Origin: [Phialemoniopsis] sp. UDSM-2020
Taxonomy: Eukaryota > Ascomycota > Sordariomycetes > Thyridiales > Thyridiaceae
Length of the DNA stretch: 64,000 nucleotides
Direction: 5' to 3'
Assembly (NCBI GenBank): GCA_018873225.1
Contig: JAEILZ010000006.1
Location: 2,418,001-2,482,000, forward strand
Shown: in pieces, positions 1 to 64,000 of the stretch
Position numbering within the stretch: the first letter of the stretch is position 1
Layout of the letters: every line of letters starts with the position of its first letter
Notes under the pieces: model-generated
What the model saw: the letters and a program-made list of their open reading frames with translations, nothing else
The model's database searches: none
Told to the model about the DNA's origin: nothing
Translations under genes and position numbers: made by a program

Positions 1-1162
1 TGTGAGTAATGACCGAAAATACGCAAGCTCATGGCAGTCACGACAATAGCCTAACCATTACTTGATAGTTCTCCAAGATCCCAGCGTCGCATCATCACCC
101 GTCGAAAACCGCATCGCCTTCCTCCAAGCTAAGAACATGACCCAAGAGGAGGTCAGCGCCGCCATGGCCCGCGCATCATCCGACTCCGGCGCTCCGCCTT
201 CCTACCCTCCTGCACCTCCTGCCTCATACCCGCGTGGACAACAGCAGCCCTATTACGGACAGTACCCGCCCTACGCGTGGCAGCCCCCGCCCCAAGAGCC
301 CCCTAGAAGGGACTGGAGAGATTGGTTCATCGTTGCCACTGTCGCCGGCGGTGTCAGCTACGGCCTGTACGCCCTTACCAAGGTAAGAGATCTAGGACTT
401 CAGAGTCTAGCTGGCTACATTACTTACGCTGCTTAGCGCTACATCTACCCTCTCGTTGCTCCCCCAACCCCCGAACGCCTTGAGCAGGATAAGAAATCAA
501 TTGACGAGCAGTTTGAGCGCGCCTTTGGTCTGGTTGAGCAGCTAGCCAAGGACACTGAGGCACTCAAGGCGGCTGAGAAAGACCGAACCGAGCGGTTGGA
601 TGCTGCGCTGGCGGATCTGGAGAGCACTCTGAGCGAGCTCAAGGCGGCCAATAGGCGTAGAGAAGATGACGCCAATCGTGTCAGGGACGACGTGCAAAAC
701 CTGAAGAGCTCTCTACCCAGAGCCATGGATTCCCAAAAGGAGCAGACCGATAACAGGATGAAGGAGCTCAACACAGAGCTGAAGAGCCTCAAGACCCTGA
801 TCAGCCAACGCATGACACCAGCGGCTCCCTCGTCTTCAACTCCGGCCCCGGCTTCGACTGGCGGATATCTTCGTGCTTCGAGCGCTGTCCCTCCTGCAGC
901 CTCTTCCGAAACCTCATCTACCCCCGCGAACGGTACCGAGAGCTCGGAGCCAGCCGCCTCTGCCACACAAGAGGACTCGACCAAGCCGCGTGACTACACC
1001 GGTTACGTCGCCAGCCTCGGACGCAGCTCTCCGTTCAGCAGCGGCATGCCCATGTCAAGGGCCTCCATCCCTGACTGGCAGAAGCCGAAGACCCCTCAGC
1101 CGGCGTCTGTGTCAACCCCCGAAGCTGAGGGCAGCTCTGCTCAGGCTTCTGGTAGCACTTGA
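1..1162 (+). CDS. PEX14: Pex14 peroxisomal docking protein (5' end outside window)
   Basis: Component of the peroxisomal import docking complex that receives the cargo receptor Pex5. The first base is the last base of an upstream exon; intron 2-68 (GTGAGT...TAG) follows, then exons 69-382 and 437-1162 (intron 383-436). Joining base 1 to 69 restores a Phe codon and the Pex14 N-domain signature FLQDPSVASSPVENR, with IAFLQAKNMT just after it. Next come a Pro/Tyr-rich linker, one hydrophobic segment (WFIVATVAGGVSYGLYAL) consistent with membrane association, a long Glu/Lys-rich coiled coil (about 490-810) and a Ser/Pro-rich tail. About 346 residues are visible. The extreme N-terminus is missing only because the window starts there. 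Family assignment is firm; the number of upstream exons is unknown. Confidence 0.93.
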
Positions 1163-2053
1163 TTGGGAATGGACTGTTGATCATACTTTGTCATCTTAGG
1201 AGTTCGGGGACCGAGCATTGTACACTATGAACACGGAATGGGAAGGTCGAATACAGGAAGATATCTTGGAAGTTGGTGCATCTTTACTCGAGGTGGATAC
1301 ACCATAGACTTGCGCGGGAAAACATACTCATCTTCCCTGAAGGTCTTGGTGGTTTTATGGTACTTGAGCCCCCTTGCGTACACTATCACTCGTATGCGAA
1401 ATGCTACAATGGAACTTACACATCTTCTGACTGATGCAGCTTGGATGTTCCAACATCGTGAAGTGATTTCATTGACCAAGTAAGGTATCTTCCGAGACAT
1501 CGCCTCTGAATCTCCGTCCCTCCGAGGCTACCTACTTTACTACTAGGTAGGGGAATGATTTGTCTTTGAAAGTCAATGATAAATAATTATTCGAAAGCTT
1601 GAGTGCTCCTGCGCCATTGAAGTGTTGAGGTCATCGGCGAGTGGCCATAACTGTACGGATACACCTAGACTGTCTTGATTTTTTGCCCCCATCCCCACAC
1701 GCGGCGCTTTTGATTGAGCCGAGGCACGCTGGACATCATTTCTTTCAAGCAGCACATGGACCTTCTTTCGAACATAACTATCTCCAGGATGGGTATCAGG
1801 CCAACGTGTGCCCCTGCTCCGAACTGATGTGCTAGGGGCCTTTTTAGTGTGGCCTCTTGGTATTAATCGAGAATAATTGAGGTGTAGTTGGCCAAAGTCC
1901 CTACCCCGGATTTACATGCCTCTTACTTCGTATTTTCCACCCCATCCTCTTACGGAATAATCCTAGTTGAAGCACCGATTCTTTGCGCATTTTCTATTCT
2001 TTGTATACTTATTCTTTACTTTCTGCTTGATTCGCCCTGTCTTACGACCCAGG
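1163..2053. other. Intergenic: PEX14 3' end and esterase promoter
   Basis: I see no gene here. It contains one inverted TACCTA/TAGGTA element (1529-1549) and an AT-rich, pyrimidine-rich leader just before the esterase start. Short open frames (for example 1238-1483) show no family features. Confidence 0.6.
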
Positions 2054-3588
2054 ATGTCTTCCGCCTCGGACCAAACGGCCAAGGCCGGAGGGTCCGTGTT
2101 TGACACGTCCAACCTCAGCATGGCGCTCGCCTTTTTGCCCAAAGTACCGGCGCTGTCATATATGGCACTGATGCATACCTTGCGCCGCACAGAACAGTCA
2201 AAATATTGGGACCTACGCACTGCCCTGACTGTCTCCATGGTCAGGTCTTTCATGACGCCCTCAAAGCCATTGAGCATATCCGCCACACAGAAGCTGCTCA
2301 ACAAGGACCCAGGCATCAAGGGCAGGATCTGGGTGAGCAAGTACGCTGCGCCGGCGCCCCCAGAAGAGGACATACGGAACGCATTGCTGCGGGTCATTGA
2401 GCGGTTGCAAGTGCCATCGGCTTCCAAGATCGAGGTGCGGCTTCCGGAGATTGAGCCCGTCGAGGCGGAGTGGACGGGCTACAGGGAGTATGCCACTCCC
2501 AAGTCAGTACTGCCGGCAATCTCGGAGGAGGAGAAATACGTGGAAATGATGAAGGAATGCAAAACACCAACGACAGTGCTCTACTTTCATGGCGGCGCTT
2601 ATTATCTTATGGACCCGGCCACACATCGTCCGTACTGCAAGAAGATCGCCAAGCTCACTGGTGGACGCTGTTACTCAGTGCGGTACCGGCTCGCGCCGCA
2701 AAACCCGTTTCCGGCCGCGCTCATGGATGTGTTGGCCTCCTATCTCACGCTCCTGTATCCGCCTCCTGGGGCTTTCCACGACGCCGTCAAGCCTGAGCAT
2801 ATCGTGATTGCTGGCGATAGGTATGAACACATGCACTTTCCCAGAGCGTGTCCAACGATTTAACTGGTCTTGACCATAGTGCTGGCGGTAATCTCGGGCT
2901 GGCACTTTTACAGACTCTACTAGAGCTCAGGCGCCAGAACCTCAAGATCGCCTGGTTCGGTGAAGAGCGAGAAATCCCGCTCCCGGCTGCCGTCGCTGTC
3001 AACTCGCCCTGGATGGACATGACGCATACCTCGCCATCCTGCACCAGCAATGCAGACTACGACTACCTCCCAGCCTTATCTCACGCAAACCGTGTCACGC
3101 CGCCCGCCTGCGACGCTTGGCCTGCCGTACCGGCGCGCAAGACGCTCTATGTCGACGACTCGATGGTTCTGCACCCTCTCGTTACTCTTCTCATGGCCCA
3201 AAGCTGGGAGGGGTCACCTCCAGTATGGATGTGTGGCGGGTGGGAGCTGCTAGCGGATGAGGGAAAGTACGTGGCCGGCAAGATGCGGGATCAGGGAGTG
3301 ACGGTGGTGTACGAGGAGTACGAGGCGATGCCTCACACTTTTGCCATGTTGTTCTCCCACCTGGCAGAGTCGCATCGGTGCTTTACTGGGTGGGCTGGCT
3401 TCATGAGGCAGGCTGTTGAGGACGCAAGGAGGATAGAGTCCAAAGCGACGACAATCAAGGCTGTCAGCTTGGAGGAGGTGCCGATGGGTCCTGATGGGTT
3501 GCAGCCGTACGCGGAATGCGAGATGAAGGAGAGGTTATACAAATGGTGTGAGGAGAACACCTCAGCAGAAGCCGTTGCCAAGCTGTAA
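2054..3588 (+). CDS. Alpha/beta hydrolase, hormone-sensitive-lipase type esterase
   Basis: Probable carboxylic-ester hydrolase; substrate unknown. Exons 2054-2820 and 2880-3588 give 491 aa. The intron (2821-2879) splits the catalytic Ser codon: AG|T rebuilds G-D-S-A-G-G with Ser256. The oxyanion motif HGGAYY is at residues 179-184. The other triad members are probably Asp382 (WELLADEG) and His408 (MPHTF). I chose the ATG at 2054. An in-frame ATG at 1967 would add 29 residues (MKHRFFAHFLFF...) that could be a membrane anchor, but they translate a T-rich leader and are not needed by the fold. Members of this family act in lipid, xenobiotic and secondary metabolism; no neighbour narrows the role. 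Confidence 0.85.
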
Positions 3589-4172
3589 GGCTCATGCGGT
3601 GGGAAGTTGCGAAAGGTTGTTGAAATGCTCGTATGATAGATAGATACCCTTATGTTATTTTACGTAGAAGACCGCACTATGAGAGTCGAGACCGTATGGG
3701 AAGACACTTACATCTAACAAAGTCCAAATTTGACTGAATTCTAAACGAAACCACGGTTTGAGAGAAACGTTTGGCAGGAGTTGTGTATTAGTTGTGACGC
3801 TTCAAAAACGACAGACGTTGCCTTGTCCGCCCACGATTTCTACTAACCGAATGTCACAAAACATCGTGCACACCAGTCTCTCAAAAACTAGATTTCATTT
3901 TATATATCATTTTTATCACCGATCATTCTTGAGACATCCTAAGAAACGCGCGTGCTATCCGGGGGACCTTGCAACTGCCGCCCCCGGCAAGTCTAAGTGG
4001 AACCGCCGGACCCTGCCGGCCTTGGCTCATAAAAGATTTAGTGCTCCTGAAGCCCCAACGATCAGCAATGCATAAAGGCCCCTTGAAGACAGCGCTCAAG
4101 CACAACGCAACCCGGGCCCAATAGCTTGCCCGTCCTTTCCTTTTTTTCCCCCGAGGAGAGAGTGCGAGAAGG
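3589..4172. other. Intergenic between esterase and sterol-reductase-like gene
   Basis: Holds the esterase 3' UTR and the promoter/leader of the downstream gene. I see no further gene. Confidence 0.5.
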
Positions 4173-5777
4173 GTGGACAAGATGAACCGCCATCGTGCCG
4201 CCGTGGCCCAGATCGCCGCCAGCGTGCGCGCCTTCTTCGAGCGCGGCGAGCCCTTCAGGGTCAACCACGGCAGCTCCAACACGACGCGCCGCATCGCCGC
4301 CGGGCCCAGCACCGCCGTCGACATCCGCGCCCTCAACAACGTGCTCTCCGTCGACGCCGCCAAGCGCACCGCCCTCGTCGAGCCCAACGTCCCCATGGAC
4401 CGCCTCGTCGAGGCCACCCTGCCGCACGGCCTCGTCCCGCCCGTCGTCATGGAGTTCCCCGGCATCACGGCCGGAGGGGGCTTCGCGGGCACGGGCGGCG
4501 AGAGCAGCAGCTTTCGCCACGGCTACTTTGACGAGACGGTGCGCCGCGTCGAGATGGTGCTCGCCGACGGCGAGGTCGTCGAGGCCGAGCCCGGTACCGG
4601 CGACCGCACCGACCTGTTCCGCGGCGCCGCGGGCGCGGTGGGCACGCTCGGCCTGACGACGCTGCTCGAGCTCGAGCTCGTCGAGGCCAAGAAGTACGTG
4701 CGCACGACGTACCGCCGCACGCGCAGCGTCGCCGAGGCCGTCGAGGCCGTCAAGGAGGAGGTCGGCCGGCCCGGCAACGACTACGTCGACGGCATCCTCT
4801 TCTCCAAGGACCACGGCGCCGTCATCACCGGCCAGCTCACCGACGCCAAGCCCGAGGGCGTCAAGCCCCAGACATTCTCGGGCGCCTGGGACCCCTGGTA
4901 CTACATGCACGTGCAGGCGCGCACCGACTTTGCGCCGGGCCAGGGGCCGCCGCCGCTGCCGCCTGTCGAGGGAGACGGCGGTGCCACAGTCGCTACCACC
5001 ACCACCACCTCCGCCGACAGTGTGACCGAGTACATCCCGCTCGCCGAGTACCTCTTCCGCTACGACCGCGGCGGCTTCTGGGTCGGCCGCTCGGCCTTCC
5101 GCTACTTCGAGCCCTGGGTGCCCTTCAACCGCTACACGCGCTGGTTCCTCGACGACTTCTTGCACACGCGCATGCTCTACCGCGCGCTGCACGCCTCGGG
5201 CGAGGGCCGCCACGTGGTGCAGGACCTAGCGCTGCCCTTCGCCACGGCCGAGGAGTTCGTCGACTACACGAGCGCCGAGCTGGGCATCTGGCCGCTGTGG
5301 CTGTGCCCGCTGAAGCGCCGCGAGGGCCCGACGTTCCACCCCGTCACGCGCAGGGAGACGTCCGACCCCGTCGACGAGGTGCAGATGCTCAACATCGGCG
5401 TGTGGGGCGACGGGCCCCGGAAGCAGGACCAGGCCGTGGCCAAGAACCGCGCGCTCGAGGCCAAGCTGCGCGAGCTCGGCGGCATGAAGTGGCTGTACGC
5501 GCGGACCTACTACGACGAGCCCGAGTTCTGGGACGTGTACGGCGGCAAGGGCTGGTACGACGAGCTGCGGAACAAGTACAAGGCCGCGACGCTGCCGACC
5601 GTGTACGACAAGGTCAAGGTCAAGGAGGAGAAGGAGTTGAGTCTGTGGGACAGGCTGAAGCTGAGGCGGCCTGTCGGTGGCCTGTATGGCATTTACAAGG
5701 GCATTCAAAGCAAGGACTACATGCTGCACAGGAATGCGACGTGGAAGTGGAAAGGAGAGGAAAAGACGAAGGCGTGA
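4173..5777 (+). CDS. FAD-linked Delta(24)-sterol reductase-like (DHCR24/Diminuto family)
   Basis: Single-exon 534-aa protein. The N-terminal half has a PCMH-type FAD-binding fold: VEPNVPMDRLVEATLPHGL, then the PGITAGGGFAGTGGESSSF flavin-binding loop. The C-terminal half carries DHCR24-like blocks: FRYDRGGFWVGR, VVQDLALPF and WPLWLCPLKRR. In animals and plants this family reduces the sterol side-chain Delta24 bond. Most fungi retain a C24-methylated side chain, so the substrate here is open. ATG 4173 is used; Met4 (4182) is an alternative. Codon use is strongly C/G-ending (for example the 4195-4660 stretch), more extreme than several neighbours. It converges on HMG-CoA synthase, another sterol-pathway gene. 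Membership of the family is clear, function less so. Confidence 0.85.
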   Translation: MDKMNRHRAAVAQIAASVRAFFERGEPFRVNHGSSNTTRRIAAGPSTAVDIRALNNVLSVDAAKRTALVEPNVPMDRLVEATLPHGLVPPVVMEFPGITAGGGFAGTGGESSSFRHGYFDETVRRVEMVLADGEVVEAEPGTGDRTDLFRGAAGAVGTLGLTTLLELELVEAKKYVRTTYRRTRSVAEAVEAVKEEVGRPGNDYVDGILFSKDHGAVITGQLTDAKPEGVKPQTFSGAWDPWYYMHVQARTDFAPGQGPPPLPPVEGDGGATVATTTTTSADSVTEYIPLAEYLFRYDRGGFWVGRSAFRYFEPWVPFNRYTRWFLDDFLHTRMLYRALHASGEGRHVVQDLALPFATAEEFVDYTSAELGIWPLWLCPLKRREGPTFHPVTRRETSDPVDEVQMLNIGVWGDGPRKQDQAVAKNRALEAKLRELGGMKWLYARTYYDEPEFWDVYGGKGWYDELRNKYKAATLPTVYDKVKVKEEKELSLWDRLKLRRPVGGLYGIYKGIQSKDYMLHRNATWKWKGEEKTKA

Positions 5778-6305
5778 GAAGACATGTATCAAATTTGTGT
5801 ACGATCACTCTCTAATTTAGACTCGAGCAACGGTACACACCGTTAGACGAAAGCGTTGCTCAGATAGACCTGTAGATTATGTATTGTTTTTCTCGAAGCA
5901 ATGAGACTGGTTTCTTTCTCGGAAAGTCTCGACGTGGCCTATGGACAGTCCCATCATCTTCAACCGGAGAAAGGTGCGAAATCATCACAGTTCTCGACAA
6001 ACTTTTACGGCAGTGTGGCATCTCTCTTGCCGTCGGTGGCTCTTTTGTGCAACATTTGTATCTATTATTATTCTAAGTAGCCGATTCGAGCATCTCTTAT
6101 ATACGGATGGTCTCCTCTTGCCATCATAGATTAGTCGAGAGGCTCCGTAAGTGGAACTCTTGCTCGTCATATCATAACTCCGTTGAAGCAAGACGCCGCT
6201 TTGTTCATGCCGGTCGTCGTATCATGCACCAAGACTCGCTCTATCCTCAGAATCCGAAGCCTGTATCGCGCGGTGTAAACCCCTCTTCAACCCGTTCTAT
6301 AGAGT
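5778..6305. other. Convergent 3' intergenic region
   Basis: Shared 3' region of the sterol-reductase-like gene (+) and HMG-CoA synthase (-). No gene seen. Confidence 0.5.
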
Positions 6306-7926
6306 CTAGGCCTTGACCGAGTAAGTGCGCTTGAACATGTCGTCGACGTTCTCGAGGTAGTAAGTGCCAGGGATGATGGTGGACACCTCGCCGGCCGGGG
6401 TGTAGCTCTTCTGAAGGTGAGCCTTCTTGCGGAGCTCGCACATCTACAAAATGTCAGTTTTGTCTCTTGGCTTGTACATATCATTTGGGGATAACTCACG
6501 TCGTCATAAGTCTGGGGAGGAACAGCGCGGCGGGCAGCCAGCCTGTTGGGAAGGTCAAGGACCTTGCTCAGCTGCTCGGTGCTGCCGTTGATACGGAAAG
6601 AGCAGAAGCTGGCAGCCAGACCGGAGCCGTAGCTGAAAAGAGCAATGCGCTTGCCCTGAAGCGTAGCGCTGTCGATGTGGGAGAGCAAGCTGGCAAGGCC
6701 ACCCCAGACACTGGCGCAGTACATGTTACCGCACAGGGTGGCGACCTGGATACCGGGGTTGACGCGCTCTTGGAAGCGCTTCTTGGTCAGACCCATGAAG
6801 GTCTTCTCGAGGGTCTTGTCGGTCAGGGACTTCTTGTAGTCCATGTCGCGGTACTCGGCGGGGACATCGGCGAAGGCGGGGCTGTCAGGGTTCGCCAGGA
6901 AGTCGTGGTAGAGCATACGTCCGTAAGACTTGGCGACGAGCTTGCAGTTGGGAGCGTGGAAGGTCAGGTAGTCGAAGCGATCCAGCGAGGTCTTGCCATC
7001 GGCGGAAGCAGCGCCATTGGCATGGCCGTTGGCCTGACCCTTGGAGAGGAGAGCCTCGCGCTTGTTGTAGGCGCGGTAAGATGAGTCGAGAGCCTCGGTG
7101 TAGCAGGTGAGCGAGTAGTGGCCATCAACGTAGGGGTACTCGCTGGTGAAGTCAGGCTTGTAAAAGTCGTAAGCGTGCTGCATGTGGCTTCCACGGAGAC
7201 CGGGCTCGGCCACGACGGGCGCATCGGGGCCGACCAGCATGGCAACGGCACCGGCACCACCAGTGGGACGCGCGTTGCCCTTGGCATACAGCGCAATGTC
7301 GGCAGCAACAACGATAGCGTCACGGCCATCCCAGCCAGACGACTCGATCCAGTTGACGGCGTTGAAGAAGGCGTTGGTACCGCCGTAGCAGGCGTTGATG
7401 GTGTCAACACCCTCAATGTTGGTGTTATCGCCGAACAGCTGCATAAGCACCGACTTGACCGACTTGGACTTGTCCAGAATGGTCTCGGTGCCGACCTCGA
7501 GACGGCCGATAGAGTTGACGTCGATCTTGTACTTGTCGAGCAGGTTCTTGGTGGCGGTCAGGGCGAAGGAGTAGATGTCTGGGTTGACATGGAGAATCAG
7601 CTCACGCGCCCACCAAAGCAGGGGTGCGGCCCAAGTAGAGGGTATTTAACCAACCTTCACGGTCATCGCAGAAGCTCATCTTGGTCTGACCAAGACCAAT
7701 GGTGTACTTGCCGGTGCTAACACCGTCAAACTTCTCGAGCTCGGATTGCTCGACATACTGCGTGCGGCGCCTGTTAGGATTTTTTGGCGGGGGAGGGCGC
7801 GATCTCGGAGCGGGGGGGTAAGGATAGGGGTCCTGGACAGTGGACAGGGTCAGGGTGAGCACGTACCTGGCTGGGGAAGTAGATCTCAATGGCCTTAATG
7901 CCAATGTTCTGGGGACGGGAAGCCAT
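6306..7926 (-). CDS. ERG13: Hydroxymethylglutaryl-CoA synthase
   Basis: Condenses acetyl-CoA with acetoacetyl-CoA to HMG-CoA, the committed entry to the mevalonate/ergosterol/isoprenoid pathway (cytosolic). Exons, in transcript order: 7926-7867, 7757-7655, 7578-6500, 6443-6306; phases join exactly to give 459 aa. The catalytic triad is visible: Glu86 (LEVGTET), Cys118 (NACYGGTN) and His262 (FHAPNCK). The N-terminus [20 protein letters not shown] and the [13 protein letters not shown] block are typical. In intron 1 an AG sits only a few bases after the CTAAC branch site (rc of 7773-7777); the acceptor further on (after CGCACGCAG) is used because it restores the conserved PSQ-YVEQ junction. A single long open frame at 6287-7450 misses both ends of the real protein. 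Confidence 0.96.
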
Positions 7927-10035
7927 TTTGAACAGAAAGTCGAGCTTTGTCTGGAAATAACGCGTCTTCCTGCGAGTAGGGGATGTGTCTGTTGAGAGGA
8001 AGGGGGGAGGGGGGGACTGGAGACTGTATTAAAGGCGTTGTTAGCTCTTCTGTTAGTCGAGAGATGGTCGTCCAGGTACTGGTGGTGCTGGCACTATTTG
8101 CTTGTCACTCTTTTTTTTTTTTTGCCATGCCATTGGGGTTCCTAGGTTTTGGAGGGGCGAACAACCACCACCACCACCGCCTTTCACCGCCGTTTTCTGA
8201 TCATTGCTGTCTCTTGCCGCTCGCTGGCTTGGACCCCTGGCAGTTACCCCTCCAAGCCTGCAGAATCAATGGAGAATTTCAATCCAATGAGGCCTCATAC
8301 ATGCGATTCTAGTCCTGAATTGACCGGTTTCGTCTTGCTTGATGAAGGACAACTAACTTACTAAGGTACTTGAATGAGGGCTTGCTTAAGTGGTGAGGGA
8401 TCCTTGCTGTCTTGCTGTGCTGTGGGTACTTGAGATCAACAAGTTGAATGGTAGCTCGATTGTTGCGATGCCAGCTTGTCGACTTTATATCTCCTGGCTG
8501 GAGATGGCTGGCGATCAGTACCCGAGAACAAAGAGGCACACACAGTCATCCAGAAAGCCCGTAGCTACTCTAGATGGTACGTACTTCTAAATGACCAGGC
8601 CGGGCGGGATTGGCATCATCCCCAGGGTCTTCCAACTCCGTTTGAACGGGTACCTTTGTCTGTCACTCGAGCCCTGGTTTACACATTGTTCCCTTCCAGG
8701 TTGTCATTGTTGTGTGCCCAGTTGACGTCTTGGCACAATGACCCGGGCCTCAAAATTCTCCTCTGCTTCTTGGTTGGTCCCTCCTGTAGCTATTGGCCGT
8801 TACGAAGTAGGTACAGCATGTGCCTGGCCGTGATACAATTACGACGTTACCGCGGCAAACAGGGTATACATGCGCAACTCTGGCCTTGTGGTCCGCTTGC
8901 TGGCGAGAGCCAGGAACGGGACGACAATGAGGGAATGCCAGCCACTTACTTCGTAGTCTGTTAACAACGAATACTTCTGAATTCCCAGACAGCATGGCAA
9001 GATGAAAGGTATCTGCTAATAGAAGCAGTTGATTAGTCTGCCTGCCTAGTCGGGACGAAACGGCCGGCTGGCGGGGCGCCTGGATCCCTGTTTCTTGCCT
9101 GATACCTTATCGTTGACGCGATCTGATGTTCGTAAATTTTCTTTTCTTTTCCCCCTTCGTTTCCGTTGAGATGGATTTTGATTGACCCATGCAGAGCTGC
9201 GTCCACGTATGACGAGCCAGGATTTGGATGGAGTGGGTGGGTCGCGCAGGTTGTGCAGAATCGACGTAGCCAGGGGTAAAAGTGGGTGTGAAAGGTCTCA
9301 CACTTCCCATTGCGGTATGGACTCGCAATGGCGTGAAGATTGAGCGATCCCGGAGGCTAACCTTACTTTGAAGCTTTTATCGATTATCTGATCCTCGTTG
9401 CTCCTAGACATCTGGTCCTAGTCCAGTGACAATTGCTCAGCCTCCCTCAACGTCGTCACTCATCCCAACCACCCCCCCGGGGTCGGCTAAAGGAGCAGTT
9501 GGTGCGGTTGGACACCTCGTGGAGCTTCCCCATGGACTTCCATGGCCTATGGGCATGCCAGGTAAAACATACGGACCAACGGTGTTGTTGAGCCGTCGGC
9601 CGAACGAACAGGGCTGAAAGCCTCATGATCACTTCTGTGTTTGGCCTAGCAAGCTTGCTCAGCCTCGTTCGATGTCGTAAGGCGTCGTGACGGACGGCAT
9701 CTGCCGCCGCCATGTTTCACCCTTTGTAAGCAATTATTCTACCATCAGCCAGCCTTCGCAACGACGAGGATTAACGTAGTTGCTCGGGAGGCTCCTCGTG
9801 ATGCTGCGCCGTGTAACATTACAATCTCTCAGAGAGGGGAGGCAGTCGTCATCACAACACCTCAAGATGGAGCATGTTACGCAAACTCGTCCGATGTTCA
9901 GGCTCAAGCTTGGTTCGAAAGAGGTTTGATCATTTTTTATGCTGAATGTGACCGCAAAACTCGCGAGTCGATGTACCTAACGCCTGCCTATGCAAATGCA
10001 ACGATTTACAGAAAAATCTCGATGATGCCCTATCT
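7927..10035. other. 2.1-kb intergenic, HMG-CoA synthase leader and BCS1-like 3' region
   Basis: The promoter side of HMG-CoA synthase includes a pyrimidine-rich stretch with a 13-T run (8111-8123). A TACGAAGTAGGTAC element lies at 8801-8814. Open frames up to 162 codons exist (8476-8964) but show no domain, hydrophobic or codon-bias signal. I see no gene. Confidence 0.55.
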
Positions 10036-12021
10036 TCACGATGGGGAGCCGTAGCCCGAATCAGATCGCTTCTCATCGTCCTTCTCCACAGCCTTCTTTT
10101 GACTGTGCTCTGGCTTGACTTCGTCCACAACTGCCACTTTCTTCGAAACTTCCGGCTCGGCTTCCGACTCGGCATCAGAGGACGATGAATCTGAAGAGTC
10201 CGAGGAGACCTCCTCCTTCTTGGACCTGCGGTGCTTCTTGGACTCCTTCTTTTTCTCCTTCTTCTTCTGCTTGGCCTCCTTGCGTGCCTGTTTCTTCTCT
10301 TCGTCCTCCTTTTTCTTGTCCGCCTCATCCTTTTCCTTCTTCTTTTTCTCCTCCTCCTTGCGCTTCTCCTCCGCTTCCCTGAGCTCCTTGTCTTTCTTCT
10401 CCTTGCGCGTCTCGACAACCCACTGCTCGGCACCGGCAATGGCTGCATCGGGATCACGTTTGTTCTTCAGCAGGTAGCCCTGGAGCTCGGCAGGACTGAA
10501 CTCGTGAGCCGGGATCTTGGCGGCAAAGTCTTCGGCAAGCTTGTTGATGCGCTCTGTAATCACATCGCGCTTCTTGGCCTCTGTCTCAGCAAGCTCCTTG
10601 ATGGCTTCCGCGTCGGCAAAGTCCTTGGCCTCAGGGGTGGGCGGGCTATCGGCTTCGTGGGGGGCAAAGATGGCGCGGAAGATGGCGGCGATCATGCCCT
10701 CGTCAGCGCGGTCGAACTTAACGATCATGTCCACACGTCCAGGCCGAATGAGAGCCTTGTCGAGCTTCTCGAGGTGGTTGGTGGTCATGATCAGAACCCG
10801 GCCTTCCTGACTGGCGACACCGTCGAGAATGTTGAGCAGACCCGAGAGGGAGAGTCGCCCGAGGAGGTCGGTCTTCGGGCCCTCTTGTGGAGCATCAGCG
10901 TTGTCCTTGTCGCCGTCGTCAGCTTCGATGTATTCTCGCGTGTGCGTCAGTCCGGCCGTGTCAATATCCTCGAGAAGCACGACACAGCGGCGCGGGAGCT
11001 CGGCGAACAAAGAGGCGAGATTCTCCTCGTTTGAGTTGATAGAGCTCAGGCTGACAATGTAGATTCTCATCTTAAAGAAGCCAGCAAGTGCCAAGCTCAA
11101 CGAAGATTTACCAGTGCCAGGAGGGCCATAGAGCAGATAACCGCGCCGGTACGGAATGCCACGGTTCGAGTACCACCGCCTAGTGGCCGGGTCGAGGTAG
11201 TCGGTGACATCAGCGATCAGGTCCTTCTTCACCTGTTCGTTCAGAATCACTGTCGAGAAGGGTCGACTAGCTCGAGCCATACAGCGCTGCCACGTGGGCT
11301 CGGTGCTACCGACCCTCGTCGCGCCGCGGTAGATCAAGGTCTTCTTCTCGTCCCGCTTCATGTACGTTGAACGAGCCTCGAGGAGAAGTTCTTTGAGAAC
11401 ACGGGGATTGCGTCCAAAGCACGAAAGAGAGATCTCCTCTCGCTCGCTGGCGAGGAGGCGGCCCCCCTGCTCACGGTTCTGTGTACGGCGGAAGATAAGA
11501 AGCTGACCCCTGTACCAGAAGTAGTGACTTCCAAATGTTGGCGTATACGAAAGAGCCTTCTTCTTGGCCTTTCTCTCCTCGGCGACTTCGTCCACCTCAC
11601 CCTCCTCGTCATCCTCGTCGTCATCGTAGCGATAGAGAAACCAGGACCGGGAGTTGACGTTTGTGTTGACCACGAAGCGTCGCGCGCTCCTGGCGAACTT
11701 CTGCGCGGCTACCCAGCCCATGAGCATATTGTAGATCTCATCATCGCACCTGATATCCACGGTGGACATGAAATGCGACTCGAGCTCATTCCAGAAAGAT
11801 TCGCTAACATATCGCCAAGCGAACGTGAGACCCCCCAAAAGGAGCACGAGAGGGATGTAGATATTCAGGTCGACATGAAAGTACCGTTGGATCGGGTCTG
11901 ACAGAATGGAAAATCCTGGGAACAGGAAATCCAAGAGCTGCATCTGAGGCGGGCGTACGGCACCGGCCACGGGCATACCGGTACCTCCAGGAGGCACACA
12001 CGTTGACTCCATCGTCGCCAT
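10036..12021 (-). CDS. BCS1-like mitochondrial-type AAA ATPase
   Basis: Intronless, 661 aa. Residues about 29-75 hold the BCS1 N-terminal hydrophobic segment (YIPLVLLLGGLTFAWRYV); a BCS1-specific domain follows to about 270. Then comes one AAA module: Walker A GPPGTGKS at 299-306, Walker B VVLLEDID at 347-354 and the arginine-finger region MTTNHLEKLDKALIRPGRVD. Yeast Bcs1 inserts the Rieske protein into complex III, but Pezizomycotina carry several paralogues. This copy has an acidic insert (YDDDEDDEEGEVDE, about 132-145) and a very charged Lys/Glu-rich C-terminal tail of about 120 residues with poly-Ser, which canonical Bcs1 lacks. I therefore call it BCS1-like rather than the Rieske chaperone itself. 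Confidence 0.9.
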   Translation of the reverse strand: MATMESTCVPPGGTGMPVAGAVRPPQMQLLDFLFPGFSILSDPIQRYFHVDLNIYIPLVLLLGGLTFAWRYVSESFWNELESHFMSTVDIRCDDEIYNMLMGWVAAQKFARSARRFVVNTNVNSRSWFLYRYDDDEDDEEGEVDEVAEERKAKKKALSYTPTFGSHYFWYRGQLLIFRRTQNREQGGRLLASEREEISLSCFGRNPRVLKELLLEARSTYMKRDEKKTLIYRGATRVGSTEPTWQRCMARASRPFSTVILNEQVKKDLIADVTDYLDPATRRWYSNRGIPYRRGYLLYGPPGTGKSSLSLALAGFFKMRIYIVSLSSINSNEENLASLFAELPRRCVVLLEDIDTAGLTHTREYIEADDGDKDNADAPQEGPKTDLLGRLSLSGLLNILDGVASQEGRVLIMTTNHLEKLDKALIRPGRVDMIVKFDRADEGMIAAIFRAIFAPHEADSPPTPEAKDFADAEAIKELAETEAKKRDVITERINKLAEDFAAKIPAHEFSPAELQGYLLKNKRDPDAAIAGAEQWVVETRKEKKDKELREAEEKRKEEEKKKKEKDEADKKKEDEEKKQARKEAKQKKKEKKKESKKHRRSKKEEVSSDSSDSSSSDAESEAEPEVSKKVAVVDEVKPEHSQKKAVEKDDEKRSDSGYGSPS

Positions 12022-13808
12022 GTCTTCGCCAGTAAAGTTGAAGATAAAGATGGCCAGAATGGGTGTTGCCAGGTAGAATGGGGGCTTGGTGAAGTGGTGC
12101 GCCTCACCGCTCTCCGCCTTTCAAAGGGTAGACGAGGTGATTCAGGCGTTGGTGGTGACTGTGAATGTAGCACAGAAGTTGGATGATTGAAAAGGTGAAG
12201 TAAACCTAGCTTTATATATCAAAATGAAGAGTCTGGTAACTCAGGTCTTCAACCCACCTGGCAAGGCAGCAATCGACGGCTCTGATCGTCACAAGCAGAC
12301 TTGTAAAGTGCAATTCAGCAGCTGCATGCTCGATACTCGTGGCTCAACACCCACTCAAACTTCCATTTTGCTGCAGTCGGCATTGCCGCTCAGCGAATTA
12401 GTCACTCCGTGAAAACCAAAAACCCACTTGAAGTGGAGGATGGACTGCATTGATAGTTGTCCGCCACAGGCACCGGCCTGGCCGTTGCAGGCATCAGCCT
12501 CCACTTCTCCACCAACTCTGGGGTCCTGGACTTGAATTTCACCAGTCTGAATGGTCAGTCTCTCGATCATCAAATTGAGTTGTCAGGGTCCATCAAGATA
12601 GACTCGAAGGCTTAGCTCTCGTTTCGACCGAGCCGCATGAGTCTTTCGCTGGCTGCGCTGCTATTTGCCTGCCCTACCAAAGTGCCGGGAGAACTTGTCC
12701 TTGTTTGTCAAGCATCATCCTAGGGGAGGCCTCACCCCACATGCGACAAACGGATGTACGAGGAAACCTATCAATGTCTTGTTCGTTCGCAATCAAGCCA
12801 TAGATTCCAAGGATATCGATCCTGCGGTATATGATAATTTGCCGATGACGCAGACCAGGACAGATCCAGGGCTTGGAACAAAGATTCTTTGACAGGTAGG
12901 ACCACTAAAAGCCGCTGTGGGTTGCTACTGAACACGGGGCAGGTGCCACCTGTATTTCGGGAGGATAAAAGGCCAATTTCCACTGCCCCTTGCACCTAAA
13001 ATTCCTACAGAAAACAAGCATCAGTTTACCACCTAATTCGCATCACATTTTTTCACTACCTAGCTTTAGCAGGTTTTAGGTCCATAGACACATCAACGGC
13101 GAACAGAATTGGGGATGGTTTGATCCTAAGGCTCCATGATGCTGGTTGGTTCTTCACCTGGAGGAAACTTGGCTCAGCCACTTCATCACAGTCTGCCACA
13201 GCTTGAAGGATGTGGCCAATGAGTCAACCAAGCCAGGCTCTGTCAATTGGTAAGTGCCGAGCTTTGCGGTTTCTGACGACGACTCGCCTACTAGATGAAA
13301 TCACCAAGGTCAATAGCATCTTTACCAAGGATATTCGCACAAAGCTCTCGATATTAAGACAACAGAAAGGCATTCTCAAAGTCACGTAAAAATAAATGGA
13401 TCAAGGCTATGAACTGGTCTCATTATATAGAACCTGATGTAATGTATTGTGGTTGAGGCGTCTCATAGAAAGTTCATTATTTAGATCGCTATCGTCAAAT
13501 CATAATCATACCGAATTTTTTTACCCAGGAGTCTCGCTTCGGCCTGCGGACGAGAATACTAACAATGGCTGGCCTCTGCTTTGGACAGACGAGAGAGGCG
13601 TAATTTTTTGTACAGAACAAGGTGAAGACCAAACACAAAAAGACAACCAAAAGCCACAAATCGATACAAGAGCAAAGAAGCCACACGCCCCATAGTGCTC
13701 CGTCCAGGAAAACGCCAGAATGATAATCAGATCGATCCAATCCAATACAAGGCACGAGATGAAATCTTGTCAGTCAGCTCTCTGGCAGTCCGAACTAGCC
13801 CGAGGAGC
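12022..13808. other. Intergenic between BCS1-like gene and unknown low-complexity gene
   Basis: Holds the promoter of the BCS1-like gene and the 3' region of the next minus-strand gene. Only short unconvincing open frames; nothing else recognised. Confidence 0.5.
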
Positions 13809-14426
13809 TTATTTGATGACGAAGAATTCCGGCGTCCCGCTGTCCTGTTGAGGAGGAGGTGGAGGAGGCATCGGGCCAAAGCCGGGATGCATCTGGGGTC
13901 CACCAAAGCCCGGGGGAGGTCCTTGTGGGGGAAATTGGTGGTGGCCGGGGAAATGTTGTGGAGGCGGGGGCATGAATTGGGGACCGTTGTCAAAGTCGGA
14001 CTCGCTCTCCTCGTCCGAGTCGGAGCTGCTGTAGATGGAGCCCTCCTCATCGGGGTCCTGTCTACCGCGGGGCTTCACGAAGGACTCGCGAGACGAGGAT
14101 CGATGCCTGCGGCTCTTGCTGCTCTTGCTCTTCCTGGACTTGCTGCTATACGAAGACTCATTGTCGTCGTACTCAAAGGCCTCGTAGTAGCCGTAGCTGG
14201 CGTAGTCGACAAAGTACCACACAATCTTCTTGTGCCCGGTACTGTCCTCCATCTCGTCTTTCCTGAGATGGCTGTGCCGCGTGGGGTTGCCTCCAGCCAG
14301 GTAGATGAGCGCCTTGTTGGCAAGGCTCTTCCGCTTGCCCGGCATGTGGCAGTTGGTCGATGCGGTCACATTTGATCGCACCGATGACCTGCCCGAATAG
14401 ACAGACGAAGTATCTGACTTGCCCAT
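13809..14426 (-). CDS. Low-complexity protein of unknown function
   Basis: Uninterrupted 205-codon frame. It starts MGKSDTSSVYSGRSS. A central block KKIVWYFVDYASYGYYEAFEYDD is the only part with ordinary globular composition and is probably the conserved core. After it come a Ser/Lys/Arg tract (SSKSRKSKSSKSRRHRSSS), an acidic-Ser patch (SSSDSDEESESDFD) and a Pro/Gly/Phe/Met-rich tail (PPPPQHFPGHHQFPPQ...) ending EFFVIK. No domain or targeting signal is recognised. The mixed RS-like, acidic and Pro/Gly segments suggest a disordered, possibly nuclear or condensate-associated protein; that is inference. It is flanked by long gene-poor stretches on both sides. Confidence 0.7.
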   Translation of the reverse strand: MGKSDTSSVYSGRSSVRSNVTASTNCHMPGKRKSLANKALIYLAGGNPTRHSHLRKDEMEDSTGHKKIVWYFVDYASYGYYEAFEYDDNESSYSSKSRKSKSSKSRRHRSSSRESFVKPRGRQDPDEEGSIYSSSDSDEESESDFDNGPQFMPPPPQHFPGHHQFPPQGPPPGFGGPQMHPGFGPMPPPPPPQQDSGTPEFFVIK

Positions 14427-17400
14427 GGTGACGGTAGAAATATGTATAGTATGGTATTACAATAGATTGGTGATATTGGGGCTATCAGTGGCACAGGTGA
14501 GGCAGTCGACGGCGAGAGAAGGGCGAATGGTGATCCGCAGCAGCTGTCACCGAGGATGTCAACACGGACGGGGATGACCTTGTAAGATCAGACCCTGGAG
14601 CCTGGGACCTCGGTGAGGTTGAGGCTGGTTAGGGTGGAATAGGGTGGCGAGAGTGGTGAAGCTCGTGAAGAAGGGTGAGGGTGATGAAGAGAAAGGACAG
14701 GATCTGGGACCGTGGTAGAGCAACATGGGGCGTTGCTCGACTATATGTGTAGAGGTCGATCATCTCTAGACTTACCTAGCAGGGCCAAAGGCGACCTGGC
14801 CGAGACTCACCATCTGGTCCCCATGCCGCTGCAAGTGGGCAACAATGAGGCAAGTGAGGCTACCGGGGCACATGTCATAAATTGTCTTTGTACACCCCCA
14901 AGGCAGAAGCGAGCAGGAAGAAGCAAATAAAGCCACTGCAACATGATCAGCAACACGATGTTTTCCCTCATGGAGGCACCCTGGCACGGACACCATGTCC
15001 CGGGGGATATCCGGGACAGGGGAGGCTCTTCCCACAGGGTGGGGGAGGGAAGGCCCTGGAAGAGAAATGTATTGGTCGAGCGAGACGCTCATCGTTGCAG
15101 AGCGTGCAGCTGCTGGGCGCACGCAGGCGCATGTCGAACCAGCCTACCAGGTGCTCCTGCAGGCCACCATCATCTCTCTGAACCTGTCACACACATACAA
15201 AGCCACTCGCCCTGTTCCAAGGGCTGGCTACGATGATCGCTGCAACTGGCCACATCTTTTAGGACGCGCCCGAGCAGGCCAAGGGGCAGCCTGCGCGACT
15301 TTGACGTTCTCTGTGCTGGAGGACCTCGCTGGTCAGTTTTCGGTGGAAAAAACGGTCAGTCCAATTTGACTCATCCAAACTTTGCCCAATGCCGTCAGGT
15401 TTGGCCAGCCAAGTACTGGAGCTAGTTGGGTTGGACAGTGACAGACGAGGCTTGGGTTTTGTCTCGGGTAACGACTGTGCTGTCCTCCAGGCACTCAATC
15501 ATGAGCAAGAGACTGTGTCTCTACCGAGTTTCACAGCGGCCCAGCGTCGAACCGGCCCATGACCAACCTCGAATGCCGGCCAAGTCACTGAGCTTACGCC
15601 CGGAGAGGTGTTCAAGACAAGCTGCGCGATGCATGTCCAATGGTATGACGATGACACCCCGCTAGAAAACGGGGCTGCAGTGCAGACCGAGTGTCGAATG
15701 AGATGCATGCAGAGCAGACGAAACTGCAGGGGATCTATCGAAAGAGGGGTAGGAAGCCCTGCGAGTGTGACGACAGCGGAGATCCAATTGTTTTTTTTTC
15801 TCGGATTCAGTGCAGCCATTGGCATCATCGTGAGGCACGCTCTCCAGAGCTGGGAAGGGTGGCTGCAGGGCTAGCATCTGCAGTAATTCCAGGTTTGGTT
15901 GGATGAGAAGTCAAGAAAGAGGCAATGATTAGCGGGCGACGGCGAGATCAGACCAGACGATGGTGACGATGTCCAAGCTCCCTGTCGGTGAGACTGTAGG
16001 CTCATGCCGGCGACCGAAAACCACAAGAGACACGGCTCGGTGGTGTTTTGAGTTGTCTGAGTAAACACAGCGTGCGTGACTTGCATCAAAATGGGCTGCC
16101 TCCTGGCCAAAGAACAGAGACGAGGTCCCTTCGTCTTGGGAACGCATCTGATTGTGCTGAAGAATGTATGTAAGTCAGAAAAGAGCCCTGCATGAGAACT
16201 AAGCCGGCGACGAGATCGGTGGAAACGAATGCAAGTTCGGCAAATTTGTAAATCGAGCAACAAGTACAAGGATTGGCAGGAAATGTCCCGCATCACTGAA
16301 CGCGCAGGAGGAAGGCCATCAGCAGCCGTTGTTGCAAGCTCACCGTGAAACCTTGGGATAGTTGTGCCATGATGTCTTTCTTGGCTCTGTTCCCGGCAAT
16401 ACCCTAAGAAGCTACCGTGAAGACATTACATAGCGTCGTAGACTACATCTTGTAGAAGGTTACGCAGCATTGCCGCTCAAGTAGCGCGGCCAAAAGAATC
16501 GAACCTCCCTGTGGCTTGCTCATTCTCCTGGTCTCATAACACACGATCCCGTCATCCAGGCGAACGCCATGATGCACGACCGTGATACATACTTCTGTGA
16601 AATGTAAGGATAGGTGGATCAACAGCGTCTTGTGCGTGAGTAGCTTGTCATGTTGCAAGGCAAGTTTAGGTTACAGCCTGGATATATATCAGCGACGGGA
16701 CCCATTCCATATGTCGTGGCCAAGTTAAACCATGATCAATCCCGCAGCCTTGGGGCAAGTGTTGTGTGTTCGATATTGGACAGTGATACAAGCTATTTAC
16801 CGGCTCAAACAAGTTAGTTGACTACCTCACTTTGTTGCGCCTGCAATATCAGCAAGAACAGCGTCTGATCTTCGTTGTGATAACACCATCAACACATTTC
16901 CGCAAGCATCTCTATCTGAGTGCTCTCTCTCGCATGTTTAAAGCAACACGGGCCAAGAGGGGCAGAGCCATAACAAACACACGACAAGGCTGAGGCTAGA
17001 AGCGAAACACTCCCTGAGATGTGCCGAAGGCGATGTCTCCTCCCAACTTGGGAAGGACACCAGATCTGAGTGCGACGGGTGCAAGCGTGACTACCTCGGT
17101 ACGAGCCGCACGTTAGGTGGTATTTATCCAGGTCATCCAATGGTGTCTTCCGCAAGAACAGCCCTATCCTGTCGAAGAAAGGCACTGACCGCGGCTTGAA
17201 ATCCTTGATATATCCCCTCATACAATGGTCACTTGACGTGCTCTGGCACGGAAAGCACAATGTCTGCTTTTCAGGGGTCAGATTGTTGCCTCGATGACGA
17301 ATTAAGGTATGGGACTCATGCGCGGTGAAGAGAGCCCGGGAAAATGCGAATGGCAGTAGAATAGCCACATGAATTGGCGACGCGTTGGTGAATGTACGAG

Positions 17401-19445
17401 ACCATGACTTTCGCTGAGGAATGAAAAAAGGGCTTGCCAGGCACGATGCCGAAGTTGATGCCAGAGCGGCGGGATCAGAACGTCCGCGGTTCGTTCTCGT
17501 GGGCTCACATAGATGAGAGCATCAGATGAAGTTGAGAGGGGCGCGAACTCCACCACAGTGGTGAACATATGAATGGCTATAGGTTGTGATCCACTGGATC
17601 AATAACCGCACTGCTTGTTGATGCTCGGTCCTGCCCGGCAGTGGTGCGGAGACGAGTAGACTTGATGCTTCCAAAGTATAGGCTCAAACGCATGGACGAA
17701 TGTGCTGTGCAGCAGATATTGCGACGTTGATATGATGGGTGGGTGGCCTCGCTTGATTCGGCAACACGCCGCCAGTAGCAGCAGCGATTATTGAAGCAAC
17801 TGCTTGTCAAGTATTCAGCACGCCGCCACTGCTACTATGTAATAAGATCTGGCAGGGAAGGAAAACGAAATGAAATCCACCTGCTGGTAATATATATGCG
17901 CATCATCTTATTGAAGGAGGCGAGATGTCACATCAAGGCCGGAGTCGGACAGGACAAGGACAGGAGAGAACTGCGAGACTCGACTCATCGCAAGTGACCG
18001 CACAATCAGTAGACTAAGTAGGTAGTTATACACTCCGTACAGAGTACAGCAACAGGTGCCCGTGATGGACCTGATGGGCGCAAGGAACAGTCTCCCGTAC
18101 GAAGTAAGTAGGTGTGAGATGAAGAATAGCTGCTGATGCTCGTATTGACAAGGGGGGGCACGGACCTTTGCACGCTTTGGTGCGCAACGGCTTGAACGGC
18201 TTGAATTAAACAGCTAGGATCTGGGTCAAAAGGGCTCAGCGACGGCGGATCCCCGGGGGGAGGATCGCCAGTGAACTGCCACTAATGTGGTTACCGCGTC
18301 TTACTTGGTACCTACTTCAGCACTTCATTCGCGATTGGATTTCTCCAGCTCGGTGCAATAGGAAATAAGAAGCAGTGAACGCGTGCGCAGCCGCAAAAGG
18401 CCACTCGTCTCGAATATCTCTTCCGTGATTCAATTGACAAGGCCATCATCAGTCAGAGAAAACATCGCATGGAGAAAGACAGGCCAATCCCTTGCTACGA
18501 ACATTGATGAAGCGAATTAAAACGCAGTGTACCGCAGAGTGCAGCAGGGCCAGGTCGCACTACTACGTCCAAGTTAATAAATCTGGCCATTTTTGCCGGG
18601 CTTCCAAGGTTCTCACGGTTGGTCGTGTGTGTGTGTGAGAGTGAGAGTGTCTCGCAGTGCGCGACAAGTACTCCGTACTCTTCATGTCTGGTTGCTTTTT
18701 GCCAGGTTCTTGTTCTCCACCTATTTTTGGGAAGAAAAAAGCCGGAGAGGCCATTCTTAGTCAAGCGGAGACCCGCTCGAATGGCCCCGGCTGGCCAATA
18801 GGGTTGCGGGCTGGCCCCTCTAGGCCAGCCTCCGAAACTCCAAAGCTGGGTCTAGTTCCTGAATTGGTTCCAAAGTGGGTGGCAGGCCCTGCAAGTGCCA
18901 ATTCTCGCCGCCGTTCACCCACGTTTGCCCACCACACTCGAGACACTCTCTCTCTTCTGCCCACTTTCCCGACTCGCCGTCTGCTGCTTTGCTGGTTGGT
19001 CCCTCTTTTCTGGCTTTTCTGGACTCTCCTTGGGGGCAGAACCAAAGGACCCATTGGGCCAATTTTCGATGTTGGCAGGGAGGTGTGATCGCCAACGCTC
19101 TCCTCCCTTTCGAAACCTGCACTAGGTAATCTCACTTCACCACCACCAGACACACACACCCACACCCACGAAAACACAGCCGACTTGGTGACCTGTCCGC
19201 ATTTCAATCACCATCACCACTTTCAGCCGCGCGATCAAACCGATCACTACCATGCACCGGAGTTGAAGAATCAATCTATCGTCGTCTACAGGAAACATTT
19301 GACAAGATAACGGCGATACTTTCTCACCCCAAGCCGATGACCCTCGGCGTCTAGCGTCGCTCGTCGACGGACTGAAGCACCTGCTTTCAGAACTGTCCGA
19401 CAAGCCGCAACACATCACCATCCAGGAAATCCCGCTCGACATACA
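14427..19445. other. 5-kb gene-poor interval
   Basis: The longest stretch without a convincing gene. The promoter of the 13809-14426 gene is at the left; the promoter and leader of the 19446 gene are at the right (about 18.8-19.4 kb, pyrimidine-rich). Open frames reach about 160 codons (for example 16889-17368 minus) without recognisable motifs. A cluster of AAGTAGGTA / TACCTACTT / ACTCCGTAC elements lies at 18016-18047, 18096-18114, 18302-18318 and 18666-18680. A short TG/AG repeat is at 18626-18652. No transposon termini or long repeats were seen by eye. Confidence 0.5.
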
Positions 19446-21757
19446 TTGCCGGCAATGGATCCGACGAACAACAAGGCGTCGGATTTCGAAAGGAGGGCTT
19501 CTAGGAGGGTATCGGCTCGTCTGTCCTTGAGTGCAGGGGATCATCGCTATATGCAAGAGGAGGAAAACGACGCGATCATCGGATTGAGTATTGCTGATGG
19601 ATTCCGACCGGCTTCTATCGACCGTCCAACACCGACCCCTGAGAGGGCTTCCACTTCATCCGGGAGCTCTGGCGAGCCATCCACCCCTCCCAGGTCTCTC
19701 ATTCCAATTCGACCTTCCAGCATCTCCAAACCTCCCCAACATCACGACCCTTTTGCCTTGCGTCACGATGGAGGCATGGGCCAGGTAAATGAGACACCCT
19801 TATCACGGCATTCTAGCACCACCACGTCGACGGACGCGACAATCGTGCGCCAGGAAAGTCCCTACGATGGGCCCTCAGGGCCCTCCTTCCCCTATCAAAT
19901 GTACCCTCAAAACGTCAGGGTTGCTCGGACGTTGAGCGTGACGACGGCATCAACTGTGGTCCAGTCGGAATCATCTTACCAGGGCCCTAGAGGACCCAGC
20001 CATCCTTATGGAATCTATCACCAAAACACGGTGGCTGCGGCGCCCAGTGCAGCCCCTGCTGCGGACATTCCGGTTGGGTTTCCTGGCATGTCAGACAACT
20101 ACCAGCGTCGACTTGGCCCGGACGGGGAAGATGCGGCTGATATGATCGGCCCTGACGGCCACACCGAACAACTACCGCCTTACACGAGATATCCGGACGA
20201 AGCATACACCCGAAAGGCAAGGGATGCTGAGCATGCCGTCCCAGCTCCCGCGACCGTCCTTTCAATCCCTGGTGCCGGCGGCATCGGCTTGGCAGCGAGG
20301 AACCCCGAATTTGACGATCTCGATACGCCACGTTCTCGCCTTTCATCCAGGAGTTTCACATCTGATGACAGTCACCACGAGATTAACACAGCCGCTAATG
20401 CCATGTGCGAAAAGCGAAGCTCGCGTCGGCGAAGTTACCAGCAGTATGCTAAGCGGAGGATTGGCGGCATTGTGCCTTGTTGGGCTGTTTGCCTAGTCGT
20501 CTCCGGTCTTGTTTTAATGGGCATCATCCTTGGTGCTGTTGTGGGATCTTTTCTCGTCAAACACAACAATACGGTGTCTAAGCCTCCGCCGCCGCCACGT
20601 CTGTAAGTGTTCATTGTACTTCTGGTTGCTGGTGACCGTCGATCATGGATTGCATGCTAATGGTCACAAGTACACCCAACCCTGCCGTCACGTCTGTTAC
20701 AATTACAGTTGATGCGACACCCATACCAACCCCTACCGACATACCCCAACTACCACTCGGGACCTACACTCTACCTCTTATTACCAACAAGACTCCCAAT
20801 TCCTGCTTCAAGGACCCGTCCCAGTCCCAAGCGTGGAGTTGCAGCATACCCTATGGGTTCTCATCGCCCATCATGCTTACCATTGATCCTGCACCTCCTC
20901 GCAGTGGGTCGCAGTACAGCATGAGCATATTCACCAACGAATCGAATTTGATCAGCAATGGCGTCCTTCCCTATGGCGCGCAACCACCTCTGATTCATGG
21001 ACCAGTACATCTCGAACTGGTCAACGACACCATGGAACCGTCTCGCGGACCGGCGTGGTTCGAGCTAATTCACTATAACAAAACTGTTGTCGTAAAGGAG
21101 TCTTTCCTGGGACCTCAAGCTTCATCATCAGCCCCAGCTACCTCCTCGACATCGCCACCAGAGCGCCGCCGTTTCAAGACACCGTCATTCCAAGATTTCC
21201 ACAGGAAGAGCATTGCCCAACCTGGGGAGAAACCCTGGGTGTGTACCTGGCCAGACACGGTGCTCGAGGTGTTCATATTCCCGAATCAGAATAATAGTAT
21301 TTCGAGGATTGATCTCAGTTCGTCCTCAACGACTACCACATCAACGACCCCGCCCACCGAGTATCCTACAGGCAGACCAGACGGCATGTTCTCCGGCAAG
21401 GGCTTTCCCGGTGGCGGCGCACCCCCAACGCCAACTTTGCCCCCCGAGGATACCGTGACGCCAACCTCACCACCGCTTGCCCCACCGTATCCTCGGGTTG
21501 TCAAAGTGGAAGAGCGTCACTTGGATTACGCCCCTCAGGCCGAGTGCGTACAGTTCGAGATCCCAGCTGACGGGGGTCCTCCACGTCCGTACAAGAATCC
21601 CGCCACAGGCGAAATCGTCAAGATCGAAATCGAAGACACTGCCGAGAGGCAAGACGTGTCATTCCACCGCCTTGCACCCGGGGCCATCTCGAATAACCTT
21701 TACTCCCGGGACAGCGTGCAACTCAGCGACTGCGGCTGCTTGTGGTACGTGTTTTAG
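19446..21757 (+). CDS. Single-pass membrane protein with long disordered N-terminus (unknown function)
   Basis: Exons 19446-20602 and 20671-21757 (747 aa); the intron 20603-20670 begins GTAAGTG and rejoins a Leu codon (CT|T). Residues 1-335 are Ser/Thr/Pro-rich and disordered. Two related segments are visible: ESPYDGPSGPSFPYQMYPQN and ESSYQGPRGPSHPYGIYHQN, a degenerate tandem repeat. One transmembrane helix spans about 342-370 (WAVCLVVSGLVLMGIILGAV). The C-terminal half, after a Pro-rich stem, looks extracytoplasmic, with Asn-X-Thr/Ser sites, and contains the conserved-looking block PNSCFKDPSQSQAWSCSIPY with paired cysteines. It resembles a widespread ascomycete family of uncharacterised type II-like membrane proteins; I cannot name a function. 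Confidence 0.8.
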
Positions 21758-22340
21758 GCAAAGTTCTCTGAACTTTTGTTCCCCGAGAAGAACCTCTTGG
21801 AACGGTTCTTGCCATATGCCGGTCGCATTATTCGGCACTTGGCCCCATATTTGCTTTTCTTTGTTTGTCTTGGTTTGGAGTTCAGCATTGTACATGAGCA
21901 TGGGCGTTCTATTGAACAACGGAAGGGTTTGGCGTTTGATATCCGAATATTGCAGCGGCATACGCTGTAACGAACAAATGGTTGGAGTTGGTGAGCACCG
22001 CATACTGCTAGACCACGTATTTTCTTTCTGTCACGGAGGATCTCGGACACATCTACATATTATGTAGCCGCTGTAAGGAAAAATCTTGAAGTTGGAGTAT
22101 TTTCCACTGTGCGGCTATGGTCATAGCTGGCTTAGATTAAGGATTACACACAGGAATATAGGTAGTGTAAAAAGACATGGACATGCACAATGAAGTCTTA
22201 AAAACGTTTCCAAACGATGTCTTCCAAGTGACAATTCCAAACTTCGCTTGCTTTGTTCAGGACAGATCTTCTTTAAGAACAAATTGTGCTTGATAGGGTA
22301 TCTATTCATAAGGGATTCGTCTCTTCGTTTTCCAAGGGGA
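21758..22340. other. Convergent intergenic region
   Basis: 3' regions of the membrane-protein gene (+) and the CCDC174-like gene (-). No gene seen. Confidence 0.5.
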
Positions 22341-23468
22341 TCAGCTGTCTATTTGGCGCTTGCCTTTGCTGCCCTCGGCCTCTTGAGGTTTCAGCATATC
22401 GCTCTGGAGGCCGTCAAGAAAGCTGTCTGCCATCTGCTTGGCCCGCTGCTCGCCCTTCTCTTTCCGCCTGGCCTCTATCTCCCTCCGCCGAGCCTCGATC
22501 TCCGCTTTTCTTGCCTCGAGCTTCTCATCCCTCTCGCGACGGACCTGCTCCGTTCGTGCCCGCTCCTCCGTTAGGTTCTTCATCTCCTCCTGCCGCCTCT
22601 CTTCGTCCTTGCTGAATGCATAGAACCCAACGCCCTTGGTCCGTATCTCCTTGTCCGCCTCGTAGTGCGTCGCGGGCGGCGGCGTTGCGCTCCTGTCGCG
22701 CTTGGCCGCCAGCTCCTCCATTTTGTCGGCGTCGGCCGACTCAAAGGCCATCGTCTGCACGGCGTCGCCGAATATGATGCCCTCGGGGGCGCGCGGCCGC
22801 GCGCTCATGCGCTCTAGCTCGGCCAGCGACTGCTCACCGCGCTGCAGTCGGCGCTCCATGCGCAGCTTGTCCGCCGCCGTGCCCGTGCGCACGCGCCCGA
22901 ACTCATCCGTGTACTCGATGATATCGCGGTCGTTGTTGTCCTCCTCCTCCTCCTCGTCGCCGTCCTCGGAGCCAGAGCTGGAGGCGCGGTCATCGCCCGG
23001 GTGCCGCTCGGCCCATTTGCGATCAAAGTCGATGAGGGGCGCGGCCTCGCCCTCGCGCGAGGGCACGTAGTCGCCGCGCTTCATGGCGGCGTACAGGCGT
23101 GCCTTCTCCTCCATCTTGCGCCGGGCGCGCGCTCGCTCCGTCTTGTCGTCCTCTGTGCCCAGGGGGCTGCGGAGGCGCAGGCGGCGGGGGTCCCTGCTGT
23201 CTGCCTCGGCATCGGCATCGTCCCGTGGGGTGGCACCGGCCTTGCGCTTGATCTTGATGTCGCTGAAGATGTCCTTGGATTTGGAGGGGCGAGCACGCCC
23301 GGTCGTGGTGGAGGTCGGGGCTGTAGAGGTGGCGGACGAAGACCCTGCGGCTGGCTTACTCATGAGAGATGTGAGCTGCGAGGCGAAGTCCAGGGAGCTT
23401 GATATCGCCATCTCCTTCTTTTGTTTCTTTGGCGGCCGCTGGCCGTAAAGATGATCGTCCTTGCCCAT
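22341..23468 (-). CDS. CCDC174-family nuclear coiled-coil protein
   Basis: Intronless, 375 aa. Two blocks identify the family: IIEYTDEFGRVRTG (about 190-203) and KGVGFYAFSKDEERRQEEM (about 280-298). The latter is followed by a long Arg/Glu coiled coil (about 300-355) and a C-terminal basic end. The N-terminus MGKDDHLYGQRPPKKQKKE contains a likely nuclear signal. An acidic run (EDGDEEEEEDNNDRD) precedes the first block. Human CCDC174 associates with the exon-junction/splicing machinery; the fungal role is not established. The start at 23468 is the first ATG and matches the charged N-terminus. Confidence 0.82.
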   Translation of the reverse strand: MGKDDHLYGQRPPKKQKKEMAISSSLDFASQLTSLMSKPAAGSSSATSTAPTSTTTGRARPSKSKDIFSDIKIKRKAGATPRDDADAEADSRDPRRLRLRSPLGTEDDKTERARARRKMEEKARLYAAMKRGDYVPSREGEAAPLIDFDRKWAERHPGDDRASSSGSEDGDEEEEEDNNDRDIIEYTDEFGRVRTGTAADKLRMERRLQRGEQSLAELERMSARPRAPEGIIFGDAVQTMAFESADADKMEELAAKRDRSATPPPATHYEADKEIRTKGVGFYAFSKDEERRQEEMKNLTEERARTEQVRRERDEKLEARKAEIEARRREIEARRKEKGEQRAKQMADSFLDGLQSDMLKPQEAEGSKGKRQIDS

Positions 23469-24177
23469 CGTCGTTGTATGACTAGAGGAGAAGAATCAGG
23501 GAACTAGACTTGGCGCTGGATGAAGACCGGGACTCTGAAAAGGGAGAAGTCGTGTGCAATTTGAGGCACATCGAGTTTAGTTTCCATGGCAGACAAGTTG
23601 TTGCATCCGTTCTCACTAGAGAGAAGTTCAATGTTATCGAGGCTCGATAACTTGTTATCTAATCACTAGCCACCCAGGTGTTAGGTAACCATGACGCTGG
23701 AAATCCGTGCTGGCTGCTGCTGGGGTCAGCTGAAGGATGGGGATCGACAGGGCACACCCCCCTGTCTGTAGCCCCGGGCGTACGTAAACTGGGTGTCATT
23801 CCTGGCGCGCCTTCAAAAGTCTCGTGGCAATTAATGCATGCGATTTATCTCGTTATCTTTTCTCTCGGCGACAAGCAAGCATGCCACTACGTGTACCTCA
23901 GCTGTCTTGTCACCAAACGGGAGGCTCGGGCATCGTCCATTCCTGACCTCGTGTTCGCATCCCCCTTTGACAAACAGCATCTCGTGTTCCCGCCGATACT
24001 TCTATGAGAAAGCCTGTCGTTGGAAATATCTCCAACATAATGGTCCCCCTTTTTCTCAAGTGCTCAACTGGCAACCGACAACGCGCTACTCCTTGAAGCT
24101 ATTCCAAGAATCACATCCACTACATACGACAACCTCAAGCTACTGTCCATCACATCCACCACGACTCCTCTAGAGCG
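23469..24177. other. Divergent promoter region
   Basis: Shared upstream sequence of the CCDC174-like gene (-) and the small membrane-protein gene (+). No gene seen. Confidence 0.5.
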
Positions 24178-24558
24178 ATGGCGACTATCTCTGCATATAC
24201 CAGCGCTTGGAGCCAAAACCTCAGCTGGCATAGCATCTTTCCCGATACATCGACCACTCTCGTTCGCGTCATATCTGGAATATTTGTAAGACTAGGAAAG
24301 CTCCCTCGGCGTGCAAATCCATACTCATATGCGTTCTAGATCGCCCTCGGCATAGCGCTCATTCTTCCCCTGGCATCGCTGTTCGTCTTCGACATTTGCT
24401 TATGGATCTGGCGACTGTCATCTCTTGGGGTCTTTTTCAAGCGTCAGCCAGGCGATTCGCAAGGTCCTGCCAATGATACAACCCAGGAGGCAAGCACAGG
24501 CCCTAGACAACATGGGCCGAACGCCTCTACAAATTCTCATCCTGAGAAGATAATGTGA
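24178..24558 (+). CDS. Small single-pass membrane protein (two exons)
   Basis: Predicted from splice signals. Exon 24178-24285 (36 codons, MATISAYTSAWSQNLSW...) ends at GTAAGA; the intron 24286-24339 ends CTAG; exon 24340-24558 adds 72 codons and stops TGA, total 108 aa. A hydrophobic stretch spans the junction (about residues 29-60: VRVISGIF + IALGIALILPLASLFVFD, then ICLWIWRL), followed by a hydrophilic Gln/Thr/Ser tail. No family is recognised. The intron is short, phase 0, and interrupts the membrane segment. It lies tail-to-tail with homoserine dehydrogenase. Moderate confidence: the exon pair is coherent, but there is no homology support. Confidence 0.5.
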
Positions 24559-24696
24559 CAGTGTGGTCTGGTTGTTCTATTTGAATCTATTGTGGGAACA
24601 ACTGTCCAGTCATACGACTAATTTTGCTCTCAAGACACTTTTCCTGTTGCATTCAGTTCAGGCCCAACTTCGGGCCGGCAGTCCAGCAGAATCTAT

Positions 24697-25854
24697 TTAC
24701 GAGATCTGGGAGAGAACCTTCAGGAGATCCGCAGTGACACCCATAGCCGTTACCTCGCCGCCGGCGCCGGCGCCCTGGACAATCAGGGGGTTGCTGCCGT
24801 ACCGCTTAGTGTAGAAGCTGATGATATTGTCGCTGCCCTTGAGTGCGGCGATGGGGTGGGACAGGTCGAACTTCTCCAGACCGACCTTGACCGACTTGGT
24901 AGCCATGTCAATGCTGCCCACGAACCGGACAACCTTGCCCTCCTTCTGGGCCTCAGCCTTGACCTGGTCCATCTGCGAATCGAATTCCGGAAGTCTTTGC
25001 AGGAACTCGTCACCGCTTGCGACAGACTCGAGCTCCTTAGGAATAAGACTCTGGACGGGGAAGGAAGTGGGTGACTCAACAGCCAGCCCGGAAAGGCGGG
25101 CCAGAATGGTCAGCTTCCGTGCGACATCCAGGCCGTTCAGGTCGTCCCTGGGGTCAGGCTCGGTATATCCCAGATCCTTGGCCTTCTTGACCTCTGCCGA
25201 CCATTGGCCCCCGGAGCCGCTAGTAGGAGCGAAAGAGTTGAAAAGGAACGACATGGTGCCGCTGAAGACACCCTCGATCTTGGTCACCTCGTCGCCCGTC
25301 TCAACAAGATCCTTGAGGGTGCAAATGACCGGCAACCCGGCACCAACAGACGACTCGTGGTAGACTTTGGCTCCAGAGCTCTGAGCCGCGGCGAAAATAT
25401 CTTGCCAGAGCTTGTACGATCCAGAGAAAGCCTTCTTGTTTGGGGTCACGATGCTGATACCACGGCTCAGGATCAGTGGGTATGCGTCGGCAACATCTTG
25501 AGAGCTGGTGTTGTCGACGAGCACCACTTTGGAGGGAGCAGCAGCGAGGTAGTTGACGATCTCGGGGATGGAGGGAGGAGCTTGTGTCGATGCCGCAAGG
25601 TTGGAGATGGCATTGTCGACGCTGATCTCGGCGTAATCGTTGTTGAAGAGTGCCTTCTTGCTCGTGGAAATGTAGCAGAGGCTCAGCTTAGTCGTCGGTC
25701 GTCGAACGGCCAGCTGCGCAAGCTGGCCGAGGAAGCACTTTCCGACTCCTCCAGCGCCTGCAACAACTCTCGTTAGCTGACTGTTCACTGTTGCCAAGGT
25801 GCAAGGGGCATTGTTACCGATAATGGCAATGAATACTTGACCCTTCGCAGCCAT
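24697..25854 (-). CDS. HOM6: Homoserine dehydrogenase
   Basis: Reduces aspartate-beta-semialdehyde to homoserine with NAD(P)H, feeding threonine, methionine and isoleucine synthesis. Exons 25854-25818 and 25757-24697 give 365 aa. Removal of the 60-nt intron (25758-25817) restores the dinucleotide-binding start VFIAIIGAGGVGKCFLGQL. Also visible are TPNKKAFSG, the ESSVGAGLPV substrate loop and GYTEPDPRDDLNGLDVARK with the catalytic Asp/Lys. It is the monofunctional fungal type (no aspartokinase). The intron length is a multiple of three and it has no stop, so retained-intron mRNA would encode 20 extra residues inside the Rossmann glycine motif and probably an inactive enzyme. Divergent from Trm8. 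Confidence 0.95.
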   Translation of the reverse strand: MAAKGQVFIAIIGNNAPCTLATVNSQLTRVVAGAGGVGKCFLGQLAQLAVRRPTTKLSLCYISTSKKALFNNDYAEISVDNAISNLAASTQAPPSIPEIVNYLAAAPSKVVLVDNTSSQDVADAYPLILSRGISIVTPNKKAFSGSYKLWQDIFAAAQSSGAKVYHESSVGAGLPVICTLKDLVETGDEVTKIEGVFSGTMSFLFNSFAPTSGSGGQWSAEVKKAKDLGYTEPDPRDDLNGLDVARKLTILARLSGLAVESPTSFPVQSLIPKELESVASGDEFLQRLPEFDSQMDQVKAEAQKEGKVVRFVGSIDMATKSVKVGLEKFDLSHPIAALKGSDNIISFYTKRYGSNPLIVQGAGAGGEVTAMGVTADLLKVLSQIS

Positions 25855-26253
25855 TGCGTCGATGCTTGTGTCCTTACGGTAGTAAAATTTTCTGGAACGT
25901 CCCCTTAAGACAAGCTACAGTATTCGCAAGCAAAAGTTAATTGAGATGATGCCGTACTTGACAAGCCAGTTATGGTGGGGTTTAGAAATGTCCTTGAATG
26001 AATCAATGCCACCGATAGCGGGGCAGATCAGGTACCTCAGGGACGGGACCTCGCGGCAGAGATTGAAAGCGGATCTCGAAAAGATTAGTGGGCCTCACTT
26101 CTTGCGCTCAGAATCATGGGTGGCATAGCCCACTCAAGATGAACTTCATCTTTCAGCCTCGTCACAGCCTTATTCGTTTTCTTGATTCTCACACCAGATC
26201 TCTGACCTCAACAGATTATTTACCACATTCAAGGCTCGGCTTAGGAGTTCAAA
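25855..26253. promoter_or_regulatory. Bidirectional promoter, HOM6 / TRM8
   Basis: A 399-bp gap between two divergent starts must contain both promoters. I see no clear TATA box or Gcn4-type TGACTC/GAGTCA element. Confidence 0.5.
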
Positions 26254-27204
<951 letters not shown>

Positions 27205-27683
27205 GCGCAGGTATTGTAGGCGAAATGGCAGGTGGATGACTGATGCCGATACTTATGATATCCAAAGCAAGTTGAGAACACTCCAGTCGCGAGTTGATAA
27301 TAGATACAATCAGTCAAAGATTAAGAAAATCGAAGGAGACACGAGACTACGAAAAGCATCGAGATTTCGGTATACTTCAAGTTCCATACCTAGGTAGTAC
27401 AAATCAAAGACTTGAAGTGAAATACAGCAAAGCAACAGAGTCAGAGCTGCAGAGAGGTGATAATGTGCCGTGGGAATTCGTACCTCGCATGTAACATCCG
27501 TCAAGCTTAATATATGGATGCGCTATGGAGGCCCCCACATTGGTGTCATCAGCACTGCCCACAGCGCAACCCCCTGTCATATCTTGCCCATGATCGATAA
27601 ACGATAACGAAATTACACCTTTTCCACACCATACATTAAACGATAATGAAGTCAAGGGAGAGCGTGCCCGTGGAATCCAGAGT
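27205..27683. other. Intergenic
   Basis: TRM8 3' end and sorting-nexin promoter; contains a perfect TACCTAGGTA palindrome (27387-27396). No gene seen. Confidence 0.5.
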
Positions 27684-30600
27684 ATGGCCCTCAAGGGAAG
27701 AGATGTGATCCTCGCCGGGATCGCAGGTTTCGTCGCTTGGGGTTATGCCACCCACTGGGTGCCAGGGCTGCGCTTTGCCGGCTACGCCCTTGTGACAGGT
27801 GTTTCCCTAACACTACTGGCTCTCCTCTCGCTCACCCTACTCTCCTCCCGAGGCTCATTCTATCGACAGCATCGCAAGACGACCTTGCCAAACAGAGTCA
27901 CTTTCCTCGGCCGCGATGCGTGGACCCATGAGGTCGCCGCGCTGCAGGCGCGTCAACGGTACAAGAAGCAACCACTCTATGCGAGCTCACCGCGCGTTTC
28001 CCGTGCCCTCGACGATCTCCTCGAACTTATTCTCCGCGACTTTGTTCGCTCTTGGTACTCGAACATAAGCAAGAACCCCGCGTTCTCAGATGAGGTGGAC
28101 AAGACAATCCGGGTCGCTCTTGTTAACATCCGGGACCGCCTTCTCGAGATCGACTTGGCTGAGGTGCTAACCACACGCCTCGTGCCCATCCTGACGACGC
28201 ATTTCCGAGACTTCTACGATGCAGAGCGCTCGGTGCGCGGGAGAAAGCTCAACCGATCTGTGACCGAGTCTGAAGAGTTGGACTTGGCCATAGCCTCGAA
28301 GTACAAGGATGGGAAGCTGCACCCTGCCGCAAGCCTCGCCTACTCCGATCTCAAGATGGTGCAGCAGGACTATCTACGCCAGACTCTGTCAAAGGTGCTG
28401 CCGCACGTCCTTCCGCCAAAGCTCTTGGCGAGCCGACCCGTAGCTGTTATCGTCCGTGAGCTAGTGGCGTGCGCAGTGTTGTTCCCAGTCTTGCAGATCT
28501 TGTCCGAGCCAGATACGTGGAATCAAGTGATGGAGAACTATGGCCGAAGCATGCTACAAGACAGATCCACTGTCAGGAAACTACGCGCGGCTCTGGACCA
28601 GCATGCCCCGGCACCAAAGTCCGGGAAGCCCTTCGCCTTCCCTCGTCTCTCCTCGGCCGATAGCGAGAAGAAGTTCGAGAGGTTCATTCGCTCGATCCGA
28701 AAGCTCAATAACCTTTCCGACGCAAGGCGTTTTCGCAGTGAAGTGGCCAGTCAACTCAAACGCGACTCGCAACAGGAAGATGTGGATCAGGTATACTTGC
28801 GTCGTCTGGAGATGGGAAAGCGTCTGCTCGACCAGAAGGTTCAATATCTTGCTGCTGGGGGCGATCGCCGGGCTGTTATGGCGACCCCTACACCCACAAC
28901 CCCGACCGTGTCGCGACTAGAAAACGCTCCGCTGGACGAGCTTCTGCGCGATTCGTCTGGTCTTTCCTACTTCATGGAGTACATGGACCGGCAGAAACTC
29001 CTCCCACTTGTGCAATTCTGGCTTGTCGTCGACGGCTTCCGCAACCCACTGGAGAACGACGGCCCAGACGATGAAGCTTTGCCCTTGACTTTACCACCAT
29101 GGACCGATTCAGACCGCCTGGACCTTGCTCAGATCGACCAAGCCTACCTGTCTAGGCCAGAGCTCAAAGTTCCGGAATCTTCCAAGAAAGCTGTGCGAGA
29201 CTTTCTTAAGGCCGGGAAATCTGCATCCCCACAACAGTATTTCCTGGCTCGGCGAGCAATTCTTCGTTCACAGGCCGCTGTGCTTGACGAGATGCGTGAC
29301 AAATACTATCAGAGCTTCAAAAAGTCCGATCTATTCTACAAATGCCTTGCCGCTGAAGAGGCGTCAAATAATCTCCACCCAATGACTGCTCCAGAACCAG
29401 CAGCGCACCCGCCATTGAGCAGGGCATCACAGTCTTACAGCGTAAAGCCAAGTCCTGTCACACGACTCGCACCGAGGCTTCATGAAGCGGGACCTTCTAA
29501 TAGGAGAGCTGGGTCCGCAACCGATTTGAGATCATTGAACGCTCTTAATGTTGGCGGCGATCCTCTTGCGAGGCCGAGGCGATCTTTTGATGAAAACGCA
29601 GTCGTGCCGTTATTTGATGATGACGATTTCGATAACGAACCCTTGGCTGACTCGGTCCAAAGTCTTGACCAGGAGCCTGAGCAGCCCGTACCAGACACTC
29701 ATGTTGTCCAAGCGATGGAGCAGGCACTGAACAATATCATGGAAGACAGCCGACCTCCAACAGCAGAAGATCTACGCACCTCTCTTTTCACCAGCGAAGA
29801 AGCCAAATCCAGCCTGTTCTCGGGCGAAGATAACGATTCCACTAAAGCTTTCACGGACCCCAGTCGCTCTGCTCACCCGCTGACCGAAGGTGAAAAGCCA
29901 AGCTTGTCATCTCTTGGACTCGTCAGTGCCGCCTCACGTATTGGCGTCTTTGTCGATGACGACCTCTTCGGGGACGAAGATAAGCACCTATCCGACGAGC
30001 GCGAGGACGCGGATGAAGCAAAAGCAGATGACATCGAGGACGAGGTACATGAAGCTGCGCCTGGTGATCTAGGCCTTGCGGAGGCTATCTCGGCGCTCAC
30101 AAACGATATTGACCGCTTGGTCGCACAAGAAGCGGTCGTCGACTCCCTCCTTAGGAAGGCCGAGCTGACCAACAACACGGCGGAGCTTAGAATCTTACGC
30201 AAGTCCAAGGCAAGCTTGCAGAGAGAGATACGACGCAAGGAGCTTCAAAGACAACAGTATGTTGTACAGGAGAGCGATAACAGTTTATACGGACGGTCCA
30301 CGATCAGGATCACATCGATTCAAGTCGGACGGGAGGACGATGGCAGGGAGTTCGCGTTATACGTAATCGAGGTCCAGAGGAATGCGGGTGAGAAGATGCC
30401 TGCTGCCGCCTGGGTCGTGTCCCGCCGGTACAGCGAGTTTCTGGATCTCCATCAAAAACTTCGCTCCCGCTACGCCTCAGTTCGAGACTTGGACTTCCCT
30501 CGCCGTCGCATGATGATGAAGCTGCAAAGCGAGTTCCTACGCAAGCGCAGAGCAGCGTTAGAGAAATACCTACGCGCGCTTTTGCTTCTGCCCGAGGTCT

Positions 30601-31458
30601 GTCGCAGTCGGGACCTCAGGGCGTTTCTGTCTCAAAGCGTGATCGCTGAAGGCCAGGATCTCCTGGACCACCAAGATAAGAAAGACGTGATTAGTCGACT
30701 GTATGATTCAGTAACGGACGGTATGGAAGATATACTAGGCAGCATTCCGGTGCTGGATCAGTTGTCAGTCGCCGGACAGAACCTCATCGCAGCCGCCACA
30801 AGTCAGCTCAACACCATGCCGCTCAACGGCACAGAGGATAATGGCATCTCGGCGGCCGAGGCAGAAGCTGAGTTGAACGCATTCGAGGACAAGGAGCTGG
30901 AGCCGTTTGTGAAGCCGATTTGCGACATCTTTTTGGAGGTCTTTGAGCTTAACAGAGGCAACAATTGGCTGCGCGGCCGGGCAGTCGTTGTGGTCCTCCA
31001 CCAACTGCTTGGTGGAACAATCGAGCGCAAGCTGCGAGACAATCTCAAGGTGCTCGCCCAGGATGAGGCCCTCATGAAATATATCGGTCTCTTGCGGGAC
31101 AGCATGTGGCCAGGAGGGCAGTTGCAGAGGAACAAGACGCCCCGCACAGCTGCCCAGAAGTCGAGGACGAGAACCGAAGCAAGCCTCATGCTGGCGACAT
31201 TGATCCCGGACCTGGCCGGCAGTGTCGTGGGCCGCTTGAACGCTCAGGCCGCAAGCCGACGTGTCTTTGCAACCTTTAACAACAACAGACTTAAGTGAGT
31301 ACCCCCGTTGTCTCGTCCCGTAATCTCCACATCATGCTGTTCACGTTGTACATTGTACAAAGATGCTGACCTCGTCTATTTCTGCTTGCAGTGCCCATCT
31401 TGTATTCACCTTGTTGGACGAAATTATTGATATCCTGTTTAATGAAAGCTTGGTTTGA
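27684..31458 (+). CDS. MDM1: Mdm1-type sorting nexin (TM-PXA-RGS-PX-Nexin_C)
   Basis: Exons 27684-31294 and 31392-31458, 1225 aa. Two N-terminal hydrophobic segments (about 7-27 and 33-55) should anchor it in the ER. Then follow a PXA domain (about 100-290), a degenerate RGS domain (about 425-560: LRDSSGLSYFMEYMDRQ), an acidic disordered linker, a coiled coil (about 790-860), a PX domain (about 870-990: SRRYSEFLDLHQKLR, DLDFPRRRMM) and the Nexin_C domain at the end. This is the architecture of yeast Mdm1/animal Snx13-14-25, tethers of ER to vacuole/endosome and lipid droplets. The single long frame appears to stop at 31298, but GTGAGT at 31295 and TGCAG at 31390 splice in 22 more residues (NAHLVFTLLDEIIDILF...), the expected end of Nexin_C. 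Confidence 0.92.
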
Positions 31459-33366
31459 GACCATTGTCTGATTCGCATAGCAGGGCGTTGGGAGTGAATG
31501 GTCATGATGTATTGATGTTGTTATTCTTGGAAGCTGGATTAGATCGCCATGGCATAGCATATCATCAGCCGTCACTTAATGTCAAGACCTAGGAAAATTA
31601 ACGGTTCTCGAAGCCTCATCTAATCAACTCTAGTAGACGGGTTTTCTTTCTTTTGAAAGCACTTCAGTTCTTGACATCCCCTTCTCCGCCTTCCGAGGTA
31701 TCGATGTTCAAGAGATGTGAGCGAATTATTCCACCACCTCCACGTGAATATACATCAATCAGATGGTTGTCTAAGTAGGAATCAACTCAGAACCTTAGGG
31801 ATTTTATTTATGAAAATGCTCAGTTGCCAAAGCGAAGCTTACTGCGTGGCACTGCCATCCATGGATCCAAACAAGACCTGTCTATGGTAGAGCCACCGAG
31901 GCCTTATCAAATTTCCTACATCGAGCCAGAATAAAGGCTTTTACCCCAGGGTGCGCCATGCTCCCAGATACTTGTACTGCCCTTTGTATCATCAGTTGGC
32001 GAAGTATCAACCCTTGGCGAGAGGGTTATCCCACAACCTACTTATGCAAATGTGGACAAGTCATCACGTCTCGGAGAACATCTTCACCACATAGCACATT
32101 CTTTCCGCATGGCAGAATCAGGGCAACCCCGGCACGGGCCGGAATATACGAGTATCACCACCAAAGAAGGCATGGAGAAATATCAAGAGTACTTGAAGAG
32201 GAGGCAGGCAGTCTAGGACCGCTACACCAACTCGCGAACTAGAATCTCCGTCGTCATAATATAGAGAAATTTCGCGAACTTGGCGAAGTTTGCAGGTACC
32301 GAGCCAAGATGCGAGAGGATGCCTCTTGCTTGCCTCCTACACTAGCATTCATCTGGCATCGGCTCATCTTGTACAGAGTACAATATTGGCTACGAGTTTT
32401 CGCCGACCTGTGGGACAACGTAGGTGAAGAATTGGCTGAGGAGGAAAAGCTGAGGATCAAGTATGAGAAGGAGAAAGAGCAGCTTCGCACGGAGTATCTA
32501 CATGTCCTCCATCCACTTGTCCCGGCAGAATGAGGCTTGCGTGCTAGCAATACGTACTTGTCAAGGAAAAGTGATAGGCTGGGGCCGTCTGCTCGCCCCT
32601 CTTTGCTCTTTGACTTCCGTGCGGGTGTGTGACGGTTTCGGTTCCACTTGGGCGGACCGGGCGAATTAGCTGCAGCCCTGTGCCGCCTAGCTTGACTTTT
32701 GTGAACCTTGGAACTTGAGGTCGCCGCTGTTTCAGGGGTATCTTTAGTGCTCTCAAGACCGTGAAATGTACTTTACGCCGATAAGCTGTGGGAGGTACTT
32801 TCACCTTGTCTGACCAGGGACCCTGGAGAAGAAGCTCGAGCTCCTTGAAATCCCCAGAAGCACTCGAGCAGAAGCTGAGAAAAGCGGGCTGGGTGCTTTG
32901 CTCCCTCCTACTTAGTACCTTACCTCTGGTAAGCTGGGCGAACCATCACATTCCTTCTTCTCATCCATCCATCCAACCTCTGTACACCCACCACCCACCG
33001 CTTTACCTACCTACCATATCCATCATCATCGCGGCCCAACCAACAACTCGTCTCCCGTTATATCTTCCACCCGGACTTTGAGATCCTTGGTCGCACTCAT
33101 CCCATTTCCATTCCCAGTCCTGCCCTCGGACTCATTTGGACTATCCGGAGAGGCTATCGCACTTCTGCACGGTTCGTCCACCTTTCCATTGCTAGATCTG
33201 AGGCGACTATATCCGGACGACTGGCCTTTCTTTGACCGCAGCCTTGCGCCTCGATGGGCTTGCCGCCCTAAGAAATCCAAATCATCTATTTTCCGCCTCA
33301 CACCCAGGATTCCCCCCGTAACCTTACCAGAACCTGACCTTGCGCTTCAATACTAGCGTCCCCATC
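31459..33366. other. 1.9-kb intergenic
   Basis: Apart from the tentative remnant at 32111-32533, nothing convincing. The right end (32.9-33.36 kb) is a pyrimidine-rich promoter/leader for the SR-protein gene, with CCTACTTAGTACCTTACC (32907-32924) and repeated CTACC units (33003-33016). Confidence 0.5.
32111..32533 (+). pseudogene. Possible small or decayed gene (low confidence)
   Basis: From ATG 32111 a frame reads MAESGQPRHGPEYTSITT and then KEGMEKYQEYLKRRQAV before a TAG. A second frame from about 32243 to 32533 reads EKFRELGEVCRYRAKM and ends with the Lys/Glu-rich LAEEEKLRIKYEKEKEQ before a stop. Both look protein-like, but no strong GT-AG pair joins them in phase; the one that fits uses a weak GTATCA donor (about 32153) and would discard the KEGMEKYQ segment. 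It may be a spliced small gene, a gene broken by a stop and frameshift, or chance. No homology recognised. Confidence 0.2.
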
Positions 33367-35084
33367 ATGACCGAGGTTTCCTCGACTCGCCTTTACCTAG
33401 GCAACCTTCCGCGAAACGGTGAGCCGTCCATCCTGGTCCCGCGATAGGATTTCTTTGGTCTCGCTTCAGTGCCGGCGCTCGACTGGCCTTCCTGGAGCTC
33501 TGAAATCATGGCTAACACCCGCCGAAGCCACCAAGGCCGACATTGATGCCCACTTCAGCAAACATGGCACCGGCAAGATCGTCGAGATCAAGCTCATGAA
33601 TGGCTTTGGTTTCATCGAATACGAGGACGCCCTCGATGCCCGAGATGTTGTCCCTGGTAAGCTCGTCGCTCTCCTACCCTTTCAAATACCGCGGTTGCTG
33701 CTCTACTGCAACTGCGAGCCCAATGCATCTTGATGTGCCGCTTCAGAAGCTAACACCCGTCTTCTTTCCAACAGCTTTCCGTACGTGATGAGTCCCCCGA
33801 GGAGCTGCGATCCCCTTCGTCGCACCCACGACGCCTCCGCTAACTCAAACTCCCTCCCCAAGATGGATCGACCTTCATGGGCGAACGACTGACCGTCCAA
33901 TTTGCCCGAGGTTCGCGCAACCGGGAGCCTGGAGGCCCTGGAAACAACGAGCGCACCGCGCCGCGGCCCCGACGCACTCCTCACCGCATGCAAATCTCTG
34001 GTTTGCCTACAGATACCAGCTGGCAGGTCTGTCTTCCTTTCCATTCCCTCCTCCTAGGATGATGGACTTTCTTTCTCTGGCGAATTCTTTTCCTTCCTGG
34101 GTTCGATGGGTCATCTCTCTTTACCTGCATCAATCTGCTCCTACAATTGCCAATGTCGAACCAAGAGGTGGAGACACCCGTCACCGCTTGGCCTCCTGTA
34201 CTTGGACCGTGGAAGTGGACTATGGACCTGGCGAAGGGGAATCCAGAGGAATAATCGAACTACTGATACCTGTGGCGCCTGATCGATCTCGGTTTCCTGG
34301 CATGGGGGCCTTGGTCTTCAACAATCTTCACCTCTCCTGGACACGGACTTACATGGATTTCGGATATAGGACCTCAAGGACTTTGCCCGCGGATCAGGTC
34401 TCGATGTGGTTTACTCCGAGACTGGTCGCAACGGCAATGGTGAAGGGTAAGCGAGACGTTGCGCTCTAAGACTCTGGCGAACGTTGACTAATCAGGACCA
34501 GATTTGTCGAGTTCGAGACTGCTGCAGATCTGACCACCGCCGTTGAGAAACTCGATGGCCGCGAGTTCAAGGACAAGGTTGTCACCTGCGTAGCCAATGT
34601 AAGCTACCCCTGCAAGCAGTTGTTTAAGCTATAGAGCTTCTCCCGACTCACTCCCTTGTAGACCCAGCCCGACGTGCCCCGCGACAGCCGCGCAAGGTCT
34701 CGCTCGCCTCCTGGACGCCGACCGTATCCTCCCCGCGACGAATATGACAGGCGCGGCCCCCCACCTCGGGGTTACAGCCCCAGGCGAGATGGCTATCGCG
34801 ACGGCTATCGCGAGAGAAGTCCTCGACGGGAGTACTACGACGAGCGTGCCCCACGGTACGGCTCGCCCCCTCGCCGCGGACCGATGGACGACTATCCGCC
34901 TCCTCGCGGACGTTACGAAGACCCGTACCGGCGCGGCGATTACCCCCCTCGTGACCCCTATGCTGCCCCTCCGCCGTATGACCGCCCTCCTCCGCGGGAC
35001 TTCGCACCACGCGACGGTGGCTACCCTCGGGATGGCGGATACCCCCCGCGGGGCGAGTACGAGCGCGGTGGTCGCTACTGGTAA
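33367..35084 (+). CDS. SR-type splicing factor with two RRMs (Srp2-like)
   Basis: Seven exons: 33367-33418, 33528-33656, 33775-33780, 33863-34026, 34370-34446, 34502-34598, 34662-35084; 315 aa. RRM1: RLYLGNLPRN (RNP2) and KLMNGFGFIEYED (RNP1). RRM2: MQISGLPTDTSWQDLKDFAR with FVEFETAADL. The tail is RS- and RGG/RDGY-rich (SRARSRSPPGRRPYPPRDEY...). The layout matches S. pombe Srp2, an SR protein in pre-mRNA splicing. Exon 3 is only 6 nt (CTTTCC), flanked by GT-AG introns with CTAAC branch sites; including it gives VVPAFHGSTFMGERL, matching family length, while skipping it gives VVPDGSTF, also in frame. Intron 4 (34027-34369) is 343 nt, unusually long here. Splicing-factor genes often autoregulate by alternative splicing; that is inference. 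Confidence 0.9.
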
Positions 35085-35634
35085 ATTTACCTGTCCTCTG
35101 TGGTTGCGCCGTCCTTGACCTCATGACTTTAGATCTCCGGATCGGCCGACTACGGCTTGAACATAGCACACCAGACAAGCTGATATGATCGGACATGACG
35201 GAAATAAACCGGTTCGATAGTGGTAGGCTGTTTAACGAAAGCGCCTGGCGTGTGACATGGCGTGAAGGTATGCACCGCCTACTGAGGTCATAGCTTGGGA
35301 ACGCACATATTGTCTCATTTCTTTTCATTTTCCTTTTTATCTGGGAAAACTAAAAGCGCTCTTAGCCAAATGGTGGCCGGCGGGCCATACTTTGTCACAT
35401 AGTGTTTTCCCAAGAGCAGCGCAGCCCAGTCTGTTTGCGCGCGTTCGACAGGTATCTAGGTAGTTTTGCTGACGGCCTAAACGTGTTACGATAATGGAAG
35501 ACCTTTTCACAACTTCACGTCCTGCCTCCACAGAGTGTCAACGTCTCGGATATGCTCTTTGCTCTTTTACATGTGCTTTATTACACTAGTGTTCTCGACG
35601 TTGGTGCTGCACTATTTTACAGACGGCCCTGGCG
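35085..35634. other. Convergent intergenic region
   Basis: 3' regions of the SR-protein gene (+) and the GST gene (-). Carries GTATCTAGGTAG at 35452-35463. No gene seen. Confidence 0.5.
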
Positions 35635-36838
35635 TCATGGCGACTTGTACTGGTAGTTGTACTGCTTCTTGGCGTCCTCCACCAGCTTGCGGGTCGCCTC
35701 GTCCTTCTCGATGGCCTCCTTGTCCCCCTCGGCGATCTTCTTGTTGATCGACTCGTTGGAGAAGATGCTGGCGGACGGGATGCCGAACCCGCGCTTGGTC
35801 GCCGGCCGGGCGGTGCAGCGCTGGAACCAGGCCTCGACGTTGGGAAACTTTTCGCGGTCGATGCCCGCGCCCTTGGGCCCGTTGGCCCAGCCCAGCATGG
35901 CCATGTCAGCGATGCTGTACTTGCCCTTGCCGGGGCCGGCGACATAGTCCCGGCCCTCGAGGCGCGCGTCGAGGACGCCGTACAGGCGCTCCGACTCGCC
36001 GACGTACCGCTGGATGCCGTAGGGGATCTTTTCCGGGGCGAAGCGGACGAAGATGCCGGCCTGGCCTTGCCTGGTTTGGGGGGCAGTTGTGTTAGTAAAG
36101 CACTGCCTACATCGAGAAGAGAAGAAGAGAAGGGACTTACATGGGGCCCAGGCCGCCGTGCTGCCACGAGATCCACTGCTCGGCGACCGAGTAGTCGTCG
36201 CTGTCGTAAGGGAAGGAGAAGCGGTGCTCCGGGTCGTAGTGCTTGGTCAGGTAGTGCAGGATGGCGAGCCCCTCGAAGACGGGGAAGTCGCCGCGGTCGT
36301 GGTCGACGATGGCCGGGATGCGGCCGTTGGGGCTGACGGCCGTGAACCACGGCTGCTTCTGGGTGCCCTTCATGATGTTGACCGACTGCCAGGTGTAGTC
36401 GAGGCCGTAGGCGTCCTTGAGCTCCTCGAGCAGGATCGAGGCCTTGTAGCCGTTGGGCGTCGAGAAGGTCAGCAGCTCGATGCCCTTGTTGGCGATGAGG
36501 CCGGTGGGTTCCCCTTCGGCAGCGGCCATAGCGTCGTCGTTGTTGCTGGTGTCGTTGATGGGAGTGGAAGGAACAGTAGCAGTGCTGGTGGTATTATGGC
36601 CCTGGAGCCTTGGAGATGAAGTTGTGATGTAGCTCTGGGAGCGAGGAATGGCTGAGGAACGAGCTGCGGGGGACGAGGCAGAGGAGCGGGGAGTTAGGGA
36701 TGCCAATGGCTTGGGAATGTGAAGGCTACGGGATTGAGCGGCTCTGAAGCTTGAGGATAATAGAGAAGAACGGGAGAGCTCGAGTGGTCTTCCCGTTAGA
36801 GCACTAGAGCTTCTTATACTAGACGAGAGACGCTTCAT
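35635..36838 (-). CDS. Glutathione S-transferase, Ure2-like, with N-terminal extension
   Basis: Exons 36838-36141 and 36070-35635, 377 aa; the 70-nt intron splits a Met codon (GLGPM-QGQAGIFVR). GST_N begins near residue 119 (IELLTFSTPNGYKASILLEEL), with VSPNGRIPAIVD and the glutathione-contacting FEGLAIL. GST_C covers about 225-340 (GKYSIADMAMLGWA). The class is the fungal Ure2p-like/GTT group. The first about 100 residues are Ser/Arg-rich and almost free of acidic residues (MKRLSSSIRSSSALTGRPLE), like a mitochondrial presequence. An internal ATG (Met104, 36527-36529) starts MAAAEGEPTGLI just before the GST domain, so a shorter cytosolic form is possible. Detoxification is the likely general role; the substrate is unknown. 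Confidence 0.88.
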
Positions 36839-37447
36839 GCTTGTTGGCCTACCCTAGGTACTTTACCAATAGCTACCTGTTCTAGGAAATGGCTGCAGCA
36901 GGGCGGAAGTATAGCCCTCCAGTTATGAGAGTGTCTCATAGGCACGAAGGTTGACGCCATCAGTACTAAGCAGTCCGAGCTAGAGCTGGCGGGAAGGGAG
37001 GAGAACACAGTGACACTAGGCTCGAGACAGCCTAGGATTTATAAGCAGTCCTCAGTAAACACTTTGAGAGCAAATAATTGCACGGCCTGGTACTCACTGA
37101 CTGATTGCAGTGGTGCCTACATGCATGTAGTCAGGGCTTCGCTCGTATCAGAGATGCCATCTAATCTATTGCTTTATAATCCTCAGACAGGGATCGCTTA
37201 CCGGCAGAGCGGTGCAACTCGACTCCAAAAGACCGACTGTCCCCGCAACCTTAAATCCTGCTTATTGCTTAGCCCAGGCAAGCTGCAGACTGCCGGTGCA
37301 TGTCCAATCGTGTTCAGAACCACACCCTACTTTACTTAGGACTATCTGCGCGAGTGCAGGTACGCGCGCGCAGTCTCTTTTGAGAATGGTCCAGGCGGGT
37401 GGCCTGGTTGGAGCAGAATGACTTGGACTTGGTTACCAATCCCCGCT
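36839..37447. other. Intergenic
   Basis: GST promoter and 3' end of the next minus-strand gene. TACCCTAGGTA at 36850-36860. No gene seen. Confidence 0.5.
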
Positions 37448-39228
37448 TTACCCCAGCCGGACTCTCTTCCACATTCTCAGGCAGTCCTGCAAGTCTGTAG
37501 ACAGCGTGCCCTCGAGGGCAGTCGAGGTGTCGTTGATCATGGCCAGCAATAAGGCCGCCTGTGCAAATGTGACCGTCTCGTCTTGCAGGGCATGAAAGTC
37601 TGCTTTTTTCATACCGCCGATCTCCGCCCAGCTCTTCCACAGGTCCAGCATTCTGCATATAGAAGTCGTAAATTGTCCATCGAGAACCATACGATGAAGA
37701 AGCTCGCCAACAGCGTCCTTGATTTTCAAGCTAGCCGGAACCTCGTCCCTGTCTTTGAGCCAGGTCAGACTGTGTTGGGCGACCAGCTTGGCGTCCCATT
37801 TCGGGCTGTTGAGAGCTTCAGTTTGCTTCGTTTCGCGTCTCTGGTTCGTTAAACGCATTTGGTCGCGCACTGCCGATTCACTGATCAGTATGTGATTTTT
37901 GTCCGGCAACGCCGTTGAGGCACTGAAGGACCAGACTCACTCTCTTGTATGCGATCCTCATTCTCCCTGCGCTGTCTGTCCATGGAGGCCTGGGCTCGCG
38001 CAGCCGGCGTCATCCGAGCTTCTGCCGCGATGGCCATTTGTGTTTCCCTATGACGCCGGGCGAACCTATCTAAATTCACTCCACTGTCGTCGTGCTTGGT
38101 TGCCCACTCCGGTGTGTCCGCCTCGTCGACGATCCCCAACAGCACAAGCACACCGCAGGGCACTGTCTCCTTTCTCGCAAAGTTGAGCACGTCGTCGGGA
38201 ATCTTGTAGTTCCATAGAATGGTCTGACCGGTGGTGCCGAAGGCGGTGATGGCGCTCGCAAACCACACTCCCTCCATCTTGCCTCTGCGAACTTTCAAGT
38301 GCTCAATGTATAGACTGTCTAGCTGGATGGTGCTCTGGAGCTCTTCTTCCTGTGCCAAGGCAGTGATGAGACCCTCGATAGAGACCTGGCAAGTGATGGG
38401 CTTCTTGGCAATCGCCTGACCTTCCTGCTCGACAGAACCGATTGACTTTTTGGCTATGCTAGCGCCATCACCCTTGATTGATTCGTTCTCCGGAGTCCTG
38501 GCCGGGTTAGAGCTTTCCGCCGTATCTTCGTGATGCTTTCTGGGGAGCGGCGCTGGCAGGCGAACCCAATAGGGCGGAAGATGGGAGTGGTCTCTCGTTG
38601 TCCATGACGAAGACCAAGATACTGCTAGTGATAGATTTCCGTCCGAGTCGTCCAGTGGTGCCACTGTCAGAGCCTTCTCGCGCCCATCGGGCGAAGTCAT
38701 CAGCGCGCTGCCGAGAGGCGTCCATAACCCCGTAGCGCGCAGCAGTTTCCAACCTTGGGGATCCGGGACCGCTCCGAGATCCAACAGGTATGACACCAAC
38801 TCGTCGAATGCCACATCCACTTGGGGCTGCCGTAGCTGGTCGGCGTATTCGACGCGCTGTGTCTTGATGCCAATCACATTGGTCCTCCAGTTGAAAGTAG
38901 TCCATGACCCGCCGGGAATGGAGCTCGGACTGCGGGAGAGTGACCAGTACTCGGACTGATGCTGAAATCGGTCCCACGGCGTGACGGCGTACCGTGGCAG
39001 TTCAATCTCTATAACCCTGTTGACGACATCGCTTCTCGTGAGCGCTGTGAGCCGGCTGTGGCGCAGCATGCGTTTGATCTTGGAGACATTGACGAGAGTG
39101 ACGAAGGTGTTGTATATGATGGGCAGAACACCGAGCACTGCGAGCGGCACACCAATGTACGTAATGATATCGCTTGGGGATTTGCCATCTTGGTAGCCGC
39201 CGTTGTCAGACCCCCCGTTGTCAGCCAT
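37448..39228 (-). CDS. Fungal membrane protein of unknown function
   Basis: Exons 39228-37941 and 37869-37448, 569 aa. I place the intron at 37870-37940 (GTGAGT donor, CTGAT branch, AG after AATCGGC); the nearer AG after TGATC would break the frame. One hydrophobic segment near the N-terminus (about 20-48: IITYIGVPLAVLGVLPIIYNT). The middle has Trp-rich blocks (SSIPGGSWTTFNWRTNVIG; WKLLRATGLWTPLGSALM). A coiled, charged region (about 400-445) spans the junction. The C-terminal part is alpha-helical in appearance (LLHRMVLDGQFTTSICRMLDLW). Similar proteins seem common in Pezizomycotina as uncharacterised families, but I cannot name one. A heterokaryon-incompatibility or surface role would be speculation. 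Confidence 0.75.
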
Positions 39229-40198
39229 CGTTGGTGTCGTTGGTGTGTCAATCCCGGAAAGCTCTATGTGGTTGGTCCAGGGGTTCTCTTGTCAACATGC
39301 ATCAACACAGCATCGTCACCTGCTCGCGGCAGCTGTGGATGTACTGGATGTGTTGCATATTATCATCACAAGACCAAAACAGACAGACAGGAGCTCCCTT
39401 GAACACAATAAAGGGGGCGAGAATTATTTCATTCGAAGTCTCTGCCAGCCGCAGACCGTTATTAGAGGCGTCAGCAACCGTGTCGAGCCATTGTGGCCTG
39501 GGGTGCACTAACGACGCCTATCGCGACAAGCTAATGCATCCAGATTCAGCTGGGCGGGTTGTGGGAGCGCGGGGCCTGGCACCAAGCCTTTCTGGAACAG
39601 GACCGTCCCGGGCCTCACTTTTGCCAAGAGCCCAGACTGGACCTAGCTAGCTGGAACATCTACCGAGGAATGGAAACGAAACGTCATAAACAGCATGCCG
39701 GCGCCCGCCGCCTTTATTCTCGTGGCAGAGGCATGGCAAGGTAAGACTGCGGTAAGTTGGGAGAGCCTGCTTCATTTCGAATGTTGGTCCAATTGATCGT
39801 TGCGAGATATTGTACATGAAATTCAAGGCCCGACCGGGGTAGTGGCAGATCACTACCTCCCTAGACCAGGCCAAACAAGATCAGATTGGGGGTTTGTTTG
39901 GGAGTGCGAAGAGATGAATGATGGATATTCTAGCAAATTTGGGGTAAATCAAGGAAACAATGCGGATGCAACGTCCTGCAAGGGCCACCATTGAGATGTT
40001 TGGCTGTCAATTGTTTCAAATGCCAAGGCATCTGCGGCTGTTGGCTCTGTGAAGGAAGCTCTTAGCTCGACTGTGCTAAGAATAATAAGGATCCAACGCT
40101 GCATGCGTGCGCGCCCTGTAGACACGAGGCGCAGAATCAAGGCACCACATTTTTTGGTCCACTCATTGTCTTACGCACTCTCACTTCTCTCTCGCACT

Positions 40199-40229
<31 letters not shown>

Positions 40230-40428
40230 TGTGCGTGCGCGTTCCATTTTCGCTTTCCCTCTCCTTCTGTGCATCTTTCCGCCGACATTCGTTTGCAGTG
40301 CGGGCGCGACGATAATTCGCCTGGTATATACTTTTCCTTTTCCTTTTCCTCCCTTTGCTCGGCCTGCTCTGCTGCTTTGCTTCTAGAGCGCTACCGCCCT
40401 TAGAGCCATGGTTCGTTAGTCAAGAAAA
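39229..40428. other. 1.2-kb divergent promoter region
   Basis: Upstream of the membrane-protein gene (-) and the carboxypeptidase gene (+). Contains the CT microsatellite listed separately. No gene seen. Confidence 0.5.
40205..40230 (+). repeat. (CT)n microsatellite in carboxypeptidase leader
   Basis: About 12 CT units roughly 200 nt before the carboxypeptidase ATG, inside a longer pyrimidine-rich tract (40170-40350) that continues as CTTTTC repeats. Such CT-rich leaders are common near fungal transcription starts. Confidence 0.8.
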
Positions 40429-42519
40429 ATGTCGATGCTCTCCTCAACTTCCTGGAGGGGTGCCTTGCTCAGCCTGCTCCTGTCCTTGCTCCTCCCTTCC
40501 TTGGCTCTCGCCCAATTTCCGAATTCATATGGCGCCAATCTCACTCGGATCGTCTCGCCACTGAATCCCAACATCACTGTCAGCTTCAAGGAACCCAAGG
40601 GCGTGTGCAAGACTGCCTTCGATAGCCAAAAGCAGTATACTGGCTGGGTGAACCTTCCGGGAAGTTATGACACCAATCTTTTCTTTTGGTTCGTCGCGGC
40701 CCGGCAACCAACATCGCTCCTTACCATATGGCTCAATGGCGGCCCGGGGTCGAGTTCAATGGTTGGTATGTTTACCGAAACCGGGCCTTGCCAGATCATA
40801 GAGCTCGGCGCAGACCGTTTGGGAACCGCTGCTCGGGAATGGGGTTGGGACCGGGCTTCCAACATGCTTTTCATTGACCAGGTATGTGTACAAAGCCTGC
40901 ACCAGGTATTATATTGCCGGCTGACCAAATTGTGCTTCTCGCTTTAGCCCAACCAAGTCGGCTTTTCGTACGACGTGCCCACGAATGGTACGCTCAACCT
41001 GCTCGGCCAGGACATCTATATCCCACCCCGCTCCACCGCCGACTACTCCCCCGTAGTGCTCAACGGTACCTTCAGCTCGCAGAATGAGAGCTCAACAGCC
41101 AACACCACTGAGCTCGCTGCGAAAGCGATATACCACATGATGCAAGGGTTCCTCACAACCTTTCCGCAGTACAACCCGCCCAATAGCTCAACGCTAGGCG
41201 TGAACCTCTTTGCTGAAAGCTATGGCGGAAAATACGGACCGATCTTCGCAGATGTCTGGGAGTCGGAGAACCTCAAGCGATCCAATGGATCCGCCTTGTC
41301 CAAGTCAACTGTGGACATACACTTGACTTCCCTGGGCATCGTCAATGGTTGCGTCGACGACCTCATTCAGGGCCCGTCTTATGCCTCCATGATGATTAAT
41401 AACACATACGGGGCTCGCCTGGTCCAGCCCCTGCAGGCCAAGCTGGCCAATGCTAGCTTCTACCAGCCAGACGGCTGCCAGGATCTCATCAATCAATGTC
41501 GCGATACTGCGGCCGTCCACGATCCTGATAACGACGGCGACGTGGAGAGCGTCAACAGCATTTGCGCCCGCGCACAAAAGACGTGCCAAACCCAGCTGCT
41601 TGACCCCTATGGCAACTCGGGTAGGAGCTACTACGATATTGCCGCTCAGCTCCCGGATTCCTTCCCCCCGGGCTTTTACGCCGAGTACCTCAATAAAGCC
41701 GACGTGCAGCTTGCCATCGGCACCCCCATCAACTTTACAGACACGAGTGATGAAGTCTACTCTGCCTTCTCAGAGACCGGCGACCAGGAACGCTACCCCA
41801 CCATCGTGCCCAAGATTGCGCGACTCCTGCGCTCAGGTGTCCGCGTGGGCCTCATCTACGGCGACCGCGACTTCATCTGCAACTGGATCGGCGGCGAGGC
41901 CGTCTCCTTTGCCGTCGCCGACGCCGCCGGGGCGCCCTACAGCTCGGCGTTCAACAAAGCTGGGTACGCGCCCATTATCGTCAACGACAGCTACATTGGG
42001 GGTGTCGTTCGGCAGTTCGGCAACCTCTCCTTCAGCCGCGTCTACCAGGCCGGCCATCTCGTCCCCGCCTACCAGCCCGAGACGGCTTTCCAGATCTTCG
42101 CCCGCATCGTCATGGGCACCAGCGTGTCTACGGGGGACCGCATCAACCTGGACGTCTATAACACCACGGGATCCGCCAATGCTACGAGCACCTTCAAGCT
42201 GCCCGACAGCCCGGCGCCAACGTGCTACGTGCGTCAGCTGAACACAGCCTGCGCAGCCGATCAGGTCAGCAGCCTGCGCAACGGGCAGGGTACCATCATC
42301 AACGGTGTGTGGTATGCGACGTCCAAGGACTGGCCAGGCGCGACCTCGACCAGCAGCGCTGGGTCGGCCATGACCACCTCACCGACCCCGACTTTGACAG
42401 GGTTGTTCACGGCGACATCAACGCCAAAGAATGGCGCAACCGGCCCGCGGGTCGACACGAAGAGTGTCGCTCTCGCTGCTTTACTTGCATTCGGTTTGGA
42501 GGCTGCGCGCCACTTTTAA
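40429..42519 (+). CDS. Secreted serine carboxypeptidase (peptidase family S10)
   Basis: Exons 40429-40881 and 40948-42519, 674 aa. Signal peptide MSMLSSTSW...LLSLLLPSLALA with probable cleavage before QFPNSYG. S10 motifs: LNGGPGSSSM (oxyanion), catalytic Ser242 (AESYGGKY), Asp459 (YGDRDFICNW) and His521 (YQAGHLVPAYQP). Many Asn-X-Ser/Thr sites. After about residue 600 comes a Ser/Thr/Pro-rich stem (TSTSSAGSAMTTSPTPT) and a C-terminal hydrophobic tail (SVALAALLAFGLEAARHF), a plausible GPI-anchor signal, which would put the enzyme on the wall or membrane. It releases C-terminal residues from peptides, acid-active in the family. The intron (40882-40947) is phase 0, within FIDQ-PNQVGFSY. Confidence 0.93.
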
Positions 42520-42850
42520 GTACGTGGTGATGCAATGTACATTGGATATATAGATATTAAGGCCTCGGCGCACAGAAGATACCCATAATAGTAATTGTCA
42601 TTTTGAAAGCATTAATGTTCTAATCTTACTTGATCAAGATTGGGCAGATCGATAATTCTCTGTGCTATGACAAGCAATAGCTGACCGGCAGTATGTATGA
42701 GACTTACATCATGATCCCTCTCTGAAGCTACGTTACTCACCTCGCGTACTGTACGGAACAGATCATGATCGACTACTTCCTTTGATTGCAACTGTTAGCT
42801 CTTGATCGGCTTAATTGTGCATTCAATAAATGAAAAAGGTAGAATGTGCT

Positions 42851-42937
42851 TGTGTCAGGGTAAAGAGCCTTGTCAAAGGCAGTATCATCAAAGCGAAATA
42901 GCTATGTTGACCGTCGTGATAAATATGCATCATGTAA
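42851..42937 (-). ncRNA. snR73: Box C/D snoRNA, snR73-like (25S C2959 guide)
   Basis: C box ATGATGC (last base off consensus) at 42933-42927, internal C' TGATGA, D box CTGA at 42858-42855. The guide complements 25S GACCGUCGUGA (42909-42919, 11 nt); a weak D' CATA (42906-42903) positions C2959 (human U35 site). Host intron 6. Confidence 0.76.
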
Positions 42938-43096
42938 AAGCATAAATGGTGAAAAGAGAAAAGTAAGGCAAACTTACTATGTATGTTGCAATTGTTGTCC
43001 TCAAGTTTGCAATGCATTGAACAAAACTTCTGGACGGGTTGGTCAGCGATCAACTCTCGAGAAAGTCATACGCAACGCCCGACGTCAACCAAGGAC

Positions 43097-43179
43097 AGGT
43101 TCAGACACGACGTTTCTCATCTGCGCTGTGAAGCTCTGACATATGCTTGTCATTAATTTAGAGTCAGATCATCATTAGA
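43097..43179 (-). ncRNA. snR74: Box C/D snoRNA, snR74-like (18S A28 guide)
   Basis: C box ATGATGA at 43175-43169, D box CTGA at 43104-43101, with an internal C'-like AGATGA between. Guide 43151-43140 (GACAAGCATATG) complements 12 nt near the 18S 5' end (CAUAUGCUUGUC). D' box CAGA (43138-43135) aligns the fifth position with A28 (human U27/SNORD27 site). Host intron 5. Confidence 0.83.
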
Positions 43180-43331
43180 TGCACCCTTGGTTGACGCTGC
43201 CGAGCGAGGCGATGTGATCATGGTGAAGGAGAAATGTACTAACACCAGGAACGTGCGTCGATAAAGTCTATGTCCGTATGTTAGCTGTTGATCAGAGCTG
43301 ACATTCGTATTACATAGTGAGTTGCGGAGGA

Positions 43332-43417
43332 AAGTTCAGGAAATGCATGAATGGTAGTAAAGTTTGTGTCTGCATCGGAAACCCGGATAAGACTCGTCAT
43401 CTAGATTCATCACGAAA
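43332..43417 (-). ncRNA. snR75: Box C/D snoRNA, snR75-like (25S G2288 guide)
   Basis: C box GTGATGA at 43413-43407, D box CTGA at 43339-43336. Guide 43403-43393 (TAGATGACGAG) complements 25S CUCGUCAUCUA over 11 nt; the degenerate D' CTTA (43391-43388) puts the fifth nucleotide opposite G2288. A second 10-nt stretch (43354-43345) complements 25S GCAUGAAUGG, about 20 nt downstream of the target. Host intron 4. Confidence 0.82.
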
Positions 43418-43578
43418 ACCGAGGTGTTGAACAAGGAGGTGAAAGAGCTTACCCTTGACAAGACCAATCCCAGCCATGTGAATTGATCGCGAGACACCAT
43501 ATCCCAGATCCTGTCGCTGGCGAGGTGTCAGCGATTACACGCGGACGAGAGGGTGCCAGCAAGAAGTTTTTGGTGGTT

Positions 43579-43668
43579 GGAATCAGTGGACGAGGTTTTC
43601 TAGGCCTGTCACAGATTGGCATGTCTGCTCATATGTGTTTCGGAGCCCAGTGCCGTTTCATCATGCAA
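43579..43668 (-). ncRNA. snR76: Box C/D snoRNA, snR76-like (25S C2197 guide)
   Basis: C box ATGATGA at 43664-43658, D box CTGA at 43586-43583. The guide complements 25S GCCCAGUGC (43645-43653, 9 nt); a degenerate D' box CCGA (43643-43640) places the target on the third C, Cm2197 in yeast. The guide is shorter than in the other five, so this is the least secure by itself; its position in the ordered series supports it. Host intron 3. Confidence 0.7.
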
Positions 43669-43781
43669 GTGCCGTCGAGTCGGAAGGAAAAGAGGGATAA
43701 TACCTTTTGACAGAAGCCCTATGTGACTAGTCAGCATCTCAAGTCATTCCAAGATGAAAGTAGCCAAGGGTGTGAAAACGT

Positions 43782-43874
43782 TGTATCAGAAACAGCCAGT
43801 TTTTATCGTCAATGAGATTCCTCTCAGCCGGTAATTCCAACTTGCCGAAGCAAAGTAAATTGTTCATCACGAAA
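43782..43874 (-). ncRNA. snR77: Box C/D snoRNA, snR77-like (18S U578 guide)
   Basis: C box GTGATGA at 43870-43864, D' box CTGA at 43827-43824, D box CTGA at 43789-43786. The guide just before D' matches 11 nt of the universal 18S sequence CGGUAAUUCCA (43829-43839). The D'+5 position is the U of GGU, Um578 in yeast, equivalent to the human SNORD65 site. Lies in host intron 2. Confidence 0.85.
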
Positions 43875-44057
43875 GAAAACAGAACAGGTGGGAAATGGGA
43901 GATGGGCAAACTAACCTGAGCGTCTTTGCTGACACAACCGGGCTGTGAGAGATGACCAAGAGTGTCCTGCTAGGGTGGAGATCCTATCCTTCGATCCAAG
44001 TCAGCATACGGAGCTCTGAACCAAGTCGAGGCAGCACGATGTGTGTGATGTGGTCGA

Positions 44058-44142
44058 TAGTTCAGACTGACGTGACAAAAGCAGTTTCATTCCAATAAGG
44101 TCAAAGACTCTAGTTTGCGGTTTGTGTGTTGTCATCAGATTG
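44058..44142 (-). ncRNA. snR78: Box C/D snoRNA, snR78-like (25S U2421 guide)
   Basis: C box CTGATGA at 44138-44132, D box CTGA at 44065-44062 (77 nt apart). Guide 44117-44106 reads CAAACTAGAGTC and is complementary over 12 nt to 25S rRNA GACUCUAGUUUG. The D' box is TTGA (44104-44101), and the fifth nucleotide upstream pairs with the U that is Um2421 in yeast numbering (recalled from memory). Lies in host intron 1. Confidence 0.82.
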
Positions 44143-44191
44143 GAGAGGACGGGAAGAAAGTAAAGTATCCGACTTACCAGCAAAATTGTGT

Positions 44192-44215
44192 GGTCTGCAA
44201 AACTCGTTGCAGACC
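44192..44215. other. Perfect 9-bp hairpin in snoRNA-host exon 1
   Basis: GGTCTGCAA and TTGCAGACC flank a 6-nt loop (AACTCG), 14 nt upstream of the host's first donor. May fold in the transcript; function unknown. Confidence 0.7.
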
Positions 44216-44559
44216 GATGTCTTCACTTGAAGATGTGCAGACGTAGAAGAAAAATTCTGGGAGCATTTGAAAAAAGAAATCGAGTTTGTAGCTTGGGCGA
44301 GCTCCATCAATTGTGGGGCGGTTCTGAGATGGAAAATCCCCGCTCCGCAACGCCGATTCCAATTGCAATTTGCCAGTGTCACGGGACTTCGTGTGCCCTT
44401 CGCTCCCCTCACCGAAAAAGGACGGCGCGTATGTCAGCATCCACGATGTCCAGTCTTGCCAAAATTGCTCATTGATTATTACACTCCTTTGTGCTGAACA
44501 TTGTGCTGAACACCTCCTTGAAACCGTACCACTCGCCCATACGATCAGTCTTTGTCGAG

Positions 44560-45955
44560 ATGCCTGAGATAGCTGAAGGTAGGAGAGCGATCGTTGCCTC
44601 TGAAGCGCGATATTCACCTACTGATGTCATCGCAACTACTACACAGTGGCACGAATTGTGCATTTTCTTCGACTTCATCTAGTCGGCAAACGGATCAACA
44701 AAGTTGCAGCCATTGAAGATGCCAATGTCTATGGTAAAGTGGGAACTAGCGGGCCAGAGTTCGAAAAGGCCCTGATTGGCAGAAAGGTTGGGCTCTATCC
44801 ATGTTCTCCAACTTGTCCTTGCACAGATGCTGATCCAGGCTGCGTGTTGTACAGGTAGTGGCTGCTGGAAACCAGGGCAAATACTTTTGGTAGGGTGAAA
44901 TCAAGCGAATATGCCAAGACACCACTAATCGTGGTGTACAGGCTGGTCATGGACAAACCACCCCATCCGGTGATGCACTTTGGGATGACTGGTGAGTTCT
45001 AACCATCGGGTATCTTGATACCATTTTTTGTATAAGATAGCTGAGCATTTTTAAAGGATGGATCCACATTAGAGGCGTGCGGACAGCATACACCAACTAC
45101 TACAACAAGATGAAGCCCGGGGAAGAAGATCAATGGCCTCCCAAGTATTGGAAGTTCCAGCTTGAGACCGAAGGTGACCCCAAAGTCGAGGTTGCATTCG
45201 TCGACCCCCGGCGTTTCGGTCGTGTGCGTCTCGTGGATTGTCCCGGCAAGGACATTCGCCAAGCGTCTCCGCTCGTCCAGAACGGGCCGGATCCAGTCGT
45301 TGATCAAGACGTCTTTACCGAAGAGTTTCTTCTCGACAAGACGCGCAATCGACACGTGCCCATCAAAGCTCTTCTCTTGGATCAGGCCATGATTAGTGGC
45401 ATCGGAAACTGGGTTGCGGACGAGGTTCTGTATAATGCCAAGCTCCACCCCGAGCAATATTGTGATGAGTTCAACGATTCCCAGATCAAGACGCTTCACA
45501 AGAGTATATGCTATGTTACTCGCCTTGCTTGCGAGAAGCTAGGCGACTCGGATCAGTTTCCAGAGGAATGGCTGTTCAACCATCGCTGGGGCAAGGGCAA
45601 GAAGGACGCAGCAAGCTCCCTACCAAATGGAGAGAAGCTCGCGTTCATCACGGTGGGCGGTCGGACTAGCTGCTATGCACCAAATGTCCAGAAGAAGACC
45701 GGTCATGTGGCCCCCGGTATCAAGGAAGAGCCGCTCACTTCCCCCAAGGAAAAGAAGGCACCCACCAAAACCAAGGCGCCTAAGAATGAAGTTTCGGCCG
45801 AACCCCCCTCAAAGAAGCGGCGGAAGGAGACCCAAGTCGCGATCAAAAAGGAGGAAGACGATCAAGATGTGAAGAAAACGAAGCCAAACGCAAAGAAAGC
45901 ACAGGACATCAACAGTATTAACAGGCGACGTTCGGCAAGACTGTCAAGCGCCTGA
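44560..45955 (+). CDS. Fpg/MutM-type DNA glycosylase
   Basis: Bifunctional base-excision glycosylase/AP-lyase family. Five exons: 44560-44578, 44647-44786, 44855-44889, 44942-44991, 45057-45955; 380 aa. The first exon is 19 nt and encodes MPEIAE, with the catalytic Pro2 and Glu3 at the splice-created N-terminus MPEIAEVARIVHFL. Other motifs: HFGMTGWIHIRG, FVDPRRFGR, the helix-two-turn-helix LLLDQAMISGIGNWVADEVL, and a zincless-finger loop FITVGGRTSCYAPNVQKKTG instead of a Cys4 zinc finger, as in plant Fpg and animal NEIL1. The C-terminal about 80 residues are Lys-rich (nuclear localisation likely: PSKKRRKE). It should remove oxidised purines such as FapyG. Divergent from the snoRNA host transcript. 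Confidence 0.94.
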
Positions 45956-47812
45956 AGGGACCGCAATTGAAGAGATGAAGACAAGGCAATTGTCTGAAGC
46001 TTTAGGTCGTGGCCCCATTGACCCTTCACTCGAGTCAGCCCTGGTGTGTTCGGCTATCCGCGACGAGGTCACATGGTTTCTGAAGTGAGCCTACCCAAGG
46101 ACCCTTGGGATGCGGAAACGTCCATGGACTGAAGCCACAGCTCTCTTGCTTACGAAAAGCTCGCGGAGCGAATGGGTAATTTGAATGGGAGAAGCAACGC
46201 AGCGTGGTTTCCGGCGGTACTTTACTTTGGCTTATTGCCTAAAGTCGACAACCCGTCATATAAGTCAAACGGGCAATTTGAGCCGGGCAACCATCCTTCA
46301 TGCGCAGCACCCCAACTCTAGGAAAGATGGGTTTCCAGAATCCCTCCACAGGTTCTACATTTCCCCTCACAATATGCGCTGATTGTATATTTCCTCAATT
46401 GAGCCCCGGGTCACAACGGTGTTGGCCACTGCCGACCCAGGAGCGTGGTGCGACGGTGCCATCACCTTGTTCTTTGCCTTGGCACTCACACCTTAGCAAG
46501 GACAAGAGCCAAACAGAGGCCGATCTTGTAATGAATTGTCCAAACAAGCTCTTTTGGCATATGTAAAATGTGCTGCCTTTAGATCTCGTACTACATAGCC
46601 AAGATCTGAATTTTCCTAAAACCCGACTTCTCCTCACGAGCCCCAAGACTTGGGGGGTTTCTCCAAAATGAGGCTCTTCGTTCACATTATCTGATGACAT
46701 TTCCTTCCATTCTGAATGTCTCGATTTCTCGCTTCCCTTCGTCGTCTTGCCTCTCACTGTCAAACGATGCTCTCCTTCTTTGTTGTCTAGGCTGAAGTTT
46801 TTAGCCGAACTGTCCAGAGCTGTTCTTCGTGCCGCCGGCCACGCAAAGTGTGGAACCTGCTTCTCGTTACTCGCCTCAGAACGGTGTTGCATAGTGTATA
46901 GATAGTACTGAGCCGTCCTAGAACCGCACATCGCGCTCGCTAGATCCACTTCTGTACCGCGATCCTTTGCGCCGTCGGGGACCAATGTCTCCTTGCAACT
47001 TTGAAGGGGCTGCGTGTAGCATACGAGTAAGCCGACACGCGGTCTCTAAGTGGCTGAACGATCCGCTGACCTGTCATAAGATTATCTCGCTAATTCACGG
47101 AGTGTCTCAACCGTGAGCTCTGCAGTGGTTCCATGGTTGCGGGTGATCGACGACGTCGATGTTTTCCAGCAGTGGGACGGCCCGGATGGACATACGAAGA
47201 ACAAAACAACTGATCAAGCTTGCGAAAGGGCTATGTTCTGCAAGAAACACATGCCCATTGTTGTTCATGCTGCGGTAGCCAATACGAAGTTGCGGCGATA
47301 GATCAAGGGTCCGATTTCCGATATCAACTCAAGTCGACAAGTGGTTAAGCATTTACTTGTGATCCACCTACAGATGAACGCTGACCCCACGCGGCGTCTG
47401 AAAGTCCATTATGAGCTCTTTTAATCTCCCTGGGGAAGACGGGGGCGTCGAGCTGGAGATGTGTGGAGAGCATCCAGCCGGCACGGCTATGTGCAAGCAA
47501 GCCGATCGGTGCCCATCTAACTTGATTAAATCAGACTGTCTGTAAGTGACTTGCCTGGTGATGCATGGAATTATATCGTCGGCTTCCGGGCCCAAATTAC
47601 CGCGAGTCGAAGACTGCTCTCGTTGATATACAGATTGGTTGCAATGTTCGGAACATCCTCTTTTGGGCGTCAAGGGTGAAGCCATCTTGCGTTGGCTCGA
47701 CGAGGTTATAAAAGCCCATGACCATGCTCCCAGCCAAAAGCTACAAGGAGTCAGCAACAGCTTCACTGCCAAGTCACTCTTTTTCTCCAGATTCGGCTTG
47801 ATCATAATCACA
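45956..47812. other. 1.9-kb intergenic, GH7 promoter at right
   Basis: A 196-codon minus-strand frame (46395-46985) has no recognisable feature. The last 450 bp are the GH7 promoter, with candidate CreA-type SYGGRG sites (47430-47435 CTGGGG; GTGGGG on the minus strand at 47385-47390) and one GGCTAT (47484-47489) fitting the XlnR/Xyr1 core GGCWWW. These are short motifs and weak evidence. Confidence 0.45.
47707..47714 (+). promoter_or_regulatory. TATA box of GH7 gene
   Basis: TATAAAAG about 100 bp before the ATG, as expected for a strongly regulated secreted-enzyme gene. Confidence 0.6.
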
Positions 47813-49571
47813 ATGTACGCCAACATTGCCGCGTTCTCTACCTTCCTGGCCCTTGTGGCCGGGCAGCAGGTTGGCAAGGAGAAGACGGAGACTCACCCCA
47901 AGATGACCTGGCAGAAGTGCACTGCTCCTGGCTCCTGCACGACTGTCAACGGCGAGGTCACCATCGACGCCAACTGGCGTTGGGTCCACGACAAGGGCGG
48001 TTATTCCAACTGCTACACTGGCAACGAGTGGAACACCACCATCTGCAAGGACGCCAAGTCCTGCGCTGCCAACTGTGCCTTGGAGGGTAAATCAGCAATG
48101 CCGATTTGATGCTTGCAATGGGTTGAAAGTTGTTAACAAGATAATCAGGAGCCGATTACAAGGCCACCTATGGTGCCTCCACCAGCGGAAACGCTCTGTC
48201 TCTGACCTTTGTCACCAAGGGTTCAGACGGTGAGTTCAATATATCTACCGCGAGTGACTAAACATGCAGAAGGCTAATGCAAAATAAACTTAGCCACCAA
48301 CATCGGCTCCCGTCTCTACCTGATGGCCAGCGAGTCCAAGTACCAGATGTTCACTCTTCTTGGCAACGAGTTCACCTTCGACGTGGATGTCTCCAAGCTG
48401 GGCTGCGGTCTCAACGGCGCGCTGTACTTCGTCTCCATGGACGAGGATGGTGGCCTGAGCAAGTACTCTTCAAACAAGGCCGGCGCCAAGTATGGTACCG
48501 GTTACTGCGATGCTCAGTGCCCGCGTGATCTCAAATTTATCAACGGAGAGGTGGGTTATAGCTTTCGAATCCGTGTCGAGAAGAGCAGGAAGCTGACATG
48601 ATGAACAGGCCAACTCTGCTCAGTGGACTCCTTCCTCCAATGATCAGAATGCCGGTGTCGGTGGCTACGGCTCGTGCTGTACCGAGATGGATATCTGGTA
48701 AGTCGGGTCTCGCAACCCGGCCGCTCGTTCCCAACGGTATACTGACGCAGAACCCTCTATCAAGGGAGGCCAACTCCATCTCGACGGCCTACACCCCTCA
48801 CCCGTGCACCACCATTGACCAGCACCGATGCTCGGGCGACTCTTGCGGTGGTACCTACTCCGAGGCCGACCGCTACGGCGGCACCTGCGATCCCGACGGA
48901 TGCGACTTCAACTCGTACCGCCAGGGTGTCAAGGACTTCTACGGCCCCGGCATGACCGTCGACACCAAGAAGAAGTTCACCGTCGTGACGCAGTTCATCA
49001 AGGGCTCCGGCGGCCTCGAGTCCATCCGCCGCTTCTACGTCCAGGACGGCAAGGTCATCCCCAACTCCGAGTCGACCATCTCGGGCACCTCGGGCAACGA
49101 GATCAACGCCGAGTTCTGCAAGGCGCAAAAGGTGGCCTTTGGCGACGGCGACCACTTCAACGAGAAGGGCGGCATGGCGCAGTTCAGCAAGGCCGCCGAG
49201 AAGCCCATGGTCCTGGTCATGTCTCTCTGGGACGACGTAAGTTTCCATCCGAACCTCAACCGAGAGGAGTGTGAAGTTCCCAAGTGGCTAACATGGACGT
49301 GTAGCACTATGCCAACATGCTGTGGCTCGACTCTACCTATCCCACTGACGCCGGCGCCGATGAGCCCGGAAAGGGCCGTGGTTCTTGCGAGACTAGCTCC
49401 GGTGTTCCTACTGACATCGAGAGCAAGCAGGCGAGCGACTCTGTCACCTACTGTAAGTTCTTTCCTACTAGAGTCGACGTTCAAGTGGACTCTGCCGCTA
49501 ACCATTCATGCTTCATCATAGCCAACATCAAGTTTGGTCCCATCAATTCTACCTTTGCCTCTGGATCGTAA
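47813..49571 (+). CDS. GH7 cellobiohydrolase, no cellulose-binding module
   Basis: Secreted reducing-end cellobiohydrolase type. Seven exons: 47813-48086, 48149-48229, 48294-48550, 48609-48697, 48765-49236, 49305-49452, 49522-49571; 456 aa. Signal peptide [17 protein letters not shown], mature start near [12 protein letters not shown]. Catalytic motif EMDIWEAN with Glu230 (nucleophile), Asp232 and Glu235 (acid/base). Many Cys pairs ([25 protein letters not shown]) and the CBH-type end [15 protein letters not shown]. Intron 4 (48698-48764) splits the Trp codon inside the catalytic motif; its acceptor is the AAG before GGAGGCC, because the closer CAG lies only a few bases past the CTGAC branch site. 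The protein ends right after the catalytic domain, so there is no linker or CBM1. Carbon regulation by CreA/CreC would be expected. Confidence 0.96.
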
Positions 49572-50558
49572 GGCAAACAAGGGCATGAGCAGCCGGGTTT
49601 AAACAGCTAATGGTCTTGGGTGACGAAGCCATGGCCCATATCTGCATCTCTTCGAATCCTATCAATGTGGCATGCATTCCAGGCTTTATCATGTGCATAA
49701 TAGAACTAGATATGAATCACATCCACTTATTACCAGATATGTGCTGCCAGAGGATAGAGTTCATCTTAGGAATTGTTCTGTATGCGATTTTGGGAACCAA
49801 AGCACCCAGTGGCGCTTTGGTATGGGACCGCAAATAGGCTGCAGTAGGTCAACGGCCGGTCTTGCACAAGGCCACGCCAGAGATCAGAGATGGGATTTTG
49901 CAAAAGAAAAGCAGACGATCCATATGGAAATCTCCGATTCGATGTAGTGTCGTTCACCGGGTACGCCCCGCGCCATGTCTTAAAAAGCCAAGGTAGGCAG
50001 ATCACGATCGAAAACAAGGGGGCATCGGGAGCGCTACGATCTAGCGTCCAGCGATTGAAACCGGCCTAGAACATGGCAGCGGCGCCGAGTTGCGTGCCTG
50101 GAGGTCTAGAACTTGGATCCATCACGTCATCTACTATGCATACAAGTTTCTCAGAGGCTGAGTGTCATTGCATTTGCCTGTACTAGCGGTATTCGATTCT
50201 TTTCCGGAGGGTTGATGCGAGGGGTTTGATTGGCAAAGAGCACTTTTCACTGCAATATGTCAAGAGGGAAGTCGAGGTAATGTTAAATTGTCCATTTCCG
50301 ATTGGATAGCTGACAATATTTCGTAACTTCGTCCGAATCGACGCTTCAAGCTATCTAAAATGCAAAACAATAGGGGGTATCATCAGTGCCTGAAAGCAGA
50401 TGCTAGGTGGTGGTATCATATGCGAGCCAAAATGCTAAAAATGTAAGTCCAGACCTGGCAATGATATCTCAAAACAGAGAACAGGCTTGCTCAGACTCAA
50501 AGGATGGAAGGAAAACGTCGTAATGGGCAGAGAGATGCAGAGAACGAGGGATAAGATT
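49572..50558. other. Convergent intergenic region
   Basis: 3' regions of the GH7 gene (+) and vvd (-). No gene seen. Confidence 0.5.
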
Positions 50559-51365
50559 TCACTCCCTTGCACATTGCAACCCCACAGAGTAGTTGTAGTC
50601 GGCACTATCCCAGCGGACGGGAATCATGGTGAGTATGTTGACGAAGGGAGTGCCGTCCTTCCTGAAGTTGGGGACTTCGAGCTGCAACTCGACGTTCCTT
50701 TCGACACTCTTGCGCATCCGCCGTAGCGTCTCTCGGCTCACGTATCTCCTCGCCGTACCAGGAGACACACTGCCTCCAGGGGCCTGGAGAAATCGACAGT
50801 TGCGACCAAGAACCTCGCCGGCGGAATAGCCGGTGAGTTCATAAAAGGGCTCCGAGGCATAGACGATCGGCTGATCGGGTTGCTGGAGATCGCAGAGGAT
50901 GAGGGCGCATGACGAGTCGATAGCACCAATATGAACAATAGGATTGGGCCGAGTTGCGACACGGATCTGCGAGCTTGTTAGTATCATATTGAACTGCATC
51001 AGAGCGAAAACGAGCCAAAGATCAACGAGATCATCTGCAGGTGATTCTGAACAGATGAAGGAAGAGGGGGAAGGGCTTACGAGGATGCTCATCATGTCAA
51101 AACCACTGGGAGCATACAGTCCGGGATAGATAATAGAATCATAGGTTGATGACTGTGCCCGCACCGCTGTCGCTTGTTGTTGTGTTGGATTTCTGTCGTC
51201 GGGGTAATTGTACTGCACCCAACCATTTGTGAGTATTATAAGTTTTTGTCTTGGGGAGGGATAGCTATCCGCAGAGCCGGCAGCTTTGAAGTTACCTACC
51301 TGGAGAGCACATGCCTCCCAAGAGTTCATGGTGCCGGGAGCTCGAGTAGTGTTTGACGAAGGCAT
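50559..51365 (-). CDS. vvd: VIVID-type LOV-domain blue-light photoreceptor
   Basis: Small flavin photoreceptor that damps the White-Collar complex in light adaptation. Exons 51365-51300, 51212-51081, 50966-50559; 201 aa. LOV core GRNCRFLQAPGG with the photoactive Cys123, which equals Cys108 of N. crassa VVD (both 37 residues after the conserved hinge Cys, here Cys86 in IDSSCALILCDL). The N-cap MNSWEACALQYNYPDD and LYAPSGFDMMSIL also match VVD. I chose ATG 51365 (MPSSNTTRAPGTMNSWE); in-frame upstream ATGs (to 51455) are possible but unlike VVD. Both introns (87 and 114 nt) are multiples of three without stops, so a naive frame reads through them. GATCGA motifs lie upstream. Confidence 0.94.
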   Translation of the reverse strand: MPSSNTTRAPGTMNSWEACALQVGNFKAAGSADSYPSPRQKLIILTNGWVQYNYPDDRNPTQQQATAVRAQSSTYDSIIYPGLYAPSGFDMMSILVSPSPSSFICSESPADDLVDLWLVFALMQFNMILTSSQIRVATRPNPIVHIGAIDSSCALILCDLQQPDQPIVYASEPFYELTGYSAGEVLGRNCRFLQAPGGSVSPGTARRYVSRETLRRMRKSVERNVELQLEVPNFRKDGTPFVNILTMIPVRWDSADYNYSVGLQCARE

Positions 51366-51610
51366 ATTGAATAGATTGTAGGCGCTGCATTGCTGGGATT
51401 GGAACCTCTGGAGGGTATCGTCTCTCGTCGGGGGCCAACAGGCCATCTTATTCACAGAGGATATGGACGTAGAGCTTGTTCCGGCGAGGTTCAGGTTCTA
51501 CCGCATTGGGAGTCTATGCAAGAGATGTTGCATGAATCGCCCAGAGTGCAGGGTGACTGCACGTAGATATTGAAGTTGGCCGTGCAATATAGGTTTCAGT
51601 CAAGTAAGGA

Positions 51611-51616
51611 GATCGA
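51611..51616 (-). promoter_or_regulatory. Candidate White-Collar light-response element (proximal)
   Basis: GATCGA within GATCGAGATC, 246 bp upstream of the vvd ATG. GATCGA is the core reported for White-Collar binding in Neurospora light-induced genes. Short motif, so chance is possible. Confidence 0.4.
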
Positions 51617-51969
51617 GATCTCTACTGAGTAGTGTCTCCGGATTCACCAGAAGCGGCTCTTGATGCAGGCATGCCAACAGCAGACAGACACCGACGTGGG
51701 ACCAAAGGGTGGGAGAAGAGAAAGCTAAGCCCGGTTGCATGTATTCCCAGGGGGTTACAAGATTACGGCTCCTGGCATTTTAAACAGTAAAGTAAATCAG
51801 CAGCGGGGGTTGGACGGCCGGCAAAGGACTGGTTGGATCCATGGCCAAGTCATGATTGCGTGCAGTCGTTTGTGGGGTGGCGTGCAGAATTGGACAACGC
51901 GATTAGGGGACATTAGGGACGGCAAGAGTGTCTTTCCTCCAGATCGCAGGACCATCATGTAAGTGTGGT

Positions 51970-51975
51970 GATCGA
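51970..51975 (-). promoter_or_regulatory. Candidate White-Collar light-response element (distal)
   Basis: A second GATCGA, in GATCGAAAGGATC, about 605 bp upstream of the vvd ATG. Confidence 0.35.
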
Positions 51976-53321
51976 AAGGATCTCTAAGGACCCGGCCCAT
52001 CGGGCGGCGGCGGCAGTGCCCCAGTTTGGCTGATGGCAGACTCTTGTCAGAATGCGGTAGCCACTTCGCCGCCAAGCCCTGGCTGCTAACATCCGCGGCC
52101 GGCTCTTTCGTGCGAGAGCGTTCCCCCGATTGAGGTTCTCTTGGGCCCTCATTTGTTAGTGCGGCTGCTGCATGAGTAGCGCCGCTGGCTGTCTTTGATG
52201 TGGCCGAGTCGATGGGCGACGATCCCGGCGATAGTGCGTTTTCGGTCGCGATCTGCATGAATCGGGACGGCCGCGCTTGGGCTGTACGCCCCGGGGAACA
52301 TACTTTTCCTTCAAGAATCCAAACATCAACAAGCTTAACACCTAACACAAGGAGATCTGAGATATTGTCAGGATGCCGAACATCAAAAAGTGCTGGCACA
52401 TCGTTTGCTCAGGCGTACAGCGAGCCTCACCGCCATTCGTGGTTTCATCAGGTCGTACAACTTGAGAGATACCAACTGATTCTGAAGCCGTTCAGAGCAG
52501 CAAAACCATTGATTTGTTACAATCAGTCAGAGTGCTCGAGTCTCAGAGTGCCAGCACATCACGATTCGATCCTGCTCGTGACTGTAGCTCGTAGGACAAA
52601 ATATTGCATTGATACCATGCCTGCTAGCATCGAAGTGGTAGGTAGCTGAAGCCGTAAGACTTTTGAGAGAGCCGGCCGATCGATACATGCCGGATTGTGC
52701 CAGAGACGACCGGCAACCCCTTGGCAGGTTCTAAATTTATCTGCATGACATAATGTCAGAGGATGCCTGCCAGATCTGGGATACCAAGGTTTGTAGATTA
52801 CTTAGCAGAATGGAGGAAGGTGAATCCTTGAAGGGTGGAGGGTGGGTTGTACGAAAGGACCAAAGACAGTTCGAGGGTGAGGTACTTCAAGGGTACTCGG
52901 CGATAAGTGTGAGATTACCCCTAGACTTAGGTACCTAGGTATCTTTGAGTCTTGAGGCACCACACCATCTCACCCATTCACTTAATTGAAGCTTGGAGAC
53001 CCTCTATGCGCCAACGCCGCTTAAACGCGTTTTGGCGTCTGTAGACGCGACCCTTTGAACCTCCCACGCACCTTATCAGATTTCAGTCCACCACGATCGT
53101 CGCAATTCGGCCACTCATCAGGCATTTCCATCTCGTCAGAGAGCTCTGTCATCCGACGCGATTGAATAGCACATTCCGTAACAGAAAGGCCACACCTCGT
53201 CCATCCCGACCATACTTCGGCTGCCCCGCGTTGCCTCCTAGAGCACTGAGCTGCGAGCCTCGGTCTGCGAGGCCATTACAGCCATCACTATTGATATTTG
53301 AAGACCTCGAGTTCAATAGTG

Positions 53322-54622
53322 ATGTCGAGTCGTAAACGACTGATATCTGGCTCGAGGCGCACAGGTGGCTCTTCCGCCCCTGCGATCCAGGCTGGTGGAG
53401 GCTCTGTGCGCCTTCCACCTTACGAACCGCCATCATGCCCTCTAGATGAGAATGCAAAGCGCGCGCTCGCCGAGATCTCCACCAATCGCGAAATCACGAG
53501 AAAATACGATACCCACCTCAAACAGTCAGTCTCGCTCCTGCGTGACAGCATCGGCGGCGTCAACGACCGCCTTTATGAGAGGCGGGACGAGCTTCGGCAC
53601 CTCGCTGCACGTCGTGAAGAGAAGCAACTCGACACCAAGTCACATCAGGAGGAAAGGGCTGAGATGGCGACGGACGTATTGGAAGCCGAGGTGCCAGAGT
53701 TGACGGAGCAAATTGAGTCTGCTGTCCGGGAGGTGATTGACTACCGCTGCGAGCTTGACGACGAACAAGCGGTGATCTCTTCGATGCTGGACCACATCCG
53801 CTCGGTCCAGCCTCATCAGCAAGAACCGAGACGAACACGACAGGCAGCAGCTGCGGAGGATAACGACCCCGCTGCCGACGCCGATATTGCCATGGACGAC
53901 GCTCCAGATGTGCCGCTTGTGAGCGCTGCTGAACTGCTGCAAACAGCCAAGAAGTCGAAAGCCGCCGATTACAATAAGCTGAGTGCCCACGAGAAGTATG
54001 GACTCAACAACGACTACATCGCCTTCAAGAGAACATGGCATGATGCCGAAAACCAAGACAATGTGCCCCTCCCAGATGCTTCTGCCTGGTTCGATCGACA
54101 TGGAAGACCTGTTCTATCTGCGCGGGTCGACCAAGACGGAGGTCTTTCTGACGAGGAGGAAGATGAGGACTTGGTCGTCGCACGGGAAGTTATCAGCTTC
54201 CAGTGCCCCCTCTCCCTGGTCACCATGACCGAGCCGTTCAGCAACGACAAGTGTAAACATACATTTGAAAAGTCGGCTATCTTGGAGTTCCTACGTGGTG
54301 GCCCCAAACAATGCCCCCAAACCGGTTGTGCCATGGTAAGTGGCTCTTCTCCCTTCCTGATTGTTGTAATAGGTCAGATAAGCAGCTAACATCACCTTCT
54401 GTGCAGACACTCTACACAAAGGACATGTATCTTGACAAGGTTATGCTCCGCAAGATCAAGCGCACACAACAAGCCGCCCAGCGAGGCGTGGGAGACACCT
54501 CTGACGTGGAGCCTGATGAAGATGGCGATGCTAGTATGATCGCTGGAGCGGCCCGCGATGTCAAGAAGGAACGTGTCAACAGGAATAGGAGGCGAGCCGC
54601 AGAAGAAGTGGAAGAAGATTAG
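53322..54622 (+). CDS. NSE2: Nse2/Mms21-type SUMO E3 ligase (SP-RING)
   Basis: Subunit of the Smc5/6 complex that sumoylates repair and chromatin proteins. Exons 53322-54335 and 54407-54622, 409 aa. N-terminal helical region (about 45-180) for binding the Smc5 coiled coil; acidic linker (SDEEEDEDLV). SP-RING from about 293: FQCPLSLVTMTEPFSNDKC with Cys295, Cys311, His313 (KCKHTF), Cys331 and Cys336 (CPQTGC). The intron falls just after this last Cys (GCAM-TLYTKDMYLDK). Basic tail KKERVNRNRRRAAEEVEED. Longer than yeast Mms21 mainly through the linker and N-terminal disordered part. ATG 53322 is the first in frame. Confidence 0.9.
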
Positions 54623-54780
54623 CAGAGCATGAACCAGCCATAACTTCCCGCACGGCTTAGCTTTCCAATTATCAAATAGAACAGAGATACCCCATGCTAC
54701 AATGGTTGGCTCCCGCGATAGCCAGTAACCAGATTAACGCATTTACTGATCCCCAAACATAATAAGTCACAATGATTTAT

Positions 54781-56384
54781 TCAAGTCTTCGCATCTCCAT
54801 ACAAGCCAACTAGAACACCATTCGCGCTGCTCACAGAGACCCGGACACGCGGGAGATACGGTCTGGGGTCGTGATTCTCGATCCGAGGGAACGCCTGCAT
54901 CAGGCGCACGATCGTGTAGCTCGCCTCGGTCAGGGCAAACTGCTGACCGGGACAGACACGAGGACCTCCGCCGAAGGGTAAGTAGTGCCATCCAGGCCGC
55001 AGGTTCTCACCCCACCGCTCTGGGCGGAACTCGTCGGCGTCGGGGCCGTACACATTCTTGTCGCGGAGCATGGCAAACAGGTTCATGATGATCATGGCGT
55101 TCTTGGGGACGAAGCAGGGCTGAGACCCATCAGGGCCACCGCCGCGTGGAATCATCACGTCCTTGTTGGACCAACGCGCGTTGTTGGCTACAATCGCATA
55201 ATAGCGGAGAGCTGGCAATGAAGACAACGATAAGCAAAAAAGGGGCAATGTACAAATTTGGAAGATACTGTCAACTTACTCTCATTGAGCACGTATTTGA
55301 GATAACGCATGCTCTTCAGCACTTCATAGTCCGGCTTACGACCGCCTAGCTCTGCCACCTCCCTCTGCAACGTTGCCCACACGTCGGGATGGCGAGCCAG
55401 GGCGAAGAAAACATGGGAAAGGAGCAGGGCCGTCGTATCGCGCGCTGCTATGAGCACGCTCCCGACCTCCATGCATGTCTGCTTCTGATCGCCCTTGGTG
55501 AGTCGCAATAACTCGTCGGCCAGGATATAGCCCTTGCCGTCCTCAGACTTGTCCTTGCTAGCATCCACGTTGGCTGCATGTTTTGCTACGATCCGGGCAA
55601 TATACTGGTTGGCCCCGGCCGCAGCTTCGTTAAACTTCCTGTCCTCCCAGAATTGCAGTTTGCGAATCAGGGGAGGCGTGCGCATGCGGACGAGAAGCCG
55701 GTCGCCGCAAAAGTCCACGTCGCGGGCAAACGCCACCTTCTCCGCGATCTCTGCAGCCGTGAGGCTCTCCCGCGTGCCGACCCCGAGCAGGAAATCCATC
55801 GCGCTGTCCAGGGTGAACTCGAGAAACATCTCTTGCAGGTCGACGGTGTGGCCGTCGTGCGGGATGCGCTTGATGAGGGCCGCGACGTGCGTCTCGACCT
55901 TGTCGAGCTGGCTGATCTCGCCGCGCGAGACGGCCGGCCTGACCATGGCGCGACCGACCTGCCACTCGTGGCCGTCGGACACGAAGATGCCCCCCTTGGC
56001 GAAGGGGAACCAGCCGCCCGAGTACATGCGGTTGGAGACTCCGTAGTCGGTGACATTGGTAAGGACGCTGCGGACGTTCTCCACGTCCACGGTGTTGATG
56101 AGTGTGTTGCCGAGAATACGGGCTTGATACGTCGATCCCGATTGCCGAAGACACTCGTTCATAAAGTCGTAGAGTTTCCCAGCCTTGGCTTCCGCGACGT
56201 TCTTCGCGGCGAATTTCAGGCCTAGCAGGCCTGTGGGAAAACTCACAGCCGGCACATCGTAGGCTCCATGCTTGCGCTTGAAGTTGGCGATCTCCAGCTG
56301 CCTCAGAACTATCCGAACAAGGACGAGAGCGAACAGGGCGCAGAGGCCCAGAATCGGCAGATAGAGCTGGTGAGACACAGACAT
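54781..56384 (-). CDS. Cytochrome P450, CYP52-like
   Basis: ER-anchored monooxygenase, 511 aa from exons 56384-55280 and 55211-54781. N-terminal membrane helix about 8-27 (LPILGLCALFALVLVRIVL). I-helix IAARDTTALLLSH; ExxR motif E368-T-L-R371, whose Thr codon is rebuilt across the 68-nt intron (55212-55279); PERF-type FRPERW; heme-binding FGGGPRVCPG with Cys455. The I-helix and the heme loop are like the CYP52 alkane/fatty-acid omega-hydroxylase group of ascomycetes, so terminal hydroxylation of fatty acids or alkanes is the likely activity; the subfamily is not certain. TATATA at 56505-56510 lies about 120 bp upstream of the ATG. Convergent with Nse2 (158-bp gap). Confidence 0.9.
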
Positions 56385-57221
56385 GGCGTCTAGAGTTGAT
56401 TAGGCTTTCGCAACTGGAATAGCCGGACGACTTGCGCTTTGTCTTTGGAACGTGGAGAGTGTTACTTTATACCCCGTTTTTGCGGCGGCCGCTCTCCTTC
56501 CCCATATATAGGGCCAAGTGCTTCACCTAGCCGTATATTCCGGACCGAAGTATTGATGTGTACATTATGTGTATGGTAGGGAGAATGAAAGTGCGTGGTG
56601 GTGGATGTCTCCCGAGACGATGACAGCAGGGATCCGCTAGAATCAATTGCCTATTCTGTGAAGCGACGGGGACTTGGCTTCGTCGCTCATGGTCCAAGAA
56701 GGATACACAATTGCGAGAGCTCTCTAACATTAGCTGGAAATGGTCGTATTATACTAAAATCTGACGAGATCAAATGGATCCTGGGCAGAACAAGCCATGC
56801 TCGCATTTGCTTTGGAGCAATGAAGATTGGATGAGACCAGTGCGTTGTGTGGGGCCGATGTGCCTCAAGCTTGAATCCTGTCAAAAGCTACCAGTCACCT
56901 GGAATTGAATTCCAGGGCCCCCGGTAAGCTACGAGCAGGGAGCCGCTTTGGTCCCACGTCCTGGGATCAGTGTGTACAAGTAAAAAGACCTGCTACGAGT
57001 GGCATATAAAGGCCCTTGGGCTAGGAACGACTTCGCCAGAAATCAAAAGCCGCGAGGCGCAGCTTGTTAAGATTACAAGTATGTAGAGATATAGTGTATA
57101 CGAGATGAGTCGGGTATCAAAATGCTGGTGGCTGAAGAAATAAGACGCTCTTCCCCCCTGTAATCCAAGTGCGCCAAGATTCCAAGGCTCCACGAATGCA
57201 GAGCTCCAAGCTTGCGGAGTA
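56385..57221. other. Intergenic
   Basis: P450 promoter and 3' end of the Gem1 gene. No further gene seen. Confidence 0.5.
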
Positions 57222-59167
57222 TCATGGCGTATTAGTCGATCGACGCCAGATCATAAAGGCAGCGGCCGCGGCGCATGTGGTGGCCCCTAGTGCTAGGTAA
57301 AGGCTCGTCCTGTCGGGAGGCGGTTCTTCGCTCTTTGGGAATGCTGTGCTCGGATTCGTTGCTGCTTCGGCAAGGGAGACGAACAGTTCGCTGATGCTGT
57401 TCCATGTGACACTGACGTGTAGCGGGGTGCTCATGTTGAGCGTGGAAGTGTACGTATCTGGCTGCAATTCTGATCGCTGTGTCGTCTTGTCCTTGTCAGC
57501 TTTCAGGGCTGTGTAAATGGCTGGTAGCTCGTCGAGCTGCGGATATCTGTTGCGTAATTCGACAATATGTGAAAATGAGTCCGGATCTGAAGAGTCATAT
57601 GCGTAACAAATCAGATCACAGGCATCCAGTTTTGCCTGGTTCTCTAGAATCGCGGGTTCCAACTCTCCCAGCTCCTCCAATATTAGGTAGCATTGCTTCC
57701 CGCCCTGCAGCTCGACACTATTGACAGCCCTGCGAGGTTTGATAGTCGGATGATAGAGGCCGTCAAATGGCCGGCTCAAGAAAGCATCGAGGAGTGACGA
57801 CTTGCCGGCACCAGAGGCCCCGAGGATGTAGCACAACACGACATTTCGCTCGACTCGGCCAGGTCTCCGCCGGCGCTTGCGGGGCTTGGTGATTTTCAAC
57901 GCAGTCGTGGGATCTTTGGCATTTGGAGCCTCGAATCCCAGGTAGGCGAGATACTCGAGCGTTGTTTTGGGCTCGACAAATGTTGTCATACTCCATTGCG
58001 CCAACCAACCCTGAAGGGTTATGTGACCCGCGTCATTGCGCACGGTACAGGACGGAAACGAGGTCTCGACCCAGGATGCCGGAAGGCCTGGCGTGGGTGC
58101 AAACAGGGCCGTTAATTCGGCATCATTCAGACCCCCGTCGTTGTCTTTATCGAAGAGAAGAAACAGGTCAACAAAGAACCTGTAGCCGGCAGGGCTGAGC
58201 TCGGCCGAGGCATATTGCGGGACTTCGAACTTGGGGTGAAGGAAGCTGTCCTCGAGGCTTAAGCTATCAGTATAGTGGTAATGTCGAAGGATAACCCAGA
58301 TAGTCTCATGCCGGCCCTTCTCCGCATAGAGCTTGTTAAGCTGGAGGAATCCCTGCATATCAATTCCTGCACTCATCTCGGAGTCGGGTACAGTTTTGTT
58401 GATGGATAATTTGATGTTGTCCAGATCGTCTTGTGCAAGGGCTTTGTCGAAACACTTGACCTGGAAGTCAAGCATCTCCTCGTTGTTCAGATATCCATCC
58501 TGGTCCTTGTCACAAAGATAGAATATCCTCTTGAGGGCTGCTACACAGGCAGGCTTGAGCTGTCCCTCTTTGTAGTCGAAAAGCGGAGCAATAGGATGGG
58601 TCACAGCCTTCTGGCACAGGAAGAAGACCTCGTTGACATTATAGTGCTGGCGCGCACTGGTGCGTATACAAGAGTCAATCTCCCTGAACTCTTGCATCAC
58701 AGGGAGCATCTCCTCCTCCACCACCTGGGATGTCTTGCCATCGCCCAATAGATCGGACTTGTTGGCACAGAGCACCACGGGGACGTTAACACCGAGGGAC
58801 CGGAAATACGGCATCCAGAACAGTGCAACGCGCTCATAGCTGTAGTGATCGGAGTATACGAGGAGAATGACATTGCACTTGCGAATCTCCTTGCGAAGAG
58901 TTGTGCGATCTTGGGGTCGCGCCGAGGTGTCGACAATGGTCGTCGTCACATTCTCTGGGGTGCCGATGTTCGGGGGGATGTTGATCTGGGGCAAGACAGA
59001 CTGGATCTTATTCGAGTAGAAGACATCTTTGACCAGCGAGACAATCAGGCTCGACTTGCCGGTGCTTTCATCGCCACATACGCAGATGCGCACTGTCGTT
59101 TAAGAATCAGCCCACAACGAACGTGTAACCTAGCAAGGGAGGGAACATTGCGCGTACCTTGTGCCAT
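57222..59167 (-). CDS. GEM1: Mitochondrial Rho GTPase Gem1/Miro
   Basis: Tail-anchored outer-mitochondrial-membrane GTPase for mitochondrial morphology, inheritance and ER contacts. Exons 59167-59158 and 59092-57222, 626 aa. The first exon is 10 nt (Met-Ala-Gln plus one base); splicing the 65-nt intron gives [19 protein letters not shown], the N-terminal GTPase P-loop. NKSD (ANKSDLLG) follows. Two EF-hands: [12 protein letters not shown] and [12 protein letters not shown]. Second GTPase domain P-loop [12 protein letters not shown]-terminal membrane helix [20 protein letters not shown] then RRSTNTP. All expected domains are present and intact. Confidence 0.96.
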
Positions 59168-60356
59168 TTTGATGGTTTATGAACCAGGATGAGTGTATGG
59201 CATAGTTTGGATATTATGATTCCGAGATTGGATCAGGTTGGTAGAGGACCGAAGAAAGCACGAGGTTGCCGCGCTTCCCGCGACGAGAGGGGAGCTAGGA
59301 ATGAAGGTCTGCGTCTGGCGTGTCCCTCTAGGTGGTGATGTCCAGTGGAGGTGGAGGACAACAAAGCGGATCCCAGCTGGCCATTGAGGCATGGGGAGAG
59401 CTAGCACTAGAGAGCTCCCAATTGAATGGTTGGGTTCTTATCGGGCTTATCCGCTCATGACTGTACGTAGGTGCGTCTGGTGGCTCCCGATGTCTGGACA
59501 CCAAAACAGCCTAAGTAGTGGGCACTGGCCTGTAGCCACAGCGAGCTCAGTGGCCCATGCACGCTACCTACCTACTTTATCGAAGTGGAAGCGCAGATGG
59601 ATATTTGATCACACACCGACAAAAGGGATAAAGATGGAGGCAAATATTGATCTATCGGTCCAATGCTACGAGTATGTTAGATATATGAGCTACACCCCCA
59701 GGTCAAGGGCCTTAAGCATCACACTGTTATCATATTATTGGGTGCCTGTAATTTTGCTGCGCTGTTGGTAGTCTCCAACATGAACGAAGGCGTTATGTAG
59801 AAATAAGCATAAAATCACCAGTCGGGGTGGCCACATGCTCAAGGCCTACATGTCTGGAAATAGGACTCACTACATAGACAGATCCGGGGCGGGTGTGACG
59901 AGCCGTCAAGCCGGATCACATCCAAGACACAACATTGAACAAGGCCTCGAGGGCTGCATCGCTCGCATGCCTTCCCCCTCTTTCCCCACACCCAGCAAGC
60001 CCGGTTTTTACTCTGTCTGGGCTGGCGTGCGGGGCACGAGGTGATCAACCATGCACCTCCATGTGCTTCTAAACCCCTGCCAATGGCCCATTGGCCACTC
60101 ACCTACCAACTTCAATTCGCATCTCCGGGTCTGTCTCGTCAGGATCACCGCTGCTTTCTAAACGCCTCAACCTTCCGACCAGGCGCGCCCTCGCCTTGTA
60201 ACCATCTTCACCCGCGCCAGAGACTCACCCGACCTTGGTTCTTTCATTGGTAATCACTCCGAGTCGCTTCGGATCACTGCGCATCGCCTGCGATTGATTG
60301 AGCCATTATAGCCCTTTGGAAATAGACAGCCGGATCAGGCCAGTCAGAACATCGCC
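59168..60356. other. 1.2-kb divergent promoter region (gem1 / creC)
   Basis: Contains CTACCTACCTACTTTAT at 59564-59580. No gene seen. Confidence 0.5.
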
Positions 60357-62706
60357 ATGTTGTATGGGAAATCCATCATGCTAAGATATTACGAAAGACT
60401 TCTTTCTGACTTGAATTTTCCAGTGTTCTTCCACCACCACCGCGTTACCCGACGCAAGCCGCATACAATGCAGCTCTTGCGGGCGGGCACATTGCCCCCA
60501 TGATCGAGACCAACAACATTCTATCGCATCCCACCGGGCCAGAATATCAATTCCTCGTAGGCGAGGGTGAGTGAATCCGCCGTCTGAATCAATCATCTTC
60601 TGCGACTGTCAAACTCCTACTGACGTATGCGCTCATCTCTCAGGTCTCTACGTCCTGAAGGAGGACCTTCACTTAGCAACTCCCCCACCCCATCCGTCCG
60701 AAGCTCCTATCGTCAATCCGAATCCGCTTGCGACCACACCGCAGCCAGCTAGTGCTGGCACCAAGATATCACTTCTCTCGTTCGAAGGCCGCCCGACCTC
60801 GTCCACGCCGGGCAGGCCTTCAGGCTTGTCGGCCTTTCGGCCGGGAGGCGTACACGGAACCATCCAAGAGCACCCGCAAGAAAGTGATACCGATGCCCGT
60901 TTGAGCAGTGTCGATGGTCGTACCAGCGCAAGCGATGCACTTTTGGGCAGTGCGCCTGCCTTTGGCGAGGGCAACGCCCTGCTGTCTCCGGTGCCGACCA
61001 AGGATGCCGGCAAGAGGAGGAAGCCCAAGAACAACATGACCAAGAGCAATTCTTCCTTCATATCACGGGTCATCGTTCACGAGAATCTGTCCAAGAGATT
61101 GCAAGACCGCCCCGCAGATGGATTGTTCGCCTTTGCCAACATCAACCGTGCTTTCCAGTGGCTGGATCTCTCATCTGAGAAAAAGGTATGTTGTGACTAT
61201 ATCAATAGCGAGAATGTACGAAATCTAAATCTAACTTCTGTGTATAGGCGGATTATTTGACAAAAATCCTTTTCACGAAAGCCCACTGTCTGTGTCACGA
61301 TGTCAACAAGGTCACCAGGTCACTGCAGCATATCGATGTGATCATGGGCTTCTCAACTGGAGAGATCATTTGGTGGGAGCCTGTGTCGCAGAGATACACT
61401 AGACTCAACAAGAATGTGAGTCTTCTCAGTCGCCCAACCTTGCTCAACATGCTAACATGCTTAGGGCGCTATCAATGGAACCCCCGTGTCCGAGATTCGA
61501 TGGATTCCAGGCTCAGAAAATCATTTCCTAGCTGCACATATGGATGGTTCTTTGGTGGTGTATGACAAAGAGAAAGAAGATGCCATGTTCTCGCCTGATG
61601 AGGAGGAAGCAGCTCAAGAAAATGGGGAAGCCGAGATCCCGAACGGTGGGAAGAACGGAGTCAAGAATGGCATCAACCACACCACACAAATTCAGGTCCA
61701 CAAGTCCGTCACATCGAAAAACCAAAAGACCAATCCTGTGGCCTTTTGGAAGCTCTCGAACCAGCGTATCAACGCTTTTGCTTTCTCCCCGGACAATCGC
61801 CATCTGGCTGTGGTTTCAGAGGATGGAACTTTGAGAATCATTGACTACCTAAAAGAGGAGTAAGTCGACGCCTTCTAGACCATGACTAAGGATTTACTGA
61901 CGACGACCAGGCTTCTCGAGCTATTCTACTCCTACTATGGCGGACTGATCTGCGTCTGCTGGTCTCCAGATGGCAAATACGTCCTTACCGGCGGGCAAGA
62001 CGACCTGATCTCGATTTGGTGTCCTAGCGAGTCAGCCTTGATCGCGAGGTGCCAAGGGCACCACTCTTGGGTCACATCAGTCGCGTTCGATCCCTGGCGA
62101 TGCGATGATAAGATTTATCGTTTCGGTAGTGTAGGAGAGGACTGCCGCCTATGTCTGTGGGATTTCAGTGTTGGCATGCTTCACCGGCCAAAGGCAGTTG
62201 CGGTATGTTCTCAGTTCATTATCTATAGGGAGTGGGGAGATCCCAGTCATGCTGACGTCTTCCTCCGGATAGGCTTCAATCCGCCACCGGGGCTCGGTAG
62301 GCTCCCCGATGCAACGGACGGAGACGCAGGCTACCTCGACTAGTCGTCTGCGTTCCGATTCGAATATTTCTACCCAAGTTGACGATGAAGATGATGAGGA
62401 GAAAATCCTGCCGCACCCAGTCGAACCCCGGGCGCGAACAGCTACGCTGCCTCCAGTCTGCGTGAGTACCCTGATAACTCTAGGGGGGATATTGATGTTT
62501 CTAACCCTGTCGGCTCTTGACACAGTCCCAAAGCCTGGATAAGGACCCGCTTTGCTGGCTCGAATTCACTCAAGATGCTATCATTACAAGCTGCAAAGCA
62601 GGTACGTTGAACCTCGTTGAGTTTCCCCCATTCACAATCAACTAATCGTTTCGCAGGCCACCTTCGGACGTGGAACAGGCCAACAGATCACGTCGGCCAA
62701 GCATAA
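60357..62706 (+). CDS. creC: CreC, WD40 partner of the CreB deubiquitinase
   Basis: Carbon-catabolite repression protein; in Aspergillus it stabilises and activates CreB (its human counterpart belongs to the WDR20 group). Nine exons: 60357-60361, 60424-60566, 60644-61185, 61248-61415, 61465-61859, 61911-62202, 62273-62461, 62526-62601, 62657-62706; all phases close, 619 aa. The 5-nt first exon (ATGTT) is needed to make the expected N-terminus [14 protein letters not shown] Pro/Ser-rich region is followed by WD repeats: [74 protein letters not shown] and GHLRTWNRP. An acidic insert (DDEDDEEK) separates the last blades. No repeat looks broken. Confidence 0.94.
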
Positions 62707-64000
62707 TCGAACAAGGTCTTTCTACCGAGTGTCTGGTGTCCAAGAGTAGCAAGGTGCTCATACTATTCTGTATTTCTGTTGTCGTCTGCAGCGCCTTTCC
62801 GTATCAATATTTTCGCCAAGCCCTCAGGTTTCGAACGTGCGTGTTCCACCTCCAGTGCCCCTCAGATTTACATCCACACAAATGCCCATGGCCATCTATG
62901 ATTTGTTCGGGAGGAACATGGTGTACCAGAGCTTAGCAACTAGGGTATTAGATGTTGCGTGGCGCCTGTTTCTGTGTGTGTACCTAGCATGGTAATGCGA
63001 AGAGAACGGGCCAGTCCGGAGCTAGCAAGAGATCCACGTTCCGAGACTTTGCTACCCAGATGGTCTAGCATCCTACCTGAAGCAAGCGAAGATAAGGGTG
63101 GGCACGGGTTGGGTCCTCATACTTGCAGCGGGTCTGCGCTGCTGCTGCAAGGGGGCAAGTATGAGGATGGAGCCCTGCATTGTTGAGCCTCAATGTTTTC
63201 TGCTATCGCCAGGGACCATTGTGTGGTCCCTTGATGCATGTATATAGCGCACCGTGGGTCAAATAAAACGGGCATATATCAAAATCTGCATGCCTAGTAT
63301 ACAACGCACCGTACTTGCGTATCTGAATGTATTATCTGTGGCGAGGAAGCTACCCTGCCTAGCAGTCTAGTTCAATGATATCTACTGAAGCGCGCTTGCC
63401 ACCGGGACGATACCGCTTGTTGATCTAGGAAGAAGCGTGTAGATCGAGCCGAGAGACTGTGGTTTGCGGTAAGACAAGCTGGTACGTACCTACAGAAGTG
63501 GTAAGGGTACACAACATGCGGCGAGGGATTCACCCACCCAGAGGTTGAAAATTCTATCTTGTGGTGGGTGCACAGGGCGTTGCGTCGTGGGTAAGGTAAG
63601 ATACATTGCCTGCCTTATCTGACCCATCAACGCCAAGGACCCATGCCGTGGCACAATAGCACGACAGCCGTAGTACCGTGGCATTTCTTGGAACCTCGCC
63701 ATCCACATTGGACATTCGTAGCACAACTGACGTTATCGGAACCTTACTGTATTTGGCGTTAGCATTAGTGTGATGGACGCTATCATCGACTTGCCTCTCC
63801 CTGTAGAGGTTGGTCAATGACGGCCAGACCCTACGGGAGACATGATAAGGACCAGGAGATCGACCTGGAGTCTGTGTAGGCAAGGTGAGGAATTTCGACC
63901 CCCCTGTCAGGCATCGACTGCTAGGTGGAAGGTTATCCCACTACCCAAAGACATACATCCACCTCTGTAGAGTAGGCGTTCCAGTGGAAGCACAAGGCGT
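62707..64000. other. Intergenic to window end
   Basis: creC 3' region and unassigned sequence. Holds the inverted repeat at 63114-63167. Only short, featureless open frames. Confidence 0.5.
63114..63167. repeat. Inverted repeat, 13-bp perfect arms
   Basis: TCCTCATACTTGC (63114-63126) and its exact complement GCAAGTATGAGGA (63155-63167) around a 28-nt spacer that itself has CTTGCAGC/GCTGCAAG complementarity. Could form a stable hairpin 400 bp after creC; may act in 3'-end formation or be a mobile-element relic. Confidence 0.7.

Follow-up and report, generated by a model that had tools for sequence, protein, structure and literature searches.

A predicted snoRNA host gene with six intronic box C/D units, very probably an orthologue of fungal snoRNA gene cluster I

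The window analysed here is a stretch of 64,000 nucleotides from [Phialemoniopsis] sp. UDSM-2020, and on its minus strand, from about 44180 to 42780, lie six box C/D snoRNAs in the order snR78-77-76-75-74-73, one in each predicted intron. They are flanked by a serine carboxypeptidase gene, on the plus strand and ending at 42519, and by a formamidopyrimidine-DNA glycosylase-type (Fpg-type) gene, also on the plus strand at 45077-45955; four minus-strand frames between or overlapping these neighbours gave no Pfam match. The glycosylase has 1853 protein relatives at E up to 1e-20, and among the best 120 of these the nearest is 82% identical and the named ones are, by their genus names, presumably Sordariomycetes (taxonomy was checked for only Naviculisporaceae and Fusarium oxysporum), the class to which Neurospora also belongs. 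A scan of the window for bacterial promoters and terminators was uninformative here. The six units, measured from the start of box C to the end of box D, are as follows.

44062-44137, minus strand: unit 1, snR78/72 double-guide box C/D snoRNA; boxes, D' and D guides; Rfam snR78, 21.7 bits (gathering score 48), E 4
43786-43869, minus strand: unit 2, snR77 homologue; D' guide; Rfam Afu_300, 57.6 bits, above gathering
43583-43663, minus strand: unit 3, snR76 homologue; D' guide; Rfam Afu_513, 76.2 bits, above gathering; snoR118, 34.7 bits, below gathering
43336-43412, minus strand: unit 4, snR75; D' guide; Rfam snR75, 72.9 bits, above gathering
43101-43174, minus strand: unit 5, snR74 / SNORD27 homologue; D' guide; Rfam SNORD27, 28.7 bits (gathering score 52), E 0.045
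42855-42932, minus strand: unit 6, snR73 homologue; D' guide; Rfam snR73, 34.6 bits, just below gathering (37), E 0.0032

Box D is CTGA in all six units. Box C matches RUGAUGA exactly in five; in the snR73 unit it reads ATGATGC, and the D' box of the same unit, CATA, matches two of the four letters of CTGA. Against all Rfam models, three of the six units pass the gathering score. The E values given for the remaining three come from a permissive scan of 3 kb (E up to 10), whose 14 rows also include cross-matches to snoR118 and snoR77Y and of which several are probably chance matches; the snR78 match is near noise on score alone. The snR78, SNORD27 and snR73 units do not attain their gathering scores, so their assignment rests on guide, order and literature and not on Rfam membership. 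The Rfam check that the earlier note had proposed for snR73-78 thus came out positive for half of the set (Afu_513, snR75 and Afu_300), with snR73, SNORD27 and snR78 falling below.

The rRNA reference used for the guides was an approximate yeast sequence, not the species' own, and comprised 3399 nt of 25S (the true length of which we take to be 3396 nt) and the first 646 nt of 18S; the expected bases are present in it at 25S 876, 2197, 2288, 2421 and 2959 and at 18S 28 and 578. A match was counted as in register when at least eight contiguous Watson-Crick pairs placed the fifth base before the box opposite one of 46 known sites, the box being accepted with at least two of the four letters of CTGA. 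By this test, and against the approximate yeast rRNA, the minus strand of the region holds exactly seven in-register matches, six at D' and one at D, facing seven sites, and its plus strand holds none.

snR78/72 unit, D' guide: 25S U2421, 12 nt
snR78/72 unit, D guide: 25S A876, 8 nt unbroken, or about 12 bp if one bulged base is allowed, -15.9 kcal/mol
snR77 unit, D' guide: 18S U578, 11 nt
snR76 unit, D' guide: 25S C2197, 9 nt
snR75 unit, D' guide: 25S G2288, 11 nt
snR74 unit, D' guide: 18S A28, 12 nt
snR73 unit, D' guide: 25S C2959, 11 nt

In the part of PMC8307265 available to us, a table assigns these sites to the same snoRNAs, namely U2421 to snR78, U578 to snR77, C2197 to snR76, G2288 to snR75, A28 to snR74, C2959 to snR73 and 25S A876 to snR72. 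The strand, number and order of the units given in the earlier note were borne out by the Rfam matches, the boxes and the in-register guides, and against the approximate yeast rRNA its run lengths of 12, 11, 9, 11, 12 and 11 nt were reproduced and all six D' guides proved to be in register with the methylated sites it had named. Its guide list, correct for D', had omitted the snR72 guide on the D side of unit 1. Unit 1 is a double guide, snR78 by D' and snR72 by D, and with this second guide counted the set is snR78/72-77-76-75-74-73.

Dinucleotide shuffles (n=1000) gave between 0 and 5 in-register sites, mostly 0 or 1. Across the whole window, at a threshold of 9 nt, five further in-register matches were found, four of them minus-strand and one plus-strand, so that single matches of this kind are not evidence. 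The one inspected individually, an 11-nt run for 25S 2793 at 53685 on the minus strand, falls within open frames of both strands, with no box C seen upstream, and was taken for chance; the other four are 9-10 nt long. We also rejected the length of complementarity as stand-alone evidence, since it is too weak: two 12-mers pair with the approximate yeast rRNA, where shuffled sequence yields 0.48 on average and as many as 5.

Two further stretches lie in the 3' halves of units. CCATTCATGC (43345-43354, minus strand), in the snR75 unit, is complementary over 10 nt to 25S 2307-2316 of the approximate yeast sequence, a pairing that lies 12 nt beyond the snR75 D' duplex, is out of guide register and has a duplex energy of -17.0 kcal/mol; the Rfam snR75 consensus is conserved where this stretch falls. 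By analogy, this complementarity may serve as an accessory contact like the one that the available part of PMC5389607 describes for snR13. CAGGCCTAGAAAACCTCG (43583-43610, minus strand), in the snR76 unit, is near-identical to Afu_513 and partly so to plant snoR118. Before box D of this unit no unbroken 8-nt complement to the approximate 25S or to the first 646 nt of 18S was found that could form a second guide, and a duplex search of the 3' half against this rRNA gave no convincing pairing and no in-register target.

Searches of other contigs with eukaryotic 25S and 18S rDNA patterns gave no loci in viral contigs and four loci in genome contigs, where only a short eukaryote-type 28S stretch near the contig end was found, in each case on a contig of a bacterial metagenome-assembled genome.

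L001, 4794-4836: 28S stretch
L002, 33-75: 28S stretch
L003, 32-74: 28S stretch
L004, 2942-2984: 28S stretch

The snR75 target is present in all four, which gives no independent support because the search pattern contained that target, and none of the four contigs had an Rfam match at gathering. Eukaryote-type 28S on bacterial metagenome-assembled contigs suggests that these four are probably contaminating eukaryotic DNA; perhaps they carry elements inserted in 28S.

Around each of the six snoRNA units we found signals for a donor, a branch point and an acceptor, and as far as signals go this upholds the arrangement of one snoRNA per intron that had been proposed. The predicted introns and internal exons are listed in the direction of transcription.

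43989-44177, minus strand: predicted intron 1, GTAAGT ... GCTGAC ... AAG, 189 nt
43916-43988, minus strand: predicted exon 2, 73 nt
43719-43915, minus strand: predicted intron 2, GTTAGT ... GCTGAC ... TAG, 197 nt
43704-43718, minus strand: predicted exon 3, 15 nt
43511-43703, minus strand: predicted intron 3, GTATTA ... GCTGAC ... CAG, 193 nt, weakest 5' splice site
43453-43510, minus strand: predicted exon 4, 58 nt
43268-43452, minus strand: predicted intron 4, GTAAGC ... GCTAAC ... TAG, 185 nt
43244-43267, minus strand: predicted exon 5, 24 nt
43030-43243, minus strand: predicted intron 5, GTTAGT ... GCTGAC ... CAG, 214 nt
42978-43029, minus strand: predicted exon 6, 52 nt
42780-42977, minus strand: predicted intron 6, GTAAGT ... 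GCTAAC ... AAG, 198 nt

Two introns have an alternative TAG acceptor, with which exon 2 would begin at 43983 (intron 1) and exon 7 at 42772 (intron 6). From donor to the start of box C the distances in introns 1-6 are 40, 46, 40, 40, 69 and 45 nt, and from box D to the start of GCTGAC or GCTAAC they are 56, 50, 50, 50, 53 and 55 nt. A donor of the form GT[AGT]AG[TC] lies at most 75 nt upstream of five of the six units, the exception being the snR76 unit with GTATTA, and GCTRAC starts 45-60 nt after box D in all six; when the spacers were shuffled 5000 times, the donor test reached three units at most and the GCTRAC test one, with criteria that were chosen only after the sequence had been seen. 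Past the last snoRNA intron, within 42700-42745 on the minus strand, there are two donor-like sequences, GTGAGT at 42740 and GTAAGT at 42707, and the host may therefore have an extra intron without a snoRNA.

According to the earlier note, the exons of the host share no open frame. This did not hold, since one acceptor combination (acceptors before 43983 and 42779) gives a 215-codon ATG frame spanning all of the model exons, 1 to 7, a result that counts against a simple 'non-coding' label. It requires that particular acceptor pair and an assumed start of exon 1 at 44500; with five other pairs of acceptors the ATG frames are 93-171 codons long. The assumed exon 1 extends an open frame at 44174-44617 on the minus strand, which is part of the 215-codon spliced frame. 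If the exons did encode a short lineage-specific protein, with the snoRNAs in the introns of its gene, the rarity of such a frame would be accounted for, as a frame this long arose in only 7 of 5000 exon-wise shuffles (in 911 some frame links exon 1 with exon 7), and so would the longest stop-free stretch, which is 124-155 codons in all 36 variants of acceptor combination and exon skipping. With the first-chosen acceptors it is 144 codons without an ATG, a length reached in 31 of 5000 shuffles. We nevertheless consider a protein-coding host improbable. Besides the dependence of the spliced frame on one acceptor pair and an assumed start, a protein search found nothing related to it among 97 candidates at E up to 10, and Pfam gave no match in a scan that covered the 144-codon and 93-codon frames. 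The G+C content of the 215-codon frame at the three codon positions is 0.521, 0.447 and 0.451, the last comparing with third-position values of 0.757 and 0.630 in two neighbouring genes; and spliced hosts of such clusters are described, in the available part of PMC3596301, as poorly conserved and without long frames. Since the frame has neither a homologue that we could find nor coding-like third positions, we read the host as probably non-coding.

The order of the genes, being that of the yeast cluster, would also suit genuine snoRNAs cut out of an unspliced polycistron between the units, as in Saccharomyces. Such processing is very improbable here, given the donor, branch and acceptor signals around the units, with GCTRAC in six of six where the shuffles gave at most one, and given that PMC3596301, in its available part, describes the clusters of Euascomycetes as lying in introns. 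We give almost no credence to the idea that the units are functionless and resemble snoRNAs only through decay or by chance: although three of the six units are below the Rfam gathering score and the guide lengths by themselves are unremarkable, seven in-register guides in a conserved order, the empty plus-strand control, the shuffles with no more than five sites in 1000 trials and three strong Rfam matches all argue against it.

The boxes, their order, the guides in register with the approximate yeast rRNA, the Rfam matches and the splice and branch signals form the direct basis of our reading, which we hold with a confidence close to certainty, that the locus is an orthologue of cluster I, with a spliced, probably non-coding host and six intronic snoRNAs guiding 2'-O-methylation of rRNA. 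That the host is transcribed and spliced in this species, and that its snoRNAs are released and direct methylation, we infer from the sequence. RNA polymerase II would begin on the minus strand somewhere upstream of about 44180 and continue past 42780, and the probably non-coding transcript would be spliced, each of the six introns carrying one box C/D snoRNA (snR78/72, 77, 76, 75, 74 and 73). Exonucleases would then free the snoRNA from the excised and debranched intron, the snoRNA itself being shielded by core snoRNP proteins, and the resulting snoRNPs would methylate, in yeast numbering, A28 and U578 of 18S and A876, C2197, G2288, U2421 and C2959 of 25S rRNA.

For mammalian intronic box C/D snoRNAs, the available part of a review (PMC8162545) places the optimum some 50 nt upstream of the branch point and names Aquarius/IBP160 as aiding assembly. 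By analogy, the near-constant spacing from box D to the branch motif, 50-56 nt, might reflect splicing-coupled assembly of the Aquarius/Cwf11 type as in mammals, which filamentous fungi would have retained and Saccharomyces would have lost along with the introns, and the host exons might in addition encode a young short protein; we put this combined proposal forward as speculation that is unlikely to be right in full. Under it, the fungus would use mammalian-type splicing-coupled snoRNP assembly. Tests of position-dependent snoRNP assembly in fungi could make use of this uniform spacing to the branch motif. Known biology is unchanged by the locus. What it offers is a clean annotation of a host and its six housekeeping guide RNAs, of which Rfam gathering scores call just three, and a further example of the ancestral-looking intronic layout being retained, as against the unspliced yeast cluster.

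Like the animal host genes of the UHG and gas5 type, the locus places a single snoRNA in each intron of a spliced host that is little conserved, and its box D about 50 nt before the branch motif is near the mammalian optimum (PMC8162545, available part). The snoRNA content is different, and host homology is not part of the likeness. With Saccharomyces cerevisiae snR72-78 it shares the snoRNAs, their order and their rRNA targets (sites as in the available table of PMC8307265), whereas the yeast transcript is unspliced and has separate snR78 and snR72 (PMC3596301 and PMC2780460, available parts). The earlier note was right that the yeast set is a polycistron processed without introns; the available text of PMC3596301 states this, and the contrast with it is already in print there.

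Closer counterparts are known from Neurospora crassa, where CD5, CD24, CD12, CD7, CD21 and CD31 are intronic on chromosome VI (Liu et al. 2009, PMC2780460, available part). These are homologues of the six units with the same targets, and CD5 is likewise an snR72/snR78 double guide, directing Am856 (snR72, by D) and Um2383 (snR78, by D'). The snR72 guide is 10 nt unbroken in Neurospora and here 8 nt with a bulged extension. In the same source spliced hosts of clusters I-V were seen by RT-PCR, and we infer that the six are its 'cluster I', in some transcripts of which exon 2, or exons 2 and 3, are skipped.

The novelty that the earlier note implied falls away, since Luo et al. 2013 (PMC3596301, in the part available to us) describe cluster I as lying within introns in the Euascomycetes they examined, with snR78 and snR72 fused. 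There, the recombined snR78/72 intron is reported for all Euascomycetes studied and for Yarrowia lipolytica, and 83 of 323 predicted snoRNA-associated introns, in three clusters, were verified by EST or RT-PCR. The present locus agrees with fungal snoRNA gene cluster I, the set snR78-77-76-75-74-73-72, in its six units, their order and strand, one snoRNA per intron and small internal exons, and with the Euascomycete form in the joining of the snR72 guide to snR78 in one snoRNA; no structural difference was found in the features compared. As these two papers already describe the cluster and its counterparts, the locus is not new in kind but a further orthologue of a described gene.
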